Shown here: in pieces, positions 1-63,348 of the stretch
Position numbering within the stretch: position 1 is the first letter of the stretch
Layout: each line of letters begins with the position of its first letter
Source: an uncultured Clostridia bacterium
GTDB lineage: Bacteria > Bacillota > Clostridia > Christensenellales > Borkfalkiaceae
Length of the DNA stretch: 63,348 nt
Assembly: GCA_944328495.1 (NCBI GenBank)
Contig: CALVHR010000011.1
Coordinates: 1 to 63,348 of the forward strand
Direction of reading: 5' to 3'
Notes under the pieces: model-generated
What the model saw: only the letters and a program-made list of their open reading frames with translations
Database searches by the model: none
What the model was told of the DNA's origin: nothing
Made by a program: the position numbers and the translations under genes

Positions 1-78
1 GCCAGGCCCAAAAAGGTTTTACATTTCCAAACACCACAAGATTTGTTTGAACAAAATCTTGTCAAGTGTTGCACTTAA
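1..78 (+). pseudogene. IS30-family transposase, C-terminal end (cut by window edge)
   Basis: Only the last 25 codons and a TAA stop are present, reading in frame from the first base. The peptide ends FQTPQDLFEQNLVKCCT, identical to the C-terminus of the transposase at the right edge of the window, which identifies it. The rest of the gene lies outside the window, so it cannot be told whether this copy is intact. Nucleotides 1-92 match the reverse complement of 63053-63144 with only two substitutions, at the stop codon and the next base (78-79). Confidence 0.85.
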
Positions 79-92
79 CTTGACAATTCATC
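1..92 (+). mobile_element. IS30-like element, left-edge copy (3' end)
   Basis: The 92 bases shared with the right-edge copy include the transposase C-terminus and a short non-coding tail ending near TTGACAATTCATC. That tail is the likely outer end of the element, because the two copies diverge right after it (tttgcc here, gtatt at the other side). The 3' end points into the window toward the pst operon. Confidence 0.75.
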
Positions 93-180
93 TTTGCCGC
101 GGGCGGTTTTTTTCTTTTTGAAAGAATATATAAAAAGTCGCGCGCGAGGACAAAACAAGGGGGAAAAAATTTGTTTTTTA

Positions 181-233
181 TTACAAAATTATGACAATCG
201 GCACAAAACTTTTATACAAGATGCAAGTATAAT
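181..233 (+). promoter_or_regulatory. Pst promoter with candidate Pho box
   Basis: Four ACAA blocks start at 183, 194, 203 and 216 (steps of 11, 9 and 13) and are followed by a consensus -10 hexamer TATAAT at 228-233. No good -35 hexamer is present, as expected for an activated promoter. The same spacing and the same block-to-hexamer distance recur in front of the Na/Pi cotransporter (4637-4689), with 35 of 54 aligned bases identical. PhoP boxes of Firmicutes are TTAACA-like direct repeats at about 11 bp, so binding by the linked response regulator is a reasonable inference. Confidence 0.7.
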
Positions 234-267
234 GAGGGCACAGATCAACAAGGAGATAGTAAGAAAA

Positions 268-1212
268 ATGAAGAAGATCCTCATGGCAATTCTGAGCCTG
301 GCATTGGCTCTGGGTATCGGATTCGCGGCAGTCGGCTGCGGAGCGAACGATGCGATCGTAGTGTGCGGACGCGAGGCGTCCAGCGGAACGCGCGAAGCGT
401 TCGACAAGATCGTCGCAAAAGACGGCAAAACATTGGAAAAGTACAGCGAAGAAGCAAATCCGGACGAAAATGCGAATGCGGGGTATGTTTCGGGTGCGCA
501 GTATTTCAGCGGCACGGGACTGGTGGCAAACAAAGTTGCGTCCACGGCGGGTGCGATCGGGTATATCTCGCTCAGCTCGGTAGACGATACCCTCAAAGCT
601 TTGACGGTGGAAGGGGTTGCGGCGTCGACGGCGACCGTTTTGGACGGGTCGTATAAAATTCAGAGGCCGTTCGTGATCACGACGAGGACGGCGGGGCTTG
701 CGGAAGGCTCCATTGCGGCGGACTTCTTGTCTTTCCTGCAAAGCGACGATGCGCAGGCGATCGTGGAGGACGAGGGCCTCGTATCCCTGACGGAAACGGA
801 CGATCGCAACGGAACGGCGCTCGGCACGTATGAACCCAAAGCAGAAGCTCCCGCGCAGGTAACGGACGGCTGCGTTGTGATCCGCGGGTCCACTTCGATG
901 GAAGACGTGATCACGGCATTGGTCGGCGAATATCGGAAAGTCAATCCCTGGATGAAAGAATCCGGATTCAGCATTGACCTGAACGGATCGAGCGAAGGCC
1001 GTTCGGCTGCGAAAGATGATACGGTGGGCAATGTGATCGGGCTTGCGAGCTCGGCGAGCAGCTCGGACAGCGAACGCTACTGCTTCTACATTGCATTGGA
1101 TGCGGTCGCGGTAGTCGTGAACAAGGATAACGAACTGGAAAACATCACGCTCGCACAGCTGTACGATATCTATACGGGCACGATCACGAAATGGTCTGAG
1201 CTTTCCAAGTAA
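268..1212 (+). CDS. pstS: Phosphate-binding lipoprotein, PstS type, domain-swapped order
   Basis: This is the extracellular phosphate receptor of the Pst ABC importer (314 aa). The start at 268 was chosen because MKKILMAIL opens a lipoprotein signal peptide with lipobox AVGC (Cys24) and AAGGAG lies upstream; the frame is open further upstream but without such a signal. The order of PBP halves is unusual. The segment normally in the second half (REASSGTREAF, then GYIS, RPFVITT, FLSFLQSDDAQ) comes first, and the canonical N-terminal half (GSTSMEDVITAL ... ALDAVAVVVN ... ITKWSEL) ends the protein. I recall this arrangement from other clostridial PstS-like proteins. The first gene of the pst operon, it ends 9 bp before the permease gene. 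Confidence 0.85.
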   Translation: MKKILMAILSLALALGIGFAAVGCGANDAIVVCGREASSGTREAFDKIVAKDGKTLEKYSEEANPDENANAGYVSGAQYFSGTGLVANKVASTAGAIGYISLSSVDDTLKALTVEGVAASTATVLDGSYKIQRPFVITTRTAGLAEGSIAADFLSFLQSDDAQAIVEDEGLVSLTETDDRNGTALGTYEPKAEAPAQVTDGCVVIRGSTSMEDVITALVGEYRKVNPWMKESGFSIDLNGSSEGRSAAKDDTVGNVIGLASSASSSDSERYCFYIALDAVAVVVNKDNELENITLAQLYDIYTGTITKWSELSK

Positions 1213-1221
1213 TCATCGGCT

Positions 1222-3018
1222 ATGACAAAAGAAAGAGTGAAAGAAGGCGCGAACAAAGCGCTGTTCGCGACGGCGGCGATCATTTGTATCGTCGCCGTTA
1301 TCGCGATATTTGTATTTATCATTATCAAGAGCATTCCCGCGCTGAGCAAGATCGGATTTTTTAATTTCGTGTTCGGCGACGTATGGCATCCGGACGGGGA
1401 CGACGTATATGCGGAGGCTTTGGCGGGGCAATACGGCATACTGACGATGATCGTGGGGTCGATATTTTCGACGGTCGGGGCACTCCTGATCGGAGGGATC
1501 CTCGGGTTTTTCACGGCTGTGTTTCTGGCAAGGTTCTGCGGACCGAAAGTCAAAAAAGTGTTCGGTTCGGTCATCAACCTTCTGGCAGGCATCCCGTCTG
1601 TCGTATACGGCTTTTTCGGCATGGTAGTGCTCATTCCGTTCTTTGCGAACTTTTCTTCGACGGGCGACGGAGCAGGGCTTTTGGTCACTTCCCTCGTGCT
1701 CGGCATCATGATTTTGCCGACGGTCGTGGCGCTTTCCAGAACGGGTATGGACGCCGTGCCGCAGGAATTGTATGAAGGCGCCCGCGCCCTCGGCGCGACG
1801 CACGAACAGGCGGTATTCCGCACCGTCGTGCCCGCCGCAAAATCGTCCATTGTCGCCTCGCTCATCCTCGGCGTCGGCCGCGCCATCGGCGAAACCATGG
1901 CGGTCATCATGATCGCGGGCAACAGCGCCGAATTCCCGACGGGGCTTTTCGGAAGTTTCCGCACCATGACCGCAAACATCGTGCTGGAAATGGGTTACGC
2001 CGGCGAAGTGCAGATGGGCGCGCTCCTTTCGACGGCGGTCATTCTGCTCATATTCGTTGCCGTCATCAACCTGCTGTTCGGACTGGTCGTCGCGGGCGGA
2101 AAAAAGGATAAGCACGGCAAAAAAAGAATGCCGGGCATCCCGCTTCCCAAATGGCTCAAACCCGCCGCGATCGGAAAAGCGATCAGCTGGGTCTGCGCCG
2201 TGCTCGTCGCGGTGTTTCTCGCCTTTATCATCGGCTACATCGTCATTCGCGGGGTCCCGCACATCACTCCCGATTTCCTGTTCCGCGAATACCATTACGG
2301 CGACGATCCCGCAATTTTATCCTGCATCGTGTCCACGCTGCTGCTGGTTGTTGTCAGCATCGTCATCGCCGTGCCGCTCGGCATCGCGACGGCGATCTTC
2401 CTCAACGAATACACCAAGCGCGGCAGTAAGTTTGTGCGCATCATCCGCAGCGCGATCGATATTCTGAGCGGCATCCCTTCCATCGTGTACGGGTTGTTCG
2501 GCATGCTCACGTTCGTCGTCTGGTTCGGGGGCGCGTCGTCCATCCTGGCGGGCGGGTTTACCATCAGCATCATGCTGCTGCCCGTCGTCATCCGATCCAC
2601 CGAAGAGAGCCTGAAATCGGTGCCCGACATGTTCCGCGAAGGGTCCTTTGCGCTGGGCGCGGGAAAGGTGCGCACGATTTTCAAGGTCGTGCTTCCCGCC
2701 GCGCTTCCCGGCATCATGTCCGCGGTCATCCTCGCGATCGGCAGGGTGGTCAGCGAAACGGCGCCCCTCATGTATACCATGGGCTCGGTCATCCAACCCA
2801 TGCCCGACGGCGTCATGGGCAGCGGCGCGACGCTCGCCGTTGCGCTCTACCGCCTCGCGGGCGAATACAAATATATGGACCAGGCGTATGCGACGGCAGT
2901 CGTTCTGCTCGTCATCGTTCTGGGGCTGAACCTTCTCGCCGGGCTGATCGGAAAACGTCTCGGCAAAAAGTTCCAAGGAGAGAAAAATGTTGTTCGCAAA
3001 AAGAAAGAAAACAAGTGA
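1222..3018 (+). CDS. pstCA: Fused phosphate ABC permease PstC-PstA
   Basis: One 598-aa polypeptide contains both membrane subunits of the Pst importer. The PstC half (about residues 1-290) carries the ABC-coupling EAA loop around [21 protein letters not shown] basic linker rich in Lys follows ([11 protein letters not shown]). The PstA half (about 310-590) has its own coupling loop around [21 protein letters not shown]. coli PstC and PstA are separate proteins of roughly 300 aa each, so the length equals their sum. There is no stop codon or start-like site with a ribosome binding site in the linker. The ribosome binding site at 1222 is weak. The gene overlaps pstB by 32 bp. Confidence 0.93.
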
Positions 3019-3853
3019 AGGGGCCGCATCGCAAGCGGCACGGACGGGTACGTCGGCGCCCGTCGGGGCAGAAACGGCGCAGGCAGAAGAGCAGACCTCT
3101 TACGAAGGCGACATCTGCGTCAAGGGCGCCGACCTTTATTACGGCGATTTCCAGGCCCTGAAAAACATCAGCATCGACATTCCCGAAAAAAATATCACGG
3201 CGTTCATCGGGCCTTCGGGATGCGGAAAATCCACCTTTTTGAAATGTTTCAACCGCATGAACGACCTCGTGCAGGGCTGTAAGATCACGGGCGAATTTCG
3301 CATCGGCGACGTGGACATCTACGGCAACATCGACGTCAACGAACTGCGCCGCAACGTGGGGATGGTCTTTCAAAAACCCAATCCCTTCCCGATGAGCGTG
3401 TACGACAACATCGCGTACGGCCCGCGCACCTTCGGCATCAAAAAGCGCGCGGCTCTCGACGAGATCGTGGAGCGCTCCCTGCGCCAGGCGGCGATGTGGG
3501 AAGAGCTCAAAGACAGGCTGACAAAATCCGCGCTCGGGCTTTCGGGCGGTCAGCAGCAGCGCCTCTGCATCGCGCGCGCGCTCGCCGTTTCCCCCAAAGT
3601 CCTGCTCATGGACGAGCCGACCAGCGCGCTCGACCCCATTTCCACGGGCAAGATCGAGGATCTGTGCCTGGAACTCAAACAGGACGTGACCGTCGTCATG
3701 GTCACGCACAATATGCAGCAGGCGGCGCGCATTTCGGATAAGACGGCGTTTTTCCTGTTGGGCGATCTCATCGAATACGGCGACACCGACGAGATCTTCG
3801 ATCGCCCGAAAAACAAAAAGACCGAAGAATACATCACGGGGAGGTTCGGTTGA
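2987..3853 (+). CDS. pstB: Phosphate ABC transporter ATP-binding protein PstB
   Basis: The ATPase of the phosphate importer (288 aa). Walker A is GPSGCGKST, the signature motif LSGGQQQR, and Walker [12 protein letters not shown] followed by the switch His in VTHNM. The subgroup sequence [18 protein letters not shown] is typical of PstB. An N-terminal stretch of about 40 residues rich in Ala, Thr and Glu precedes the ABC core and is longer than in E. coli PstB. The start at 2987 has AAGGAGAG upstream and lies inside the end of pstCA, suggesting translational coupling. Confidence 0.96.
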
Positions 3854-3854
3854 T

Positions 3855-4517
3855 ATGGTACGCAAAGCATTCGACGAACAGCTTGCCCTTTTGAAGGCGC
3901 TGCTCGTAAAGATGGGAGAATACAACTGCGAGGCGATCGCGGACGCGGTCACGGCGCTGGAAACGCAGGACGCAGAGCTGGCGCGCAAAACCAAGGCCGT
4001 GGAGAGCCTCGTCGACGAAAAGGAACAGCAGATCGAACGGCTGTGCCTGAAACTCATTCTCAAACAGCAGCCTGTGGCGAGCGATCTCTTGTTTGTCACG
4101 AGCGCAATGAAGATGATCACGGACATGGAACGCATCGCCGACCAGGCGGTCGATATCTCCGATTTGGTCATCAAGATGAGCCGCCTGCCGTATGCCGATT
4201 CGCTGGAAGAGATCACGGACATGGCAGAGCGCGTGCAGGACATGGTGCGCAAAGCGGCGGAAGCGTTCGTGGAAACGAGCGGCGAAAAAGCGAAAGAGGT
4301 TTGCCGCGCCGACGATGCGGTGGACGATCTGTTCGAAGTGGTCAAAGGCAAGCTGACGGGCATCGTGCACAAGGACATCGAGGAGGACAACAACGGCGAA
4401 CAGGCGCTCGATCTCCTCATGGTCGCAAAATACCTCGAAAAGATCGGCGATCACGCCACCAACATAGCCGAATGGGTGCTGTTCATGATCACGGGCGAAC
4501 ACAAAAAGCTCAACTGA
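3855..4517 (+). CDS. phoU: Phosphate signalling protein PhoU
   Basis: A 220-aa all-helical protein with two PhoU repeats (ALLVKMGEYNCEAIADAV and later KYLEKIGDHATNIAEWVLF). The ERIADQAVDIS and EKIGDHATNIAE motifs are the metal-binding E/DxxxD-type motifs of the family. PhoU links the Pst transporter to the PhoR kinase and damps the Pho response when phosphate is plentiful. It begins one base after the pstB stop codon and is the last gene of the operon, followed by a strong terminator. Confidence 0.95.
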   Translation: MVRKAFDEQLALLKALLVKMGEYNCEAIADAVTALETQDAELARKTKAVESLVDEKEQQIERLCLKLILKQQPVASDLLFVTSAMKMITDMERIADQAVDISDLVIKMSRLPYADSLEEITDMAERVQDMVRKAAEAFVETSGEKAKEVCRADDAVDDLFEVVKGKLTGIVHKDIEEDNNGEQALDLLMVAKYLEKIGDHATNIAEWVLFMITGEHKKLN

Positions 4518-4553
4518 CGGCACGCTTTGGCCAAGTCCGTAAAAACGGATCGC

Positions 4554-4600
4554 AAAGAAACGCCGCCCCCGCGCAGTTTGCGCGGGGGCGGCGTTTCTTT
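4554..4600. terminator. Rho-independent terminator of the pst operon
   Basis: A perfect inverted repeat of about 21 bp per arm (core CGCCGCCCCCGCGC / GCGCGGGGGCGGCG with a 5-base loop) is flanked by A-rich and T-rich arms (aaagaaa / tttcttt). It can terminate transcription in either direction. Confidence 0.85.
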
Positions 4601-4636
4601 GATCATGCAAAAAAATTGGTCCGGATAAGCAATTTA

Positions 4637-4698
4637 TTACAAATTTATTACAAATTTTACAAGTGTATTATACAAGTATTCCTTACAATGGATATAAT
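4637..4698 (+). promoter_or_regulatory. Na/Pi cotransporter promoter with candidate Pho box
   Basis: ACAA blocks at 4639, 4650, 4659 and 4672 have the same 11-9-13 spacing as the pst promoter, and TACAAT at 4684-4689 sits exactly where TATAAT sits in pst. The first two blocks are a perfect tandem 11-mer (TTATTACAAAT). A second -10-like hexamer, TATAAT, lies at 4693-4698. The gene starts at 4761. Confidence 0.7.
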
Positions 4699-4760
4699 GC
4701 GTATAGAATTTTGTGCGCGGGGCATTGTTACAATAAGAAAAAGTTGTCAAGGAGAGTTGT

Positions 4761-6449
4761 ATGGAACTGGGGATCTTTGCGCTGCTTACGGAAAGCGCGC
4801 AGATGAACGGGCTGGACTACTTTCTGGCGGTCATTTCGCTGCTTGCCGGCCTGGGCGCCTTTTTGCTCGGGTTTAAGATATTGTCCGACAATATCGAAAA
4901 GCTGGCGACGAACAAGCTCCGCCGCTGGTTCGATAAGACCAGCAAAAGCCGCTTTGCGGGCGTCGGCATCGGCGCGGGCGTAACGGCGATCATTCAGAGC
5001 TCGTCGGCGACCACCGTCATGGTCGTGGGCTTCGTCAACGTGGGGCTGATGTCGCTGTTCCAGGCGACGGCGGTCATCATGGGCGCCAACATCGGCACCA
5101 CCGTCACCGCCTATTTTTCGGTCATCGCCGATATTCCCTTTATCGAGATCATCACCGTCTTCACCTGCGTGGGCATTTTTATGGACATGCTCTGCAAAAA
5201 GGACAAGTCCAAAACGATCGGCATGATGCTGGCGGGGTTGGGGCTTGTGTTCCTCGGCTTGCAGTTCATGGGCATGGCGATGGACGATTTCGCGCAGCAA
5301 GAGGTCGTCAAAGATTTCCTGCTCGGCGTCGACAACCGCCTCGTGCTTTTGCTGGCGGGCATCATCATCACGGGCATCGTGCAGTCCTCTTCGGCGGTCA
5401 CCACGCTCATCGTGCAGATGGTCGGGGCGGGCTTGGTCATCGGCAACCCCGCCAACAGCGGCGTGCTGTTCCTCGTTCTGGGCACCAACATCGGCACCTG
5501 CGTCACGGCGCTGCTCTCGTCCATCGGGGCGAACACCAACGCCAAGCGCGCGGCGCTCATCCACCTCATGTTCAACGTGTTCGGCACCGTCATTTTCTCG
5601 GTTTTCCTGCTCTGCTGGCCGGGATTCATGAACGCAACGCTCGGCAAATGGTTCGCAAACGATCCGGGGTTGCAGATCGCGCTGTTCCACACCTTCTTCA
5701 ACTGCGTCTGCACCTGCCTGTTCCTGCCTTTCGTCAACGTGTTCGTGACCGTCGCCACCAAGCTCATCCGCGAGCGCAAGGGCGCGCAGCAGGCGGAAGA
5801 AGGCGGGCTGCTGCTGGACGACCGCCTCATCAAATCGCCGTCGGTCGCGCTCAACCAGGCGAACAAGGCGGCGTCGCGCATGGCGGAACTCGCCATGCAG
5901 TCGCTGCACACCGCGTTCGAAGGCTTCGTCGCGGGCAACGAAAGCGCCAAGGAAGAGGTCGAAAAGATCAACCAGCGCGTCGCGGAAATGGAGCGCGCGA
6001 TCGTCGCGTACCTGATCAAGATCTCCGCGCAGGACGTTTCCCTTTCGGACGAAAAGCTGATCTCCGCCGTGCATCACGCCACGAGCGACATCATCCGTAT
6101 CAGCGAACTGGCGGACAACATCACAAAATACACGCGCAATTGCAAGCGCGACGGCATCGAATTTTCGGCGGGCGTGATCAAATCGTTGCAGGAGATGTAC
6201 GATAAGATCGCCGCGCTGTACCAAAAAACCATCGACGTGTTTGACAAAAAGGACATCACCGCCATCCGTGCGGTGGATGCGATGGAAGATCAGGTGGACG
6301 CCGCGCGCAAGGAAATGGTCAAGGATCACATCCGCAGGCTGAACGAAGGCAAATGCAAGCCCGCTTCCAGCGGCGTGTTCATCAACCTGGTCGGAAATCT
6401 CGAGCGTGCCGCCGACCATCTGACGTATGTCGCGCACGCCTTTGACTGA
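4761..6449 (+). CDS. Na+/phosphate cotransporter family protein with PhoU-like tail
   Basis: A 562-aa NptA/YjbB-type secondary transporter. Two inverted Na_Pi_cotrans repeats carry the substrate-binding QSSSA motifs (Q79 and Q208), each followed by a GANIGTT or GTNIGTC segment. From about residue 350 the protein is soluble and helical and resembles PhoU (ELADNITKYTR, NLERAADHLTYVA), which is usual for bacterial members. It is predicted to move phosphate across the membrane with sodium. Single-gene unit with AAGGAGAG before the start. It shares its promoter design with the pst operon, so it is probably part of the same regulon. Confidence 0.92.
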   Translation: MELGIFALLTESAQMNGLDYFLAVISLLAGLGAFLLGFKILSDNIEKLATNKLRRWFDKTSKSRFAGVGIGAGVTAIIQSSSATTVMVVGFVNVGLMSLFQATAVIMGANIGTTVTAYFSVIADIPFIEIITVFTCVGIFMDMLCKKDKSKTIGMMLAGLGLVFLGLQFMGMAMDDFAQQEVVKDFLLGVDNRLVLLLAGIIITGIVQSSSAVTTLIVQMVGAGLVIGNPANSGVLFLVLGTNIGTCVTALLSSIGANTNAKRAALIHLMFNVFGTVIFSVFLLCWPGFMNATLGKWFANDPGLQIALFHTFFNCVCTCLFLPFVNVFVTVATKLIRERKGAQQAEEGGLLLDDRLIKSPSVALNQANKAASRMAELAMQSLHTAFEGFVAGNESAKEEVEKINQRVAEMERAIVAYLIKISAQDVSLSDEKLISAVHHATSDIIRISELADNITKYTRNCKRDGIEFSAGVIKSLQEMYDKIAALYQKTIDVFDKKDITAIRAVDAMEDQVDAARKEMVKDHIRRLNEGKCKPASSGVFINLVGNLERAADHLTYVAHAFD

Positions 6450-6465
6450 TTTTCGGGGCGAAGCC

Positions 6466-6494
6466 TTTACAAACGCGGGGGAATATGGTATACT
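6466..6494 (+). promoter_or_regulatory. Promoter of the two-component operon
   Basis: TTTACA (6466-6471), a 17-bp spacer and TATACT (6489-6494). A sigma-A-type promoter close to both consensus hexamers, about 50 bp before the response regulator start. Confidence 0.6.
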
Positions 6495-6541
6495 GAAAGA
6501 AAAAGACGCCGCCACGGGCTGTGCGGCGGGGAGAAATTCTT

Positions 6542-7198
6542 TTGAATAAATGCGTATATCTTCTGGAAGACGATAAGAACATCGCGGAAGTTGTAAAGTT
6601 TGCGCTGGAAATGTCGAACATCGACGTCGAGTGTTACGGCACGGTCGCCGAATTTACGGCGGCGGTGGATAAAAAGCAGCCGGCGGCGGTGCTTTTGGAC
6701 ATCATGCTGCCGGACGGGAACGGGCTGGACGTGCTTGCGAAGCTCAAACAGAAATATCCGGAGATCGGCGTGATCATGCTGTCGGCGCTGGGGCAGGAAA
6801 CGGACAAGGTAAAGGGCCTGAATCTGGGCGCGGACGATTACATAGCCAAGCCGTTCGGGGTGTTGGAGCTGGCGGCGCGGGTGAAGGCGCTGCTTCGCCG
6901 TGCGGGCGGCAACGCGGCGCTTGTCCGCGGGAATTTATCGCTGGACGAAGAAACGATGACGGCGACGCTGCGCGGGATCAAGCTCGAACTCAACAACAAG
7001 GAATTCAATCTGCTCAAATATCTCATGCAGAAAGAGGGCAAAGCGCTCACGCGCGAGAACATTCTCAACGCGGTATGGGGATACGACGAGGGCGAAACGC
7101 GCACCGTCGACAACCATGTGGCGCGCCTGCGCAAGCTGGGCATCGATTACATCGAAACGGTTTTCGGCGTCGGCTATAAATTCGTATATAAAGAATGA
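6542..7198 (+). CDS. phoP: OmpR-family response regulator, PhoP/PhoB type
   Basis: A 218-aa regulator: receiver domain with acidic pocket EDD near the N-terminus, phosphoacceptor Asp53 in LLDIMLPDGNG and Lys in IAKPF, then a winged-helix domain (KEFNLLKYLMQKEGKALTRENIL, TVDNHVARLRK). The TTG start at 6542 is preferred over an upstream in-frame GTG because GGGGAG lies 8 bases before it and it places the first beta strand (CVYLLEDD) as in the family. Its position beside pst, phoU and Na/Pi genes, with a PhoR-like kinase downstream, suggests it binds the two Pho boxes upstream. OmpR family certain; PhoP role inferred. Confidence 0.85.
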   Translation: MNKCVYLLEDDKNIAEVVKFALEMSNIDVECYGTVAEFTAAVDKKQPAAVLLDIMLPDGNGLDVLAKLKQKYPEIGVIMLSALGQETDKVKGLNLGADDYIAKPFGVLELAARVKALLRRAGGNAALVRGNLSLDEETMTATLRGIKLELNNKEFNLLKYLMQKEGKALTRENILNAVWGYDEGETRTVDNHVARLRKLGIDYIETVFGVGYKFVYKE

Positions 7199-7207
7199 CA
7201 GGGAAGG

Positions 7208-7236
7208 GCCGTTTCGCAAGGAACGGTCCTTTGATT
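7208..7236 (+). other. Hairpin between response regulator and kinase genes
   Basis: GGACCGTT-type arms (AAGGGCCGTT and AACGGTCCTT) enclose an 8-base loop just after the regulator stop codon. Only TTTGATTTT follows, so it is a poor terminator and may be a partial attenuator or mRNA-processing hairpin. Confidence 0.35.
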
Positions 7237-7297
7237 TTGAGTACAAATTCGGGCTTTGCCGCGGCAAAAAGGCTTCGGCGGGGCGAAAAGGCAATCT

Positions 7298-8965
7298 ATG
7301 AGAAAAAAGATCGTATTGGTATCGTTGCTCGTGTCGGTGATCGCGATCGTGTTGCTGGCGGTATTATTTTCGGGCATCTATTACAGCGGCATGGTTGCAA
7401 AAACGCAAGAGCAGCTCAAAGGATACATGAGCGTATTTGAAAGCGAGCGGGCGGAAACGGACATCTCCGATCCGTCCTTTGCGCAAGTGTTTTCGCAAAA
7501 GCTGAGCGGCGCGCGGGTGACGTTGCTTGCAACGGACGGCAGTGTTTTGTCGGACAGTGCGCAGGATGCGGAGACGGCGGAAAATCACGCCGATCGCGAA
7601 GAAGTGATTGCGGCGCTCGAAACGGGCGAAGGGTTTGCAATGCGGCGCAGTGCGACGGTCGGCGAACAGCTCGTCTATTACTGCAAGGCGTTCACGGACG
7701 GTGAAAGCGGATATCTTTTGCGGCTGGCGGTGTCTTCCCCGTCGCTGTTCGGGGTGTTTGCCGATTCTCTGCCGACGTTTTTGTGGCTGCTCATAGCCGA
7801 GCTGGTCATCTGTATGCTGGTCGCGTGGCTGTCCACTTCTTTCGTGCTCCGACCCGTGGAACAGCTCACGCACGAAGCGGCGACGGGCGGAGGCAGGGAA
7901 GTGCGGACCCGTTATCCCGAATTGCAGCCCATCGCAAAGATGATGAACGACATGAACGCGGACATCAACGACAAAGTCGAAAAGATGCGCGAGGACAGCC
8001 GCCTGGGAAAGCTGATCCTGGACAGCATGGAACACGGGATCGTGATCTTTCGGGATCCTTCCGACATCATTTTGATCAACAAGACGGCGGCGCGCCTTCT
8101 GGATTATGAGCACAATGAACCCATTCCCTGTTTTACGGAAGATCGGGAGATCGCCGACATCCTCGCGGCGGGCGAATCGTCGTCGCTGTATCGGAAAATC
8201 GACGGCAGGGATTACAATTTCCGATTTACCTTCAATGAAAAGTCGCGCGTTCTGCTCATCACGGACGTGACCGAATCGATGGCGGCGGCGCGCTCCAAAA
8301 ACGATTTTATCGCCAACGTCACGCACGAAATGAATACGCCGCTCACGAGCATCCGCGGCTTTGCGGAGCTGATCGCGGCGGACGCCGTGCCGCCCGAACG
8401 CATCGGGCACGCGGCGCGGACCATCATCCGACAGAGCGACAGATTGTCCAAACTGATCCGCCGCATCATCGATTTTTCGGCGATCGATTCGGACGAATTG
8501 CCCGAATACGAAGTCGATCTCTCTGGTCTCATGCACGAGATCGTGCCGACATTCGAGCCGCGCCTTTCGCAGAAAAATATCACGCTCACACAGGATATAG
8601 CGGACGGTGTAAAGGTGAATTCCCGCCGCGAGAGGCTGGTCGAGATCGCAAACAATCTCATTTCCAACGGCATTCGATACAATAAAGAGGGCGGAACGCT
8701 TTCGGTGCGCCTGACGGGCGGCGAAGCGCCCGTGCTGACGGTCAGCGATACGGGCATCGGGCTGTCCGAAGAGGACAAAACGCGCATTTTCGACCGTTTT
8801 TATACCGTCGATAAGTCGCATAACGGAGAGGGCGGCGGTTTTGGGTTGGGGCTTGCGATCGTGAAAAAACTGTGCCGCCGCGCGGGCTGGAAACTCTCGG
8901 TGGAAAGCAAGCTCGGCGAGGGGACTTCTTTTATTATCGAATTTTCCGCGAATAAAGAGGATTGA
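7298..8965 (+). CDS. phoR: Membrane sensor histidine kinase, PhoR type
   Basis: A 555-aa kinase. The start at 7298 gives MRKKIVLVSLL leading straight into the first membrane helix; the frame is open further upstream without a credible start. An extracytoplasmic segment (about 40-155) is followed by a second helix (LPTFLWLLIAELVICMLVAW), a HAMP-like linker, a short PAS-like region (DSMEHGIVIFRDPSDIILINK), the HisKA box with phospho-acceptor His343 (ANVTHEMNTPLTSIRG), and HATPase N, G1 and G2 boxes (NNLISNGIRYN, DTGIGL, GFGLGLAIV). Likely partner of the regulator just upstream. The domain order matches PhoR/WalK-like kinases; the phosphate role is inferred from context. Confidence 0.87.
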   Translation: MRKKIVLVSLLVSVIAIVLLAVLFSGIYYSGMVAKTQEQLKGYMSVFESERAETDISDPSFAQVFSQKLSGARVTLLATDGSVLSDSAQDAETAENHADREEVIAALETGEGFAMRRSATVGEQLVYYCKAFTDGESGYLLRLAVSSPSLFGVFADSLPTFLWLLIAELVICMLVAWLSTSFVLRPVEQLTHEAATGGGREVRTRYPELQPIAKMMNDMNADINDKVEKMREDSRLGKLILDSMEHGIVIFRDPSDIILINKTAARLLDYEHNEPIPCFTEDREIADILAAGESSSLYRKIDGRDYNFRFTFNEKSRVLLITDVTESMAAARSKNDFIANVTHEMNTPLTSIRGFAELIAADAVPPERIGHAARTIIRQSDRLSKLIRRIIDFSAIDSDELPEYEVDLSGLMHEIVPTFEPRLSQKNITLTQDIADGVKVNSRRERLVEIANNLISNGIRYNKEGGTLSVRLTGGEAPVLTVSDTGIGLSEEDKTRIFDRFYTVDKSHNGEGGGFGLGLAIVKKLCRRAGWKLSVESKLGEGTSFIIEFSANKED

Positions 8966-8981
8966 CGACATCGTAAAAACG

Positions 8982-9026
8982 AAAACGCACCTTGCAAAGC
9001 ATTGGCTTTGCAAGGTGCGTTTTTTT
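8982..9026 (+). terminator. Rho-independent terminator after the kinase gene
   Basis: CGCACCTTGCAAAGC pairs perfectly with GCTTTGCAAGGTGCG around the loop ATTG, followed by seven T. Confidence 0.92.
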
Positions 9027-9104
9027 GCATTGCGCAAAAGGTGTCTTTGAAAAATCAAAAAAATAACAAAAAGGTATAAATTTAAAATAATAAATAAACA
9101 AATA

Positions 9105-9133
9105 TTGGCAATTAAGAAAAACCGTGATAAAAT
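9105..9133 (+). promoter_or_regulatory. Promoter of the adhesin gene
   Basis: TTGGCA (9105-9110), 17-bp spacer, TAAAAT (9128-9133), within a very AT-rich upstream stretch (9040-9120) that could act as an UP element. Confidence 0.6.
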
Positions 9134-9225
9134 ATAAGCAAACTTGGTAAAGAGATCGTACGGCAAACAAAATAAGAGTTCGTGCGGCCTTTTTGTCAGT
9201 TAAATAAGAGATAAGGAGAGATCGA

Positions 9226-11610
9226 ATGAGAAAAAAGACGGGCAGTATTCTGACTGCGGTGATTGTGATGATGTTTTGCCTATGCCTGATCGTCGGCGCG
9301 ACGTTTGCGTTGTTCGGCAAGCAATCGGCGGTGGATATCGCGGTCACGAGCGGGGACATTGCGGTAAACGCGGAGGCGAGCGGGCTTGTGCTGTATTCAG
9401 CGCAGGCGGATCCGGACGGAACGTTGACGGACGAGGCGGGGAATAAATACAGTTATGGTCGGCGCGAGGACGGAACATTTGTAAACGGCGGCACGGCACA
9501 GCTTTCCGGGGGAACGATCACGATCGATCGGATCGCGCCGGGCGATATGGCGGAATTCAAGATCACGGTTACGAATCGGAGCAACATTGACGTAAAGTAT
9601 CGTACGATTCTTTCTTCGGACGGAGATCTTGCTTTGATCGACGCGCTGGAAGTCACGATCGGCGGAGAAACGTACGGCGGGAACACCGTTGTTTCGGACT
9701 GGACGGCATTGGAAGCGGGCGACGGAACAACGGAAGAAGTTCTCGGCGAATATCTCGTTTCTATCGCCATGCCCATGGATGCGGAAGGCGCAGGCGGACT
9801 TTCGGCGAGCATTTCGTTCGAAGTTGAGGCGGTGCAGGGCAACGCGGTGACGAGCGATCCCGAAGAGGGCGTTACATATGTCTATAATAAGACAGATCTG
9901 TATCGTTTTGCACAGGAGATCAATGCGGGTTCGACAGAATACAAAGACACGACCCTGCGTCTTATGTCCGACATCGACCTCGGCGGCACGGAATGGACGC
10001 CGATCAGAAGTTGGGCGGACGCGCTCACCGGTTGGGAGGACCCGCTCAACGGGTTTGTCCTTGACGGGCAGGGGCATACCATTTACAATATGACCATTTC
10101 GGACGGCGGAAGCAATTCGGGCTTTTTCGGGAGCAACAGCTCGTCCTTTACGATCAAAAACCTGACGTTTGACGGAACATATATCAAAGCGCAGGGCAAT
10201 TTTGTCGGTACGGTGATCGGCTATCAGTACGGCGCGGTGACGCTGGAAAACGTTCACGCGGTCAACGGCGTCATCGACGTGAGCGATTGCGTTGGCATCC
10301 GCATCGGCGGGCTGGTGGGCTTCTCCGCCCTGCACGACGGGGCGCAGCTGCATCTGTCCGGTTGCAGCGTGGAAAATTACGAATTGTACGGCTACCATAA
10401 CGTCAGCGGATTGGTCGGCACCCTCATCAATTACGACACGCTTACCGATCGTTGGAGCATGAAGGGCTGCACGGTCAAGGACGTTACAATCTATCGCGAT
10501 AACCCGACGCTCGAATACAGCAGTGCATATACCGTGAACGGCGGACCGTACCCTGCTTTTGAAGACAACGAAGCGTATTTTAAAGCGTTGGGCAACACGA
10601 GCGAAAACGTGCAGATATTCTATACCGATGAGAACGGACTGGTCAAAGATCTGATCGAGGGAGAGTACCTGCTTTCCTCGGCGCAGGATTTGCAGACGTT
10701 CGCGGCGGCTGTCAACGCGGGCAAAGATTTCAGCGGCGAAAAAGTTGTCCTGACGGACAACATCGATCTTTCGGGGGTCGCCTGGACGCCGATCGGCGTC
10801 CAAGATGCGCCCTTCAAAGGCAATTTTGACGGAAACGATTTTGTTATTTCCAACCTTACATGCGAGCTTCCCGATGCGGAGTTTGTCGGATTGTTCGGCG
10901 ATCTGAACAGCCCCGCGGTGGTGGAAAACGTCACGGTGGAAAACGCGACGGTCACGGGCAAAGCGTCGGTCGGCGTGATCGCGGGCGGATGGACGGGCAC
11001 GATCAGAAATTGCACCGTGCGCGGCGATATCTATGTGACGGGCAATTATAAAGTGGGCGGTATCCTCGGCGACGGATACGTATCCGTGACAGACTGTACC
11101 GTTGCAGGCAAGGAAGGCAGCTTTGTCAAGGGCGTGTATCTCGAAACGGATTTGGAGGGCGACAACGTGGGCGGCGCGATCGGTTATTCCGGCGAAGCGA
11201 GCGGCCGCGTTTACAGCAACATTCACGTCAGCGGCATTGACGTGACCGGTACCCGCAAAGTGGGCGGGGTTGTCGGATATCTCAATTACGGTTACGAAAA
11301 CGGAATGACACTGACGCAGTCGTCTTTCTCGGACGGGTCGGTTACGATCGCAGGCCCCGAGGAATATTTGAGTGAGAATGCTTCCAAGCTTCTCGCGGGC
11401 GGTCTGGTCGGAGAATACGCCGCAGGAAATGCAAATTATCCTGTCACGGTGTCCGATTGTTCCGTTGAAAACGTGGAGATCTTCGGGTATTCCGATGCAG
11501 TGACTGGCACCGTTATCGGCGGAACGCGCGGCGCTTACGGTGAACAAGTACTGACCGCTGAAAATTTGACGGAAAGCAATGTTACTGTCAGTTATACAAT
11601 AACAGAATAA
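9226..11610 (+). CDS. Exported GLUG-repeat adhesin with CalY/TasA-like N-terminus
   Basis: A 794-aa surface or matrix protein. Residues 1-27 form a signal peptide ending in ATFALF, followed by SAVDIAVTSGDIAVNA and a TVTNRSNIDVKYR segment, which resemble the start and beta-fold of camelysin/TasA-type proteins. From about residue 215 the chain is built of beta-helix repeats with GLUG-like motifs (GGLVGFSA, SGLVGTLI, VGLFGDL, GGVVGYL, GGLVGEYA) and Asn/Thr-rich turns. A duplicated block (FAQEINAGSTEYKDTTLRL and FAAAVNAGKDFSGEKVVL, each followed by IDL and WTPI) precedes each repeat array. No sortase or S-layer anchor is visible. AAGGAGAG precedes the start. Function inferred from fold only. Confidence 0.72.
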   Translation: MRKKTGSILTAVIVMMFCLCLIVGATFALFGKQSAVDIAVTSGDIAVNAEASGLVLYSAQADPDGTLTDEAGNKYSYGRREDGTFVNGGTAQLSGGTITIDRIAPGDMAEFKITVTNRSNIDVKYRTILSSDGDLALIDALEVTIGGETYGGNTVVSDWTALEAGDGTTEEVLGEYLVSIAMPMDAEGAGGLSASISFEVEAVQGNAVTSDPEEGVTYVYNKTDLYRFAQEINAGSTEYKDTTLRLMSDIDLGGTEWTPIRSWADALTGWEDPLNGFVLDGQGHTIYNMTISDGGSNSGFFGSNSSSFTIKNLTFDGTYIKAQGNFVGTVIGYQYGAVTLENVHAVNGVIDVSDCVGIRIGGLVGFSALHDGAQLHLSGCSVENYELYGYHNVSGLVGTLINYDTLTDRWSMKGCTVKDVTIYRDNPTLEYSSAYTVNGGPYPAFEDNEAYFKALGNTSENVQIFYTDENGLVKDLIEGEYLLSSAQDLQTFAAAVNAGKDFSGEKVVLTDNIDLSGVAWTPIGVQDAPFKGNFDGNDFVISNLTCELPDAEFVGLFGDLNSPAVVENVTVENATVTGKASVGVIAGGWTGTIRNCTVRGDIYVTGNYKVGGILGDGYVSVTDCTVAGKEGSFVKGVYLETDLEGDNVGGAIGYSGEASGRVYSNIHVSGIDVTGTRKVGGVVGYLNYGYENGMTLTQSSFSDGSVTIAGPEEYLSENASKLLAGGLVGEYAAGNANYPVTVSDCSVENVEIFGYSDAVTGTVIGGTRGAYGEQVLTAENLTESNVTVSYTITE

Positions 11611-11620
11611 CGAAAAAAAT

Positions 11621-11718
11621 GCGGCGTAAAAAGCGCCGCGCAGAGCAAAACCACAGCCGCGGACGGCAAAGCCGTCCGCGGCGGGATACGAAAAAAGCGT
11701 CCTTTGGGACGCTTTTTT
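11621..11718. terminator. Three hairpins between convergent genes; last is a bidirectional terminator
   Basis: GCGGCG/CGCCGC (11621-11639), GCCGCGGACGGC aaa GCCGTCCGCGGC (11656-11682) and AAAAAAGCGTCC tttg GGACGCTTTTTT (11691-11718). The last has A-run and T-run on both sides and can end both the adhesin transcript and the nrdD-trxB transcript. Confidence 0.88.
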
Positions 11719-11720
11719 GT

Positions 11721-12632
11721 TTATAAACTTTCCAGATACAGCGAAGCATTGGTTGCCGCGACGGCGCCGTCGCCGACGGCAGTGGAAACTTGCCGTACCG
11801 CTTTCGTGCGGCAGTCGCCCGCCACAAACACGCCTTCCGTCTTTGTCTTGCAGCTTTCGTCCGCGATGATGTAGCCCGCTTCGTCGAGGTCGGCAACGTT
11901 CGAAAACGCCGCGTTGTCGGGCACTTGTCCGATCGCGACGAACACGGCAGGGATCTCCTGGCGGCAGAGGTTGCCGTCCTTGTCGGTGTATTCGATGGCT
12001 GTCAGTTCGTCTTCGCCGAGGAAGTCGACCACGCTCGTATTGGGGCGCACTTCGATGTTGTCTTTGGCGCGCAGGGCTTTCACGAGTCCCGCGTCCCCGA
12101 AAAATTTATCGAAGAGGGTGTACATGTACACCTTTTTGCAGTAGCCCGAAAGGAGCAGGGCGTATTGCAGGGCGGAGTTTGCGTCGCCGATGACGGCGAC
12201 CTCTCTGCCTTTATAGAAGGGCCCGTCGCACACCGCGCAATAGTAAACGCCTCTGCCGACGAGGTCTTCGCGGTCGTGTTTTGTTTTGAGATGTTTGTGT
12301 TTTACGCCCGCGGCGATGATCACGCATTTTGCGGCGTATTCGTTGTATTCGGTCTTGACCTTGAAGGTCTTGTCCGCGAGCTTGTCGATGCGGACCGCCT
12401 TTTCGATCTCCACTTCCGCGCCGAGGGAAGTGATCTGCTCGAATAAGTTATCGGCGAACGCTTCGCCGCTGATCTCCTTGATCGAAGGGTAATTTTCCAG
12501 GCGCGGGGAAGTCGCGATCTGCCCGCCGAGGCTGTCGCCCTCCAACACGAGCACAGTTTTTCCGTTCCGTAAAGCGTAGAGCGCGGAGGTCATGCCTGCC
12601 GCGCCCGCTCCTATCACAATGATGTCGTACAT
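11721..12632 (-). CDS. trxB: Thioredoxin reductase-like flavoprotein, atypical cofactor site
   Basis: A 303-aa low-Mr thioredoxin reductase homologue. FAD-binding motifs are clear (GAGAAGMTSALYA near the start, GVFVAGDCR near the end) and the redox pair is CAVC (Cys132, Cys135). The central NADPH domain is abnormal: the usual GGGxSA is GDANSA (149-154) and the usual HRRxxFR is replaced by YTLFDKFF (171-178). Loss of both NADPH motifs is known from ferredoxin-dependent flavin thioredoxin reductases of clostridia, so electrons may come from ferredoxin; this is an inference. It starts one base after the stop codon of nrdD, whose product has a glutaredoxin-like tail that could be its substrate. 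Confidence 0.85.
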   Translation of the reverse strand: MYDIIVIGAGAAGMTSALYALRNGKTVLVLEGDSLGGQIATSPRLENYPSIKEISGEAFADNLFEQITSLGAEVEIEKAVRIDKLADKTFKVKTEYNEYAAKCVIIAAGVKHKHLKTKHDREDLVGRGVYYCAVCDGPFYKGREVAVIGDANSALQYALLLSGYCKKVYMYTLFDKFFGDAGLVKALRAKDNIEVRPNTSVVDFLGEDELTAIEYTDKDGNLCRQEIPAVFVAIGQVPDNAAFSNVADLDEAGYIIADESCKTKTEGVFVAGDCRTKAVRQVSTAVGDGAVAATNASLYLESL

Positions 12633-12633
12633 A

Positions 12634-14997
12634 TCAGCCGATGCTCTCGATGTATTTGCGGATCTCGCTCGCGTTGTCGTATGCCTTGAAGCCGTTCCCG
12701 TCGGGTACGAGCAGGGAAGGCGCCTTCTTCACGCCGTATTTTTTGGTCGCTTCGACGTCCTCTTCGGCATTGATCACCCTGTATTTTACGCCCGCCTTGT
12801 CCAGCATCATTTTGCTGGTCTTGCAGTTCGGGCAGCCGCTTCTCGTAAACAGAACGGGTCCGTCCAGCGCGGCACTCGCAAAGCAAGGCGTTTCCTGTTT
12901 CTGTTCCTGTTTGTGCGTTTTCAGCGTCGAATGCTCGATGTCGTACACCTTGCGGTCTTTGAACTCCTGCGTCTTGCCGTCGTTCCAGTTCTGCACGGGG
13001 CGATAGTATCCCGTAATACGGCTGTACACTTCGGTCTTGTTGCCGCAGTGCGGGCAAACGTACTGTTCGCCTGCCAAATAGCCGTGGTCCTTGCAGATGG
13101 AGTAGGTCGGCGAAAGGGTGTAGTAGGGGAGTTTATAGTTATCCGCGATCTTCTTGACCAGCGCCGCCGCCGCTTTCCAGTCGGGCAGTTTCTCGCCGAG
13201 GAAGGCGTGGAACACCGTGCCCGACGTGTACAGCGTCTGCAATTCGTCCTGAATGTCCAGCGCGTCGAAGATGTCTTCGGTGTAGCCGACGGGCAGGTGC
13301 GAGCTGTTCGTGTAGTACGGGGTGCCGTTCTCGTTTGCGGTAATGATGTCGGGGAATTGTTCCTTATCGTGTTTCGCAAAGCGGTAGGTCGTCGATTCCG
13401 CGGGCGTCGCTTCGAGGTTGTACAGATCGCCGTACATTTCCTGATAGTCGGAGAGACGTTCGCGCATATGATTGAGCACGCGTTTGGTAAATTCCTGCGC
13501 TTCGGGCTGCGTCATGTCCTTGCGGATCCAGCACGCGTTGAGCGCCGCTTCGTTCATGCCGACAAGGCCGATCGTCGAGAAGTGGTTGGCGAATGTGCCC
13601 AGATACCGCTTCGTGTAAGGGTAGAGCCCCTCGTCCAAAAGTTTGGTGATGACCGTGCGCTTGGTTTTGAGCGACCGCGCCGAAATATCCATGAGTTTGT
13701 CGAGGCGGCGCATGAATTCCGCTTCGTCCTTGGACTGGTACGCGATGCGCGGCATGTTGATCGTCACGACCCCGACCGAACCCGTGCTTTCGCCGCTTCC
13801 GAAGAACCCGCCCGATTTCTTGCGCAGTTCGCGAAGATCGAGGCGCAGACGGCAGCACATGCTGCGGATGTCGCTCGGCTCCATGTCCGAATTGATATAG
13901 TTGGAGAAATACGGCGTGCCGTATTTGGACGTCATTTCAAAGAGCAGTCGGTTGTTTTCGGTGTCCGACCAGTCAAAATTCTTGGTGATGGAATAGGTCG
14001 GGATCGGGTACTGGAAGCCCCTGCCGTTCGCGTCGCCCTCGATCATGATCTCAATGAACGCCTTGTTCACCATGTCCATCTCTTTCTGACAGTCTTTATA
14101 CTTGAAATTCTGTTCCTTGCCTCCCACGATCGCGTTCAGTTCGGCGAGATCGTTCGGGACCGTCCAGTCCAAAGTAATATTGGAGAACGGCGCCTGCGTG
14201 CCCCAGCGGCTGGGCGTGTTCACGCCGTAAATAAAGGACTCGATGCACTTTTTCACCTGATCATAGGTGAGGTTGTCCTTCTTTACGAACGGCGCAAGAT
14301 AGGTATCAAAAGAGGAGAACGCCTGCGCGCCCGCCCATTCGTTCTGCATGATCCCGAGGAAGTTGACCATCTGGTTGCACAGCGTCGCAAGATGGCTCGC
14401 CGGCGACGACGTGATCTTTCCGGGGATCCCGCCCAATCCTTCCTGAATGAGCTGTTTGAGCGACCAGCCCGCGCAATACCCCGTCAACATGGACAAATCG
14501 TGAATATGAATGTCCGCATTGCGGTGCGCGTTCGCCACTTCGTCGTCGTAAATTTCCGAAAGCCAGTAGTTCGCCGTGATCGCGCCGCTGTTGGACAAGA
14601 TCAGCCCGCCCACCGAATAGGTGACCGTCGAATTTTCCTTCACGCGCCAGTCCGTCGCCTTCACATAGCTGTCTACGAGCGACTTGTAGTCCAGCATCGT
14701 CGATTTCATGTTGCGGATCTTCTCGCGCTGGCGGCGGTAAAGGATGTACGCCTTCGCCACGTCGCCGTATCCCGCCTGAATGAGCACCGCTTCCACGCTG
14801 TCCTGAATGTCTTCGACCGCAATTTTGCCGTCCTTGATCTTCGGCTCGAAATCCGCCGTGACTTTCAGCGCCAGCATGTCGATGACGCTGGGATGATACT
14901 GCTTGTTCACTGCGTCGAATGCTTTCGTGATCGCAACCGCGATCTTCTTGATGTCGAAATCCGCGACTTGCCCGTCGCGCTTGATGACCTGATACAT
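12634..14997 (-). CDS. nrdD: Anaerobic ribonucleoside-triphosphate reductase with C-terminal glutaredoxin-like domain
   Basis: Class III ribonucleotide reductase (787 aa): makes deoxynucleotides with a glycyl radical and works only without oxygen. The ATP-cone lies at about 1-90. The Cys4-type zinc site includes CPHCG, and the glycyl radical motif RITGYYRP has Gly663. Residues from about 700 form a separate redoxin domain with CPNC (Cys722, Cys725) and KAPSLLV at the cis-Pro position. Typical NrdD proteins stop shortly after the glycyl loop, so this is a fusion. The start at 14997 has AAAGGAGAG upstream and matches the family start (MYQVIKRDG). The gene is followed by trxB at a distance of one base; the activase NrdG is encoded about 1.3 kb away. 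Confidence 0.95.
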   Translation of the reverse strand: MYQVIKRDGQVADFDIKKIAVAITKAFDAVNKQYHPSVIDMLALKVTADFEPKIKDGKIAVEDIQDSVEAVLIQAGYGDVAKAYILYRRQREKIRNMKSTMLDYKSLVDSYVKATDWRVKENSTVTYSVGGLILSNSGAITANYWLSEIYDDEVANAHRNADIHIHDLSMLTGYCAGWSLKQLIQEGLGGIPGKITSSPASHLATLCNQMVNFLGIMQNEWAGAQAFSSFDTYLAPFVKKDNLTYDQVKKCIESFIYGVNTPSRWGTQAPFSNITLDWTVPNDLAELNAIVGGKEQNFKYKDCQKEMDMVNKAFIEIMIEGDANGRGFQYPIPTYSITKNFDWSDTENNRLLFEMTSKYGTPYFSNYINSDMEPSDIRSMCCRLRLDLRELRKKSGGFFGSGESTGSVGVVTINMPRIAYQSKDEAEFMRRLDKLMDISARSLKTKRTVITKLLDEGLYPYTKRYLGTFANHFSTIGLVGMNEAALNACWIRKDMTQPEAQEFTKRVLNHMRERLSDYQEMYGDLYNLEATPAESTTYRFAKHDKEQFPDIITANENGTPYYTNSSHLPVGYTEDIFDALDIQDELQTLYTSGTVFHAFLGEKLPDWKAAAALVKKIADNYKLPYYTLSPTYSICKDHGYLAGEQYVCPHCGNKTEVYSRITGYYRPVQNWNDGKTQEFKDRKVYDIEHSTLKTHKQEQKQETPCFASAALDGPVLFTRSGCPNCKTSKMMLDKAGVKYRVINAEEDVEATKKYGVKKAPSLLVPDGNGFKAYDNASEIRKYIESIG

Positions 14998-15052
14998 CTT
15001 CTCTCCTTTTCCCGCCTTATTGCTGCGGTCTCTTGATAATCGGTAGGGCTTT

Positions 15053-15081
15053 ATTATAGCACTGCCCCTTGTGCTTGTCAA
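15053..15081 (-). promoter_or_regulatory. nrdD promoter, perfect sigma-A consensus
   Basis: On the minus strand TTGACA (15076-15081), 17-bp spacer and TATAAT (15053-15058), leaving a leader of about 50 bases before the nrdD start. Confidence 0.85.
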
Positions 15082-15121
15082 GAGGCAAACGTCAATATTT
15101 AGTAAAATTTTTTTAAGAAAA

Positions 15122-15158
15122 ACACAACATATTGTGGTTTATCCACAATTTCATTGTG
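15122..15158. promoter_or_regulatory. Candidate NrdR boxes
   Basis: 15122-15137 reads ACACAACATATTGTGG, 14 of 16 matches to the NrdR box as I know it (ACACWATATWTWGTGT). A second palindrome, CACAATTTCATTGTG, lies at 15144-15158, about two helical turns away. NrdR represses ribonucleotide reductase genes through such tandem boxes. They sit about 40 bp upstream of the nrdD -35 hexamer, which is less usual than overlapping it. Confidence 0.5.
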
Positions 15159-15204
15159 CATAAGTCGTGAAACGCGGGGGCGCAGATATGTTTTTCAAAA
15201 GCGG

Positions 15205-15233
15205 TTGCGTTTGCGCGGTACATATGGTATAAT
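15205..15233 (+). promoter_or_regulatory. Promoter of the membrane-anchored unknown gene
   Basis: TTGCGT (15205-15210), 17-bp spacer, TATAAT (15228-15233). Confidence 0.55.
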
Positions 15234-15283
15234 TTAGAAAAACCGCGCGAAGTTCGGCGCGGTATTCGGGTAAGGCGGTCTGT

Positions 15284-16294
15284 ATGGAAAAAGGTAAGAA
15301 AAAGTTGTTGATCGCGCTGTGCTGTGTCGGAGGATTTTTCCTGGCACTGGCGATTTTTTTGCTCGTTTGGTTTTTCGGGGCGCGCTATCCGCAGTTTGAC
15401 AAACTCGCCCGCGAAGAGTTTGCCATTCCCGGGCTTTCCGATGGCGCATGCCCGCAGGGGCTGTGCGCTCTGCCCGAAAACGCGGGCGGCTACGATTTTG
15501 CGATGAGCGCTTATTTCGACGAGGGAGCCTCGAAGATCTGGCTCATCGACGAGGAGGATGAGAGCCGCAACCTCTCCTTCTATGTGCTGGACGGAAAGAA
15601 GCGCGACGATGCGCATTTCGGCGGCGTGACCTGTTCGGACGAATATTTATATGTCGCGAGCGGTTCGCGCGTGGGGTGCTTGGCGCTTTCGGACGTCTTT
15701 GCCGTTCAAGACGGCGGGGAAGTCGTAGCGGAGTATTTTGACGCGGGCCTCGGCGTCGCGTTTTTGCAATATGCGCAAAATCACCTGTACGTCGGCGAGT
15801 TTTACCGCCCCGGCAATTACGAAACGGACGCATCCCACCGTTTGCAGACGGCAGACGGGCAGACAAATCCGGCGCTCGTCTTTGTGTACGAGGCGGGGGA
15901 GGGCGTCGGCGGCATCGATTCGTCCGCTCCGAAGGCGGCGCTTTCGGTGCGCGAACAGGTGCAGGGCATTGCCGTGTTTGACGGCGGGATCGCCCTTTCC
16001 TGTTCGTACGGGCTTCCCGATTCGGGCATATGGGTGTATGAAAACGTGTTCGAAGGCGAGCCGCAGGGCAGCTTTTCGCAGGACGGAAAGGAAATTCCGC
16101 TCTACATGCTGGACGAGACCTGCCGCATCGGCACGCTTACGGCTCCCTGCATGAGCGAAGAGATCGAAGTCAAAGACGGCAGGCTGTATATTCTGTTTGA
16201 ATCCAAAGCGAACAAATACAAGATGTTCACGCGGGTGCGCGAGAGCCATGTGCGCTCGGTCGCGCTCGAAGATTTGCTCGCGCTCGAAAAATAA
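15284..16294 (+). CDS. Membrane-anchored extracytoplasmic protein of unknown function
   Basis: 336 aa, not recognised. A basic N-terminus (MEKGKKK) is followed by one hydrophobic helix (about 8-32) and a long extracytoplasmic part. That part has repeated blade-like segments (KIWLIDEEDE, YLYVASGSRVGCLAL, HLYVGEFY, GIALSCSYG, RLYILFES), which suggests a beta-propeller. There are no catalytic motifs. The ribosome binding site is weak (AAGGCGG). It stands alone between the divergent nrdD operon and the convergent nrdG gene, and nothing in the sequence ties it to nucleotide reduction. Confidence 0.6.
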   Translation: MEKGKKKLLIALCCVGGFFLALAIFLLVWFFGARYPQFDKLAREEFAIPGLSDGACPQGLCALPENAGGYDFAMSAYFDEGASKIWLIDEEDESRNLSFYVLDGKKRDDAHFGGVTCSDEYLYVASGSRVGCLALSDVFAVQDGGEVVAEYFDAGLGVAFLQYAQNHLYVGEFYRPGNYETDASHRLQTADGQTNPALVFVYEAGEGVGGIDSSAPKAALSVREQVQGIAVFDGGIALSCSYGLPDSGIWVYENVFEGEPQGSFSQDGKEIPLYMLDETCRIGTLTAPCMSEEIEVKDGRLYILFESKANKYKMFTRVRESHVRSVALEDLLALEK

Positions 16295-16299
16295 AAAGC

Positions 16300-16330
16300 G
16301 CGCCCCGCAACATTGCGGGGCGCGTCCGCT
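16300..16330. terminator. Bidirectional hairpin between convergent genes
   Basis: GCGCGCCCCGCAA pairs with GCGGGGCGCG around CATT. It is preceded by an A-run, which becomes a T-run for the minus-strand nrdG transcript. Confidence 0.7.
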
Positions 16331-16340
16331 TATTCAAAAA

Positions 16341-17027
16341 TTATTCTTCTCCGCGGATGAGCACGCTCGGGATAAAGGGTTTCATGAGCTGTTTGTACGC
16401 GCGCATCTCACTGTCCGAACAGGGCGTGAGCCCCTTTTGCAAAACGCTTTCGCTGTCGCGGAAAGTCTGTAAAAAATACCGCTTCGCGCCGCGCAGCCAT
16501 TGCCCGATGCGCACAAAATCCTCGCCGCGGTGCAGCTCTTTCACGACCGTCGTGCGAAATTCGTACGGCAGATCGCCCTGCATCAAAAAGGCGGCGCTTT
16601 CCTTGATTTTATCGATGTTTACGTCGGCGCCCGCCGTCTTTTTATAATTCTGCGGGGAGTTTTTGATGTCCATTGCGACAAAATCGACGAGCCCTGCGGC
16701 GCAGAGTTCTTTCAGCTTTTCGGGAAAGGCGCCGTTGGTGTCCAGTTTGACGGAGTAGCCGCGCGATTTGATGTCTTTGAGAAATGCGGCAATGTCCGCG
16801 TGGATGAGCGGCTCGCCGCCCGACACGCATACGCCGTCGAGAATGCCTTTGCGCTTGTCGAGAAAGGCAAAAAATTCTTCCCGCGAGTAATTTTCTTCTT
16901 TGCCGTCCAAGATCTCGCCGTTTTGGCAGAAGGGACAGCGGAAATTGCATCCGCTCAAAAATACCGTGCAGGCGACCCTGCCCGGGAAATCCAACAATGT
17001 CGTTTTTTGCAAACCGGCGATCTTCAA
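16341..17027 (-). CDS. nrdG: Anaerobic ribonucleotide reductase activating protein (radical SAM)
   Basis: A 228-aa radical SAM enzyme that generates the glycyl radical on NrdD. The 4Fe-4S motif is CNFRCPFC (Cys27, Cys31, Cys34). GEPLIH follows in the SAM-binding region and KLDTNG further on. The start is a TTG at 17027 (MKIAGLQKTTLLDFPG, the conserved family start) with GAGG seven bases upstream; the frame is open beyond it but the extra sequence is basic and low-complexity. Its partner nrdD lies about 1.3 kb away on the same strand, in a separate transcript. Confidence 0.92.
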   Translation of the reverse strand: MKIAGLQKTTLLDFPGRVACTVFLSGCNFRCPFCQNGEILDGKEENYSREEFFAFLDKRKGILDGVCVSGGEPLIHADIAAFLKDIKSRGYSVKLDTNGAFPEKLKELCAAGLVDFVAMDIKNSPQNYKKTAGADVNIDKIKESAAFLMQGDLPYEFRTTVVKELHRGEDFVRIGQWLRGAKRYFLQTFRDSESVLQKGLTPCSDSEMRAYKQLMKPFIPSVLIRGEE

Positions 17028-17034
17028 AGTATGA

Positions 17035-17093
17035 CCTCGTCCGCCCCGACCGCGGCGTTGCCGCGGTCGGGGCGCGTTTTTTTCTATTATAGC
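17035..17093 (-). promoter_or_regulatory. nrdG -10 site and leader hairpin
   Basis: On the minus strand TATAAT (17088-17093) is followed within the expected leader by a large hairpin (CCCCGACCGCGGC / GCCGCGGTCGGGG, about 17041-17070) that ends just before the GAGG of nrdG. On the plus strand the same hairpin is followed by a T-run and would act as a terminator. Confidence 0.55.
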
Positions 17094-17106
17094 ACGCCCC
17101 GCCGCG

Positions 17107-17136
17107 AAAAGCAAGGGCGTGCGCCCTTGCTTTTTT
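17107..17136. terminator. Hairpin with flanking A- and T-runs
   Basis: AAGCAAGGGC gt GCGCCCTTGCTT followed by TTTT on the plus strand. It lies upstream of nrdG and of the first protease gene and probably insulates the divergent transcripts. Confidence 0.55.
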
Positions 17137-17237
17137 CACACAAATTTCAAAAAACGCAATGCGTTTATCAAAAAAATGGTATATAATGGAGCATATTAAA
17201 ATAAAAAGAAATTCCTTTGTTTCGGGGAGGAGTAACA

Positions 17238-18779
17238 ATGAAAAGAAAAAATGTCGGATTGGCGGCGGTGCTGGCGATGCTCGTCTTGGCGCTGGTGCTC
17301 TCGTTTTCGGCGTGTTCGACGGGCACGGTAGCTTTGGGTTCGGGCTCGGGCGGCGGGACAGACACCGTTTCGCAAGACGAGTCCGCGCCGTATGTCATCT
17401 CTGTCGAGCAGACTGCGTCGGACGAATCGGGGAGCTCGTTCACGGTGTACTATTCGGACGGGACGAGCACGACTTTTACGGTCGCGGCGGGCAAGGACGG
17501 ACAGGACGGCAAAGACGGGCAGGACGGCGCCGATCTGACCGTTGAGGATGTCTTCGAACGTTATAAACAAGAAACGGGAGATTCCGACATCACGTATGCC
17601 GAGTTTCTCGAAAAATATCTCACCTTTACGACGGACGATTCCGCGGTGATCGCAAAGTGCCTGACGTCGTCGGTCAAGCTGTACACCGAATTTTTGGAAA
17701 CGACTTCGACGGGCAGCTTTTATCCGGGCTTGCGCACGACGCAGAGCCTGTACACCGGTTCCGGGGTGATCTACGACATCGACGAAGAGGACGGATACAC
17801 GTATATCGTGACCAACTATCACGTCGTATTCAGCAGCAAGGCGGCGAGCGCGAACGCGTCGAACAACGCGAACGGGCAGTATATTGCCCGCAAGATCATC
17901 TGCTATCTGTACGGCAGCGAGTACACGCCCGTGCAGACGACAACGGATGCGGACGGCGACGGATACAAAGACTACTATTACAGCGATTACGGCGTGGAGT
18001 GCGAGTATGTCGGCGGGTCGATCACATCGGACATCGCCATCGTGCGCGCAAAGACGGAGGAATTGCGCGCGGTCAATGCCGGCATAAGCGAGGTAAAGGT
18101 CGCCGACGGTTATACCGTCGGGGAGACGGCGATCGCGGTGGGCAATCCCGAAGGGGAAGGCATCTCGGTCACAAAAGGGGTGGTGAGCGTGGACAACGAA
18201 TACATCACGCTCGACATTGACGGGACGTCCCGTTCCTATCGTTCCATCCGCATCGATGCGGCGCTGTACAGCGGCAATTCGGGCGGCGGGCTGTTCAACG
18301 CGGAAGGACAGCTCATCGGCATCAACAACGCGGGCGACGGCGAGGACCAGAACATCAACTATGCCATTCCGTTGGAGATCGTGCGAGGCACGGCGGACAA
18401 CATCCTGTATTATTATCGTGACGGCGACGCGCAAACTTCGGGCGCGTACAAGATCACGCTGGGCGTGACCGTGCTTTCGAGCGAAGCGAAATACGTTTAC
18501 GACGCCGCAAGCGGCACGGGCAAGATCACGGAGACGATCACGGTGGACGAAGTGAGCGCCTCGTCCATCGCCGCGGCGATGGGCTTGCAGACGGGCGACG
18601 TTTTGACCGCGCTTTCGGTGAACGGCACAGAGTATGCCCTCGAACGCAATTTCGATATTTCCGATCGGATTTTGACCCTGCGTCCCGGCGACGAGATCGC
18701 CCTGCGTTACACGCGCGGGGAAGATTCGCAGCTGTCGGCGGCATATACGGTCAATGCGGCCGATCTTCTATCCATCTGA
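17238..18779 (+). CDS. HtrA-like serine protease lipoprotein (copy 1)
   Basis: A 513-aa secreted trypsin-fold protease of the S1C/DegP type, anchored as a lipoprotein (lipobox FSAC, Cys26; start at 17238 with GGGAGGAG upstream). After the signal comes an acidic Ser/Gly linker with a short collagen-like run of GKDGQDG repeats (about 85-98). The protease domain follows with His195 (TNYHVVF), the Asp in SDIAIVRAKT and Ser348 (YSGNSGGGLF), then one PDZ domain (about 425-510; ASSIAAAMGLQTGDVLTAL). DegP-type proteases degrade or chaperone misfolded envelope proteins. Closely related to the next gene, with which it is probably cotranscribed. Confidence 0.9.
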   Translation: MKRKNVGLAAVLAMLVLALVLSFSACSTGTVALGSGSGGGTDTVSQDESAPYVISVEQTASDESGSSFTVYYSDGTSTTFTVAAGKDGQDGKDGQDGADLTVEDVFERYKQETGDSDITYAEFLEKYLTFTTDDSAVIAKCLTSSVKLYTEFLETTSTGSFYPGLRTTQSLYTGSGVIYDIDEEDGYTYIVTNYHVVFSSKAASANASNNANGQYIARKIICYLYGSEYTPVQTTTDADGDGYKDYYYSDYGVECEYVGGSITSDIAIVRAKTEELRAVNAGISEVKVADGYTVGETAIAVGNPEGEGISVTKGVVSVDNEYITLDIDGTSRSYRSIRIDAALYSGNSGGGLFNAEGQLIGINNAGDGEDQNINYAIPLEIVRGTADNILYYYRDGDAQTSGAYKITLGVTVLSSEAKYVYDAASGTGKITETITVDEVSASSIAAAMGLQTGDVLTALSVNGTEYALERNFDISDRILTLRPGDEIALRYTRGEDSQLSAAYTVNAADLLSI

Positions 18780-18879
18780 CGCGTCGGGATAAAAGAGAGC
18801 GGCGCCGGCGGCGCCGTTTCGCTTTTGCGGCTTATGCCGCATGCAAAAATCGCCCGTTGCGGCGGGCAAAGGAGAAATT

Positions 18880-20277
18880 ATGAAAAAAACGTTGCGAAAG
18901 GCGCTGCTGTGTTGTCTGGCGCTCGCGCTCGTGTGTGCGCTGGCGCTGGCAGGATGTTCCGCCGAAGAAGAAAAGTACGTCTTGTCCGTGTATCGCGCGG
19001 ACGACGAGATCGTCGTCAATTATTCGGACGGCACGCAGGAAGTCATCGGTACCGTCGAGCACGACAAGCTCACGGCGCAGGAGCTGTACGAAGAGTACAA
19101 GAGCGTATACGGGGACGATCTGACGTATGCGGAGTTTTTGGAACTGTATCTTTCCACGCCTGCCGAAAACACGTCCGTCATCCAGCAGTGCCTGCTGGCG
19201 AGCGTGAAATTTTACACCGAATTTTATGAAACGGTGACGACGGGCATTATGCAGACGGGCAGGCGGACGGGCTTATATACGGGGTCGGGAGTGATCTGGC
19301 GCATCGATCCCGATTATACCTATATGATCACCAACTATCACGTCGTTTACAGTCAATACGCCAATTCGGATAACGGCGGCAAGACGGCGCACAGCATTGT
19401 TTGCTATTTGTACGGCAGCGAGAGCGCTCCGTACACGACGGGGCAGACTTCGAGCGGATATACGCAGTACGAATACGGCAATTACGCCGTTGCGTGCGAA
19501 TATGTGGGCGGGTCGGTCATGCACGACATCGCAGTCGTGCGCGCGAAGACGGCGGACATGACAGCGATCAATCCCGACATCCGATCGGCGGAATTTGCCG
19601 ATTCCTACGCGGTCGGACAGACGGCGATCGCGATCGGCAACCCCGAAGGGGAGGGGATCTCGGTGTCCGAAGGCATTGTCAGCGTGGACAATGAGTACAT
19701 TACCCTCAACATCGACGGTACGGCGCGCTCGTACCGTTCCATCCGCATCGACACCGCGATCTACAGCGGCAATTCGGGCGGCGGGCTGTTCAATGCGGAA
19801 GGGAAGCTCATCGGCATCACCAATGCAGGCGACGGCGAAGATCAGAGCATCAATTTTGCCGTACCTTTGGAAGTGGCGCGGGGCGCCGCGGAAAACATCA
19901 TGTATTGGTACGGTGCGGGGGACGGGAGTTCGGTCACTCTCCGAAAACCTCTGCTCGGCGTGACGGTTACTGCGGAAAATTCCCGTTTCGTCTATGACGA
20001 CACGCTCGGCAGCGGTGCGATCCGCGAGGACATTGTCGTGCAGAGCGTGGAATCTGGATCGATCGCAAAAACCGTCGGCGTGCAGGCGGGCGACGTTTTG
20101 ACCGAGCTGAAGCTGGGCGATACGGCGTATGCCCTCGACCGCAATTTCGACATTGCGGACATACTTCTGAACGCGCGGCCGGGCGCGGTGCTGACCATCA
20201 CTTACAAGCGCGGCGGCGAAACAAAAACGAGCGGGACGTACACTTTCCAAACCACAGATTTTACGGCAGCGGAATAA
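18880..20277 (+). CDS. HtrA-like serine protease lipoprotein (copy 2)
   Basis: A 465-aa paralogue of the preceding gene: lipobox LAGC (Cys26), His154 (TNYHVVY), the Asp in HDIAVVRAKT, Ser299 (YSGNSGGGLF) and one PDZ domain (IAKTVGVQAGDVLTEL). Long identical stretches surround the active site (GNPEGEGIS, VSVDNEYITL, SYRSIRID). It lacks the collagen-like linker of copy 1. AAAGGAG precedes the start at 18880. The 100-bp gap between the copies holds three small GC hairpins but no clear promoter or terminator, so a shared transcript from upstream is likely. Confidence 0.9.
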   Translation: MKKTLRKALLCCLALALVCALALAGCSAEEEKYVLSVYRADDEIVVNYSDGTQEVIGTVEHDKLTAQELYEEYKSVYGDDLTYAEFLELYLSTPAENTSVIQQCLLASVKFYTEFYETVTTGIMQTGRRTGLYTGSGVIWRIDPDYTYMITNYHVVYSQYANSDNGGKTAHSIVCYLYGSESAPYTTGQTSSGYTQYEYGNYAVACEYVGGSVMHDIAVVRAKTADMTAINPDIRSAEFADSYAVGQTAIAIGNPEGEGISVSEGIVSVDNEYITLNIDGTARSYRSIRIDTAIYSGNSGGGLFNAEGKLIGITNAGDGEDQSINFAVPLEVARGAAENIMYWYGAGDGSSVTLRKPLLGVTVTAENSRFVYDDTLGSGAIREDIVVQSVESGSIAKTVGVQAGDVLTELKLGDTAYALDRNFDIADILLNARPGAVLTITYKRGGETKTSGTYTFQTTDFTAAE

Positions 20278-20349
20278 AAAATGCGCGCCGCAAGGATTTC
20301 CTTGCGGCGCGCATTTTTTTGCAGAGCCCGCCCGTTGAACGGGCGGGCC
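20276..20349. terminator. Bidirectional terminator pair between convergent genes
   Basis: AAAAAATGCGCGCCGCAAGGA / TCCTTGCGGCGCGCATTTTTT (20276-20319) is flanked by A- and T-runs. A second hairpin, GCCCGCCCGTT / AACGGGCGGGC (20326-20349), lies next to the pyrophosphatase stop codon. Confidence 0.92.
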
Positions 20350-20358
20350 CGATCGGTT

Positions 20359-22440
20359 TTACAAGATCCCCGCGGCGAGGATGACCTGCGCAAAGACGAT
20401 GGCGACGACCGAGATCAGCTTGATAAGAATATTGATGGAAGGCCCCGAGGTGTCCTTGAACGGGTCGCCGACGGTATCGCCGATGACGGCGGCTTTGTGT
20501 GCGGGAGTGCCTTTGCCGCCGAAATGCCCGTCTTCGACGTATTTTTTCGCGTTGTCCCAGGCGCCGCCGCTGGCGGACATGAACACGGCGAGCAGGAATC
20601 CCGTGACGGAGGAGCCGAGCAGCATGCCGGCCACGCCGTTGGCGCCCAAAAGGATGCCGAACACAATGGGCGAGAGCACTGCGATGATCGCAGGGGCGAT
20701 CATCTGTTTTTGCGCCGAGCTTGTGCAGATCTTTACGCATCGCGCGTAATCGGGATGGGATTTTCCGGTAAGGATGCCCGGGTCGGAAGCGAACTGGCGG
20801 CGCACTTCGAGCACGACGCGCTGGGCGCTCTTTCCGACCGAGCTCATGGTGAGCGCGGAAAACAGGAAGGGCAGTGCTGCGCCGATGAACACGCCGACGA
20901 GCACGACGGGGTTGTCGATGCCGAGATCGAAAGCAAAGGACGGGTCGAGCAGTTTGATCTGTGCGATGAACGAGGAGAGCAGGGCGAGCGCGGTGAGCAT
21001 CGCCGAGCCGATGGCAAAGCCTTTGCCTGTGGCGGCGGTGGTATTGCCGAGGGAGTCGAGGGCGTCGGTGCGTTCGCGCACCTTTTCGTCCATGCCGCTC
21101 ATCTGCGCGATGCCGCCCGCGTTGTCGGCGACGGGCCCGTACGCGTCGGTGGACAAGGTGATGCCGAGGGTGGAGAGCATGCCGACGGCGGCGATGCCGA
21201 CGCCGAACAGACCCATTTCGCCGCCGCCGAGCAGGAAATAGGACGCGAGCACGGACGCGGCGATGATGAGCACGGGCGCGACGGTCGAGAACATGCCGAG
21301 CGCCGTGCCGTTGATGATGACAGGGCCTGCGCCGCTCTCGGTGGAGGCGGCGAGCTTTTGCGTGGGTTTATAGGAAGCGCTCGTAAAGAGTTCGGAGAAG
21401 AACCCGATCAGAACGCCCGCGGCGAGACCGATCAGTACCGGCACGATGACGAGTCGGTTATCGGGCGCGGCGAACCAGATGAACAAAAAGGACGCGACTG
21501 CGGTGCCGCCCGCCGCGAACCACGTTCCCGCGCGCAGGGCGCGCAGGAGTTTGTGCTGGGAAGCGTCTTCGCCCGTGCGCACGAAGAATGTGCCGATGAC
21601 GGAGAAGAGCACGCCGATGGCGGCGATTGCGAGCGGAATGAGCGCGCCGAGAAAATCCATGCCCGCGGCGACGCCCAGCGCCATGGCGGAGAGGATGGAC
21701 CCGACGTACGATTCGTACAGATCGGCGCCCATGCCCGCGACGTCGCCGACGTTGTCGCCGACGTTATCGGCGATGACGGCGGGATTGCGGGGATCGTCCT
21801 CGGGGATGCTGCGCTCGACTTTGCCGACGAGGTCGGCGCCCACGTCCGCGGCTTTGGTGAAGATGCCGCCGCCCACGCGCGCAAACAGCGCCATGCTGGA
21901 CGCGCCCATGCCGAACGTGATCATATTGGAGGCGATGAATTGCGCCTGCGTCAGCCCGCCCGTGTCGACGACATGATAAAATCCTTTGAGCGCAAAATAC
22001 CAGATGGAAAGGTCGGCAAGCCCGAGCCCCACGACGGTCAGCCCCATCACGCTTCCCGCGGAGAACGCCGCGCGGAGCGCGCGGTTCAAGCCGCTCTTGG
22101 CGGCGGTCGCGGTGCGGCCGTTGGCGGCGGTCGCGATCTTCATGCCCAAAAATCCCGACAGTCCCGAAAAGAAACCGCCCGTCAGAAAGGCAAAGGGCAG
22201 GAATTTCCCGACGAAGCCGGTCAGGGCGAGGATGCCCAGCACCGCGAACATACAAGCAAAAAATACGGCAACCACGAGGTATTGCCGTTTGAGAAAGGCG
22301 TTTGCGCCTTTTCGGATGATCGCGGCGATCCCGTGCGCGTCGGCGTCTTCTTTCATGCGCAGGACTTTGCGCGCAAAAAACAGCGCAAAGCCGAGCGCGA
22401 GAAGCGCCGCGCAGGGTGCGATCAAAACCGCATATTCCAT
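20359..22440 (-). CDS. hppA: Membrane-bound ion-pumping pyrophosphatase
   Basis: A 693-aa polytopic enzyme that couples pyrophosphate hydrolysis to H+ or Na+ export across the membrane. Acidic catalytic motifs are present ([36 protein letters not shown] region and [14 protein letters not shown]). In the segment [16 protein letters not shown] the position that is Lys in K+-independent enzymes is Ala, so this belongs to the K+-dependent class; whether it pumps H+ or Na+ cannot be read here. The start at 22440 (MEYAVLIAP) has GGGGG(A) upstream; the frame is open farther but without a signal. Single-gene unit. Confidence 0.95.
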
Positions 22441-22500
22441 TGTTTCCCCCTTCAAAAAGCGCTGTTTCGCGGGCAAATCCCGCAAAAAACGCTTTTTTTT

Positions 22501-22529
22501 ATGATATCATGAAAAATTTCCGCGGTCAA
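22501..22529 (-). promoter_or_regulatory. Pyrophosphatase promoter
   Basis: On the minus strand TTGACC (22524-22529), 17-bp spacer, TATCAT (22501-22506). The leader then carries a hairpin (GCGGGATTTGCCCGC) before the start codon. Confidence 0.65.
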
Positions 22530-22636
22530 TCCCTTTTTGAAAATTCTTCTTATCTTTACATAGTATGAGCAAAAATGCCGAGAAGTTGCAAAATCCCGCC
22601 GAATTTGTGCGCAGGCGGCATTTATGCGAAAAGTCC

Positions 22637-22665
22637 TTGTAAAGGCAGGAAAAATGTGGTATACT
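22637..22665 (+). promoter_or_regulatory. Promoter of the DUF2156-GNAT gene
   Basis: TTGTAA (22637-22642), 17-bp spacer, TATACT (22660-22665), about 55 bp before the start codon. Confidence 0.6.
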
Positions 22666-22721
22666 GAAACCGAAAACATCTTTGCGGATACATTTTTCCG
22701 CGCGATCGAAACGGGAACGCT

Positions 22722-24140
22722 ATGCAATTTAAGAAACTGGAACAGGAAGACATCGTAAAACTTTTGCCGTATTTCCGCGTGCAGGACACCCGCCTTTGCA
22801 ACTATTCGGCGGGCGTCGTATTCGTATGGGGAAAATACAACAATACACATTATGCGGAGGCGGAAGGCTGTCTCATTTTGCGCGACCGTTACGTGCAGAG
22901 CGATTACTTTTATTATCCGATCTCCGCGACGGGGGACGAGCAGGCGCAGTTTCGCGCGCTGGATGCCATCGAAAAACACTGCCGCGAAGAGAACGTGCGC
23001 CTGCATTTTACGGCGATCCCGCGCGAAAAACTTTCGTCGCTCGTCTTGCGGTACGGAACCGAACTGCACCTTTCGGATATTCGGCGCTGGCGGGACTATC
23101 TGTACGAAAAAGAAAATTTTCAGAACTATCCCGGCGGCAGGTACAGCGGGCAGCGCAATCACGTCAACAAATTCCGCAAGAGTTATCCCGACTGGGAGTT
23201 CTGCGAATATCGCAGCGAAAATTTTGACGAGGTCAAGGCGTTTTTGGAAGAGTATTCCGCGTCGCAATTTGCCAAGGAGACCATATACGCCGACGAAGAA
23301 ATGCGCGGTACCTTCGGGCTTTTGGAACATTTTGACGAGTTCGGCATGCGGGCGGGATTTCTGCGGGCGGGCGGAAAGATCGTCGCGTTTTCGGCGGGCG
23401 AGGTGTGCGGCGACACGATGATCGTGCACATCGAAAAGGCCTTGCGCGGCTACGCGGGCGCCTATCCTGCGCTTGCCCAGCAATTTGCGCTCCGCTTTTG
23501 CGGCGAAGGCATCCGCTATATCAACCGCGAAGACGATGCGGGGGATGCGGGGCTTCGCAAATCCAAATTGCAATATCTGCCGATGTGTCTGCTCGACAAA
23601 TACAATATTGCCGTCAAACGTACCTTTGATTCCCTGTCCAAACCTCCCGAAATACGCTCGGAGCGGCTCTTGCTCAAGGCGGTGGCGGACGAGGATGCCG
23701 CGGCATTTGCCTCTCTTGCGCGCGATATCGAGCTCAATCGTTATTGGGGAAGCGACTGGCGCGATTATGCCCCCAAACACCCGTCGGACAAGTGGTTTTT
23801 GAAGGACGTTCGCAACGATTTCAAGAAAAAGAACGAACTGTCGCTGGGCATATATTTTGAAGGCGTGCTGGTCGGGGAAGTTGTTCTGCACGCGTTCGGT
23901 TACGCCGCCGAAGCGGAGATCGGCATGCGCATCCTGCCTGCATACCAAGGCCGCGGCTTTGCGCGCGAAGCGCTGTCCGCGCTCATGGATTACGGATTTG
24001 TCAAGCTCAGCCTCGATCGCATCGAAGCAAAGTGTTTCAAAGAAAACGCCGCGTCTGCCTACGCGCTCAAAGCGGCGGGGATGCGCCCCTGCGGCGAGGA
24101 CGAAACCTATTATCATTTTTATAAAACGCCCGCCATGTAA
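22722..24140 (+). CDS. DUF2156 - GNAT acetyltransferase fusion protein
   Basis: 472 aa with two acyltransferase folds in tandem. Residues about 1-300 match the DUF2156 / LPG-synthase C-terminal type (RNHVNKFRKSYPDW, GKIVAFSAGEVCGDTMIVHIEKALRGYAGAYPALAQQF region, YINREDDAGDAGLRKSK), the fold that transfers aminoacyl groups in lipid-modifying enzymes. Residues about 300-472 are a RimJ/RimL-like N-acetyltransferase (SERLLLKAV, YWGSDWRD, IGMRILPAYQGRGFAREAL with the acetyl-CoA loop). There is no membrane domain, so phospholipid aminoacylation alone is unlikely. Substrates unknown. A small membrane-protein gene follows after 22 bp. Confidence 0.8.
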   Translation: MQFKKLEQEDIVKLLPYFRVQDTRLCNYSAGVVFVWGKYNNTHYAEAEGCLILRDRYVQSDYFYYPISATGDEQAQFRALDAIEKHCREENVRLHFTAIPREKLSSLVLRYGTELHLSDIRRWRDYLYEKENFQNYPGGRYSGQRNHVNKFRKSYPDWEFCEYRSENFDEVKAFLEEYSASQFAKETIYADEEMRGTFGLLEHFDEFGMRAGFLRAGGKIVAFSAGEVCGDTMIVHIEKALRGYAGAYPALAQQFALRFCGEGIRYINREDDAGDAGLRKSKLQYLPMCLLDKYNIAVKRTFDSLSKPPEIRSERLLLKAVADEDAAAFASLARDIELNRYWGSDWRDYAPKHPSDKWFLKDVRNDFKKKNELSLGIYFEGVLVGEVVLHAFGYAAEAEIGMRILPAYQGRGFAREALSALMDYGFVKLSLDRIEAKCFKENAASAYALKAAGMRPCGEDETYYHFYKTPAM

Positions 24141-24162
24141 CAGGCGGGGAGAGGAGGAAACC

Positions 24163-24456
24163 GTGAAAGAGGTGCCGGACGGCAAAGAACGTAAAAAGGC
24201 TTCCCTGACGGGCGCCGAGTATAAACATATGATCGCGAGCGCTGCGGTGCCGTTTGCGATCATCGAAGTGCTGTTTCTCGCGGTTGCCGTGTATCTGTTC
24301 GTGCGCTTTCCGAAAACGCCGCTGTACGGCGGGGTGTTTGCGGGGCTCGCGGTGCTGTTCGCGCTTGTCTGCGTCGCCGTGCTCTTGGTGCTGCGGGCAG
24401 GGTGCCGCCGCGCAAAACGGCGGGAAGATACAGTCCCGCGCGCAACAGACAAATAA
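24163..24456 (+). CDS. Small membrane protein, two helices
   Basis: 97 aa starting with GTG at 24163, chosen for the strong GAGAGGAGG eight bases upstream; the frame is open farther upstream, overlapping the previous gene. A charged N-terminus (EVPDGKERKKASLTGAEYK) is followed by two hydrophobic helices (about 28-50 and 58-80) and an Arg-rich tail. No family recognised. Probably cotranscribed with the upstream acyltransferase and followed by a terminator. Confidence 0.65.
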   Translation: MKEVPDGKERKKASLTGAEYKHMIASAAVPFAIIEVLFLAVAVYLFVRFPKTPLYGGVFAGLAVLFALVCVAVLLVLRAGCRRAKRREDTVPRATDK

Positions 24457-24470
24457 GTTCTGCGATATTT

Positions 24471-24515
24471 CCCGCCCCCTTCGGCTCGGCCGAAGGGGGC
24501 GGGATCTTTTTATTT
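24471..24515 (+). terminator. Rho-independent terminator
   Basis: CCCGCCCCCTTCGG pairs with CCGAAGGGGGCGGG, followed by ATCTTTTT. Confidence 0.88.
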
Positions 24516-24522
24516 CGTGCAG

Positions 24523-24551
24523 GTATAAATTTTTTCAGAGCGGGCGATAAA
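24523..24551 (+). promoter_or_regulatory. Candidate sigma-F promoter of spoIIR
   Basis: GTATA (24523-24527), a 15-bp spacer and GGCGATAAA (24543-24551) resemble the sigma-F pattern GYATA - 15 bp - GGNNANANT. spoIIR is transcribed by forespore sigma-F in Bacillus, which supports the reading. No sigma-A hexamers are seen here. Confidence 0.5.
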
Positions 24552-24581
24552 GTAACGGACAAAACGTTTCGGAGGCAGGGC

Positions 24582-25109
24582 ATGAAAAAATATTGCATAG
24601 TTTTCGGATTGCTATTCATAATAATTCTGACGGCAGCGTTTGCGGCGCAGGAAAAAACGGTACAGACGGAGTACCTGCGCATGCATGTGCGCGCCAATTC
24701 CGATGCGGCGACCGATCAGGCGGTCAAATACGAGGTCAAAGACGCCATCGTGGAATACCTTATCCCGCTGGCGGCGGACTGTACGAGCAAGCGCGCGGCG
24801 ATGGCCATGCTGGAAAGCGAACTGGATGCGATCGAAGGGGTCGCGGAGGGTGTCTTGCGGGAAAACGGGTTCGCGTACGGGGCGCATGCGTCCCTGCGGC
24901 GGGAGGAATTCCCGACCCGCGTCTATGAAGACGTGACGCTGGAAGCGGGCATATACGACGCGCTCATCGTCGAGCTGGGCGAAGGCACGGGCGCAAATTG
25001 GTGGTGCGTCGTGTATCCGCCCCTGTGTTTTGCGGGGGAAGCGAGCGGCGACGGCATCGTGTATCGTTCCCGCCTGTGGGAGATCATTCGGGATTTTTTC
25101 GCGGAGTAA
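24582..25109 (+). CDS. spoIIR: Stage II sporulation protein R
   Basis: A 175-aa secreted forespore signal that triggers SpoIIGA to process pro-sigma-E in the mother cell. The start at 24582 gives a signal peptide (MKKYCIVFGLLFIIILTAAFAA) and has CGGAGG upstream. Family motifs are present: LRMHVRANSDAATDQAVKY (usually RLHVIANSD..DQ..K), VYEDVTLEAGIYDALIVELGEGTGANWWCVVYPPLCF (usually LPAG.Y.AL.V.IGEG.G.NWWCV..PPLC). At about 175 aa it has the usual length. Context with sleB and ypeB confirms a spore-forming host. Confidence 0.95.
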   Translation: MKKYCIVFGLLFIIILTAAFAAQEKTVQTEYLRMHVRANSDAATDQAVKYEVKDAIVEYLIPLAADCTSKRAAMAMLESELDAIEGVAEGVLRENGFAYGAHASLRREEFPTRVYEDVTLEAGIYDALIVELGEGTGANWWCVVYPPLCFAGEASGDGIVYRSRLWEIIRDFFAE

Positions 25110-25160
25110 GCAATTTTCTTCTTCGCGAAAACGAGATCATGTTTTAGTGAAGGAGGAAAA

Positions 25161-25886
25161 ATGAACAGGATCATACGCGTGAGCGCGATCGCGCTCGCAA
25201 TGTTTGCGGTCCTTGCGGCGGCGGTATTCTTTACCGTACAGACGGCGGTGCGTTCGGATGCTTCGGCTGCGTACTCGCAGGATCTGGAAGCGGCGGCGCT
25301 CAAACAGGGAAGCCGCGGAGAGGACGTAAAGAAGGTACAGGAAAAACTCAAACGCTGGGGCTATTATACGGGCAGCGTTGACGGGATCTACGGTCCCGCG
25401 ACCAAAAAGGCGGTGGAATATTTCCAGCGCAAGAACGGGCTTACGGCGGACGGTATCGTGGGCAGCAAGACGTACGCCGCGCTCGGCATGATGCAACAGG
25501 CGGGGCAGAGCGGCTCATCGGGCGGCGTCGCGACCAATTCGGATACCTATCTTTTGGCGCGCTGCATTTACGGCGAAGCGCGCGGGGAAAGTTATACCGG
25601 GCAGGTCGCGGTCGGAGCGGTCGTGCTCAACCGTGTCAAGAGCTCGCAGTTCCCCAACACGATCGCGGGCGTGATTTATCAGAAACACGCGTTCACCGCG
25701 GTCAGTGACGGACAGATCAATCTCACTCCCGATCAGACGGCGATCAATGCAGCCAAGGACGCGCTGGGCGGCTGGGATCCGACGTACGGATGCTTATATT
25801 ATTATAACCCCGCAACGGCGACCAGTCAGTGGATTTTTTCGCGTGAAACGGTAGTGACCATCGGCAAGCACGTCTTTGCGATTTAA
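25161..25886 (+). CDS. sleB: Spore cortex-lytic enzyme SleB
   Basis: A 241-aa germination-specific lytic transglycosylase that cleaves muramic-delta-lactam-containing cortex. Signal peptide (about 1-38), peptidoglycan-binding domain with the typical G.RG.DV..VQ..L...GYY.G..DGIYG pattern (about 50-112), then the hydrolase-2 domain (LLARCIYGEARGESYTGQVAVGAVVLNRV region with catalytic Glu in YGEARGE, ending TIGKHVFAI). Strong AAGGAGG before the start. It is followed after 12 bp by ypeB, the partner needed for its stability in Bacillus. Confidence 0.95.
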   Translation: MNRIIRVSAIALAMFAVLAAAVFFTVQTAVRSDASAAYSQDLEAAALKQGSRGEDVKKVQEKLKRWGYYTGSVDGIYGPATKKAVEYFQRKNGLTADGIVGSKTYAALGMMQQAGQSGSSGGVATNSDTYLLARCIYGEARGESYTGQVAVGAVVLNRVKSSQFPNTIAGVIYQKHAFTAVSDGQINLTPDQTAINAAKDALGGWDPTYGCLYYYNPATATSQWIFSRETVVTIGKHVFAI

Positions 25887-25898
25887 GGAGGAGAGGAA

Positions 25899-27497
25899 AT
25901 GAACGAAAACGAACGGATTTCCGCGGGTGCGGAAAAAGTGGAAAAGATCGACCGCGGCGGTGCCGAACGGGCGGACGAGGCAAAGAGCAAGATCGCAAAG
26001 GAAGAAGCGCGTGCCGAAAAGCGCATCGAGAATGCGAAAATGAAAGCGGAAAAGGAAGAAAAGAAGCGTGTCCGCGCCGAGCGGGAACATGCCGAAAAGA
26101 TGCACGAGCGCGCAGAGCGGGCGGAGCGCACCGTTGCGCGCAGGCGGGAAAAACAGCGCGGCGAGGACAAGCACGCGCCGGGATTCGGCGGTTGGCTCGC
26201 GGCGGTGGTCGCCCTTTCGGTGACGGTGCTCGCGCTGGGCGCGATCGTGACGGTCGGGTATTTCGATCTCAAAGAGGCGAAGGCCTCCATTGCGGGCGGG
26301 TATCAGAGCGCCGTATACGAATTTTCCGAACTGGTAGAAAATATGGATGCGAATCTCGCCAAAGCGCGCGTTGCGGACGGCGGATATGAAATGCAGAAGG
26401 TGCTCACCGACGTGCTCGTGGAGAGCGAGCTGGCGGAAAAATGCCTCGAACAGTTTCCTTGCGACGGGCATGCTTCGCAGCAGCTGACGGCGTTCGTCAA
26501 CCGCGTAAGCGATTATACGGAAACGCTCCTGCACAAACTTGCCGCGGGACAGCAGCTGACGGCGGAAGAGACGGAAGTCGTCGAGTATATGTACAGCACG
26601 ACGGAAAAGATCCGCGCCGCACTGCCCGCGCTCGTGGAACAGGCGAAAAACGGCACATTGGAAGAATTTTTAAATCAAACGGGAGATTTTTCGGCAGAAT
26701 TCGGAAACCTTTCCAATACGGTGGCGGAAGTGCCCAAGAGCATCGAAGACGGACCTTTTTCGCAGAGCGCAAACAGCCGCAAGAGCGAATTTTTGGCAGG
26801 ACAGAAGGAGCTGAGCGAGAGCGAAGCGTCCGCGCGCGCCAATGAATATTTTGCGGCGTACGAGCCGACCGAACTGCGCCTTACGGGCAAGACGGAAGGC
26901 GGGGATTTCGCGGCGTATGCGTTTGAATTCAAGTCCAAATCGGGGGAAGAGTATTACGCGCAGATCACCGTCCGAGGCGGATACCTTGCGCTGCTGGACG
27001 GCTATAACGGATGTACGGGACACAATCTCGACGTGCATGCCTGCAAGCTGATCGCACAGAAATATCTTGAAAAGTGCGGATATGCCGACATGCGTCCCGT
27101 CTGGGCGGGTGAATCGGGCAGCGAATGCTGCATCAATTTCGTGCGCACACAGGGCGGCGTACTCATCTATCCCGAAATGATCAAAGTCAAGGTCTGCGAG
27201 GAAAAGGGTGCGGTCACGGGCATGGAAGCACATTCCTATCTTGGCGCGCACGCCGATCGGGAGATCGGAACGCCCTCCGTTTCCCGCGAAAAGATCGAAG
27301 CGAACGCCGAAGCGCGCATGGAATTGCACGGCGTACGCCTGGCGATCATTCCCGTGGACGGGCAGGAAGTGCTCACGTACGAGATCCGCGGCGATCACGG
27401 CGGCAGAAGATATTATGCCTATGTGGATGCGAACACGGGAAAAACCGTGGAGATCTTCACGGTCGTCACGACAGACCGCGGCGACGCGTTGCTGTAA
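25899..27497 (+). CDS. ypeB: Germination protein YpeB with charged N-terminal extension
   Basis: A 532-aa SleB partner protein. Residues 1-88 are an extremely charged Lys/Glu/Arg/Ala stretch with coiled-coil character (AEKVEKIDRG ... AEKEEKKRVRAEREHAEKMHERAERAER). A membrane helix follows (about 100-122, LAAVVALSVTVLALGAIVTV), then the conserved YpeB body with PepSY-like repeats in the C-terminal half (ITVRGGYLALLDG, YYAYVDANTGKTVEIFTV). Bacillus YpeB is about 450 aa and starts close to the membrane helix, so the extension explains the extra length. AAGGAGGAG precedes the start. Confidence 0.9.
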   Translation: MNENERISAGAEKVEKIDRGGAERADEAKSKIAKEEARAEKRIENAKMKAEKEEKKRVRAEREHAEKMHERAERAERTVARRREKQRGEDKHAPGFGGWLAAVVALSVTVLALGAIVTVGYFDLKEAKASIAGGYQSAVYEFSELVENMDANLAKARVADGGYEMQKVLTDVLVESELAEKCLEQFPCDGHASQQLTAFVNRVSDYTETLLHKLAAGQQLTAEETEVVEYMYSTTEKIRAALPALVEQAKNGTLEEFLNQTGDFSAEFGNLSNTVAEVPKSIEDGPFSQSANSRKSEFLAGQKELSESEASARANEYFAAYEPTELRLTGKTEGGDFAAYAFEFKSKSGEEYYAQITVRGGYLALLDGYNGCTGHNLDVHACKLIAQKYLEKCGYADMRPVWAGESGSECCINFVRTQGGVLIYPEMIKVKVCEEKGAVTGMEAHSYLGAHADREIGTPSVSREKIEANAEARMELHGVRLAIIPVDGQEVLTYEIRGDHGGRRYYAYVDANTGKTVEIFTVVTTDRGDALL

Positions 27498-27516
27498 GCA
27501 TCGATGATACGGAAAA

Positions 27517-27562
27517 GAGAGCAAGCCCGCAGGCGCGAAAGCGCCTGCGGGCTTGCTCTCTT
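27517..27562 (+). terminator. Hairpin after sleB-ypeB
   Basis: GAGAGCAAGCCCGCAGGCGC pairs perfectly with its complement around a GAAA tetraloop. Only TTATATTTT follows, so termination may be partial. Confidence 0.75.
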
Positions 27563-27667
27563 ATATTTTGCGGCGCGCGGAAAAAGGGAAACTTTGCCGT
27601 ATTTTGCAGGGAGGAAAGAAAAAGTGCTTTCGCGCGCGGAAAAGACGGTTTTTTTGCGGACTGCGGT

Positions 27668-27696
27668 TTGACAAATCGCGCGATAAGCGATATAAT
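27668..27696 (+). promoter_or_regulatory. Promoter of the SecB-like - fabZ operon
   Basis: TTGACA (27668-27673), 17-bp spacer, TATAAT (27691-27696): a perfect sigma-A consensus. Confidence 0.85.
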
Positions 27697-27767
27697 AATA
27701 GAAAGGCACGGAGCGCCCGCAGGGGGCGGCCGCATGCCGCGCCGGAATACGTTCGGGGAGTGGACAT

Positions 27768-28193
27768 ATGCAAAAAATCGATTTTACTTTAAAGGGGATC
27801 CGTGCGGACGAACTCAGCTTTAAGCTGAACGGGATACGCCCGCAGAGCGGGAAGATGGATCTCAAACCCACCTTTTCGCGCAAGGTGCGCCGCGCCGTGG
27901 AAAATGAAAGGCTGTGCTTTATTTCGCTGACCGTCAAGATCGAAAAGACGGAAGATGCGCCCAAGCCTTTCGATCTGACCGTCACGATGACGGGCGTGTT
28001 CGAATCGGATGCCAAGACGGACGAAGAACGCAAGAGCGTGATCGTGGGCGGCACGTCGGTGCTGTACCCGTATGTGCGCGCGGCGGTGACCAGCCTGACG
28101 ACGGCGGCGCTCGCGGCGCCCATTGTCCTGCCCGTCGTGAGCGGGGCGCTGTTCCCGGAAGACAAGGACGCCGAAAACGGCATTGTCAGCTGA
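27768..28193 (+). CDS. SecB-like chaperone family protein
   Basis: A 141-aa protein matching the SecB-like fold found in Gram-positive bacteria. An N-terminal beta-rich half (LKGIRADELSFKLNG, FISLTVKIEKTEDAPKPFDLTVTMTGVFES) leads to VGGTSVLYPYVRAAVTSLTTAALAAPIVLPVVSG. That corresponds to the SecB segment ...LFPYAR..I...T...G.PPL.L.P... SecB-type proteins hold unfolded polypeptides for export; in Firmicutes such homologues are also linked to toxin-antitoxin modules, but no toxin gene is adjacent. Cotranscribed with fabZ. Confidence 0.7.
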   Translation: MQKIDFTLKGIRADELSFKLNGIRPQSGKMDLKPTFSRKVRRAVENERLCFISLTVKIEKTEDAPKPFDLTVTMTGVFESDAKTDEERKSVIVGGTSVLYPYVRAAVTSLTTAALAAPIVLPVVSGALFPEDKDAENGIVS

Positions 28194-28202
28194 GGAGGCG
28201 CC

Positions 28203-28622
28203 ATGAACAGAGAGGAGATCAAACAGCTTCTGCCCCATCGCGAGCCGATGCTGCTTTTGGACGAAGTGGAGCTGAGCGAGGACGGCGCGGCGATCGGAAA
28301 ATATACCGTACGCGGCGACGAATTCTTTTTGCAGGGACATTTTCCCGGCAATCCCATCGTGCCCGGCGTCATTCAGTGCGAGATGATCGCGCAGACGGCG
28401 GTCGTGCTCATCCCCGACAGCAAGGGCAGCACGCCGCTGTATACGGGGCTCAACAACGTTAAATTTAAGAATCCGCTTTTGCCGGGGGATACGGCGGTCA
28501 TGACCGTCACGCTCACCGCGCGCAAGGGGATCTTCTGTTTCGCGAAGGGAAAACTGGAAGCGAACGGAAAGCTGTGCACCAGCGCGGAATTTTCTTTTGC
28601 GATCGTACCTTCGAAAAAATAG
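28203..28622 (+). CDS. fabZ: 3-hydroxyacyl-ACP dehydratase FabZ
   Basis: 139 aa, hot-dog fold dehydratase of fatty acid elongation. The catalytic His is in GHFPGNPIVPGV and the catalytic Glu in QCEMIAQ. LPHREPMLLLDEV at the N-terminus is the family signature. Start at 28203 with GAGGAGG upstream. It is separated from the main fab cluster by a terminator and the fabH promoter, and is expressed with the SecB-like gene. Confidence 0.94.
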   Translation: MNREEIKQLLPHREPMLLLDEVELSEDGAAIGKYTVRGDEFFLQGHFPGNPIVPGVIQCEMIAQTAVVLIPDSKGSTPLYTGLNNVKFKNPLLPGDTAVMTVTLTARKGIFCFAKGKLEANGKLCTSAEFSFAIVPSKK

Positions 28623-28631
28623 AACGATGCG

Positions 28632-28660
28632 GCGCACCTGCTCCACAGGTGCGCTTTTTT
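28632..28660 (+). terminator. Rho-independent terminator after fabZ
   Basis: GCGCACCTG ctcca CAGGTGCGC followed by six T. Confidence 0.92.
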
Positions 28661-28705
28661 CGGTTGTCGGTGCGCGCACGGCGGCCCGCTATTTTCCGAA
28701 AAGGC

Positions 28706-28734
28706 TTGACTTGCTCGCATAAAACGACTATAAT
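28706..28734 (+). promoter_or_regulatory. Promoter of the main fab-acc operon
   Basis: TTGACT (28706-28711), 17-bp spacer, TATAAT (28729-28734). No FapR or FabT type operator is recognised around it. Confidence 0.85.
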
Positions 28735-28753
28735 CTAAAAGAGGTAATTTTCA

Positions 28754-29716
28754 ATGTTTTATATTGCAGGAACGGGCAGTGCCCTTCCGGAAAAGGTCGT
28801 CACCAACGACGATCTTGCAAAATTTTTGGATACGTCCGACGAATGGATCTATACCCGCACGGGCATCCGCAGCCGCCACGTGATCACGCATGAGCGGCTC
28901 AACGATCTTGCGATCGCGTCGGCAAAGCAGGCGCTTGCGGACGCGGGGATCGCGGGTTCGGACGTCGACCTCATAATCTGCGCGACCATGCGCGGCGATA
29001 CTTTCACGCCCTCATTGGCGTGCTGCGTGGGGGAGGCGATTTGTTCGCGTGCACCCGCTTTTGATGTCAACGCGGCGTGCGTGGGCGTGCTCTATTGCAT
29101 GGAGATCGCCGATTCTTTCATCGCCGCGGGCAAGGCGAAAAACGTTCTGATCGTCTCCGCGGAGGCGATGAGCAAGCTGGTCGATTGGACGGACCGTTCG
29201 ACGTGTGTGCTGTTCGGGGACGGTTCGGGCGCAATGGTCGTGCGCGCGGGCAAGGGCAGGCTCGCGGGCGAGCTCTCCTGCGATCCCGATTCCCATGTCA
29301 TCCGCATGCCCAACATCGAGGGCGTCAACAGCCCTTACAATGAAAGTGAGCATTTACCGCTGATCATGCACATGGACGGCGGCGAAGTGTATAAATTTGC
29401 GGTCAACGCGATGGGCAGGAACATCGAGGAAGTGTGCGCGCAGGCGAATCTTACGCCCGCAGACATCGATTGGTATCTGCCGCATCAGGCGAACGTGCGC
29501 ATCATCGACGCGAGCCTGAAAAAATTCCGCATCGACAAGAGCAAAGTGCTTCTCAATATTTCCGGCTGCGGCAATATGAGCGCAACATCGATCATGGTGC
29601 TTTTGGACGAATATGCCAAAAAAGGCACCTTCAAAAAGGGCGATAAACTGTTGTTTGTTGCGTTCGGGGCGGGGCTGACGAGCGGCGCCGTCATCGTCGA
29701 GTGGAACAAAGACTGA
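28754..29716 (+). CDS. fabH: 3-oxoacyl-ACP synthase III
   Basis: A 320-aa condensing enzyme that starts fatty acid synthesis from acyl-CoA and malonyl-ACP. The active-site Cys109 is in NAACVGVLY, His in LPHQANVRI and Asn in LNISGCGNMSA. The N-terminal WIYTRTGIRSRHV motif is typical of FabH. First gene of the fab-acc cluster, with GAGGT before its start. Confidence 0.96.
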   Translation: MFYIAGTGSALPEKVVTNDDLAKFLDTSDEWIYTRTGIRSRHVITHERLNDLAIASAKQALADAGIAGSDVDLIICATMRGDTFTPSLACCVGEAICSRAPAFDVNAACVGVLYCMEIADSFIAAGKAKNVLIVSAEAMSKLVDWTDRSTCVLFGDGSGAMVVRAGKGRLAGELSCDPDSHVIRMPNIEGVNSPYNESEHLPLIMHMDGGEVYKFAVNAMGRNIEEVCAQANLTPADIDWYLPHQANVRIIDASLKKFRIDKSKVLLNISGCGNMSATSIMVLLDEYAKKGTFKKGDKLLFVAFGAGLTSGAVIVEWNKD

Positions 29717-29767
29717 TTACAATGCATGTAAATATAGAAAGATTAAAGAAAAAGGAGATTAAAAAGT

Positions 29768-29995
29768 ATGACTACGTTGGAAAAATTGAAAGAGATCCTC
29801 AGCGAATGCAAGGGCGAAGACCTTGACATCACCCCCGAAACCACCTTCGACGAACTCGAATTCGATTCGCTCGACAAAGTGGACATCGTCATGCAGATCG
29901 AAGAAGCATACGACATTTCGCTGGGCGACAACATGCAGCTTTCCACCGTCGGCGAGCTGATCGCAAAGATCGACGAGGCGGTCGCAAACAAGTAA
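29768..29995 (+). CDS. acpP: Acyl carrier protein
   Basis: 75 aa, strongly acidic. Ser34 in EFDSLDKVDIVM is the phosphopantetheine attachment site. Carries growing acyl chains for the enzymes encoded around it. AAAAGGAG precedes the start. Confidence 0.96.
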   Translation: MTTLEKLKEILSECKGEDLDITPETTFDELEFDSLDKVDIVMQIEEAYDISLGDNMQLSTVGELIAKIDEAVANK

Positions 29996-30007
29996 AAAGG
30001 CGAAGCG

Positions 30008-30949
30008 ATGCAGACAAAATTAACTGAACTTTTGGGTATTCAGTACCCGATCATGCAGGGAGGCATGGCGTGGATCGCCGATGCCTCTTTGGCGAGCGCT
30101 GTTTCCAATGCGGGCGGCCTGGGTATCATTTCCGCGATGAATGCAAACGCGGACTGGGTGCGCGAAGAGATCCGCAAATGCCGCACCATGACGGATAAGC
30201 CGTTCGGCGTAAACATTATGCTGATGAGCCCGCATGTGGAAGAAGTGGCGAAGATGGTCGCGGAGGAGAAAGTTCCCGTCGTCACGACAGGGGCGGGCAA
30301 TCCTTCGCGTTTTGTAAAAATGTGGAAAGAAGCGGGCGTCAAGATCCTGCCCGTAGTCGCGTCCACGGCGCTTGCAAAGATGGTTGAGCGCGCGGGCGCG
30401 GACGCAGTCATCGCCGAGGGCGGCGAGAGCGGCGGGCACGTCGGCGATCTGACGACGATGGCGCTTGTTCCGCAGGTCGTCGATGCAGTGAATATTCCCG
30501 TCGTGGCGGCGGGCGGCATTGCGGACGGAAGGGGCATGGTCGCGGCGTTCGCGCTGGGCGCGTGCGGCGTGCAGATGGGCACCCGTTTTCTCGTAGCGAA
30601 AGAATGTACGGTCAGTGCCGAATATAAGAAAAAAGTTCTTGCGGCGAAGGATATTTCGACGATGGTCACAGGCAGGCGCCTGGGGCATCCCGTGCGCGCC
30701 ATCAAGACGGCGTACACCAATCAGTACGCGAAACTGGAAGCGGATTCCAACTATCCCGACGAAAAACTCGAAGAGTTCGGCGTGGGGTCTTTGCGCAAGG
30801 CCGCCAAGGACGGAAATGCAGAGGAAGGTTGTTTCCTCGCAGGGCAGATCGCGGGCATGGTGAAAGAAGAACAGACCGTCGCCGAGATCATTGCCGACGT
30901 CATGAAAGGCGCCGAAAAGCTGATGGAGGGCGTCAAATGGGACGTGTAG
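30008..30949 (+). CDS. fabK: Enoyl-ACP reductase II
   Basis: A 313-aa FMN-dependent TIM-barrel enoyl reductase, the form used by many Firmicutes in place of FabI. Motifs: YPIMQGGMAWIADASLA, GGLGIISA, PFGVNIML, GAGNPSRFV, EGGESGGHVGDLTT and GTRFLVAKECTV. Related to 2-nitropropane dioxygenases, but its place between acpP and fabD settles the role. It overlaps fabD by 13 bp. Confidence 0.95.
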   Translation: MQTKLTELLGIQYPIMQGGMAWIADASLASAVSNAGGLGIISAMNANADWVREEIRKCRTMTDKPFGVNIMLMSPHVEEVAKMVAEEKVPVVTTGAGNPSRFVKMWKEAGVKILPVVASTALAKMVERAGADAVIAEGGESGGHVGDLTTMALVPQVVDAVNIPVVAAGGIADGRGMVAAFALGACGVQMGTRFLVAKECTVSAEYKKKVLAAKDISTMVTGRRLGHPVRAIKTAYTNQYAKLEADSNYPDEKLEEFGVGSLRKAAKDGNAEEGCFLAGQIAGMVKEEQTVAEIIADVMKGAEKLMEGVKWDV

Positions 30950-31773
30950 CCTTTTTGTTCGCGGGGCAGGGCGCGCAGGTGCCCGGCATGGCGGGCGATG
31001 TAAAAGACCTCCCCAAAGTCAAAAAACTCTTTGATCTTGCCGAAAGCATCCGTCCCGGCACGGTGGACAAGATGCTTTTTGGCACGCAGGAAGAACTCAA
31101 CCGCACTTTGTTGACCCAGCCGACGATGTTTCTTGCCGATCTCGCGTATGCGTACGCGAAAGAGGAGGAGCTCGGCACGCCCGACTGTGCGTGCGGCTTT
31201 TCGGTGGGCGAAGTTCCCGCGCTCTGTTTTGCGGGTGTTTTGTCCGAAGAGGACGCATTCCGCACGATCGTAAAGCGCGCGGAACTGATGGAAGCGTATA
31301 CACAGCGCGTCGCCGGTTGCATGATCGCGGTCATCGGGCTCGCTCCCGCGGCGGTGGAAGCGCTCTGCGACGGGGAAAATACGCACCCTGCCAATTATAA
31401 CGGATCCAAACAGACGGTCGTTGCGTGCCGCGCCGAAGCGGAGGCGGATTTCTGCGCCAAAGTGAAAGCTGCGGGCGGCAGAGCGATGAAACTGCGCGTT
31501 TCGGGGATGTTCCATTGCCCCGAGCTTGCGCCCGAAGCGGAAGCGTTCGGGTCCTTTTTGCGTGGCTTGAAATTGAATGCACCTCGTCTGGACGTGTATG
31601 CGAACCTGACGGCGCAGCCGTATGCGGGGGATTTTGCGGATACGCTCGCGCGGCAGATGTGTTCGCCCGTGCGCTTTACGGCGACGATCGCGAACATGAA
31701 AGCGCGCGGCGTGGAAGAATTTGTGGAAGTCGGTCCCGGGAAAGTGCTCTCGGGGCTGGTGCAGAGAGGGTAA
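30937..31773 (+). CDS. fabD: Malonyl-CoA:ACP transacylase
   Basis: A 278-aa transacylase that loads malonyl groups on ACP. The nucleophile Ser89 lies in GFSVGE (usually GHSLGE) after FLFAGQGAQVPGMAGD at the start; the catalytic His is in GMFHCPE, and the end is VGPGKVLSGLVQR. About 30 residues shorter than E. coli FabD. The start at 30937 lies inside fabK, implying translational coupling. Downstream comes the first structured repeat instead of the next gene. Confidence 0.93.
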   Translation: MGRVAFLFAGQGAQVPGMAGDVKDLPKVKKLFDLAESIRPGTVDKMLFGTQEELNRTLLTQPTMFLADLAYAYAKEEELGTPDCACGFSVGEVPALCFAGVLSEEDAFRTIVKRAELMEAYTQRVAGCMIAVIGLAPAAVEALCDGENTHPANYNGSKQTVVACRAEAEADFCAKVKAAGGRAMKLRVSGMFHCPELAPEAEAFGSFLRGLKLNAPRLDVYANLTAQPYAGDFADTLARQMCSPVRFTATIANMKARGVEEFVEVGPGKVLSGLVQRG

Positions 31774-31783
31774 AAAAAGAAAC

Positions 31784-32165
31784 TCGTGAAAATCTCGGCG
31801 CGACGGCGCCTGCGATTTTCTACGACGGGAGGGGAAACCCGAACGGTTTTCCCCTCAACGCGGCATAAAACAGGGGCACACATATTATTGAAATGCCGCG
31901 TTTTCACCCCATCCGTGAGCCTTCGGCAAATCGGGGGAAAAAGCCAAAAGTGTGATTTCGGCTTTTTCAATTTTTTATTAAATAATTTCTGCGCGTTCCA
32001 AAATCGCAATTTTGGATAAGCGCACTCAATTTGTCGCATACCTGCGACCTCAAGCGGGTGAATGCGGCGCGCGTACTATGGTGTGCCCTAAAAAAGGCGC
32101 GCCGCAGAGGGCAGAGCCCTCAAATCACGGCTTTTTCTTTCGTCAGCTCGAAAGAAAAAGCGTGA
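31784..32165 (-). repeat. Structured intergenic repeat, copy A (full length, inverted)
   Basis: A 382-bp non-coding element in the fabD-fabG gap, in opposite orientation to copy B (32928-33308). In element orientation (read on the minus strand) it has: terminal hairpin 32125-32165 (TCACG ... CGTGA); GAGGGC hairpin 32107-32121; variable-stem hairpin 32064-32105 (arms GCGGCGCGC); a 161-bp core 31903-32063; variable-stem hairpin 31857-31902 (arms AACGCGGCAT); AGGGGAAA hairpin 31830-31855; terminal hairpin 31784-31825 (TCGT ... ACGA). The core differs from that of copy B at only about 11 of 161 positions, including two one-base indels. No known family recognised. Confidence 0.9.
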
Positions 32166-32183
32166 GCAGAAGGAGAAGTTTTT

Positions 32184-32921
32184 ATGGAAAAAAGAGTTGC
32201 CCTGATCACGGGCGCGGGCAGAGGGATCGGCGCAAAGATCGCGCTGACGCTTGCGCAAGACAATACAGACATTGCCGTCGTCGATTACAGTGACGAAGAG
32301 GCGGCAAAAGAAACACTGGACGCACTCGCGCAGGCGGGAGCCGTTGCGCGTTATTATAAATGCGACGTATCCGATTTTGCGGGAACAAAAGCGGTCGTCG
32401 ATCAGATCGTAAAAGATTTCGGGAAGATCGATATTCTTGTCAACAACGCGGGAGTGACCGCGGACAAACTGATCATGCGCATGGAAGAAGCGGATTGGGA
32501 CAGGGTGCTGCGCATTAACCTGAAAGGCTGTTTCAACATGATCAAGCACGTCACGCCGTACATGATGCGCAAGCGTTACGGCAGGATCGTATCCATTTCA
32601 TCGGTGGTGGGACTGATGGGCAATGCGGGACAGGCGAACTATTCGGCGTCCAAGGCGGGCATCATCGGGCTGACAAAATCGGTGGCGAAAGAATTCGGCT
32701 CGCGCGGCATCACGGCAAACGCAGTCGCGCCGGGCTTTATCAAGACGGCAATGACGGACGCTTTGACCGAAGAGCAGAAGCAGGCGATGTACAAATTGAT
32801 CCCGCTCGGGTCTTTGGGCGAAACGGAAGACATTGCGCAGGCGGTTAAATTTTTGGTATCCGACTGTGCGCGTTATATCACGGGCGAAGTTCTGCGCGTG
32901 GACGGCGGAATGTGTATGTAG
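32184..32921 (+). CDS. fabG: 3-oxoacyl-ACP reductase FabG
   Basis: A 245-aa short-chain dehydrogenase that reduces 3-oxoacyl-ACP with NADPH. Nucleotide motif GAGRGIGAKIA, NNAG, catalytic Ser in SISSVVG, Tyr153 and Lys157 in YSASKAG; the end is VLRVDGGMCM. AGAAGGAGAAG precedes the start. It sits alone between two inverted copies of the structured repeat, so it is separated from fabD by 410 bp and from fabF by about 600 bp inside an otherwise compact cluster. Confidence 0.95.
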   Translation: MEKRVALITGAGRGIGAKIALTLAQDNTDIAVVDYSDEEAAKETLDALAQAGAVARYYKCDVSDFAGTKAVVDQIVKDFGKIDILVNNAGVTADKLIMRMEEADWDRVLRINLKGCFNMIKHVTPYMMRKRYGRIVSISSVVGLMGNAGQANYSASKAGIIGLTKSVAKEFGSRGITANAVAPGFIKTAMTDALTEEQKQAMYKLIPLGSLGETEDIAQAVKFLVSDCARYITGEVLRVDGGMCM

Positions 32922-32927
32922 AAGGGT

Positions 32928-33308
32928 TCACGAAAATTCTTTTGTGCTGACAAAAGAATTTTCCGTGAGGGGGAGGGCTCTGCCCTCTATCCGCGATCAA
33001 TAAGGGCACAAACAGAATTATAATCGCGGATATTCACCCGCTGAGGTCGCAAGTATGCGACAAATTGAGTGCGCTAATCCAAAATTGCGATTTTGGAACG
33101 CGCAAAAATTATTAAATAATAAACTGAAAAAGCCAAAATCACACTTTTGGCTTTTTCCCCCGATTTGCCGAAAGGCTTACGGAAGGGGTGAAGTTGCGGC
33201 ATTCATGATAAGTGTGCACTTAAAAATGCCGCAACGAGGGGAAAGCCGTTCGGGTTTCCCCTGAAACTCACGAAAATTTGTTTCGTCGGCACGAAACAAA
33301 TTTTGTGA
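32928..33308 (+). repeat. Structured intergenic repeat, copy B (full length)
   Basis: A 381-bp element right after fabG. Order: terminal hairpin 32928-32968 (TCACG ... CGTGA); GAGGGC tct GCCCTC 32973-32987; variable-stem hairpin 32989-33031 (ATCCGCGAT / ATCGCGGAT, loop with GGGCACA); core 33032-33192 with hairpins GTCGCA/TGCGAC, CCAAAA/TTTTGG and GAAAAAGCCAAAA/TTTTGGCTTTTTC; variable-stem hairpin 33193-33235 (GTTGCGGCATT / AATGCCGCAAC, loop with GTGTGC); AGGGGAAA/TTTCCCCT 33237-33262; terminal hairpin 33268-33308. The symmetric plan is the same as in copy A. Confidence 0.9.
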
Positions 33309-33317
33309 ACAGATACC

Positions 33318-33500
33318 TGAAAAAGCCGAAATCACACTTTTGGCTTTTTCCCCCGATTTGCCGTAGGCTTACGGAAGAGGTGAAGCCGCGCGAATCATGG
33401 CAGTGTGCCCCGAAAGGTCGCGCGGCGAGGGGAAAGCCGTTCGGGTTTCCCCTGAAAATCTCGGCATTTCGCAGGCGACAGCTCGCCGAGAAATGCGAGA
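33318..33500 (+). repeat. Structured intergenic repeat, copy C (right half only)
   Basis: Begins within the core (from CTGAAAAAGCCGAAATC) ten bases after the end of copy B and continues through the variable-stem hairpin 33385-33426 (arms GCCGCGCGA / TCGCGCGGC, loop with GTGTGCCC), the AGGGGAAA hairpin 33427-33453 and a terminal hairpin 33459-33500 (CTCG, CATTTC arms). Same orientation as B. The left half is absent, so this is a partial duplication or the remains of an older insertion. Confidence 0.85.
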
Positions 33501-33519
33501 ACAGGAATTGGAGGATTTT

Positions 33520-34752
33520 ATGGAAAAGAGAGTTGTGGTTACGGGCCTCGGCGCGATCACGCCGCTCGGCAACGACGTTTTGACGACTTGGAACAATATG
33601 AAAGCGGGCGTGAACGGCATCGACACCGTAACGAAATTTGACGCGTCCGAGTATAAATGCAATCTTGCGGGAGAAGTGCGCGGGTTTGACCCGACGCTGT
33701 ACATGCCCAAGGGCGAGGTGCGCAAGACCGATCTGTATTGTCAGTATGCGGTCGCGGCGGCGACGCAGGCGTACGAAGATTCGGGCATGACGGCAGAGAG
33801 CATAGCTCCGGAGCGGTTCGGCGTGTATATCGGGTCGGGCATCGGCGGGATTCATACGCTGGTTGCCGAGCACACCAAGCTGATCGAAAAGGGACCGGGC
33901 AGGGTATCTCCGTTTTTTGTGCCGATGATGATTTCGAACATTGCATCGGGCACGGTAGCGATCAAATACAATGCGCAGGGACCGAACATCGGTATTGTTA
34001 CGGCCTGCGCGACATCGACGAACAGCATCGGCGAGGCGTATCGCGCGATCAAGCACGGGTATGCGGACGCTATGCTCGCGGGCGGGAGCGAAGCGGCGAT
34101 CACGCCGCTGTGCTTTGCGGGATTTATTTCCTGTCAGGCGCTTTCGCAGAGCACGGACAAGGACCGCGCGTCCATCCCGTTTGACAAAGAGCGCGGCGGG
34201 TTTGTGATGGGCGAAGGCGGCGCGGTCGTGATGCTCGAAGAATACGAGCATGCCAAAGCGCGCGGCGCGAAGATCTACGCGGAAGTTGTGGGCTACGGCT
34301 GTACCAACGACGCATATCATATGACGGCGCCCAATCCCGAAGCGATCGCATCGGCAAAGGCGATCGAACTTGCGGCGAAAGAGGGCGGCATCGAAGCGGG
34401 CAGGGACGTGTACGTCAATGCGCACGGCACGGGCACGCCGCTCAACGACAAGACAGAAACGCGCGCGCTCAAACGTGCATTCGGCGACGGCGCATACAAA
34501 TTACATGTGTCTTCGACAAAATCCATGACGGGGCACATGCTTGGCGCGGCGGGCGGCATTGAGGCGATCGCGTCCGTGCTTGCGCTGCATGAAGGGATCA
34601 TTCCTCCCACGATCAATTACCGCGAAAAGGACGAGGAATGCGATCTCGACATCACCCCGAACGAGGCGCAGAAAGCGGAACTGAAATATGCGCTTTCGAC
34701 GTCGCTCGGTTTCGGCGGGCACAACGGCTGCCTTGCCTTTAAGAAGATTTAA
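33520..34752 (+). CDS. fabF: 3-oxoacyl-ACP synthase II
   Basis: A 410-aa condensing enzyme of chain elongation. Active-site Cys163 in TACATSTNS, with His in NAHGTGTPLND and STKSMTGHMLGAAGG. The start at 33520 (MEKRVVVTGLGAITPLG) has TTGGAGG upstream; the frame is open into the repeat but that part does not belong to the protein. Downstream genes encode acetyl-CoA carboxylase, which makes its malonyl substrate. Confidence 0.95.
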   Translation: MEKRVVVTGLGAITPLGNDVLTTWNNMKAGVNGIDTVTKFDASEYKCNLAGEVRGFDPTLYMPKGEVRKTDLYCQYAVAAATQAYEDSGMTAESIAPERFGVYIGSGIGGIHTLVAEHTKLIEKGPGRVSPFFVPMMISNIASGTVAIKYNAQGPNIGIVTACATSTNSIGEAYRAIKHGYADAMLAGGSEAAITPLCFAGFISCQALSQSTDKDRASIPFDKERGGFVMGEGGAVVMLEEYEHAKARGAKIYAEVVGYGCTNDAYHMTAPNPEAIASAKAIELAAKEGGIEAGRDVYVNAHGTGTPLNDKTETRALKRAFGDGAYKLHVSSTKSMTGHMLGAAGGIEAIASVLALHEGIIPPTINYREKDEECDLDITPNEAQKAELKYALSTSLGFGGHNGCLAFKKI

Positions 34753-34856
34753 GCAAAGAATACAGTTTTTGCGGGCACGTATGTGTGATTTTATGCCTGC
34801 AAACATACATACCGCGCAAGAGCGCGGATCGGCAACGGATACAGAAGGAGTGTTCT

Positions 34857-35312
34857 ATGGATAAGAAAAAACTGCGGGAGATCATCGGGATTTTCAAAGA
34901 GAGCGGGCTCAAAAAGATGGAGATCTCCGAAACGACGGGCGAGGGAACGTATTCCGTAAAATTGGAGAGCTGTGCGGAGGGCGTACAGCCTGTTCCCGTG
35001 CAATATGTGCAGGCGGCGCCTGCGATGCCCGTGGCGGAATCGGCGGAGCCGACTTCCGAAATCAAGGATTATAACAAATACCGCGACGTGAAATCGCCGA
35101 TGGTCGGCATTTTCTATGCCGCGCCGTCGCCCGATGCGGAGCCGTTCGTGAAGGTGGGCAGCAAGGTCAAAAAGGGGGACACCCTCTGCATTATCGAGGC
35201 AATGAAGCTGATGAACGACGTCGTCGCGGAAGAGGACGGCGAGATTGTGGAGATCTGTGCCGAAAACGGCGCGCTGGTCGAGTTCGGGCAGATCCTGTTC
35301 AAGATCTTCTGA
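34857..35312 (+). CDS. accB: Biotin carboxyl carrier protein of acetyl-CoA carboxylase
   Basis: 151 aa. Biotin is attached to Lys117 in the EAMKLMN motif. The N-terminal helix (KKLREIIGIFKESGLKKMEI) and an Ala/Pro-rich linker (PVPVQYVQAAPAMPVAESAE) precede the biotinyl domain, as usual. Start at 34857 after AGAAGGAG. Confidence 0.95.
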   Translation: MDKKKLREIIGIFKESGLKKMEISETTGEGTYSVKLESCAEGVQPVPVQYVQAAPAMPVAESAEPTSEIKDYNKYRDVKSPMVGIFYAAPSPDAEPFVKVGSKVKKGDTLCIIEAMKLMNDVVAEEDGEIVEICAENGALVEFGQILFKIF

Positions 35313-35331
35313 TCGCGCGAAGGGAAAGGGT

Positions 35332-36678
35332 ATGTTCAGTAAGATATTGATCGCAAACCGGGGCGAGATCGCCGTGCGCATCATCCGCGCCTGCAACGAG
35401 ATGGGGATCCGCACCGTCGCCGTGTATTCGGAGGCGGATGCGCAGTCGCTGCACGTCAATCTTGCGGATGAGAGCTATTGCATCGGCCCCGCGTTTTTAA
35501 AAGACAGCTATCTCAACATGACCGCGATCATCGACGTGGCGATCGCGACGGGTTGCCAGGCGATTCATCCCGGGTACGGGCTTCTCAGCGAGAACCCGCG
35601 CTTTGCCGAGCTGTGCGAAAAATGCAACATTAAATTTATCGGGCCGCATTATTCGGTCATCGCGAAGATGGGCGACAAGGACGAAGCGCGCCGCACCATG
35701 AAAGCGGCGGGCGTTCCCGTGGTGCCGGGCTTGGAAGAGATCGGAGACATTGCCGAAGCCAAAAAGTTTGCAAAAGAGATCGGCTATCCCGTCATCGTGA
35801 AAGCGGCGGCGGGCGGCGGCGGCAGGGGCATCCGCATCGTCCGCAGCGAAGACGAGTTTGAAAATGCGGTGCTGACGGCGTCGGCGGAGGCGCAGAGCGC
35901 GTTCGGCAACGGCAAAGTCTATCTTGAAAAATTTTTAACGGACGTAAAACACGTCGAGATGCAGATCGTTGCGGATGATTTCGGAAACGTCGTGTGTCTT
36001 GGCGAGCGCGACTGTTCCATGCAGCGCAAGAATCAAAAGCTGATCGAGGAGAGCCCCTGCGTCGTGCTCAAACCCGAAGTGCGCGAGGAAATGATGCGCT
36101 GTGCGGTGCTTGCGGCAAAGACGGTAAATTACACAAGTCTCGGAACGATCGAATTTTTGTTGGATAAGCAGAATAAATTTTATTTTATGGAGATGAACAC
36201 GCGCCTGCAGGTGGAGCATCCCGTGACGGAATATGTGACGGGCATCGACATCGTGAAATGGCAGATCCGCATTGCGGCGGGCGTGGAGTTCATGTACAAA
36301 CAGGAAGACATCCGCCTGCGCGGCTGTGCGATCGAATGCCGCATCAATTCGGAGGATGCGCGCATGAATTTCCGTCCGAGCTGCGGCAGGATCAACTTTT
36401 TGCACGTGCCGGGCGGGCCGTGGGTTCGGTTCGACACGGCGGTGTACCAGGATTATATGATCCCGCCCTATTATGACAGCATGATCGGCAAGCTGATCGT
36501 GTACGCGCGCGACCGCACCGAAGCCATCCGCAAGATGCAGGCGGCTTTGTGCGAACTGGTTATCGACGGCGTGCATACAAATGCCGAACTTTCGGGCGAC
36601 ATTTTGGACACTCCCGAATTCAGGGAAGGTACCTACTGCACCAATTTCCTGGACAAATTCCTGAAAAATTACCGATAA
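35332..36678 (+). CDS. accC: Biotin carboxylase subunit of acetyl-CoA carboxylase
   Basis: A 448-aa ATP-grasp enzyme that carboxylates biotin on AccB. Motifs: FSKILIANRGEIAVRIIRA, the ATP-binding Gly-rich loop KAAAGGGGRGIRIV, EMNTRLQVEHPVTE with the catalytic region, and RINSEDARMNF. Length is typical (about 450). Start at 35332 with AAGGG upstream. Confidence 0.97.
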   Translation: MFSKILIANRGEIAVRIIRACNEMGIRTVAVYSEADAQSLHVNLADESYCIGPAFLKDSYLNMTAIIDVAIATGCQAIHPGYGLLSENPRFAELCEKCNIKFIGPHYSVIAKMGDKDEARRTMKAAGVPVVPGLEEIGDIAEAKKFAKEIGYPVIVKAAAGGGGRGIRIVRSEDEFENAVLTASAEAQSAFGNGKVYLEKFLTDVKHVEMQIVADDFGNVVCLGERDCSMQRKNQKLIEESPCVVLKPEVREEMMRCAVLAAKTVNYTSLGTIEFLLDKQNKFYFMEMNTRLQVEHPVTEYVTGIDIVKWQIRIAAGVEFMYKQEDIRLRGCAIECRINSEDARMNFRPSCGRINFLHVPGGPWVRFDTAVYQDYMIPPYYDSMIGKLIVYARDRTEAIRKMQAALCELVIDGVHTNAELSGDILDTPEFREGTYCTNFLDKFLKNYR

Positions 36679-36731
36679 GCGGGCAAATGCGCCGTTTTTG
36701 CCGCATTGTGCGGTGGTAAGGAGAGAACGCA

Positions 36732-37625
36732 GTGAGTTTTAATTTCAACGACATAAAAAAATTATTTATCCGCAAGCCGAAGAACACGCTGGAAGGGACC
36801 GAGAACAGCGAACAGCCGACGAATGATTCGGAAGCGGCGCACATTCCCGACAAACTTGCGGAAAAGTGCGAAAAGTGCGGGCAGATCGTTTTGTCCGCCG
36901 AAATGGAAGAAAATTTCAATGTCTGCCCGAAATGCGGGCACTATAAAAAGATGACAGCCCGCGCACGCATCGGCATGTGCGCGGAAAATTTCAGCGAGCT
37001 GTTTGCGGACGTGGAAGGCAAGGATATATTGGATTTTCCCGGCTATGCCGAAAAAATCGCCGCGCTGAGGGAAAAGACGGGCGAGAAGGAAGGCGTGGTC
37101 TGCGGCACGGGAGAGATCGGCGGCGTGCAATGTGCGATCTTTTCCATGGATTATCGCTTTCTGATGGGGAGCATGGGGCACGCGGTCGGCGAAAAGATCG
37201 CGCGGACCTTTGAATATGCGACCGAACACAAATTGCCCGTTGTCGGCTTTGTTTTGAGCGGGGGCGCGCGCATGCAGGAAGGCATCGTGTCGCTCATGCA
37301 GATGGCAAAGACGTCTGCCGCCGTCGCAAAGCACGGCGAGGCGGGGCTTTTATACGTCGCGGTGCTGACCGATCCTACGACGGGCGGCGTTTCGGCATCG
37401 TTTGCGTTCGATGCGGACATCATTCTCGCCGAAAAAGGCGCGCTCATCGGGTTTGCCGGGCCGCGCGTCATCGAACAGACCATACGGCAGAAACTTCCCG
37501 AGGGCTTTCAGCGCGCCGAACTTTTGCAGGAAAAGGGATTTGTCGACCGCATCTGCGAGCGCAAAGATATGAAAGAAACGCTCGCGGCGATTTTAAAACT
37601 GCACTGCGCGGAGGTGAGCGAATGA
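36732..37625 (+). CDS. accD: Acetyl-CoA carboxylase carboxyltransferase subunit beta
   Basis: 297 aa starting with GTG after GTAAGGAGAG. The N-terminal Cys4 zinc ribbon is CEKCG ... CPKCG. The crotonase-fold carboxyltransferase body contains GTGEIGGVQCAIFSMDYRF and GARMQEGIVSLMQMAKTSAA. Works as a heterotetramer with AccA, whose gene overlaps its stop codon by ATGA. Confidence 0.95.
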   Translation: MSFNFNDIKKLFIRKPKNTLEGTENSEQPTNDSEAAHIPDKLAEKCEKCGQIVLSAEMEENFNVCPKCGHYKKMTARARIGMCAENFSELFADVEGKDILDFPGYAEKIAALREKTGEKEGVVCGTGEIGGVQCAIFSMDYRFLMGSMGHAVGEKIARTFEYATEHKLPVVGFVLSGGARMQEGIVSLMQMAKTSAAVAKHGEAGLLYVAVLTDPTTGGVSASFAFDADIILAEKGALIGFAGPRVIEQTIRQKLPEGFQRAELLQEKGFVDRICERKDMKETLAAILKLHCAEVSE

Positions 37626-38386
37626 GTGCATACGACATCGTTCTGAAAAGCCGCGAAAAGGGCAGGCCCACGGCGGCAAAGTACATCAAAAATATCGTCG
37701 AGGATTTTTTGGAACTGCACGGCGACCGCCGCTATGCGGACGATCGGGCGATCATCGGCGGCATCGGGTACGTTGCGGGACGCCCCGTGACCGTGCTCGG
37801 CATCGAAAAGGGCGAAGACACCAACGATAAAATCGCGCACAATTTCGGGTGCGCGCATCCCGAAGGGTACCGCAAAGCGGTGCGCCTGATGAAAGAGGCG
37901 GAGAAATTTCACCGCCCTGTGCTCTGTTTCGTCGATACGTCGGGCGCATATTGCGGCATCGGCGCCGAAGAACGCGGTCAGAGCGAGGCGATCGCAAATT
38001 CCATTTTGGAAATGATCCGTTTAAAAACGCCCGCTCTTTCCGTCATTATCGGCGAGGGCGGAAGCGGCGGCGCTTTGGGGCTGTGCGCGGCGGACGAGGT
38101 CTGGATCACCGAAACGAGTACCTATTCGGTCATCTCCCCCGAGGGCTGTGCTTCCATTTTGTGGAAGGACAGCGGAAAAGTTGCAGAGGCGGCAGAGCGG
38201 CTGCATTTGACGGCGCAGGAGCTTTTGAAGCTCGGCGCAGTGGAGCGCGTCATTGAGGAAAAGGGTTTTTCGACGGAATTTTACGAGGGACTCAAAGCGG
38301 ATATTGCCGCATTTTTTGCGAAAAAATGCACCGAAAGCGGAGACGAGCTCATCGCCGCACGCTATGCACGCTTTCGCAAGTTTTAA
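37622..38386 (+). CDS. accA: Acetyl-CoA carboxylase carboxyltransferase subunit alpha
   Basis: 254 aa, shorter than the 319 aa of E. coli AccA because the N-terminal helical region is reduced, as in many Firmicutes. Family segments: RPTAAKYIKNIVEDFLELHGDRRYADD region, GIEKGEDTNDKIAHNFGCAHPEGYRKA, FVDTSGAYCGIGAEERGQSEAIA, IGEGGSGGALGL and SPEGCASILWKD. It overlaps accD by four bases. Confidence 0.95.
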   Translation: MSAYDIVLKSREKGRPTAAKYIKNIVEDFLELHGDRRYADDRAIIGGIGYVAGRPVTVLGIEKGEDTNDKIAHNFGCAHPEGYRKAVRLMKEAEKFHRPVLCFVDTSGAYCGIGAEERGQSEAIANSILEMIRLKTPALSVIIGEGGSGGALGLCAADEVWITETSTYSVISPEGCASILWKDSGKVAEAAERLHLTAQELLKLGAVERVIEEKGFSTEFYEGLKADIAAFFAKKCTESGDELIAARYARFRKF

Positions 38387-38401
38387 CATAGGAGAGAAAA
38401 T

Positions 38402-39217
38402 ATGATTGCAATTGTGACCGATTCCACGGTCGGTTATTCTACGGCAGACATTGCGAGCCGCGGCGTCGTGCGCGTCGTTCCCGTCAATTATCAGATCGGC
38501 GAATGTCTTTTTGAAGAAGGAGCGCTTGACAAAAACGGCGACTTTTTGCGCCGCATGAAGGGCCAATCCGTCTGCAAAACGGCGCAGCCTGCACTCACGG
38601 AATTTATTCGTGCTTTCCGCACGCTTACCGAAAAGGGATACGACGTCATCTGTATCGTGCTTTCGTCGGCGCTGTCGGGTACGTGGTCATCGGCGCGCGT
38701 TGCGGCGGCGCAGGCGGGCGGCAATATCCGCGTCATCGATTCGGGCACCGTCGGCTACGGTATGCACCTTCTTGTGGATGAAGCCGTCAACATGGCGAAA
38801 GCGGGGCTTGCCTTCGAAGATGTCGTGCGGCATCTTGAAAATTTGAAAAAGAAGATCGGCACCGTCTTTTCGGTCGAATCGCTCGATCGGCTCATTGCGG
38901 GCGGACGGCTCAATAACTCTAAGGCGAAGACGACCCTCAATCTGCGCCCCGTGTTTGAACAAAAAGTGAAGATCGTGTTCCGCGAAAATGCGCGCGGCAG
39001 CCGCGAACGGCTGGAAGAAATGTGCGCGCTCGTCCCCGCTTCCGCACGGCGGCTGATCGTTTGCCGCTGCGGCGAGGATACGGACGTTTCCGAATTTACA
39101 CAGATGCTTAAAGCGCGTTTTCCTGCCGTGTATATCCACCAACGCGTGGTGGGGCCGGTTTTGAGTATTCACGTCGGCGAAGGCGCGTTCGGCGTGGCGT
39201 ATATCGCAAAAGACTGA
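38402..39217 (+). CDS. DegV family fatty-acid-binding protein
   Basis: A 271-aa protein of the DegV/FakB family, which binds a fatty acid and presents it to the fatty acid kinase FakA. N-terminal TDSTVGYSTADIASRGV, middle SSALSGTWSSARVAAA and GYGMHLLVDEAVNMAKAG, then LDRLIAGGRLNNSKA match family blocks. Its place 15 bp after accA fits a lipid role. AGGAGAG before the start. Confidence 0.9.
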   Translation: MIAIVTDSTVGYSTADIASRGVVRVVPVNYQIGECLFEEGALDKNGDFLRRMKGQSVCKTAQPALTEFIRAFRTLTEKGYDVICIVLSSALSGTWSSARVAAAQAGGNIRVIDSGTVGYGMHLLVDEAVNMAKAGLAFEDVVRHLENLKKKIGTVFSVESLDRLIAGGRLNNSKAKTTLNLRPVFEQKVKIVFRENARGSRERLEEMCALVPASARRLIVCRCGEDTDVSEFTQMLKARFPAVYIHQRVVGPVLSIHVGEGAFGVAYIAKD

Positions 39218-39264
39218 CCGCCCGCTTGCCGCGGTTTTTCCGAGCCTTTTTGTGAAGAGGATTT

Positions 39265-40179
39265 ATGCAGCGCAGAATGCTCTATATGCGAAAAACGCCG
39301 CTTTCGAGCGCGGCGATCTTATATCTTCTCGTCGCGGGGCTGGTGCTCTTTCCCACGCAGTGGTTGGGCGATCTGTTCTTTGAAAACGAACAGCTTGCGG
39401 CATTTTTCGGGCTGGGCGTTCTGCGCCTTGTCATGGCGGCGATCATGCTCGCGCTCGCCTTTCACATGGGCATTCGCGGCGCGTTTTTGCCGCAGAAAGG
39501 GGAGTGGCGCGCTCTCTTGTTTGCGCTTCCCGCGCTCGTTGTTGCGATCAACAACCTGCCCGTCGTCGGGCTTTGCCGCGGCACGGTGGAGATCACGGGC
39601 AGTGCGGGCGCCGTCGCGCTGTTTGCCCTGCAATGTTTGGGCGTGGGGCTGTTCGAAGAGGCGGCTTTCCGCGGCGTGCTGTTTCCGTTCGTGCTCGGGT
39701 ATACGGGCACGGGAAAGAAAGGCCGCTTCGTTGCCGTCATCGCATCGAGTGCGGCGTTCGGGCTGTTGCACCTCGTCAATTTGCTGGGCGGTTTTTCGGG
39801 CGGCGTATTTTTGCAGGTGGGATATTCCTTCCTCATCGGCGCCATGCTCGCGATCTGTATGTTCCGCGGCGCGGGCGCGCTGACGTGCGGCGTCATCCAT
39901 GCCGTGTTCAATTTTTGCGGGAACGTCGCCTTCGAAACGGGCAACGCAACCTTTTCCGCCGTTTGGTGCGCGGAAGAGATCGCTTTGACGGCGATCGTCG
40001 GCGTCGCCGCGGCGGCGTACTTTGCGCTGTTGCTTTTCAAAAGCAAAGCGGACTGCGCCGATCGCTTTGCGGTGACCCCGCAAACAGACGAAAAAGAGAT
40101 CGGAAAAGCAGAGGAAAACGCGGGCGAGAGACAAACGCCCGACGGCGTGGCGCAAGATCGGGAAAAGAAAGAAAACTGA
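39265..40179 (+). CDS. CPBP-family intramembrane protease homologue
   Basis: A 304-aa polytopic protein with the CPBP (Abi/CAAX-like) motifs EEAAFRG (motif 1), FGLLHLVNLL (motif 2) and HAVFNFCGN (motif 3), in about seven hydrophobic helices. The last about 45 residues form an acidic, polar cytoplasmic tail (KSKADCADRF ... DREKKEN). Function of this member unknown; family members cleave prenylated or peptide substrates or act in bacteriocin immunity. Probably the last gene of the fab-acc transcript. Confidence 0.8.
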   Translation: MQRRMLYMRKTPLSSAAILYLLVAGLVLFPTQWLGDLFFENEQLAAFFGLGVLRLVMAAIMLALAFHMGIRGAFLPQKGEWRALLFALPALVVAINNLPVVGLCRGTVEITGSAGAVALFALQCLGVGLFEEAAFRGVLFPFVLGYTGTGKKGRFVAVIASSAAFGLLHLVNLLGGFSGGVFLQVGYSFLIGAMLAICMFRGAGALTCGVIHAVFNFCGNVAFETGNATFSAVWCAEEIALTAIVGVAAAAYFALLLFKSKADCADRFAVTPQTDEKEIGKAEENAGERQTPDGVAQDREKKEN

Positions 40180-40195
40180 AAATAAAAAATTTTAC

Positions 40196-40238
40196 CGCAG
40201 GGCTTTTGCATATAGCAAAAGCCCTGCGGCTCTTTTTG
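40196..40238 (+). terminator. Rho-independent terminator of the fab-acc-CPBP unit
   Basis: GCAGGGCTTTTGC pairs with GCAAAAGCCCTGC around ATATA, followed by GGCTCTTTTT. Confidence 0.85.
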
Positions 40239-40260
40239 GGGTATAATTTTCGCATAAGGG

Positions 40261-40288
40261 TTGCAAAAAATTTTTTGTGTGCTACAAT
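40261..40288 (+). promoter_or_regulatory. Promoter of the AT-rich lipoprotein cluster
   Basis: TTGCAA (40261-40266), 16-bp spacer, TACAAT (40283-40288). About 155 bp of AT-rich leader follows before the next start codon; I see no riboswitch fold in it. Confidence 0.45.
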
Positions 40289-40444
40289 AGAATTGATAAA
40301 AACAAACAAAATATGTAAAGAATTAAAATTAAATATTTGGAAGGTTTATAAATTTTTTTCAAAACAGGTTTTTAAACGCGCTGTTATAATAAAAGTCGGT
40401 TTCTTCGTTCGGAGTTTTCCGTGCGGATCAATAAGGAGGAAATT

Positions 40445-41134
40445 ATGACAAAGAAAGAAGTAATAATAATTTTCTGTATTGTATTGAGCATCGTTTTGTT
40501 ACTGATTACGGCGCTGGTAGGGTTTCTTGTGGGGATACCGACGGATATATACTCCGAGAAAAAGCATATTCAAAGAATCACAAAGCGGGCGGAAGAACGC
40601 TTTTTGGGGGAAGACAGCGAATACACGGGATTGGAAGTATATCCGATTTACAATGAGTACGACGAGCTGAGATATGCACTGATCGAATTTGAGCCGAAGG
40701 GATTTGTCTATGTATATATTAGTGAGAAGGGATATTTTTTTCGCAGTATGTACTCTCTCAGTTCTACGGAATCGGAAAGCTGGATGCCGTATCGGGTGAA
40801 AGAGGGCGCGCAAGAGGATGTTTATGACGCTGACGGAAAGGTGCTTTATCAATCCGAGAATCGCGAGCATTTCCGCGATGAAAACGGACAGGCGATCGTT
40901 TATAGCGAAAGTCCTTTTAAGGTGGCAGGAATTGAAAACGAGCGCCGATATCTTTTGTCGACGAAACCGACAGTGCCCTTAGGAACGGAAAGAGGCCGGA
41001 TCCCTGCGGTGAAACGCGGAGAGCAATATCTCGATTTGGTGGACGGTGCAATGATCGATTATACGCCCGGCATGGAATCGGAGTACGCGGTTATAGATAT
41101 TGCGTTTATCAACAAATCTTATTTTGATTTATAA
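40445..41134 (+). CDS. Membrane-anchored protein of unknown function
   Basis: 229 aa, not recognised. Start at 40445 with a strong AAGGAGG eight bases upstream. One N-terminal membrane helix (about 6-33, EVIIIFCIVLSIVLLLITAL) and a long outer domain rich in Tyr and Glu (YALIEFEPKGFVYVYISEKGYFFRSMYS). Base composition is AT-richer than in the fab genes. It is followed after 24 bp by two related small lipoproteins and probably forms an operon with them. Confidence 0.6.
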   Translation: MTKKEVIIIFCIVLSIVLLLITALVGFLVGIPTDIYSEKKHIQRITKRAEERFLGEDSEYTGLEVYPIYNEYDELRYALIEFEPKGFVYVYISEKGYFFRSMYSLSSTESESWMPYRVKEGAQEDVYDADGKVLYQSENREHFRDENGQAIVYSESPFKVAGIENERRYLLSTKPTVPLGTERGRIPAVKRGEQYLDLVDGAMIDYTPGMESEYAVIDIAFINKSYFDL

Positions 41135-41158
41135 GATTCATTATTTTAGGAGGGGAAT

Positions 41159-41599
41159 ATGAAGCGGGTATTCACAATTTTTTTCGGGGCGGTACTGATT
41201 TTTGTATCTTTATCGGGCTTATGCGCGTGCGGAGAAGACCCCGAATACGACGTGTACGTCAATTTCTATTGTTATTACGATGAGGTTCGAACTTATGACC
41301 AAGTTCCTTCGTCGGATAAGTATGTATGCACGTTCCGCGCCGAAAAGGATGAGAATGCGCAGGGCACGCTGAAATATCGCGAAAAAGGATATTATTATTT
41401 TACATACGAAGTGTTTTACAGTACGGGTGTGCCATACGAAATAAACAGCGAAGAAAAAGAGGCGCAAACCATGCGGGCGGTGCCCGATGAAATTCATCCG
41501 GAACAAAACACGAAATCGGTTTATAAAGAAATCCAGATAATGGGTTCCAGAGGAGCTTTGCTCCGAAAATTTAATCTCGAAATAGAATTTGTTTGGTGA
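41159..41599 (+). CDS. Small lipoprotein of unknown function (paralogue 1)
   Basis: 146 aa with lipobox LCAC (Cys24). After the Cys comes GEDPEYDVYVNFYCYYD, then KGYYYFTYEVFY. The same layout recurs in the next lipoprotein (DPAYDVYLVVECYYM, KGYYHFWVKAIY), showing a tandem pair of paralogues. The TTTTAGGAGGGG before the start is strong. No domain recognised. Confidence 0.6.
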   Translation: MKRVFTIFFGAVLIFVSLSGLCACGEDPEYDVYVNFYCYYDEVRTYDQVPSSDKYVCTFRAEKDENAQGTLKYREKGYYYFTYEVFYSTGVPYEINSEEKEAQTMRAVPDEIHPEQNTKSVYKEIQIMGSRGALLRKFNLEIEFVW

Positions 41600-41657
41600 T
41601 ACAAGTTCCTCGTTCGGTGTGTTTCGTCAAGGCGACTAAAATTTAAGGAGGAGAAGT

Positions 41658-42170
41658 ATGAAAAAAAGTATTGGAACGGCAATGATCGCCGCAATATTGT
41701 TTGGTGTCTGCCTGTTCAATTTCAGTGCGTGCGATAAAGGCGATCCCGCATACGATGTGTACCTCGTAGTGGAATGCTACTACATGCGTGAAGACACCGT
41801 GGAACCGATGTACGGAGATTATTTCCTTGAAAAAAAGATCATCATCGAAAAAGAAGAAATCGTGACCGATTCTTTGGTGTTGCGAGCGAAAGGGTATTAT
41901 CATTTTTGGGTTAAGGCGATATATCATGAAGAGCCCGAATATAGTGATAATTGGTATACTAAGGTCGACATTTTGGACAGCTTTGATGACAGGATCTCCG
42001 CAGACGTACAAAACGACAAAGAGTCGCCTTATGTTTTTATGCAGGAAGTTCCGATCCACAGTTACCGCGGCACAATCCCTGCCCGCTATGCCCTGCGGCT
42101 GAATATCGTGCCGTTTGAAGAGATAGAAGAGGGCGAATACCGCGATAAATTGCTGGAAGAGATGAAGTAG
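41658..42170 (+). CDS. Small lipoprotein of unknown function (paralogue 2)
   Basis: 170 aa with lipobox FSAC (Cys25). Shares DPxYDVYxxxxCYY and RAKGYYHFWVKAIYH with paralogue 1 and both end in a SxRGxxxxxxxLxI strand, but is otherwise divergent. AAGGAGGAG precedes the start. It is followed by a terminator. Confidence 0.6.
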   Translation: MKKSIGTAMIAAILFGVCLFNFSACDKGDPAYDVYLVVECYYMREDTVEPMYGDYFLEKKIIIEKEEIVTDSLVLRAKGYYHFWVKAIYHEEPEYSDNWYTKVDILDSFDDRISADVQNDKESPYVFMQEVPIHSYRGTIPARYALRLNIVPFEEIEEGEYRDKLLEEMK

Positions 42171-42203
42171 CAAACGTTGTCGGCAAAGACCGACAGAAAA
42201 ACG

Positions 42204-42253
42204 GAAAAACAAACAGCCCGCCGCGCAGTTTTGCGCGGCGGGCCCGTCTGTTT
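42204..42253. terminator. Bidirectional hairpin between convergent genes
   Basis: CCCGCCGCGC / GCGCGGCGGG around AGTTTT, with outer AACAG / CTGTT arms, between the lipoprotein cluster and the SGNH lipoprotein gene. Confidence 0.75.
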
Positions 42254-42267
42254 AAACATTATTCGAT

Positions 42268-45200
42268 TTATTCTGCGAGATCGGAAAGCCCCAAAGTGTG
42301 GCGAAGAATTGATGCAAAGACTTTATAACCTTCGCTTGTTAAGTGTGTGTTGTCGGCATCCCACAGATAAGGGACAGGGGTTCCGTTTCGGCACAGGTCA
42401 TCGAACATGTTAATCACGGTAAAGTACTCATCCGTCTCTGCATAGGTTGCGATCATGCTGTCCAATTCCTGAGCTTTTGCCCACACAAGCGTATTGTTGT
42501 ACAGAGTGGGGGAAGGCATGACGTTAATATAATAAATTTCGACGGAAGGGAAATCGCGGCGAACGAGGTCGATAAAATCTTTGAAGTTTGCGTACGCATC
42601 TGCCGCCGAACCGGTATTTACGTCATTCGCGCCGCAATAGAGGAGCAGCCGAGCCGGGGCAAAAGGTTGCACAAGCCGATCATAAAAGCTGAGCCAATCG
42701 CGCCAAGTCGACCCGCCGATCCCTACATTGATCACGTCGGGCAAACCGTCTTCGTCGGTGTCGGGCAATCCCGTAAGGTCACTGAGGTAACCGTCGACGG
42801 GAATGCCATTTGAATCGATGCGGGTCGGCTTCCAAAAATCGAAAGTGGAACTGCCGACAAGCAGAGTCTGACCCGCGGCAGCGCCTGCATATTGTTGCAC
42901 ATAGGCTTCTGCGCGGCTTTCGTACGGAGAGCGATATGTATATTCTTGCAAGGTATCGATAAAGGCCGAAACCTCATCGGCATCCGTCTGTAAAATGAAA
43001 TTTTTTACGCGCACCATGCATTTCTGTCCGCCGAGCGATACTGTTAAGATTTCCTGCGAATCATATTCGAAAAAGATTTCATCGCCTATGAAGAAGAGGA
43101 TTTTTTCTGCATGTACCGCGACGCCCAAATTGAGTTCGCGGTTGACGTTTGAAGCAACTTGTCGCCAGTTTTGTGTTGCGCCGCCCTGAATTTCTTCGGT
43201 AAAGATTTGATATGTTCCGCCTTTGAGGTATTCGAGAACGAATCGAACGCCGTTACCGCTTTTGGCAAGCAGTTTGATTTCGCCCTGACCCCATTCTTGC
43301 GGGTCAAGAATGCCGAATCTTGCGGTAAAATAAAAGTTGTTTGATTGCAGGGGGGAGACGCCGTCTTTCAGCAGAGCAATTTGATATGTTTCGCCGTATT
43401 TTACAAAAGATAAGCCGCTGTTTTCCGTAAATACATCGTTTTCAACGAAGGGATCTGCTGCCTTTTCGGCCGATTCGAATTGTTGGCGGATTTGTTCGAC
43501 TTTTAAAGGATCTGTGGTCGAATCCAAAGCAGAATAGGTAATATCAATGTTTTGGATCACTTCCATAATGGCGTTCGCGTACCCCCAATTTGTTTCGTAT
43601 TTGCACATCAGTTTGTCTTCAACGAACAACAAGACGGTACCGCTGTCATAAATAAAAGCGAAATCCGCCGTCCAATCGTACGAATCGGTCAAGGCTGTTT
43701 GTGAAGTGCACAAAGTATTGTTTTGCGGATCTCCGACACCGCCGTTCTGCGTGCGGTAATAGCAACTGTTGTTTCCTTCTCTTCGGTTGATCGTAAAACG
43801 GCTCCAGTTGCTGTTGTCGGAATAACACATAAAACCGATATGCCCGCTTTTTCCCGCTACGGTCAATGCATGGATGGTACCGGTAACGGCAAAGGAATAT
43901 CCCGCAACGGGGTTGCCGTTTTTATAAAAGGATACCATAACGGGGGATGCCGTCGAGTTGCTTTGGTCTACACGCACGGTACGGTTTTCCAAATCTTGTA
44001 TACATTTGGATAAATTGTTTGTTGCGCCGATCGTATTGCCGACCAAGGCATCCTGATGGTTCGACATGGCTTCGGCATAAAGTTCTCGCACGGTTTGTTC
44101 ATCCGTTATGCAGGTCATATCAGAAATTGCTGCTTTCATCGGATAGGGGGCGGAGATGAGTATGGGCTGCGAGTCGTCCATCCCTTCGAGCGACCGATGA
44201 TACACGGTTTCGCCGTCAAAAAGCATGGCGACGTCTTCGCCGCAGACAATCAGTCCAAGGCGTATCGCTCCGTGCGTGTAATAAAACGAGGACATGAGTT
44301 CGGTATAGTTGAGGTAAGAGACGCTGTCGTCGCGATAGTCGCTGAACAGGCAGATTTCCTTTTCGCTCGTTGCGCGGATCACTATGCGGACTTGCTTGTT
44401 TTCGCGCGAAAAGGCGGCAAGTGCAAGCTCGCCTGCCGAAGTCATGTCGGACAGCGTTACATCGAAGGAAAAGGCGTAATTTTTGCGCGGGACGTCGCCG
44501 TCTTTCGTATAAAATGCGGCGGATCCTCCCGTCTTTTGTGTTACGAACGCTTCCTCGGTTTTGTCCCAGGCGAACAGATCATCCGAACCGAGCGAACCGT
44601 CGTAATATTTGCCGAACATCTTTTGTACGGCAAGCTTGATTGCAAAGCTGCGCACGGTTCCGTCTTCCGCGGTAACGGTAAAAAGGATATTTTCCGCATC
44701 GCGGTCAAAACGGGCGGTAAATTGCGCGTTTTCGGCGAGTTCGGCGTCGATTGTCTGCGCAATATTTTCCGTTTCGGCGATCTCCAACCAGGTTTCTGCA
44801 GGCACGGTGCATTGATTTTCGTTCACAGCATAGCCTGCGATCGTCTTTACGGTTATCGATGTATCGTCGGAAAGAACAACGATGGCAACTGCGGTTTGTT
44901 CAACCGTTCCGTCTTCCGCGACGGCGGTAAACCGTATAAGTTTTTGTTCTATATCGAGTGCGGCAGAAACGAAAGCGCCGGGCTCGGCGGAATACTTGCA
45001 CAGAGTTGCAATATTTTCTGACGAGCACAATGTTTTCCATTCTGCAGAAGACAAAACCACCGTTTTATTTGCTATGCTTTTACCGCAAACAGCCTGGACG
45101 GTTATATTTGTTTGATCCGACAATACTTTGACCGTAATTTCTGCAGTGCTTGTGCCGCTTTCTGTTATTGCCTTAAAGATGACCTTATAATGGATGCCGT

Positions 45201-45492
45201 CGACTGCTACGTCGACCGAAGCGGCCCCTTCTGCCGAAAATTTGCAAAATTCCTCTGCGTAGGGCGCGGTTACCAGCGTACGCCAGTCTTCGCTTTTCAG
45301 GGTGACGGAGCCGCCGGCCACCTCTTCGCCGCAGATGGTTTCTATCACCAATTCGACGGGTTGCGATTCCTCAAAGGCCGAATCGGATTTCGAGGTACAG
45401 GCAGATAGAATCAGCAATGCTGCCGCCGATAGCATTAAAAAAATCAGCGCTCCTATAAATGAAACACGTGAGACGGAACAGTTTTTTTTCAT
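42268..45492 (-). CDS. Large lipoprotein with SGNH-hydrolase domain
   Basis: 1074 aa. Signal peptide with lipobox LSAC (Cys32); start at 45492 chosen for the signal and AAAGGAGC upstream. Residues about 45-290 hold three related beta repeats of roughly 85 aa (ITVQAVCGKSIANKTVVLSS and ITVKTIAGYAVNENQCTVPA mark two of them, each followed by an EDGT strand). The middle has two or more concanavalin-like blocks. The C-terminal about 215 residues are an SGNH/GDSL esterase: GSSTFDFW (block I), GIGGSTW (II), CGANDVN (III) and DNTHLTSEGY (V, catalytic Asp and His). Likely a cell-surface esterase deacetylating a glycan; substrate unknown. It is divergent from an AraC regulator with interlocked promoters. 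Confidence 0.82.
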   Translation of the reverse strand: MKKNCSVSRVSFIGALIFLMLSAAALLILSACTSKSDSAFEESQPVELVIETICGEEVAGGSVTLKSEDWRTLVTAPYAEEFCKFSAEGAASVDVAVDGIHYKVIFKAITESGTSTAEITVKVLSDQTNITVQAVCGKSIANKTVVLSSAEWKTLCSSENIATLCKYSAEPGAFVSAALDIEQKLIRFTAVAEDGTVEQTAVAIVVLSDDTSITVKTIAGYAVNENQCTVPAETWLEIAETENIAQTIDAELAENAQFTARFDRDAENILFTVTAEDGTVRSFAIKLAVQKMFGKYYDGSLGSDDLFAWDKTEEAFVTQKTGGSAAFYTKDGDVPRKNYAFSFDVTLSDMTSAGELALAAFSRENKQVRIVIRATSEKEICLFSDYRDDSVSYLNYTELMSSFYYTHGAIRLGLIVCGEDVAMLFDGETVYHRSLEGMDDSQPILISAPYPMKAAISDMTCITDEQTVRELYAEAMSNHQDALVGNTIGATNNLSKCIQDLENRTVRVDQSNSTASPVMVSFYKNGNPVAGYSFAVTGTIHALTVAGKSGHIGFMCYSDNSNWSRFTINRREGNNSCYYRTQNGGVGDPQNNTLCTSQTALTDSYDWTADFAFIYDSGTVLLFVEDKLMCKYETNWGYANAIMEVIQNIDITYSALDSTTDPLKVEQIRQQFESAEKAADPFVENDVFTENSGLSFVKYGETYQIALLKDGVSPLQSNNFYFTARFGILDPQEWGQGEIKLLAKSGNGVRFVLEYLKGGTYQIFTEEIQGGATQNWRQVASNVNRELNLGVAVHAEKILFFIGDEIFFEYDSQEILTVSLGGQKCMVRVKNFILQTDADEVSAFIDTLQEYTYRSPYESRAEAYVQQYAGAAAGQTLLVGSSTFDFWKPTRIDSNGIPVDGYLSDLTGLPDTDEDGLPDVINVGIGGSTWRDWLSFYDRLVQPFAPARLLLYCGANDVNTGSAADAYANFKDFIDLVRRDFPSVEIYYINVMPSPTLYNNTLVWAKAQELDSMIATYAETDEYFTVINMFDDLCRNGTPVPYLWDADNTHLTSEGYKVFASILRHTLGLSDLAE

Positions 45493-45516
45493 TGCATTGC
45501 TCCTTTGCGAGTGCTG

Positions 45517-45566
45517 TTGACAATCGCCTTTTTTTATAGTATAATACAAAAAATATGGTGATTCAA
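45517..45566. promoter_or_regulatory. Interlocked divergent promoters, SGNH lipoprotein and AraC gene
   Basis: Plus strand: TTGACA (45517-45522), 17 bp, TATAAT (45540-45545), reading toward the AraC gene. Minus strand: TTGAAT (45561-45566), 17 bp, TATACT (45538-45543), reading toward the lipoprotein. The two -10 hexamers share four bases, so only one polymerase can occupy the region at a time. Confidence 0.75.
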
Positions 45567-45622
45567 TACAATTTTCGAACTAAAAATCATAAAAATCAAA
45601 CGTAATGCGAGAGGGCTGGACG

Positions 45623-46474
45623 ATGTCGAATATCGTTGCCAAATATAATGTAAAAGAGAATTCAAATAAGGTGCATTTTTTACCGCAACCGCACAACGAT
45701 GACCTTTTATATTATCTTACGAGTGTAGGACACGAATATCTTGATCGCTCCTATTATATGGAAAGAGACGATGCCGACGTATATATGATCGATTACATTG
45801 TGTGTGGGAGAGGGCACCTTTCTTGCGGCGAGGGAAAGAGTTTTACTTTGCAGGAGGGCGATCTGTGTTTCGTATATTTGGGCGAACCCAGTATTTTTTA
45901 TCCGCTTAGCGATGATTTTGAAATTTATTTTTTTCACGTAAAAGGGGCGCAGATCCGAGAGCTGTACCAAACATTTGTGCACAATGCGGGGAACGTGATC
46001 GGCGGGTTTTCAGAAAAAATCGTAAAAGAAGCGTTTTCGTATATTCGCAATCGGATCGACGCGGGGCCCGATTTTAAAGAGATTTCCGTGAGCTTATACC
46101 GTTTTTTATTAGAAATGCTGGAATATTCGGAGCGTAAAAAAGATATATATCCGCCGTTCATTATGGAAGTGTTTCAACGGATCATCGACCATGATTGTAC
46201 AGTGCGGCAATTGGCGAAAGAACTTGGATTTCATGAAGTTTATCTGGAAAGGCAGTTCAAGCGGTATACAAAAAAAACGCTTCGGCGCTTCTTAACGGAA
46301 CGAAAGCTGAGTTTTGCCGAGAATCTTTTGCTCACCACAGATATGAGTGTTAATGAGATCGCAATGCGCGTCGGCTATGCGGACACCAACGGCTTGATCA
46401 GTTTGTTTCGCAAAGAGCTGCATTGTACCCCTTTAGTATTCCGTAAAAGTCGCGGGGTCATCAAAAAAAACTAA
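45623..46474 (+). CDS. AraC-family transcriptional regulator
   Basis: A 283-aa regulator: cupin-like N-terminal sensing domain (about 40-140; GHLSCGEGKSFTLQEGDLCFVY) and C-terminal double HTH (VRQLAKELGFHEVYLERQFKRYTKKT and MSVNEIAMRVGYADTNGLISLFRKELHCTP). The start at 45623 is preferred over an upstream in-frame ATG because GAGAGGG lies seven bases before it. Divergent position suggests that it controls the SGNH lipoprotein gene, probably in response to a sugar; this is inferred. Confidence 0.9.
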   Translation: MSNIVAKYNVKENSNKVHFLPQPHNDDLLYYLTSVGHEYLDRSYYMERDDADVYMIDYIVCGRGHLSCGEGKSFTLQEGDLCFVYLGEPSIFYPLSDDFEIYFFHVKGAQIRELYQTFVHNAGNVIGGFSEKIVKEAFSYIRNRIDAGPDFKEISVSLYRFLLEMLEYSERKKDIYPPFIMEVFQRIIDHDCTVRQLAKELGFHEVYLERQFKRYTKKTLRRFLTERKLSFAENLLLTTDMSVNEIAMRVGYADTNGLISLFRKELHCTPLVFRKSRGVIKKN

Positions 46475-46483
46475 AAATAATAA

Positions 46484-46512
46484 CAGTGCCGCCCTGAACG
46501 GGGCGGCACTGT
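46484..46512. terminator. Terminator hairpin between convergent genes
   Basis: CAGTGCCGCCC tgaac GGGGCGGCACTG, with A/T-rich sequence on the left side. Confidence 0.65.
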
Positions 46513-46526
46513 GCGTTTAGCGAATA

Positions 46527-46706
46527 TCAAATAAACGCGTTCTTTTCTTCCGAGTACGCATACCCGATCGAAGCGAGGATGTTGCGGATCTCCTCTTCGT
46601 CGGCGTCCAAATCGTCGCACAGTGCGGCGAGGGACGGGTAGTTGTTCCGAAGTTTCATATTGATAAAGCTCAAAAGAATCGCGGGGTCGCGCGGAAGTGT
46701 TGTCAT
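46527..46706 (-). CDS. DUF4250 family small protein
   Basis: 59 aa. The sequence LPRDPAILLSFINMKLRN ... LAALCDDLDADEEEI ... LASIGYAYSEEKNAF matches the DUF4250 pattern as I remember it from clostridial genomes (LPKDP..LLS.VN.KLRD....LD.LC.DL......I...L..I.Y.Y). Start at 46706 with ATAAGGAGA upstream. Function unknown. It follows the ABC permease gene at 66 bp and may be the third gene of that transcript. Confidence 0.8.
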   Translation of the reverse strand: MTTLPRDPAILLSFINMKLRNNYPSLAALCDDLDADEEEIRNILASIGYAYSEEKNAFI

Positions 46707-46772
46707 AACGATCTCCTTATCGTAATTTTGCGCAGGAAAAACTGCGCGCGGTATTGTTTTGACGTGAACGGT

Positions 46773-47585
46773 TCAGTCTTTTTGGCGATACACGTGTTTG
46801 AGCCGCGCGATCGTGAGGAGCATGCACACGAGCGCGATCGCGGCGAGTGCAAGGAGGGATACGAGCGGGCTGTAATCGTACATGGGTTTGGAAAACCATT
46901 CCGACCAGCCGTTTATGCCGCTTACGTTACCGAACACAGCGATGCCCCAGGCGGCGGGCGTGATGAATTTAAACACTTCCGCGCCGCTTCCGAGTTCGAT
47001 GAGGCAGTCGCTGAACACGACCTGCATGATAATGATGACGAGCACGGGCAAGATGGCGCTTTCGGATTTTTTCAAGATCGCGGAGACGAGAAGTCCGAGC
47101 GCGGTCACGGAAATGTTGGTGAGCGCGGTCGCGGCAAAGCACAGGACGATCGCGCTTGCGGGATGGGGGAATGCGTAATCGATAAAAGCCATGCTCCCGA
47201 AAAAGAGAATGGCGCTCTGCAGCACGCCGAACACGCTCAGCACAAAAAATTTGGAGAGCGCATATGCGGAGACGTCCAGGCCCCCGAACACTTCGCGGGA
47301 GAGGATCTCGCGCTCTTTGCAGATTTCGCGGTAGCTGTTGAGAATGCCCATAAGCGCGGACATGACGATGACCATAAAGCAAACGACGTTTGCCTGCGTG
47401 ACGTCGCGGGCGGAAAACGCGTCGCCGCGGCTCACGATCGCGAGGATGAGCAGCATGACGGGCGCCTGCAAAAGAAGGGGCAAAAGCAGTCCCGCGTTGG
47501 TGAAGATCTGTCGGAAAAACCGATTTGTCAGCACGCGGAAGTGCAGAAGATTCATGCGCGCAGAGCGCCGTTTAAAGCGTCGCAT
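46773..47585 (-). CDS. ABC-2 type permease, partner of the FHA ATPase
   Basis: A 270-aa polytopic protein with six hydrophobic helices (LLLPLLLQAPVMLLILAIV, VCFMVIVMSALMGILNSY, FFVLSVFGVLQSAILFFGSM, AIVLCFAATALTNISVTALGL and others), the ABC-2/ABCG membrane fold. EICKEREILSREVFGGLDVSAYALSKF is the intracellular coupling segment typical of ABCG-type transporters. The start at 47585 has GGAGGTGA upstream and overlaps the ATPase gene by 14 bp, so the two form a transporter. Substrate unknown. Confidence 0.85.
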   Translation of the reverse strand: MRRFKRRSARMNLLHFRVLTNRFFRQIFTNAGLLLPLLLQAPVMLLILAIVSRGDAFSARDVTQANVVCFMVIVMSALMGILNSYREICKEREILSREVFGGLDVSAYALSKFFVLSVFGVLQSAILFFGSMAFIDYAFPHPASAIVLCFAATALTNISVTALGLLVSAILKKSESAILPVLVIIIMQVVFSDCLIELGSGAEVFKFITPAAWGIAVFGNVSGINGWSEWFSKPMYDYSPLVSLLALAAIALVCMLLTIARLKHVYRQKD

Positions 47586-49164
47586 CGCCGTTCACCTCCT
47601 CCGTTTCGTCCGCATGTTTGCGGTGCCGCCGCGAAGAGAGCTGCGGCGGCGCCTGTTCCCAGGCGGGTTCAGCTTCGGGCGCGGAAAGGGGCGGCAGGGC
47701 ACAGCCCGCGCCGTACTCTTCGCAAAGCTGTTTGTAGAGCTTTTTATAATCTTCGGAGCGGCGGTATTTTTGGGCGAACGTCTCGGCGATCGCCTCTTCG
47801 GTCAGCGCCGCAAAAATGCGCGAATAGGAACGGCGGTTGAACCAACGGAAGGCGTCTTTTGCCGCGCCGTAAAAACACAGCCTGCCGCCGCGTCCCAAAA
47901 ACGCGACGCGGTCGCACTTATCGAGGTTGTCCATGGCGTGCGTAATGACGACAATGGTCCTGCCCTTTTTGGTGAGATCTTTCAAAAGCTCCATCATTTC
48001 GAGGTCGAGATCGGGGGAAAGCCCGCTGGTCGGCTCGTCCAAAAAGATGGCTTTGGGGTCGGATAAAAGCTCCATGGCTATGGAAACGCGCTTTTTCTGT
48101 CCGCCCGAAAGGGAAGAGATGCGCAATTTTTCTTTGCCTTGCAGGCGCACGTCGGCGATCGCTTCGTTGACCCGCCGAAAAAGCTCCTCTTCGGACACGC
48201 CGCCGCGCATGCGCAGCTGTGCGGTGTAGCGCAGTGCGTCAAACACGCGCAGATCGTCGTGCATGATGTCCTTTTGCGGCACGTATCCGATGACCCCTTT
48301 ATAGGAATTGATGTTTTCGTAATAGTCGTTGGTGTCGTAGTAGATCTTTCCGTCGGTGGCGGGGCGCATGCCGTTGATGCAGTCGAGCAGTGTGGATTTT
48401 CCCGCACCGCTCCCGCCCACGATGGCGACGAATTCACCCGCTTCGATGCGGAATGTCACGTTTGTGACGAGCGAAATTTTGCCGTGCGCGTTTTTGTCGG
48501 GCACGCGCTTGCAAACGTCCACGGCGTCGATGCGGATGCCGCCCTCCGTCATGGAATAGAGGAGTTTATTGCGATAAAAAATGTACGCCGCCGAAGGAAT
48601 GGAAATGCGGTCGTAATCACAAAGTTTTTGTCGGCGGACCTTGCGGTTGTTTACGTACGTGCCGCTTGCGCTGTGCGCGTCCTCAATGAAGCAGTTTTCG
48701 CCGTCGAAAATGATAAAGAGGTGCTTTTCGGAGACGAGCGGGTTGCATACGCGAATGTCGCACCCTTCGCCGCTGCCGATGGTGGTCACCGTTTTGGCAG
48801 AGAGGTCGAAGACCGATGCGTTCCGTTTGCGGTCGATCTGTTTTACGGGTGAAATGCTCGCGATCTCTTTCTTTTTTTCTTCGTCGTCGCGGCGCAAAGA
48901 CAAAGTTCCGTCCAATTTTACGATCGGCTTTTTAAATTTTTTGCCGCCCAGGCACACCACACAGCGCGCGCCGTCGCGCGAGAGATCTTCGGCATACCAG
49001 ACATTGTTTTTACGAACGATGCGCAGCTGCTTGGGCTGAACATACTGCGATTTGATGCAGATATCCGCCGAACGTCCGGACCCGACAACGATCTCGTCTT
49101 TGTCGCCGCCGATATAAAAGCGAAACAGGTCGCCTTCCTGAATTTTCAGGACAATATTTTTCAA
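47572..49164 (-). CDS. FHA-FHA-ABC transporter ATP-binding protein
   Basis: 530 aa. Two forkhead-associated (phosphothreonine-binding) domains come first: VVGSGRSADICIKSQYVQPKQLRI (about 25-50) and TIGSGEGCDIRVCNPLVSEKHLFI with SGTYVNNRKV (about 115-180). An ABCG-like ATPase follows: Walker A GGSGAGKST, signature LSGGQKKR, Walker B AIFLDEPTSGL. The tail is Pro/Glu-rich. The layout resembles mycobacterial Rv1747, split here from its membrane part (next gene). The start is TTG at 49164 with GAAGGAG eight bases upstream. FHA domains suggest control by a Ser/Thr kinase, which is not encoded in this window. Confidence 0.88.
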   Translation of the reverse strand: MKNIVLKIQEGDLFRFYIGGDKDEIVVGSGRSADICIKSQYVQPKQLRIVRKNNVWYAEDLSRDGARCVVCLGGKKFKKPIVKLDGTLSLRRDDEEKKKEIASISPVKQIDRKRNASVFDLSAKTVTTIGSGEGCDIRVCNPLVSEKHLFIIFDGENCFIEDAHSASGTYVNNRKVRRQKLCDYDRISIPSAAYIFYRNKLLYSMTEGGIRIDAVDVCKRVPDKNAHGKISLVTNVTFRIEAGEFVAIVGGSGAGKSTLLDCINGMRPATDGKIYYDTNDYYENINSYKGVIGYVPQKDIMHDDLRVFDALRYTAQLRMRGGVSEEELFRRVNEAIADVRLQGKEKLRISSLSGGQKKRVSIAMELLSDPKAIFLDEPTSGLSPDLDLEMMELLKDLTKKGRTIVVITHAMDNLDKCDRVAFLGRGGRLCFYGAAKDAFRWFNRRSYSRIFAALTEEAIAETFAQKYRRSEDYKKLYKQLCEEYGAGCALPPLSAPEAEPAWEQAPPQLSSRRHRKHADETEEVNGDATL

Positions 49165-49193
49165 AGCGTTTTCTCCTTCGTTAGCGTACGCAT

Positions 49194-49222
49194 ATTATAG
49201 CATACATCTGCGCGGCGCGCAA
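49194..49222 (-). promoter_or_regulatory. Promoter of the FHA-ABC operon
   Basis: Minus strand TTGCGC (49217-49222), 17 bp, TATAAT (49194-49199). Confidence 0.55.
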
Positions 49223-49269
49223 TCTTACGCGCGTTTTTTTCGGAAATACGCAATTTTTCGGGGATTTTG

Positions 49270-49297
49270 TTGACGGATTTATTTTGATGAGTATAAT
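49270..49297 (+). promoter_or_regulatory. Promoter of the anion permease gene
   Basis: TTGACG (49270-49275), 16 bp, TATAAT (49292-49297). Confidence 0.7.
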
Positions 49298-49347
49298 AAA
49301 TAGGTGCGCAAAGCCGCATTGCGGCGGCGCAGGGGAGATGCCGAAAT

Positions 49348-50511
49348 ATGGCTTCGGAAACACAGTCGGCGCAGACACCTGCGCGCGGAAAAACCCGCAC
49401 AATGGTCATACATTTTTTGAAAAGCAGTGTCGTTTTGCTCGTGGCGATCGCCGCGGCGGCGATCACTTGCTTTTTTGTGCCGCTCGATCGTGAATATTTA
49501 GGATATTTCGATCTTCGCACGCTGTCCTGTCTGTTTTGTACGCTCGCCGTCGTCGCGGCGTTCAAAAACATCAAATTTTTTGTCTGGCTCGCCGATATCA
49601 TCGTGCGGCGGTTCAAAAATTTGCGCAATATCGTGCTCGCGCTCGTGTTCGTCACCTATTTCGGTTCCATGATCATGGCAAACGACATGGCGCTCATCAC
49701 TTTTTTGCCCCTCGGCTATTTCGTGCTCGATTCCTGCGGCAACAAAAAACTGACCGCCTTCACCTTTATTATGCAGAACATCGCCGCCAACCTCGGCGGC
49801 ATGCTCACGCCCTTCGGCAATCCGCAGAATTTGTATCTCTATTCCTACTATCAGATCCCCGCCGCGGAATTTTTCCGCATCATGGCGATTCCGTTCTGCG
49901 TGGCGTTCGTGCTGATATTGGGCGTATGCCTGTTCGTTAAACCCGAACGGGCGGAAGTTTTGTCCCGTCCCAAAGCGACGCCGCCCGTATGGCGCATCGT
50001 CGCCTATTCGGCGCTGTTCGTGCTTTCGGTGCTCATCGTGTTTCGCGTGTTTCCCTATTATTGGGGACTGCTTGCGGTCGCGGCGGCATTGCTTATTTTG
50101 GATTTTCGTGCGATCTTGCGCGTCGATTATGCGCTTTTGCTCACGTTCTGCGCCTTTTTCGTCTTTTCGGGAAATATGGCGCGCATTCCCGCCGTGCAGG
50201 AGTTTTTGGGCTGGCTCATCGCGCTCGATCCGCTCGCGTTCGGAACGCTGTCCTGTCAGGTCATTTCTAACGTGCCGTCGGCGGTGCTCCTTTCCAAATT
50301 TACGGCCGATTACGCAAAATTGCTCATTGCCGTGAACATCGGAGGGCTCGGAACGCCCATCGCATCGCTGGCGAGTCTCATCACGCTCAACACGTTTCGT
50401 CGCGTACAGCCGGGCGAAACTAAAAAATATGTCGCAAAGTTTTTGCTTTTGAATTTTTCCTTCCTCGCAATCTTGCTGGGGTCGGGATATTTGACGACGG
50501 CGATCTTGTAA
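49348..50511 (+). CDS. SLC13/ArsB-like anion permease
   Basis: A 387-aa secondary transporter of the ion transporter superfamily, about ten helices. Two re-entrant-type segments are visible: MIMANDMALITFLPLG with NIAANLGGMLTPFGNPQNLYLYSYY, and VISNVPSAVLLSKF with NIGGLGTPIASLASLITLN. The GNPQN and SNVPSA motifs are characteristic of ArsB/CitMHS/SLC13 carriers. Substrate (dicarboxylate, arsenite or other anion) cannot be decided; no ars genes are near. Confidence 0.82.
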   Translation: MASETQSAQTPARGKTRTMVIHFLKSSVVLLVAIAAAAITCFFVPLDREYLGYFDLRTLSCLFCTLAVVAAFKNIKFFVWLADIIVRRFKNLRNIVLALVFVTYFGSMIMANDMALITFLPLGYFVLDSCGNKKLTAFTFIMQNIAANLGGMLTPFGNPQNLYLYSYYQIPAAEFFRIMAIPFCVAFVLILGVCLFVKPERAEVLSRPKATPPVWRIVAYSALFVLSVLIVFRVFPYYWGLLAVAAALLILDFRAILRVDYALLLTFCAFFVFSGNMARIPAVQEFLGWLIALDPLAFGTLSCQVISNVPSAVLLSKFTADYAKLLIAVNIGGLGTPIASLASLITLNTFRRVQPGETKKYVAKFLLLNFSFLAILLGSGYLTTAIL

Positions 50512-50532
50512 ACAAGAGAAAAAGGGGAAAAT

Positions 50533-51045
50533 ATGGACGATTGGAAAGAAATCAAAACGCAGAAAGACATTAACGAGCTGATGAATACGTTTATGGGCTT
50601 TCATGATTCGTGCATCGTTTCGGCAAATTATCGAAGCGGCCTGTATGTGGACGGGCGCTCGATGGTTTTTAATGCAAAGGGAAGCGGGTACGAGCTTTCC
50701 TTGCTCTTTCACGGACAATGGGAACCCCGATGCGTGGAGCTTTTGTTCGGCGGAGTGCGCCGCATGCACCTTGTCGGATTGCAGGACAATTATTTGAACG
50801 ATATTTTTGATGCGCATCTTGCGTTTTACGACAATATTCTGCCGTGTAAGTTCAATGCGAGCAGCCGCGTGATCGTCTGGGCGGACAATTATAATTTCAA
50901 GATCGACAAAATGATCGCAGGGCTCGAAGAGCCTGCGGACAGTTATGTGATCGCGACGACATTGCGCTGGCGCATCGCGGACGAAGATGCTTGTGATAAA
51001 AGCGGCTCGCGGGGTCCCGTTCGCGGCGGGCCGATCCCGTTGTAA
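50533..51045 (+). CDS. Hypothetical soluble protein
   Basis: 170 aa, not recognised. No signal or membrane helix. It starts MDDWKEIKTQKDINELMNTFMGFHDSCIV, then predicted strands with SLLFHGQWEPRCVELLFGGVRRMHLVGL. The FHDS motif followed by a beta-sandwich-like pattern is reminiscent of some contact-toxin immunity proteins, but this is weak. It is 21 bp after the permease, with AAAAGGGG before its start, and so probably cotranscribed with it. Confidence 0.55.
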   Translation: MDDWKEIKTQKDINELMNTFMGFHDSCIVSANYRSGLYVDGRSMVFNAKGSGYELSLLFHGQWEPRCVELLFGGVRRMHLVGLQDNYLNDIFDAHLAFYDNILPCKFNASSRVIVWADNYNFKIDKMIAGLEEPADSYVIATTLRWRIADEDACDKSGSRGPVRGGPIPL

Positions 51046-51058
51046 AGTAAAATTACAG

Positions 51059-51156
51059 GCGCCTTGCCGTTCGGCAAGGCGCACATTTTTTAAATTTTGG
51101 TTTGAGCTCGGACAGCTCGCCCGCCTGCGGATTTCATCCGCAGGCGGGCTTTTTTT
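51059..51156. terminator. Two terminators in tandem
   Basis: GCGCCTTGCC gttc GGCAAGGCGC followed by ACATTTTTT (51059-51090), and GCCCGCCTGCGGAT ttc ATCCGCAGGCGGGC followed by seven T (51119-51156). The second also lies at the end of the minus-strand small gene. Confidence 0.9.
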
Positions 51157-51337
51157 ATGCCTCGTTCACGGACAATCGGAAATTTTGCCCTCCGATCAGC
51201 TTCACAAACAACGCATCGTTTTCTTCTTGCACGGTGCATTCAAAGTAATCTTTGAGTGCGAGCCCAAGCTCCTCCAAAAATTCTTTGGCCGTTGTCTTGT
51301 GATTTTCTGTTGCATTTTTAAATATTTTTTGCTCCAT
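51155..51337 (-). CDS. Small protein of unknown function
   Basis: 60 aa, beginning MEQKIFKNATENHKTTAKEF and ending in two beta strands (DYFECTVQEENDALFVKLI, NFRLSVNEA). The ATG at 51337 is the likely start, although AAAGGAG lies 13 bases upstream, which is far; the frame is open further. It has its own promoter (TTGCAT, 17 bp, TATACT at 51399-51427 on the minus strand) and is divergent from the Xre regulator array. Confidence 0.5.
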   Translation of the reverse strand: MEQKIFKNATENHKTTAKEFLEELGLALKDYFECTVQEENDALFVKLIGGQNFRLSVNEA

Positions 51338-51398
51338 AGTATTTTTATGTACTCCTTTTGTTTTTTGTATCGCCGCGCGCTTTGCGATATGTATATAA

Positions 51399-51427
51399 AG
51401 TATAGCCTCTGAACTGAAAGAATGCAA
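51399..51427 (-). promoter_or_regulatory. Promoter of the small gene divergent from the Xre array
   Basis: Minus strand TTGCAT (51422-51427), 17 bp, TATACT (51399-51404). The region 51338-51478 is shared with the Xre genes and may hold their operators. Confidence 0.55.
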
Positions 51428-51478
51428 GTATTCGTTCACGGTTTAGAGGATAATATTTTGTAGAAAAAGGTCTTTTTT

Positions 51479-51919
51479 ATGTTAAATTTGTCGAAAGTTT
51501 CTGAAAACTTAAAAGAGCTGATGAGCGAACGGGGGCTGACGCAAACGGCGCTTGCCGAAGCAATGCATACTTGCAGTTCGAAATTGTCTTCCTATATAAC
51601 GGGCAAGCGGGTTCCGAATTATGATACGTTTGTCGGTTTGATCGAATTTTTTCATTGTTCGGCCGATTTTTTGCTGGGGTTAAAGGAATATCCATGCGAA
51701 GAGACAAATTACAAACGGGTACAGCCTTTTTGCGAAAGACTTCGCATAGTTTTAAAAGAATTCGGGATTTCGCAATATCGTTTCGTAAAAGAAACAAAAA
51801 TTTCTTGGGGTGTTTTTTATCAATGGCTGGCGGGAAAAAGCAAGCCGTCGCTTGAAAATCTTGTCCGTACAGCAAGTTTCTTTGACTGCTCGGTAGATTT
51901 TGTGCTGGGCAGGGTATAA
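51479..51919 (+). CDS. Double-HTH Xre-family regulator 1
   Basis: 146 aa with two lambda-repressor-like HTH units: about 10-65 (LKELMSERGLTQTALAEAMHTCSSKLSSYITGKRVP) and about 85-140 (LRIVLKEFGISQYRFVKETKISWGVFYQWLAGKSKP). Each is followed by a stretch of the same type (FHCSADFLLGL and FDCSVDFVLGRV). First of three tandem paralogues, only five bases before the next. DNA is AT-richer than the neighbouring core genes. Target unknown. Confidence 0.82.
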   Translation: MLNLSKVSENLKELMSERGLTQTALAEAMHTCSSKLSSYITGKRVPNYDTFVGLIEFFHCSADFLLGLKEYPCEETNYKRVQPFCERLRIVLKEFGISQYRFVKETKISWGVFYQWLAGKSKPSLENLVRTASFFDCSVDFVLGRV

Positions 51920-51924
51920 TAATT

Positions 51925-52353
51925 ATGTTGAATTTATCGGAGAACCTTAAAGACCTCATGGTAGAGGCGGAAATAAAGGCGCCAGCGCTGGCGCGAGCGA
52001 CGGGAATCGATTCATCAACCATTTTAACCCTTCTGCGCGGTGACGGACTCCCGTATGTCGATACGCTTGTGACGCTTGCGAATTATTTCAAATGCTCGAC
52101 CGATTATCTGCTCGGCTTAACGGATCAGCTGTTTGAGGAAGAATACAAACAAAGACCGCCGTTTTCCGAACAGTTGACTTTCCTGTTAAATCATTTTAAA
52201 GTTACAAAATATCGTTTGGAAAAAAAGACGGGGCTTTCCGAAAAGACAGTCAATCGTTGGCATAACGGGAAAACACAGCCTACCGTGGATAGCCTTATAC
52301 GCCTTGCAAAATTTTTTGACTGCTCGGTAGATTTTGTACTGGGCAGAATTTAA
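51925..52353 (+). CDS. Double-HTH Xre-family regulator 2
   Basis: 142 aa with the same two-unit plan: LKDLMVEAEIKAPALARATGIDSSTILTLLRGDGLP then FKCSTDYLLGL; LTFLLNHFKVTKYRLEKKTGLSEKTVNRWHNGKTQP then FDCSVDFVLGRI. Divergent in sequence from its neighbours except for the C-terminal motif. The GGGCAGGGT at the end of the previous gene could act as its ribosome binding site, implying coupled translation. Confidence 0.82.
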   Translation: MLNLSENLKDLMVEAEIKAPALARATGIDSSTILTLLRGDGLPYVDTLVTLANYFKCSTDYLLGLTDQLFEEEYKQRPPFSEQLTFLLNHFKVTKYRLEKKTGLSEKTVNRWHNGKTQPTVDSLIRLAKFFDCSVDFVLGRI

Positions 52354-52362
52354 ATTTTCGTT

Positions 52363-52800
52363 ATGGTTATTTTGTCGAAATTTGGCGAATCGCTATCAGA
52401 GCTTATGCAAGAGGCCGGCTTGACCGTAAAAGAGCTGGCGCAAAAGACAAGTATCGGGCCAACAAACATTTATTATTATCTGCGGGCGCAGCGGTTGCCG
52501 TCGGTTGAAGCGGCAGTTGCGCTTGCCGATTGTTTCGGGTGCTCTGTCGGTTATTTGTTGGGCTTGGAAGAGGAAAGGCAAACGAAAATATATAAACAAT
52601 GTCCTCCGTTTTCGGAAAGGCTTGACTTTTTGATCGGCTATTTTAAAGTGACGACGTATAAAGTATATACGCAAACCAACGTTTCCAAGGCGCGCTTTTT
52701 TGATTGGAAGAGGGGGAAACATGCGCCGACTTTGGATAATATCATTCGCCTTTCTGAAATTTTCGACTGCTCGGTAGATTTTGTGCTGGGCAGGGTATGA
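52363..52800 (+). CDS. Double-HTH Xre-family regulator 3
   Basis: 145 aa: LSELMQEAGLTVKELAQKTSIGPTNIYYYLRAQRLP then FGCSVGYLLGL; LDFLIGYFKVTTYKVYTQTNVSKARFFDWKRGKHAP then FDCSVDFVLGRV. No clear ribosome binding site nine bases after the previous gene, so translation probably depends on coupling. Last gene of the array; a hairpin (GCCCGCCGC / GCGGCGGGC, about 52814-52836) follows. Confidence 0.8.
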   Translation: MVILSKFGESLSELMQEAGLTVKELAQKTSIGPTNIYYYLRAQRLPSVEAAVALADCFGCSVGYLLGLEEERQTKIYKQCPPFSERLDFLIGYFKVTTYKVYTQTNVSKARFFDWKRGKHAPTLDNIIRLSEIFDCSVDFVLGRV

Positions 52801-52813
52801 GACAGCAAAAAAA

Positions 52814-52883
52814 GCCCGCCGCGGAACGCGGCGGGCGAAAATAATCAGACATGCAAAATCCCCGCCGCAATTGCGGCGGGGAT
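52814..52883. terminator. Hairpins between the Xre array and rpsR
   Basis: GCCCGCCGCGG-type arms (52814-52837) and CCCCGCCGCAATTGCGGCGGGG (about 52859-52881). The second is preceded by A-rich sequence and faces the rpsR stop codon on the minus strand. Confidence 0.6.
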
Positions 52884-52895
52884 TGATAGTTTTGA

Positions 52896-53144
52896 TTACT
52901 CTCCGCGGAAAGGCAGAAGAGCAACGATGCGCGCCTTTTTGATGGCGTTGGAAAGTTCCCTCTGGTGCATGGCGCACGTTCCGCTCATGCGGCGGGGAAG
53001 GATCTTTCCGCCTTCCGTGATATATTTTTTCAGGCGGTTCACGTCTTTATAGTCGATAAACTCCACTTTTTCCTGGCAGAAAGCGCAAACTTTCCGACGG
53101 GAAGTTCTTTTCATGGGTTTACGAACTGCAGGTTTTTCTTCCAT
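52896..53144 (-). CDS. rpsR: Small ribosomal subunit protein bS18
   Basis: 82 aa. Carries CAFC and CAMHQR zinc-type residues together with the conserved [26 protein letters not shown] and [11 protein letters not shown] segments. Start at 53144 ([18 protein letters not shown]) after AAAAGGAGAA. Last gene of the rpsF-ssb-rpsR operon. Confidence 0.97.
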
Positions 53145-53273
53145 GATAGTTCTCCTTTTCAAATTGGTCCGCAAAAGTGCGAATGCTTTTGCGGTTATCG
53201 GGAAAGGTCATGCGGGAACGCCGCAACTTTCCCTTTGGCAATTTTCGGCGCGCTGCCGAAAATGCGGGAAATT

Positions 53274-53678
53274 TTAGAACGGAATGTCGGAATCGTCGTC
53301 GAAGGCTTCGAGGGCGGGTTTCTTTTTGGAAGGAGCCGCCGGAGCAAAGCCGTCGTCGGAAGAGGATGCGTTCTTGGGGGTCAAAAACTCGACGTCGTCG
53401 GCGATGATATCGACGGCGGTGCGTTTCTGGCCGCTGTTATCCTCATAATTGCGGATCTGGATGCTGCCCGTGACGGCGACTTTGTTGCCTTTCTTCACAT
53501 ATTTTGCGACGCGCTCTGCGAGCTGGCGCCATGCGGTAATGTTGAAGAAATCGGTCTCGTCGTTGGAGGAGAAGCGGCGGTTGACCGCAATTCCTAAACG
53601 GCAGACGGCAACGCCGCTGGGTGTTTCCGAAAGTTCCGGATCGCGCGTTACGTTTCCGATCAAAAATACTTTGTTCAT
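53274..53678 (-). CDS. ssb: Single-stranded DNA-binding protein
   Basis: 134 aa. OB-fold with MNKVFLIGNVTRDPEL, FFNITAWRQLAERVAKYVKKGNKVAVTGSIQIRNYED, and the acidic tip DDDSDIPF that recruits partner proteins. In the conserved order between rpsF and rpsR. Shorter linker than in E. coli SSB. Confidence 0.97.
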   Translation of the reverse strand: MNKVFLIGNVTRDPELSETPSGVAVCRLGIAVNRRFSSNDETDFFNITAWRQLAERVAKYVKKGNKVAVTGSIQIRNYEDNSGQKRTAVDIIADDVEFLTPKNASSSDDGFAPAAPSKKKPALEAFDDDSDIPF

Positions 53679-53691
53679 CCTTTCCCTCCGT

Positions 53692-53976
53692 TTACGCCTG
53701 AGCTTTTGTGATCATTCTGCGGATCACGCCATCGGTAATGCCCGCAACACGGTCGAGTTCTTTTACGGCGGAGCCTTCTGCATCGAAGGTCATGAGCACA
53801 TAGAAAGCATCGCTCTTGTAGTTGATGGGATAAGCGAGCTTTTTCATGCCCCATTTGTCCGTAGAAAGTACCGTGCCGCCCAAATTCTTGACAACGTCTT
53901 CGAATTTGGCGATCATACCGTCGCGCGCCTCTTCGGCAACGGCGGAATCGATCAGATACAGCATCTCGTATTTCAT
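53692..53976 (-). CDS. rpsF: Small ribosomal subunit protein bS6
   Basis: 94 aa. YEMLYLIDSAVAEEARDGMIAKFEDVVKNLGG at the start, GMKKLAYPINYKSDAFYVLMTFDAE in the middle and VIRRMITK at the end are family-typical. Binds 16S rRNA as a pair with bS18. GGGAGGTGA precedes the start. Confidence 0.97.
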   Translation of the reverse strand: MKYEMLYLIDSAVAEEARDGMIAKFEDVVKNLGGTVLSTDKWGMKKLAYPINYKSDAFYVLMTFDAEGSAVKELDRVAGITDGVIRRMITKAQA

Positions 53977-54002
53977 TGATCTTCACCTCCCGGTCTTATT
54001 CG

Positions 54003-54020
54003 GCGTATCTTCGGATACGC
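54003..54020 (-). promoter_or_regulatory. Candidate S6:S18 leader hairpin of rpsF
   Basis: In the rpsF leader the minus strand reads GCGTATC-CGAA-GATACGC, placing CCGAA in the apical loop, followed by CGAATAAGACCGG. A CCG-containing hairpin in rpsF leaders is a described binding site of the S6:S18 complex for autoregulation. Agreement is by eye only. Confidence 0.4.
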
Positions 54021-54052
54021 AAGGTTTGCGCGCTTTTTTCAGCGCATATGGT

Positions 54053-54081
54053 ATTATACCGCATTTTTTTGCGTTCGTCAA
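54053..54081 (-). promoter_or_regulatory. rpsF operon promoter
   Basis: Minus strand TTGACG (54076-54081), 17 bp, TATAAT (54053-54058). Confidence 0.8.
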
Positions 54082-54156
54082 TGATTTTTTGCGCCGAACC
54101 CGCACCGATCGTGTATTTTTTCGGTAAAAAAGTGCAAACGGAGCGCGATAAAACCG

Positions 54157-54184
54157 CCCGTCCTCATATCGAGGACGGGCGGCG
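54157..54184 (-). terminator. Terminator after the large exported-protein gene
   Basis: CCGCCCGTCCTC atatc GAGGACGGGCGG, next to the stop codon at 54191. On the minus strand it is followed by TTTTATCGC. Confidence 0.75.
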
Positions 54185-54190
54185 GTGCGG

Positions 54191-57142
54191 TTATGCGGTG
54201 AGGAGCTTATAGATCTCGCTGATGAGCTGACCGACGGTAAGTTCGCCCAGAGTTTTACCGGACGAGCCGACAGGCGTCTTTAACATCGTTTCGACGGTAA
54301 CGCCCGCATCCGAGGGCGGCGTGATATCGATCATGCCGTCGGCGTACAGGGAAGAGAGGTTTGCCTTATTCATGTTGCTTTGCACGTTGTTTATCAGTGT
54401 ATCGATGTTCTGCATGGTGCAATATTGTTCTGCGCCGTCTTTTTGGAGCATATATCTCCAAATCCCGACGATCTCGCCGTACGTAAACAGCGCGGTGCCG
54501 TCGGCAATATCATCGGATACGACGTATTTTCCCGTGCCGCTGTCCGAAAGGGCGAGGCGCACTTGCACCCAGCTCTGTTTTTCGGCGTCGAAGCGGAACA
54601 AATTCCCTTCGTCGTACTCCGCTCCCGCGGCGTGATTTGCCGCAAAATTCAGCCGCGTATACAGGTCTGCGCCCGCATATTCTTCCAAAACGCCGTACGA
54701 AGCCACTTCGAGCGCGATCGCGCGGTACGAGTCGGGCGTGGGTTGGTAATACAGGCGGCTTACGGTGTACGTCGCGCTTTGCGAGATTTTCTCATATGCG
54801 TATCCGCCGTTTCCGTTTTCCGTGCGGGTATACAGCTGAAATTTCGAGTAATCGACGGAATTTTCATCTTCGGCGTCATATGCGGGCAGTTTGTAAGCGG
54901 TCACGCCGGTCGCAAGTATGAATTGCCTGCTCGTTTCATTGCCGTTTTGCACTTCGCGCAGAACGTACAGGGGAACGCCTGCCGCCGTATAGAGCGAAAG
55001 TTCGTCCGCTTCCAAAAGCCTGTAAGGAGAGTACAAGGCGACATCGGCGCCGTGGATTGCGGGATCGTACACGGTGTATGTGCCGCGCGCATAAACATAC
55101 AGATTGTTTGCGCCGTATTTTGCTTCGAGCCCGTCGGCGCCTGCGTAATCGGCGGCGTTGCCGACGCTGTGATAACTGTAAATTTTATCGGCAAACACCG
55201 ACTGCACGGACAGGTTCCGAATATCCTGCGTGAGCGTTTGCAGGGTCGAGCCGCGCAAGCTTTGCAAGAGCGGGTCATCTTCGCCGAGATCGTCGTCCAG
55301 CATATCGGACAGGGGAATGCTGTCGATCGCGTTCCCGATCTCGCCGAGCGAATATTCGGCGAGCGTCTGTAAAATTTTCGGGGAAGCGGTCTTGCCCGTT
55401 TCGGCGGCTTCCTTGTCCGTCACGATGTCCAATACCTGGCCGAGTGCAAGCGAGTCGATCTTTTCGCTGTCTGAAAAATCGTTGAGTGTCCAGTCGCCGA
55501 TCGCTTCCAGCAAACGGTGCGGATTGTCGCCCGTATTGACGGCATCCGAAATCTTGATCCCGTCCATTCTCCCCGAAAGTTCACCGATGGTACGGCGGTT
55601 GACGGGCTCGATGGTCACGCCGTCTTCGGCGATCGTATAGTCGACGCCCTCCGTACCGTAAGCGAGATACAGAAGGATCTGCGCGGACTGCGCGTTCAGT
55701 CCCGTAATGACTTCATCGAGATACACTCCCTGCATTTCGGGGCTCATGGCGCCGGAAATATATTCAAAGGGCACGTGCATGATCGGGTCGAGCAGTTCGT
55801 TTTCCAGTTTGAATCCGAAATACTGCGCCTGTTTATCCAGCGTAAACGTGCTGTTGTCCAGCGCGGAAGCGAGCGCTTCCATTGCATAGGCAACGGGCAG
55901 ATCGCCGATCCCGTTCGTGCGCACGTACAGCGCGGTATCCGCGTTTGCCTGATCGGCGGTGGCTTCGGTATAGAGATAGTCGCGATAATACAACGTCTGC
56001 GCCGCATACTCCTTGCGGATGATAAAGCCGCCGTTTTCGCTGTCGACGGCGTATTTTCCGCTGTCGGTGAGCTGTGTCGCGAGTACGTAATATGCGCCGT
56101 CATATTGGTAATATTCGCCTTCGGCAGGCTGTTCGGCGACTTTTGCGTAAAGCGGTCGGTAGCGGTATTTTGCGGCAATTTCCGGCGAAAATGCGCTCCT
56201 TTCGAGATCGGTCGTTTGCGCCGGAACGTAATCGCCCGCTTCCGCCGACCACACGCAGAGCGTTTCGCTCACCGTATCGCTTTGCGTGAGCGCAAACGTA
56301 TAGCGGGAAGCCCCGTTTTCGCCCGCTTCTTTGGCATACACGGCGTCATTGTTTTCGGTCAGTCGGGTGTAGGAAACGGTCGCTTCTGCGCCTTCGGTAA
56401 CCGTCAAACGCTTCAAATACAGCGTGTTTCCGTCCTGCGCGAGATAGCTGCTCACGGTCGATATGTTGTCCGCCGCAAACAGCGGTTTTTCCTGCCAGGA
56501 AAGCACGGGCGTTTCCGTCTGCGTGCCGTCTTCTTCGGTTTGGGTAAAAGTGGAACGGAACACATCCGTGCGCGTGTAATACGTGTACGGCGTTTCGGAA
56601 AGGGCAAAAGCTTTGTCGATCGTTCCCGCCTCGTTGCCGTTGACACAGGTTTCGATGAGCAGGGGTTCCTCCCCTTCGGCGGCACCCGTGATCAGGTCGA
56701 TGTCGGGCAGAGGAAAACCGAATGTCGATGCAAAATCGTTCAGTGTGCCCGAAAGGATGAGGATCCCCCCGATATTGGAAGAGATCTGGTTGACGGGCGT
56801 GGAATACAGCGTGTCGCGGTCAAATTGAAATACGCCCATGTTTTCGGCGTTGTCCGCGATCGCGTCGATCTTGTCGCCAAGCGCGGGAGAGATCTCGCGC
56901 AGCGTATTGATCGTAATTTCCCCGCGGAGAGCGGAAGATATTTTCTGTATGAATTCGCTGATCGTTCCGTCATAATCTTCGGAGATCCATTCGCTGCTTC
57001 CGAGCACCATTTCGCTGAGTTTGCGAACCTTGACCGTTTTATACACGACGACGATCGTTCCCGCGATCGCCCCGATAAAGATGACGAGCGTCAGAAAAAT
57101 AGTTAGCAGTTTCCCGCCCAGACTGAAATTGGATTTTACCAT
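54191..57142 (-). CDS. Large membrane-anchored exported protein of unknown function
   Basis: 983 aa, not recognised. One N-terminal helix (about 10-37, GGKLLTIFLTLVIFIGAIAGTIVVVY) anchors a very long acidic outer region with no lipobox. It is rich in Tyr and has repeated short elements such as LYVRTNG, YYQYDGAYYVLATQ, LYTRTENG and SLYTAAGVPLYVLRE. Leucine-rich stretches recur (TIGELSGRMDGIKISDA, ILQTLAEYSLGEIGNAIDSIPLSDML, LLQSLRGSTLQTL, TLGELTVGQLISEIYKLL), which may be diverged copies of one unit. No catalytic motif. It lies 7 bp after the small cupin-like gene, so both share a promoter. Confidence 0.6.
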   Translation of the reverse strand: MVKSNFSLGGKLLTIFLTLVIFIGAIAGTIVVVYKTVKVRKLSEMVLGSSEWISEDYDGTISEFIQKISSALRGEITINTLREISPALGDKIDAIADNAENMGVFQFDRDTLYSTPVNQISSNIGGILILSGTLNDFASTFGFPLPDIDLITGAAEGEEPLLIETCVNGNEAGTIDKAFALSETPYTYYTRTDVFRSTFTQTEEDGTQTETPVLSWQEKPLFAADNISTVSSYLAQDGNTLYLKRLTVTEGAEATVSYTRLTENNDAVYAKEAGENGASRYTFALTQSDTVSETLCVWSAEAGDYVPAQTTDLERSAFSPEIAAKYRYRPLYAKVAEQPAEGEYYQYDGAYYVLATQLTDSGKYAVDSENGGFIIRKEYAAQTLYYRDYLYTEATADQANADTALYVRTNGIGDLPVAYAMEALASALDNSTFTLDKQAQYFGFKLENELLDPIMHVPFEYISGAMSPEMQGVYLDEVITGLNAQSAQILLYLAYGTEGVDYTIAEDGVTIEPVNRRTIGELSGRMDGIKISDAVNTGDNPHRLLEAIGDWTLNDFSDSEKIDSLALGQVLDIVTDKEAAETGKTASPKILQTLAEYSLGEIGNAIDSIPLSDMLDDDLGEDDPLLQSLRGSTLQTLTQDIRNLSVQSVFADKIYSYHSVGNAADYAGADGLEAKYGANNLYVYARGTYTVYDPAIHGADVALYSPYRLLEADELSLYTAAGVPLYVLREVQNGNETSRQFILATGVTAYKLPAYDAEDENSVDYSKFQLYTRTENGNGGYAYEKISQSATYTVSRLYYQPTPDSYRAIALEVASYGVLEEYAGADLYTRLNFAANHAAGAEYDEGNLFRFDAEKQSWVQVRLALSDSGTGKYVVSDDIADGTALFTYGEIVGIWRYMLQKDGAEQYCTMQNIDTLINNVQSNMNKANLSSLYADGMIDITPPSDAGVTVETMLKTPVGSSGKTLGELTVGQLISEIYKLLTA

Positions 57143-57149
57143 ATTTACC

Positions 57150-57464
57150 TCATTGTTTCAATTGATCGCGAAGCACGAGAAACACACAGTTTCCGTTGAC
57201 TTCGTATTCACCCGGCTGTTCCAGGCGAAAACTCTCGCCTGCCGAAAAATCCGTCTCGCCGCGCGCATGCTTGAAATGTCCGCTGCCCGAAAGGATGTGC
57301 ACGGTGTCCGTGTCTTCCGTAAACAGCTTAAAGCGTCGCGGAGAAATGACGTACTGCGCGTTTTCTTTCTTTCCGACGCGCGCGCCCTGCACCGCCTTTT
57401 CGGAAAAAGCAAATTCCTCTTCTCGGGGAAGTGTTTCGTTCCATTGAATTTTTTGTATCTTCAT
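57150..57464 (-). CDS. Small cupin-like protein, probably leaderless mRNA
   Basis: 104 aa. RRFKLFTEDTDTVHILSGSGHFKHARGETDFSAGESFRLEQPGEYEVNG has the glycine-spaced pattern of a small cupin barrel, but the usual metal-binding His set is incomplete. Start ATG at 57464 lies only six bases after the -10 hexamer TATAAT (57471-57476) and no ribosome binding site exists, so transcription probably starts at the ATG. First gene of a two-gene unit with the 983-aa protein. Confidence 0.65.
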   Translation of the reverse strand: MKIQKIQWNETLPREEEFAFSEKAVQGARVGKKENAQYVISPRRFKLFTEDTDTVHILSGSGHFKHARGETDFSAGESFRLEQPGEYEVNGNCVFLVLRDQLKQ

Positions 57465-57470
57465 ACGTGT

Positions 57471-57499
57471 ATTATAATATATCTATGTCCTTTTTGCAA
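57471..57499 (-). promoter_or_regulatory. Promoter of the cupin-like - large exported protein unit
   Basis: Minus strand TTGCAA (57494-57499), 17 bp, TATAAT (57471-57476); see the leaderless start of the following gene. Confidence 0.75.
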
Positions 57500-57595
57500 T
57501 GATTCGGGGCAGTAAAATTCTGTCAGGGAAGTGAAATTATGCAAACGAGCTTTGGACTGCCTGCGCAGCCGAAAGCCAAAAATGCGTGCCCCGCA

Positions 57596-58840
57596 TCATT
57601 GATCTTCGCCGCGCTCGTCGGCATCGGAAAGCAAATATTGTGTCCGCTCGTCCGAGATCTCCGAAACGGTTTTGAGTTTGCGGTCGATGGTGCGCGTCTT
57701 TTTGGCGGCGTTTTCGATGGTATCCTGCGCTTCCTGCAATTTTTTCTGCGCTTTTTCGAGGATCTGCACAAAGTTTTTGAATTCGTGGCGGAATGCGGAC
57801 AAAAGCTCCCAAAGTTCGCCCGAGCGCTTTTCGATCGCCGCCGTCTTGTACCCGATCTGCAGCGTCGTCAAAAGCGCGCCGAGGTTGGCGGGCCCGCAGG
57901 CAAGGATCCGCTTTTGCGCGAAAAATTCGGCAAGCCCCGGCATTTTCAGGCTCTCCGCGTACAGCCCTTCGAGAGGCAGGAACATGACCGCAAAATCTGC
58001 CGTCACGGGCGGGCGTATGTATTTTTTGGAAATGGTTTCCGCTTGCAGTTTCAAAGCCCGTTCGAGGTTTTTCGACGCCTTTTCGGCAAGCGATTTATCG
58101 CCCGTGTCGGATGCGTCGAGCAGACGGCGATACTCTTCGATCGGAAATTTGCTGTCCACGGGCAGATACACCGACTCCCCGTCTTTAGAAGGGAGCAAAA
58201 TGGCGAATTCCACCACGTCGCCCGAAAGCGGATCGATGTGCACGTTCGCGCGATACTGCGCAGGGGAGAGCATCTGTTCGAGCAGGGCGGAAAGCTGCGT
58301 TTCGCCCCAGGTCCCGCGCAGTTTCACGTTGGTGAACACTTTTTTGATGTCGGCAACGCTCCCCGCAAGCTGCTGCACCTCGCCGATGCCCTTGTACACC
58401 GCTTCCAGCCGCTCGTTGATGATCGAATAACTCTTGTTGAGCCGATTTTCGAGGGTGGAGGAAAGTTTTTCGTCCACCGTCTGGCGGATCTGTTCGAGGT
58501 TGTGCGCGTTCTGTTCGGTCATATACTTGATCTCGCCCGTCACGACCCGCTGGATGTCTGCCAGCCTGCGCTCGGTGACGGCGTTGAGCGTTTCCAGCTT
58601 TTCCTGTATCCCTTGCAGATTTCCGCCCTGCTGTTTTACCATGAAATCGAGATATTCTCTCGTCGCGCGGCTGCTCTGTTCGGCAATATAATTGGCGCGG
58701 TCCACGAGCTGTTCCAACCGCCCCGTGTCACGGTTCGACGGGGACGTATGCGCGTTTTTCTGCCCGATCCGCACCAAAATGCTTACGACGAGCGAAAGTG
58801 CGGCGCATATTGCCGCAATAACGGAAAAAATTTCAGCCAT
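57596..58840 (-). CDS. rmuC: RmuC family DNA recombination protein
   Basis: A 414-aa protein: N-terminal membrane helix (MAEIFSVIAAICAALSLVVSILV), a long coiled-coil region (about 40-170), then the nuclease-like RmuC domain (LRGTWGETQLSALLEQMLSP, VEFAILLPSKDGESVYLPVDSKFPIEEY, VMFLPLEGLYAE, ILACGPANLGALLTTLQIGYK). RmuC limits recombination at inverted repeats in E. coli, which is notable beside the repeats of this genome. The start at 58840 overlaps the stop of the upstream gene by 8 bp and has GGAGGAAAC upstream. Confidence 0.93.
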   Translation of the reverse strand: MAEIFSVIAAICAALSLVVSILVRIGQKNAHTSPSNRDTGRLEQLVDRANYIAEQSSRATREYLDFMVKQQGGNLQGIQEKLETLNAVTERRLADIQRVVTGEIKYMTEQNAHNLEQIRQTVDEKLSSTLENRLNKSYSIINERLEAVYKGIGEVQQLAGSVADIKKVFTNVKLRGTWGETQLSALLEQMLSPAQYRANVHIDPLSGDVVEFAILLPSKDGESVYLPVDSKFPIEEYRRLLDASDTGDKSLAEKASKNLERALKLQAETISKKYIRPPVTADFAVMFLPLEGLYAESLKMPGLAEFFAQKRILACGPANLGALLTTLQIGYKTAAIEKRSGELWELLSAFRHEFKNFVQILEKAQKKLQEAQDTIENAAKKTRTIDRKLKTVSEISDERTQYLLSDADERGEDQ

Positions 58841-60185
58841 CTGTTTCCTCCGCGGCGATGCGCGCCGCTTCCTTGAAAAGTATTTGCGGGCGATTGCGCC
58901 TTCCGTCCTGCGCACAGAACAAAAGCAGTTTTGCCAAAACTTCGCCCGTTTTCTTTTCGGGAACCGCCCCGCGCAGATCGTTTCCGCGCACGGCGAGCTC
59001 TTTGAGCGTAAAGGGCACCCCTTCCGCCCGCATCGAGGCGCGGATGCCTTCCCATTTTTTGATGGTAGGGCACACGTGCAGATCGTCTTTGCATCCCGAA
59101 TAGTCCGCCTGCTTCAAAAGGAGCAGAAGATCGTACGCGTCAAAATTTTTTACGATGAATGTTCGTATTTTGCTCTCGCGCGCCTTGCCGTCCAAATCGT
59201 ACATGTGCAGGCGGGTCAGGCGGCAAACCGTCTCCGTCGTTTTTTTGGGGGCTTTTAGCCGTTCGAGCACGGTGCGGGCGATCTTTTCGCCGACGACGTC
59301 GTGTCCGTGGAATTTCCCCGATTCGCGGAAGGCGGCGGGCTTTCCCACGTCGTGCAGAAGCGCCGAAAGCCGCACGCGCGGATCGGCGTATTTACAGGCG
59401 CGGAAGGAGTGTTCGAGTACGTCGTGATCGTGAAAATCCGACCGTTGCGCCAGACCTTTGCCCGCCGCGAGTTCGGGCAAAATATAATCCAGAACGTCCG
59501 TGCTCTCCAAGATTTTCAGCCCGTCGTAGTGCGCGTATTGCCGCGCATATTTTTCATCGGCGTGCAGAATGAGCAAAAGCTCGGCAAAGATGCGCTCTGC
59601 GGAGATCTTTGCGATGCGCGCCGCATTGAATTTCGCGCCGAACAGGCAGGCAAACGAGGGCGTAAATCCGAGCTGCGCGCTCTGGCGCGCCAAACGCATG
59701 AGCCGCAGTCCGTCTTCGGAGAACACTTCGTCCGCGTCGCGCGTCGTTTCCAGTACTTTTTCGCGCACGTCCGCCTCGCCGCCCAGCGGGTCGACCAGTT
59801 CGCCTTTTTTGATGTCGTAATACAGCGCGTTGCATTTGAAATCCCGCCGAAGCGCGTCCGTACGGATGTCGGTCGTGAAAGAGATCTTGGCGGGAGCATG
59901 TTCGCCGCGGCGGTATACGTCGGTGCGGAAGGAGGTAAACTCCATTTTGACCGACCCGTCTGTCAGGTTCACCGTCCCCGTGTTTTTGTAGACGCCGTTC
60001 ACTTCCAGCCCGCATTCGATTGCGAGTGCGGAAAAACGCTCTGCGGAAACGGGCGCGCAGAGGTCCCAGTCCTGCGAGGCAGGAAGGGATGCGAGCGCGT
60101 CGCGCACGGCGCCGCCCACGACGTACAGCGGAAAGTCCGCTTTTGCCGCGAGAGCTTGTAGTTTTTCGGGAACGGGAAGCTGCAT
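58833..60185 (-). CDS. cca: CCA tRNA nucleotidyltransferase-type protein with HD domain
   Basis: 450 aa. Class II nucleotidyltransferase head (YVVGGAVRDAL, then the metal-binding DWDL and RRDF motifs, DPLGGEADVREKVLE, EDGLRLMRLAR) followed by an HD phosphohydrolase domain (LSALLHDVGKP). Adds or repairs the CCA end of tRNAs, although some such enzymes only add part or act as poly(A) polymerase. The second ATG (60185) is taken as the start because GGAGT lies six bases before it and only abuts the first ATG (60191). Cotranscribed with rmuC. Confidence 0.9.
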   Translation of the reverse strand: MQLPVPEKLQALAAKADFPLYVVGGAVRDALASLPASQDWDLCAPVSAERFSALAIECGLEVNGVYKNTGTVNLTDGSVKMEFTSFRTDVYRRGEHAPAKISFTTDIRTDALRRDFKCNALYYDIKKGELVDPLGGEADVREKVLETTRDADEVFSEDGLRLMRLARQSAQLGFTPSFACLFGAKFNAARIAKISAERIFAELLLILHADEKYARQYAHYDGLKILESTDVLDYILPELAAGKGLAQRSDFHDHDVLEHSFRACKYADPRVRLSALLHDVGKPAAFRESGKFHGHDVVGEKIARTVLERLKAPKKTTETVCRLTRLHMYDLDGKARESKIRTFIVKNFDAYDLLLLLKQADYSGCKDDLHVCPTIKKWEGIRASMRAEGVPFTLKELAVRGNDLRGAVPEKKTGEVLAKLLLFCAQDGRRNRPQILFKEAARIAAEETDG

Positions 60186-60330
60186 GATCATACTCCGTGT
60201 GCGCCGCCTTTGCGGCGCGGAAAAATTTTTACTCCCATCATTATACCAACTTTTAAAATAAATTGCAAATCGGTGCGATTTATTATATAATAAACATAAT
60301 CACACAAAACGCGGAGAAAAACAGAGAGAG

Positions 60331-61203
60331 ATGTTCAATATAATATTAAATCCCCGTTCGGGGGAGGGGAAAAAGAAAAAATTGCACCGCCGCGCGATCG
60401 AGCGTTTCCGCGAGAGGAAGCAGGAATTCCGCGTATTTGAGACCGAGCGCGCAGGGCAGGCGACGCTGCTTGCGCACGATCTGTGCGAAGAGGGGAGCGG
60501 CGACGTCGTCGTGATCGGCGGCGACGGCACGCTGCATGAAGTCGTGAACGGCTTTTCCAATTTCGATCATGTGGCGCTGGGGCTGATCCCCGCGGGCACG
60601 GGCAACGACTTTGCGGCGGCGGCGCGCATACCGCTCCGACCGGAAGAGGCGGTCGATCTCATTGTGGATTCGCAGCCGAAGCCTACGGAATTCATGCAAT
60701 TTTCCAAAGGCGTGCGCGGCATCAATGCGGCGGGCGCGGGCATCGACGTGGAGATCTTGCAGCGCTGCCGCGCGTCCAAGATCCTGCGCGGAAAGTTTCA
60801 GTATATCATCAGCCTGATCATTTCATTGCTGAAATTCAAAAATTACAAACTTCGTGCGGCGGTAAACGGCGGCGTACACGATTTTAACGCGCTCATCGCC
60901 TGCGTCGGCAACGGATACCGCATCGGCGGGGGCGTGCCCATGTGCCCCGAAGCGAAACTCGGCGACGGGCTTTTGGATCTGGTCGTAGTGGACGACGTCA
61001 AAAAGATCAGCGTTCCCGCGGCATTCGTCAAGCTCATGAAAGGAAAGATCTTAAAGGAAAAGTTCACCTTTTTCGAGCGGTGCGAGCATGTGGAGATCAC
61101 TCCCGAAAAGCCGATGATCGTGCAGGTGGACGGCGAATTGTACGAAGATCTCCCCTTTGTGGTGGATATCGTGAAGGATAAGCTGCGCATGTTCCGCGGT
61201 TGA
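60331..61203 (+). CDS. Diacylglycerol kinase family lipid kinase
   Basis: A 290-aa DagK/YegS-type kinase. N-terminal FNIILNPRSGEGKKKK, the nucleotide-binding GGDGTLHEVVNG, PAGTGNDFA, and the C-terminal CPEAKLGDGLLDLVVV and VQVDGE. Phosphorylates diacylglycerol or a similar lipid with ATP at the membrane. GAGAGAG before the start; upstream is AT-rich with TATAATA around 60286. Confidence 0.93.
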   Translation: MFNIILNPRSGEGKKKKLHRRAIERFRERKQEFRVFETERAGQATLLAHDLCEEGSGDVVVIGGDGTLHEVVNGFSNFDHVALGLIPAGTGNDFAAAARIPLRPEEAVDLIVDSQPKPTEFMQFSKGVRGINAAGAGIDVEILQRCRASKILRGKFQYIISLIISLLKFKNYKLRAAVNGGVHDFNALIACVGNGYRIGGGVPMCPEAKLGDGLLDLVVVDDVKKISVPAAFVKLMKGKILKEKFTFFERCEHVEITPEKPMIVQVDGELYEDLPFVVDIVKDKLRMFRG

Positions 61204-61252
61204 AACGTCTTGCCGATCCGCCTTTTGTTTGAGGACAAAAACTTTTCGCCAA

Positions 61253-61261
61253 GGGGGGGGG
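61253..61261 (+). repeat. Run of nine G
   Basis: A homopolymer of nine G in the 99-bp gap before the antiporter gene, about 40 bp upstream of its start codon. Confidence 0.9.
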
Positions 61262-61302
61262 AGAACTTGCCTCTGTGCATATACTGAAAAAGGAGGACGA
61301 TC

Positions 61303-63012
61303 ATGGAATACGTATATCTTTTGCTCTTGCTCGGCGGCGTGATCGCTCTGTGCATTTTCATGGGCCGCATTACCGACAAGCTCAAAGTGCCGTCCCTGCT
61401 GCTGTTTATCGGGCTCGGAATGGTGATCGGCGTCCTGCTTCGGCCCAAGATCGGGAATTTTACAGACTATTCGCTGGGCAACGTCGTCTGTTCGGTGTGC
61501 CTGGTATTCATCATCTTCTACGGCGGGTTCGGCACCAATTTCAAAGAAGCGCGCCCCGTCGCGCCGCAGGCGCTCCTTTTGTCGCTCGCGGGCACCGCGC
61601 TCACTGCGGGGTTGGTCGGCGTCGGAGTGTACTTTATCTTCCGGCTGCTGCCTTTCTTCGGCGGCGGGATCGGCTGGATCGAAAGCATGCTGATCGGCTC
61701 GGTCATCTCCTCCACGGATGCGGCTTCCGTGTTTAATATCCTGCGTTCGCGCAGGCTCAATCTCAAATACCGCACGTCTTCCCTTTTGGAAATGGAGTCC
61801 GGCTCCAACGACCCCACTTCGTATATGCTCACCGTCGTGTTTACGGCACTTCTTGCCGCAAAATACGGCGTCGCAGACACGAGTATGGGCGCGGGTGAGA
61901 TCGCGCTCATGCTCTTTGCGCAGATCGGATTCGGTGCGGCGTTCGGCGTCGCGTTCGGGTTTATCGGAATCCTGATCCTGAAGAAGTTTTCGTTTAATAT
62001 GGGGCAGGGCGGCACGTTGTTCGTCGTCGCCGTTTCCCTCGTTACCTATTCGCTCCCGACCGTTTTGCCTGGACTGTGGGCGGGCAACGGATATCTCGCC
62101 GTATATATTTGCGGCATCATGCTCGGCAATGCCCGCATCCCGCAAAAGCGCGACTGCGTCCGCTTCTTCGACGCCCTGACCGGCGTCGCGCAGATGATGA
62201 TTTTCTTTCTGTTGGGACTTTTGGCGACGCCGGAATGGCTCATCCGCCCCGAAGTTCTGTTGCCTGCATTGCTCATCTTCCTTGTTATGACCGTCATCGC
62301 GCGTCCCGTCGCCGTTACCGCTTTGCTGGCACCGTTCGGCGCAAAACCGAACCAGATCGGGATCGTGTCCTGGGCGGGACTGCGCGGCGTCGCTTCCATC
62401 GTGTTCGCCATTTACGCGGTCAGCGCGCTTGGCGAGAGCAATTTGCCGTACGATCTGTTCAGCATCGTGTTTTGCATCGTCATTGTTTCCATTCTGCTGC
62501 AAGGCTCGCTCCTTCCCGTTTTGTCCGCGAAAATGCATATGCTCGGCGACAACGAAAACGTACTGCGCACATTTACCGATTATCAGGACGAGAGCGACGT
62601 GAGCTTTGTCAAGATCGTCGTGGGCGAAAATCACCCGTGGTCGGGGCGCAAACTCAGACAGTGCGTCATGCCCCGCGAATTTCTCATCGTGCTCATCGTG
62701 CGCGGCGATGAGACATTCGTTCCGAACGGGGATACCGTCGTATCTCCCGGCGATCTGCTCGTGACGGCGGCGCCCGAATTTGAAAACCGCGACAGTTTCG
62801 GAATGTTTGAAGAGTACGTCGGCAAGGGCAGCGAACGCATCGGCAAGACCGTGCGCGAGCTTGAACTGCCGCAGGGCACGCTGATCGCAATGATCAAGCG
62901 CGGCAGCGGCACCGTCATTCCCTACGGCGCGACGAAGATCGAAGAAGAGGACGTGCTCGTTTGCCTGAAACTTACGCCCCACGAGTCGGAACGCAAAAAG
63001 GAAGAAACATGA
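61303..63012 (+). CDS. CPA1-type K+(Na+)/H+ antiporter with TrkA-C domains
   Basis: A 569-aa NhaP2/CvrA-like antiporter. About twelve helices include the ion-binding segment STDAASVFNILRS with SGSNDPTSYML and SWAGLRGVASIVFAIYA. A cytoplasmic part begins at about residue 410: a first RCK_C-like unit (SFVKIVVGENHPWSGRKLRQC ... VSPGDLLVTAAP) and a second (RIGKTVRELELPQGTLIAMIKR ... EEEDVLVCLK), which regulate such carriers by nucleotides. AAAGGAGG precedes the start. The IS30 copy begins about 40 bp after the stop codon. Confidence 0.9.
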   Translation: MEYVYLLLLLGGVIALCIFMGRITDKLKVPSLLLFIGLGMVIGVLLRPKIGNFTDYSLGNVVCSVCLVFIIFYGGFGTNFKEARPVAPQALLLSLAGTALTAGLVGVGVYFIFRLLPFFGGGIGWIESMLIGSVISSTDAASVFNILRSRRLNLKYRTSSLLEMESGSNDPTSYMLTVVFTALLAAKYGVADTSMGAGEIALMLFAQIGFGAAFGVAFGFIGILILKKFSFNMGQGGTLFVVAVSLVTYSLPTVLPGLWAGNGYLAVYICGIMLGNARIPQKRDCVRFFDALTGVAQMMIFFLLGLLATPEWLIRPEVLLPALLIFLVMTVIARPVAVTALLAPFGAKPNQIGIVSWAGLRGVASIVFAIYAVSALGESNLPYDLFSIVFCIVIVSILLQGSLLPVLSAKMHMLGDNENVLRTFTDYQDESDVSFVKIVVGENHPWSGRKLRQCVMPREFLIVLIVRGDETFVPNGDTVVSPGDLLVTAAPEFENRDSFGMFEEYVGKGSERIGKTVRELELPQGTLIAMIKRGSGTVIPYGATKIEEEDVLVCLKLTPHESERKKEET

Positions 63013-63052
63013 CAGCGTTTTCTCTTGTAACGACAAGCAATCATTTTAATAC

Positions 63053-63348
63053 GATGAATTGTCAAACTAAGTGCAACACTTGACAAGATTTTGTTCAAAC
63101 AAATCTTGTGGTGTTTGGAAATGTAAAACCTTTTTGGGCCTGGCGTTGATCAACGCCAGGTTCTTTTTTAATGTGGCAGGGCTTACTCTTGACAGATTCC
63201 TGCCCTTAGGATAGAATTCTCTGAGCAATCCGTTCAGATTTTCGTTTGTTCCTTTCTGCCATGCACAGTACGGATCCGCAAAGTACATTTCACAGCTTAG
63301 TGCTTTCTCTATTTCTCTCCAACATGCAAACTCGCTGCCTCTGTCGCA
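63053..63348 (-). mobile_element. IS30-like element, right-edge copy (3' portion)
   Basis: 63053-63144 is the inverted counterpart of bases 1-92. The element continues to the window edge and holds the C-terminal third of the transposase. Like the left copy, its 3' end faces the interior. Confidence 0.85.
63067..63348 (-). CDS. IS30-family transposase, C-terminal part (cut by window edge)
   Basis: 94 codons remain, in frame to the edge. CDRGSEFACWREIEKAL contains the second catalytic Asp (DRGSEF) and GTNENLNGLLREFYPKG the catalytic Glu of the IS30 DDE integrase core. No disruption is visible, so the gene may be intact outside the window. It ends CCT with TAG, where the left copy has TAA. Confidence 0.92.
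   Translation of the reverse strand, partial: CDRGSEFACWREIEKALSCEMYFADPYCAWQKGTNENLNGLLREFYPKGRNLSRVSPATLKKNLALINARPKKVLHFQTPQDLFEQNLVKCCT

Follow-up and report, generated by a model that had tools for sequence, protein, structure and literature searches.

Hairpin-chain repeats flanking fabG are members of a large, family-specific set in the Borkfalkiaceae

The three elements that flank fabG in the fatty acid synthesis cluster of an uncultured Clostridia bacterium (A, B and C) are members of a large, family-specific set of repeats. A and B each consist of two arms of one kind, about 200 nt long and joined head to head, while C is a single such arm. The arms occur in many copies between genes, are present or absent at the same gap depending on the species, and have their outer ends near a stop codon or a Shine-Dalgarno motif. 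Their hairpins differ block-wise from copy to copy and pair almost without wobble. The arms are most likely REPIN/BIME-like non-autonomous mobile DNA.

Elements of the fabG locus

The window, that is, the whole 63,348-nt stretch of DNA analyzed here, is contig C11 of a genome of 2.12 Mb in 56 contigs. By NCBIfam the gene order is fabH, fabK, fabD, fabG, fabF and accC, fabD being the top model for its gene with 212 bits, below the model cut-off of 260.9. A profile seeded with the arms of the window and iterated over further loci finds five arms and no sixth: one in each orientation in A and in B, and a minus arm in C (Table 1). The right arm of A ends outward directly before the Shine-Dalgarno motif of fabG. 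C stands in tandem to the right arm of B, and its outer end lies directly before the Shine-Dalgarno motif of fabF. The limits set by an earlier note on this DNA agree with ours within 2–3 nt at the outer ends and are off by more at the inner end of C (33318 for 33311). C, which that note described as a partial third element, is one complete arm, oriented like the right arm of B.

A is inverted relative to B, and its reverse complement is 76% identical to B (294 of 387 alignment columns). The plan of both elements is symmetric because both are head-to-head dimers of one arm family. Their cores, judged 93% identical by eye, are closely alike as claimed, with a measured identity of 90% (146 of 163 columns) that rises to 95% over the best 131 nt. 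No coding capacity was seen in the elements, which agrees with the earlier description of them as non-coding by appearance.

Table 1. Arms, elements and neighboring genes in the window. Bit scores are those of the covariance model, and all five arms are among the 56 that trained it.
Feature	Position	Strand	Parts and placement	Source
fabD-like gene	30829..31773	+	stop codon 9 nt before H1 of A	NCBIfam
Element A, whole	31782-32167		between fabD-like gene and fabG	covariance model
A, left arm	31782..31979	+	H1 31783-31825; H2 31829-31856; H3 31857-31902; H5 31937-31968	covariance model, 166 bits
A, right arm	31980..32167	-	H5 31991-32025; H3 32063-32106; H2 32107-32121; H1 32125-32167	covariance model, 170 bits
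fabG	32184..32921	+	stop codon 4 nt before H1 of B	NCBIfam
Element B, whole	32926-33310		between fabG and fabF	covariance model
B, left arm	32926..33114	+	H1 32926-32968; H2 32973-32987; H3 32988-33032; TTCACCC box from 33033; H4 33046-33061; H5 33069-33103	covariance model, 159 bits
B, centre	33104..33125	none	A+T-rich meeting point of both arms	
B, right arm	33115..33310	-	H5 33126-33157; box 33185-33192; H3 33193-33235; H2 33236-33262; H1 33267-33310	covariance model, 196 bits
Element C, whole	33311-33502	-	fabG-fabF gap	covariance model
C, complete single arm	33311..33502	-	H5 33319-33350; H3 33385-33426; H1 33459-33502	covariance model, 167 bits
fabF	33520..34752	+	17 nt after outer end of C	NCBIfam

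Anatomy of the arm

The arm is an ordered chain of hairpins, about 200 nt long, that reads inward as H1, H2, H3, a TTCAC box, H4, CAAAT, H5 and an A+T-rich inner end. H1, the outermost and bulged hairpin, measures about 43 nt and joins a GTTCAC..GTGA base to a hypervariable stem. Alignment of the best 150 of 240 model matches gave 144 distinct arms, among which the H1 loop is of the GCTGA type in 101, and 139 have a bulge on the 3' side of H1 close to its base, with C as the bulged nucleotide in 112; the TTCAC box is present in 138 and CAAAT in 125. H2 is a G+C-rich palindrome, found in a short GAGGGC form, as GAGGGGAAACCC..CCCCTC, or in longer versions. H3 has a freely varying stem around a GGGCAC-like motif, and the loop of H5 is GTGTGA-like. 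Dimers are bounded by H1 in inverted orientation, each H1 being part of an arm of about 200 nt, and many arms are single or in tandem.

At the start of contig C1 of the genome of the window, from 57-466 onward in locus L013, one arm is repeated head to tail with a 210-bp period at the contig end. A second recurrent module, a minus H1-like hairpin followed by a GGCGGCGGAGCC...GCAGCCGC hairpin, was seen in L104 (just after 836), L106, L116, L140, L147 and L115 (after 3915), in some cases apparently lodged inside the H5 hairpin. Four loci (L100, L101, L114 and L123) share the module ..CCGCGCAGGTATTCCGTC..GGGGTATGGGGCAA.CGCCCCATA.., with variants, beside the inner end of single arms.

Copy number and host range

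Searches by BLAST with B as the query and with a covariance model of the arm returned many copies rather than a single locus. BLAST found 30 match pieces in the genome of the window, some of them on both strands of one place; the matches to B are distributed over 10 contigs (C1, C9, C10, C11, C17, C18, C20, C22, C28 and C43), with several per contig on some. Copy number differs between genomes. In one relative (G013), 20 end stretches totalling 400 kb held 38 arm pieces; in the genome of the window 14 of the 16 stretches not chosen for a known element held no arm, and one of the two arm-bearing stretches is a contig end whose match BLAST had already seen.

The genus is placed within Christensenellales by NCBI taxonomy. 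With B as the BLAST query, matches were obtained in 33 of 61 genomes, which are 33 of the 37 from the genus and none of the 24 from other families of the order. The covariance model matched 48 of 151 genomes of the host family, in 5 of its 18 genera, and 16 of 18 genus genomes among those listed; in a class-wide draw it matched 3 of 291 genomes, all in the host family. The whole plan recurs end to end in arms of other family loci, such as L200 from G139, a genome of another genus. Matches per genome are lower bounds, with 11 (BLAST), 16 (family) and 8 (class-wide) candidates scored in each genome. Because the candidates were few and the model searches were run with strict filters, weak or divergent copies may exist elsewhere.

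The exact 24-mer of H2 occurs in 77 stretches of named genomes, 73 of them from Candidatus Borkfalkia or from Clostridia/Firmicutes MAGs and 4 from sphingomonads. The latter (Sphingobium/Sphingopyxis, L097, L102, L108 and L117) showed no arm by nhmmer and were therefore treated as unrelated and excluded from the gene-context counts; the 24-mer sits there in a G+C-rich stretch that is conserved among them.

Pairing almost without wobble

Pairing was scored on 56 arms, namely the five of the window and others that we picked for diversity. The covariation score was 0.631, compared with 0.192 for the shuffled control, so the symmetric hairpin plan described in the earlier note is real and far from chance. 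Paired cells made up 94.7%, a share that fell to 68.6% on shuffling and to no more than 51.5% on sliding, and both sides had changed in 37 of the 43 pairs.

The mismatches bear on whether DNA or RNA is being maintained. Read in the arm frame, G.T and A.C account for 32 and 24 of 5,266 cells (p 0.35), and read in the transcript frame for 20 and 13 of 3,288 (p 0.30); both counts omit six of the 43 pairs, since an H1 subtype and an H5 column are out of register in the alignment (a single column accounts for 49 of 65 H1 G.T cells and another for 26 of 37 H4/H5 A.C cells). When all pairs are kept, the numbers are 106 G.T and 62 A.C of 6,081, which is still far from RNase P. H3 by itself has 5 of each among 1,436 cells, and 111 of 144 H3 stems are perfect over 10 bp, with 36 different perfect stems. 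Conserved RNA helices drift through G.U. Our control, the consensus fold of RNase P RNA aligned from 30 genus loci, has 315 G.T and 5 A.C of about 2,490 cells, the A.C count being lowered because the control pairs were chosen by a program. This choice does not explain the gap in G.T share, which is 12.7% in RNase P and 0.6% in the arms. The scarce and nearly balanced G.T and A.C cells, set against the wobble of RNase P, argue that pairing is kept at the DNA level; the stems seem to be maintained as DNA and not as RNA.

The earlier note had left room for a structured RNA, which here would be either a cis-regulatory RNA or a small RNA with many copies. The strong covariation and the conserved loops and boxes are what such an RNA would offer, yet wobble is not favored over A.C as it is in the RNase P of the genus, and the arm is present in both orientations within dimers. 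No Rfam family matched the window at the gathering score, and with E up to 10 the best match over 31700-33560 had an E of 0.2 and 29.9 bits against a cut-off of 57. We consider the structured-RNA reading quite improbable. Covariation is commonly held to be proof of functional RNA. The arm family, with its textbook covariation and almost no wobble, is a natural cautionary case for RNA discovery, and it provides a system for testing DNA-templated upkeep of palindromes.

Probable exchange of hairpins between copies

Hairpins reassort among arms. From arm to arm, the identities of the modules (H1, H2, H3, the H4 region and H5) show weak correlation, with Spearman coefficients of 0.03 to 0.46 and a value of 0.03 for H3 and H5. 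Among 10,296 arm pairs, 85 have at least three modules at 93% identity or more, and 30 of these 85 have another module at 65% or less. At one site in G016 and G019, where the flanks are 93% and 87% identical, an unusual base of H1 is kept and the stem is another hairpin.

Loci L063 and L064 are a near-identical pair, at 98.8% over 2,636 bp. Over the roughly 400 bp of gap compared they differ only in one H5 block of about 25 nt and in three bases further on, and both H5 versions form hairpins; part of this comparison depends on a contig from G017, whose listed contamination is 5%. G017 has two fabG copies (on its contigs C35 and C14), one of them in a 2.6-kb stretch that is 98.8% identical to G012; in another region of G012, long pieces are only 76–85% alike in G017. 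The near-G012 stretch of G017 is probably the contig of a contaminating strain.

In 81 arm pairs of at least 85% identity, hairpins of H1 and H3 with at least four double changes hold 103 double and 6 single changes, while isolated changes in H1, H3 and H5 of these pairs are mixed, at 86 double and 72 single. As changes that cluster in one hairpin are mostly double, whole-hairpin replacement accounts for the blocks, and ordinary decay is visible beside it. It thus seems that copies exchange whole hairpins as DNA.

Placement beside genes and polarity of arrays

Judged by a refined gene caller, all 115 arrays are intergenic, with no gene overlap of more than 60 bp (13 of 133 arrays lay over a called gene with a first, cruder caller). 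Once 12 arrays whose nearest gene is more than 400 bp away and others with no gene on one side had been set aside, 80 could be classified: 69 lie between codirectional, 9 between convergent and 2 between divergent genes. The 785 background gaps comprise 615, 96 and 74, respectively. The codirectional excess over this background is not significant (p 0.11), and the divergent deficit has a p of 0.04.

Placement within the gaps is sharper. After 33 ends with another arm outward had been set aside, 123 distinct outermost ends with an intact H1 were left. A gene ends opposite 76 of them and starts opposite 37, and for the other 10 no gene was called outward. Where a gene end is faced, the stop codon is followed by H1 after 0–11 nt in 56 of the 76 cases, and H1 starts between 25 nt before the gene end and 14 nt after it in 67; a narrower count, restricted to stop codons no more than about 60 nt from the arm, gives 57 of 70. 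Where a gene start is faced, 10–21 nt are left between H1 and the start codon in 25 of 37 cases, and these spacers have a Shine-Dalgarno-like motif in most of the cases listed. Uniform placement in codirectional gaps predicts 6–10% by position or 18–20% by gap (p <=7e-24). Selection against other positions and a real target preference would both produce such adjacency to stop codons. In L105, L109 and L303, short direct repeats of the 5' side of H1 (GTTCACGAAAA..) are stacked between the stop codon and H1, and these resemble scars of earlier ends.

Arrays also have a polarity. Adjacent arms less than 60 bp apart in the 77 named-genome stretches form 28 plus-minus, 20 plus-plus and 27 minus-minus pairs, and no minus-plus pair (0 of 75). 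The minus-plus order is likewise missing from 108 adjacent pairs of a larger, partly overlapping set, in which that order appears once with a spacing of 462 bp and 25 times with one of at least 500 bp. Where arms touch, H1 was never seen facing H1. The absent order would be explained by nested insertion at inner ends, or by the loss of anything placed outside.

Occupied and empty sites

Twenty-nine of the 30 fabG loci of the genus could be parsed (L079 is left out, and three had no fabF start found downstream). Their fabD-fabG gap holds arms in 7 and none in 22, and their fabG-fabF gap holds arms in 16 and none in 13; in four other loci the fabG-fabF gap is just 29–80 nt. One empty site, the sole one at close range, involves a single arm plus a degenerate stretch: these occupy 266 nt in G016, where G019 has 17 nt, and the flanks agree at 95% over 345 nt and at 92% over 390 nt. 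A 5-nt TGAAC, read by eye, is a candidate target duplication at this site, the other empty sites being too diverged. More distant genome pairs also set occupied against empty gaps, without exact boundaries. Relatives therefore do have empty sites, both as gaps without arms on either side of fabG and as the G019 site that is free of the G016 element. These few empty sites suggest that the arms may be mobile. Of the options raised in the earlier note, a mobile non-autonomous element fits best, with its dispersed copies, empty gaps, intergenic sites and want of coding capacity. Counting against such an element are the occupation of the same gaps in many species, which a purely selfish element need not show, and the facts that no target-site duplication is defined and no transposase is tied to the arms.

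The arms could instead be intercistronic punctuation that benefits the host, in which chains are kept at operon gaps and their hairpins tune translation termination, mRNA decay or operon polarity. The spacing of H1 from stop and start codons, the predominance of arrays between codirectional genes and the filling of the same gap across species while its sequence changes all agree with this proposal. The codirectional excess is not significant, however, and arms are missing from most fabD-fabG gaps and from 13 fabG-fabF gaps of the 29 loci. Moreover, the fabD-fabG copy of G006 and G035 differs at 7 of 286 sites, compared with 23 of 3,447 in its surroundings, and looks degenerate; being degenerate and divergent, this copy decays. 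We judge a host-beneficial role of this kind to be rather unlikely. The sharp placement at stop codons and Shine-Dalgarno motifs makes a role in operon expression, or tolerance by it, directly testable.

Candidate helpers and carriers

Matches to PF01797 (Y1) occur in 23 of 40 genus genomes, and by their sequences these Y1 transposases look IS200-like. No arm was found by nhmmer near the Y1 genes in the 20 loci fetched, with flanks of up to about 1.5 kb, and the element-rich genomes G003, G017 and G026, which are incomplete, gave no Y1 match. A RAYT/Y1 enzyme as the specific helper was rejected on those 20 loci. A phage origin was likewise set aside, as there was no phage match and no match to the H2 24-mer in viral_contigs, and so was a plasmid origin, the plasmid matches listed (20 of 79 records) all lying within the fabG part of the query. 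In the sampled DNA, neither a cargo gene between plus and minus arms nor an autonomous parent transposon with arm ends was found; the genes between such arms read as ordinary host genes.

The arms might still be REPINs in the strict sense, that is, H1 doublets moved by a RAYT (REP-associated tyrosine transposase). They share with these the inverted, bulged terminal hairpins, the high copy number and the extragenic location, but the arms are about 200 nt long with five hairpins, compared with 20–40 nt, the Y1 proteins look like ordinary IS200-type TnpA and have no arm at the loci fetched, and the three element-rich, incomplete genomes lack a Y1 match. This identity is highly improbable.

Proposed origin of the arms

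We lean towards the arms being mosaic interspersed palindromic repeats that spread non-autonomously in trans, whose hairpins are copied between repeats and which are confined to the gap between stop codon and Shine-Dalgarno motif. That the arms are multi-copy, dispersed and absent from sites in relatives is observed; from there we infer the further steps. The units would spread as non-autonomous DNA mobilized in trans by an enzyme that may read the bulged H1. Copying of hairpins between repeats would keep the stems perfect. In quasipalindrome-type templating, one half of a palindrome serves during replication as the template for the other half, and such copying could maintain the stems instead. 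Only the stretch from stop codon to Shine-Dalgarno motif would allow insertion, or survival after it.

A more far-reaching version, possible and put forward tentatively, takes the hairpins as interchangeable cassettes in a fixed chain, whose structure is inherited while the sequence turns over. The chains would dock between stop codon and Shine-Dalgarno motif with a one-way polarity of plus and then minus arms. This would call for an undescribed machinery of copying or insertion, one that recognizes the outer hairpin with its bulge.

Comparison with known systems

No description of a Borkfalkia intergenic repeat was found in the literature covered, mostly outside subscription papers, and no such family was found in work on REP and MITE in Clostridia, REPs and stop codons, BIME, BOX and candidate RNAs. 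MITEs resemble the arms in being short, non-coding and multi-copy, with inverted ends and presence or absence between relatives; the arms differ in that no target duplication is defined, in that the sampled DNA yielded neither a parent transposon nor a cargo gene, and in a conserved interior whose elaboration goes far beyond the needs of a MITE. The ends of IS200/IS605 elements are imperfect terminal hairpins recognized by TnpA. The arms are like these ends in their imperfect terminal hairpins, which are mentioned for IS200/IS605 in PMC3116915, whereas in the 20 loci searched no arms flank the Y1 genes of the genus.

SPRITE is a pneumococcal repeat, and BOX-type repeats are modular in build. 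BOX and RUP are described as small interspersed repeats of pneumococcus, a Bacillota genome (PMC3049150). Compared by description, the arms differ from BOX, RUP and SPRITE in their head-to-head arrangement, fixed hairpin order and hairpin-by-hairpin exchange.

The REP, BIME and REPIN sequences of enterobacteria and pseudomonads share with the arms an extragenic location, high copy number, imperfect palindromes, inverted doublets and mosaic clusters. A REPIN is reported to consist of two inverted REPs linked to a RAYT (PMC3116915). The placement of arms beside stop codons recalls the REPs of E. coli, of which one study counts 446 of 4,072 within 15 nt of a stop codon; REPs so placed are reported to stall ribosomes (PMC12306157). 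The arms differ from REP, BIME and REPIN in their unit of about 200 nt with five ordered hairpins, in stems that are hypervariable yet paired, in H1 never facing H1 and in showing no RAYT association in the loci seen. By kind, the arms belong with the mosaic interspersed palindromic repeats (REP/BIME/REPIN, BOX); they are set apart from them, besides the missing RAYT link in those loci, by their ordered chain, their whole-hairpin exchange and their polarity.
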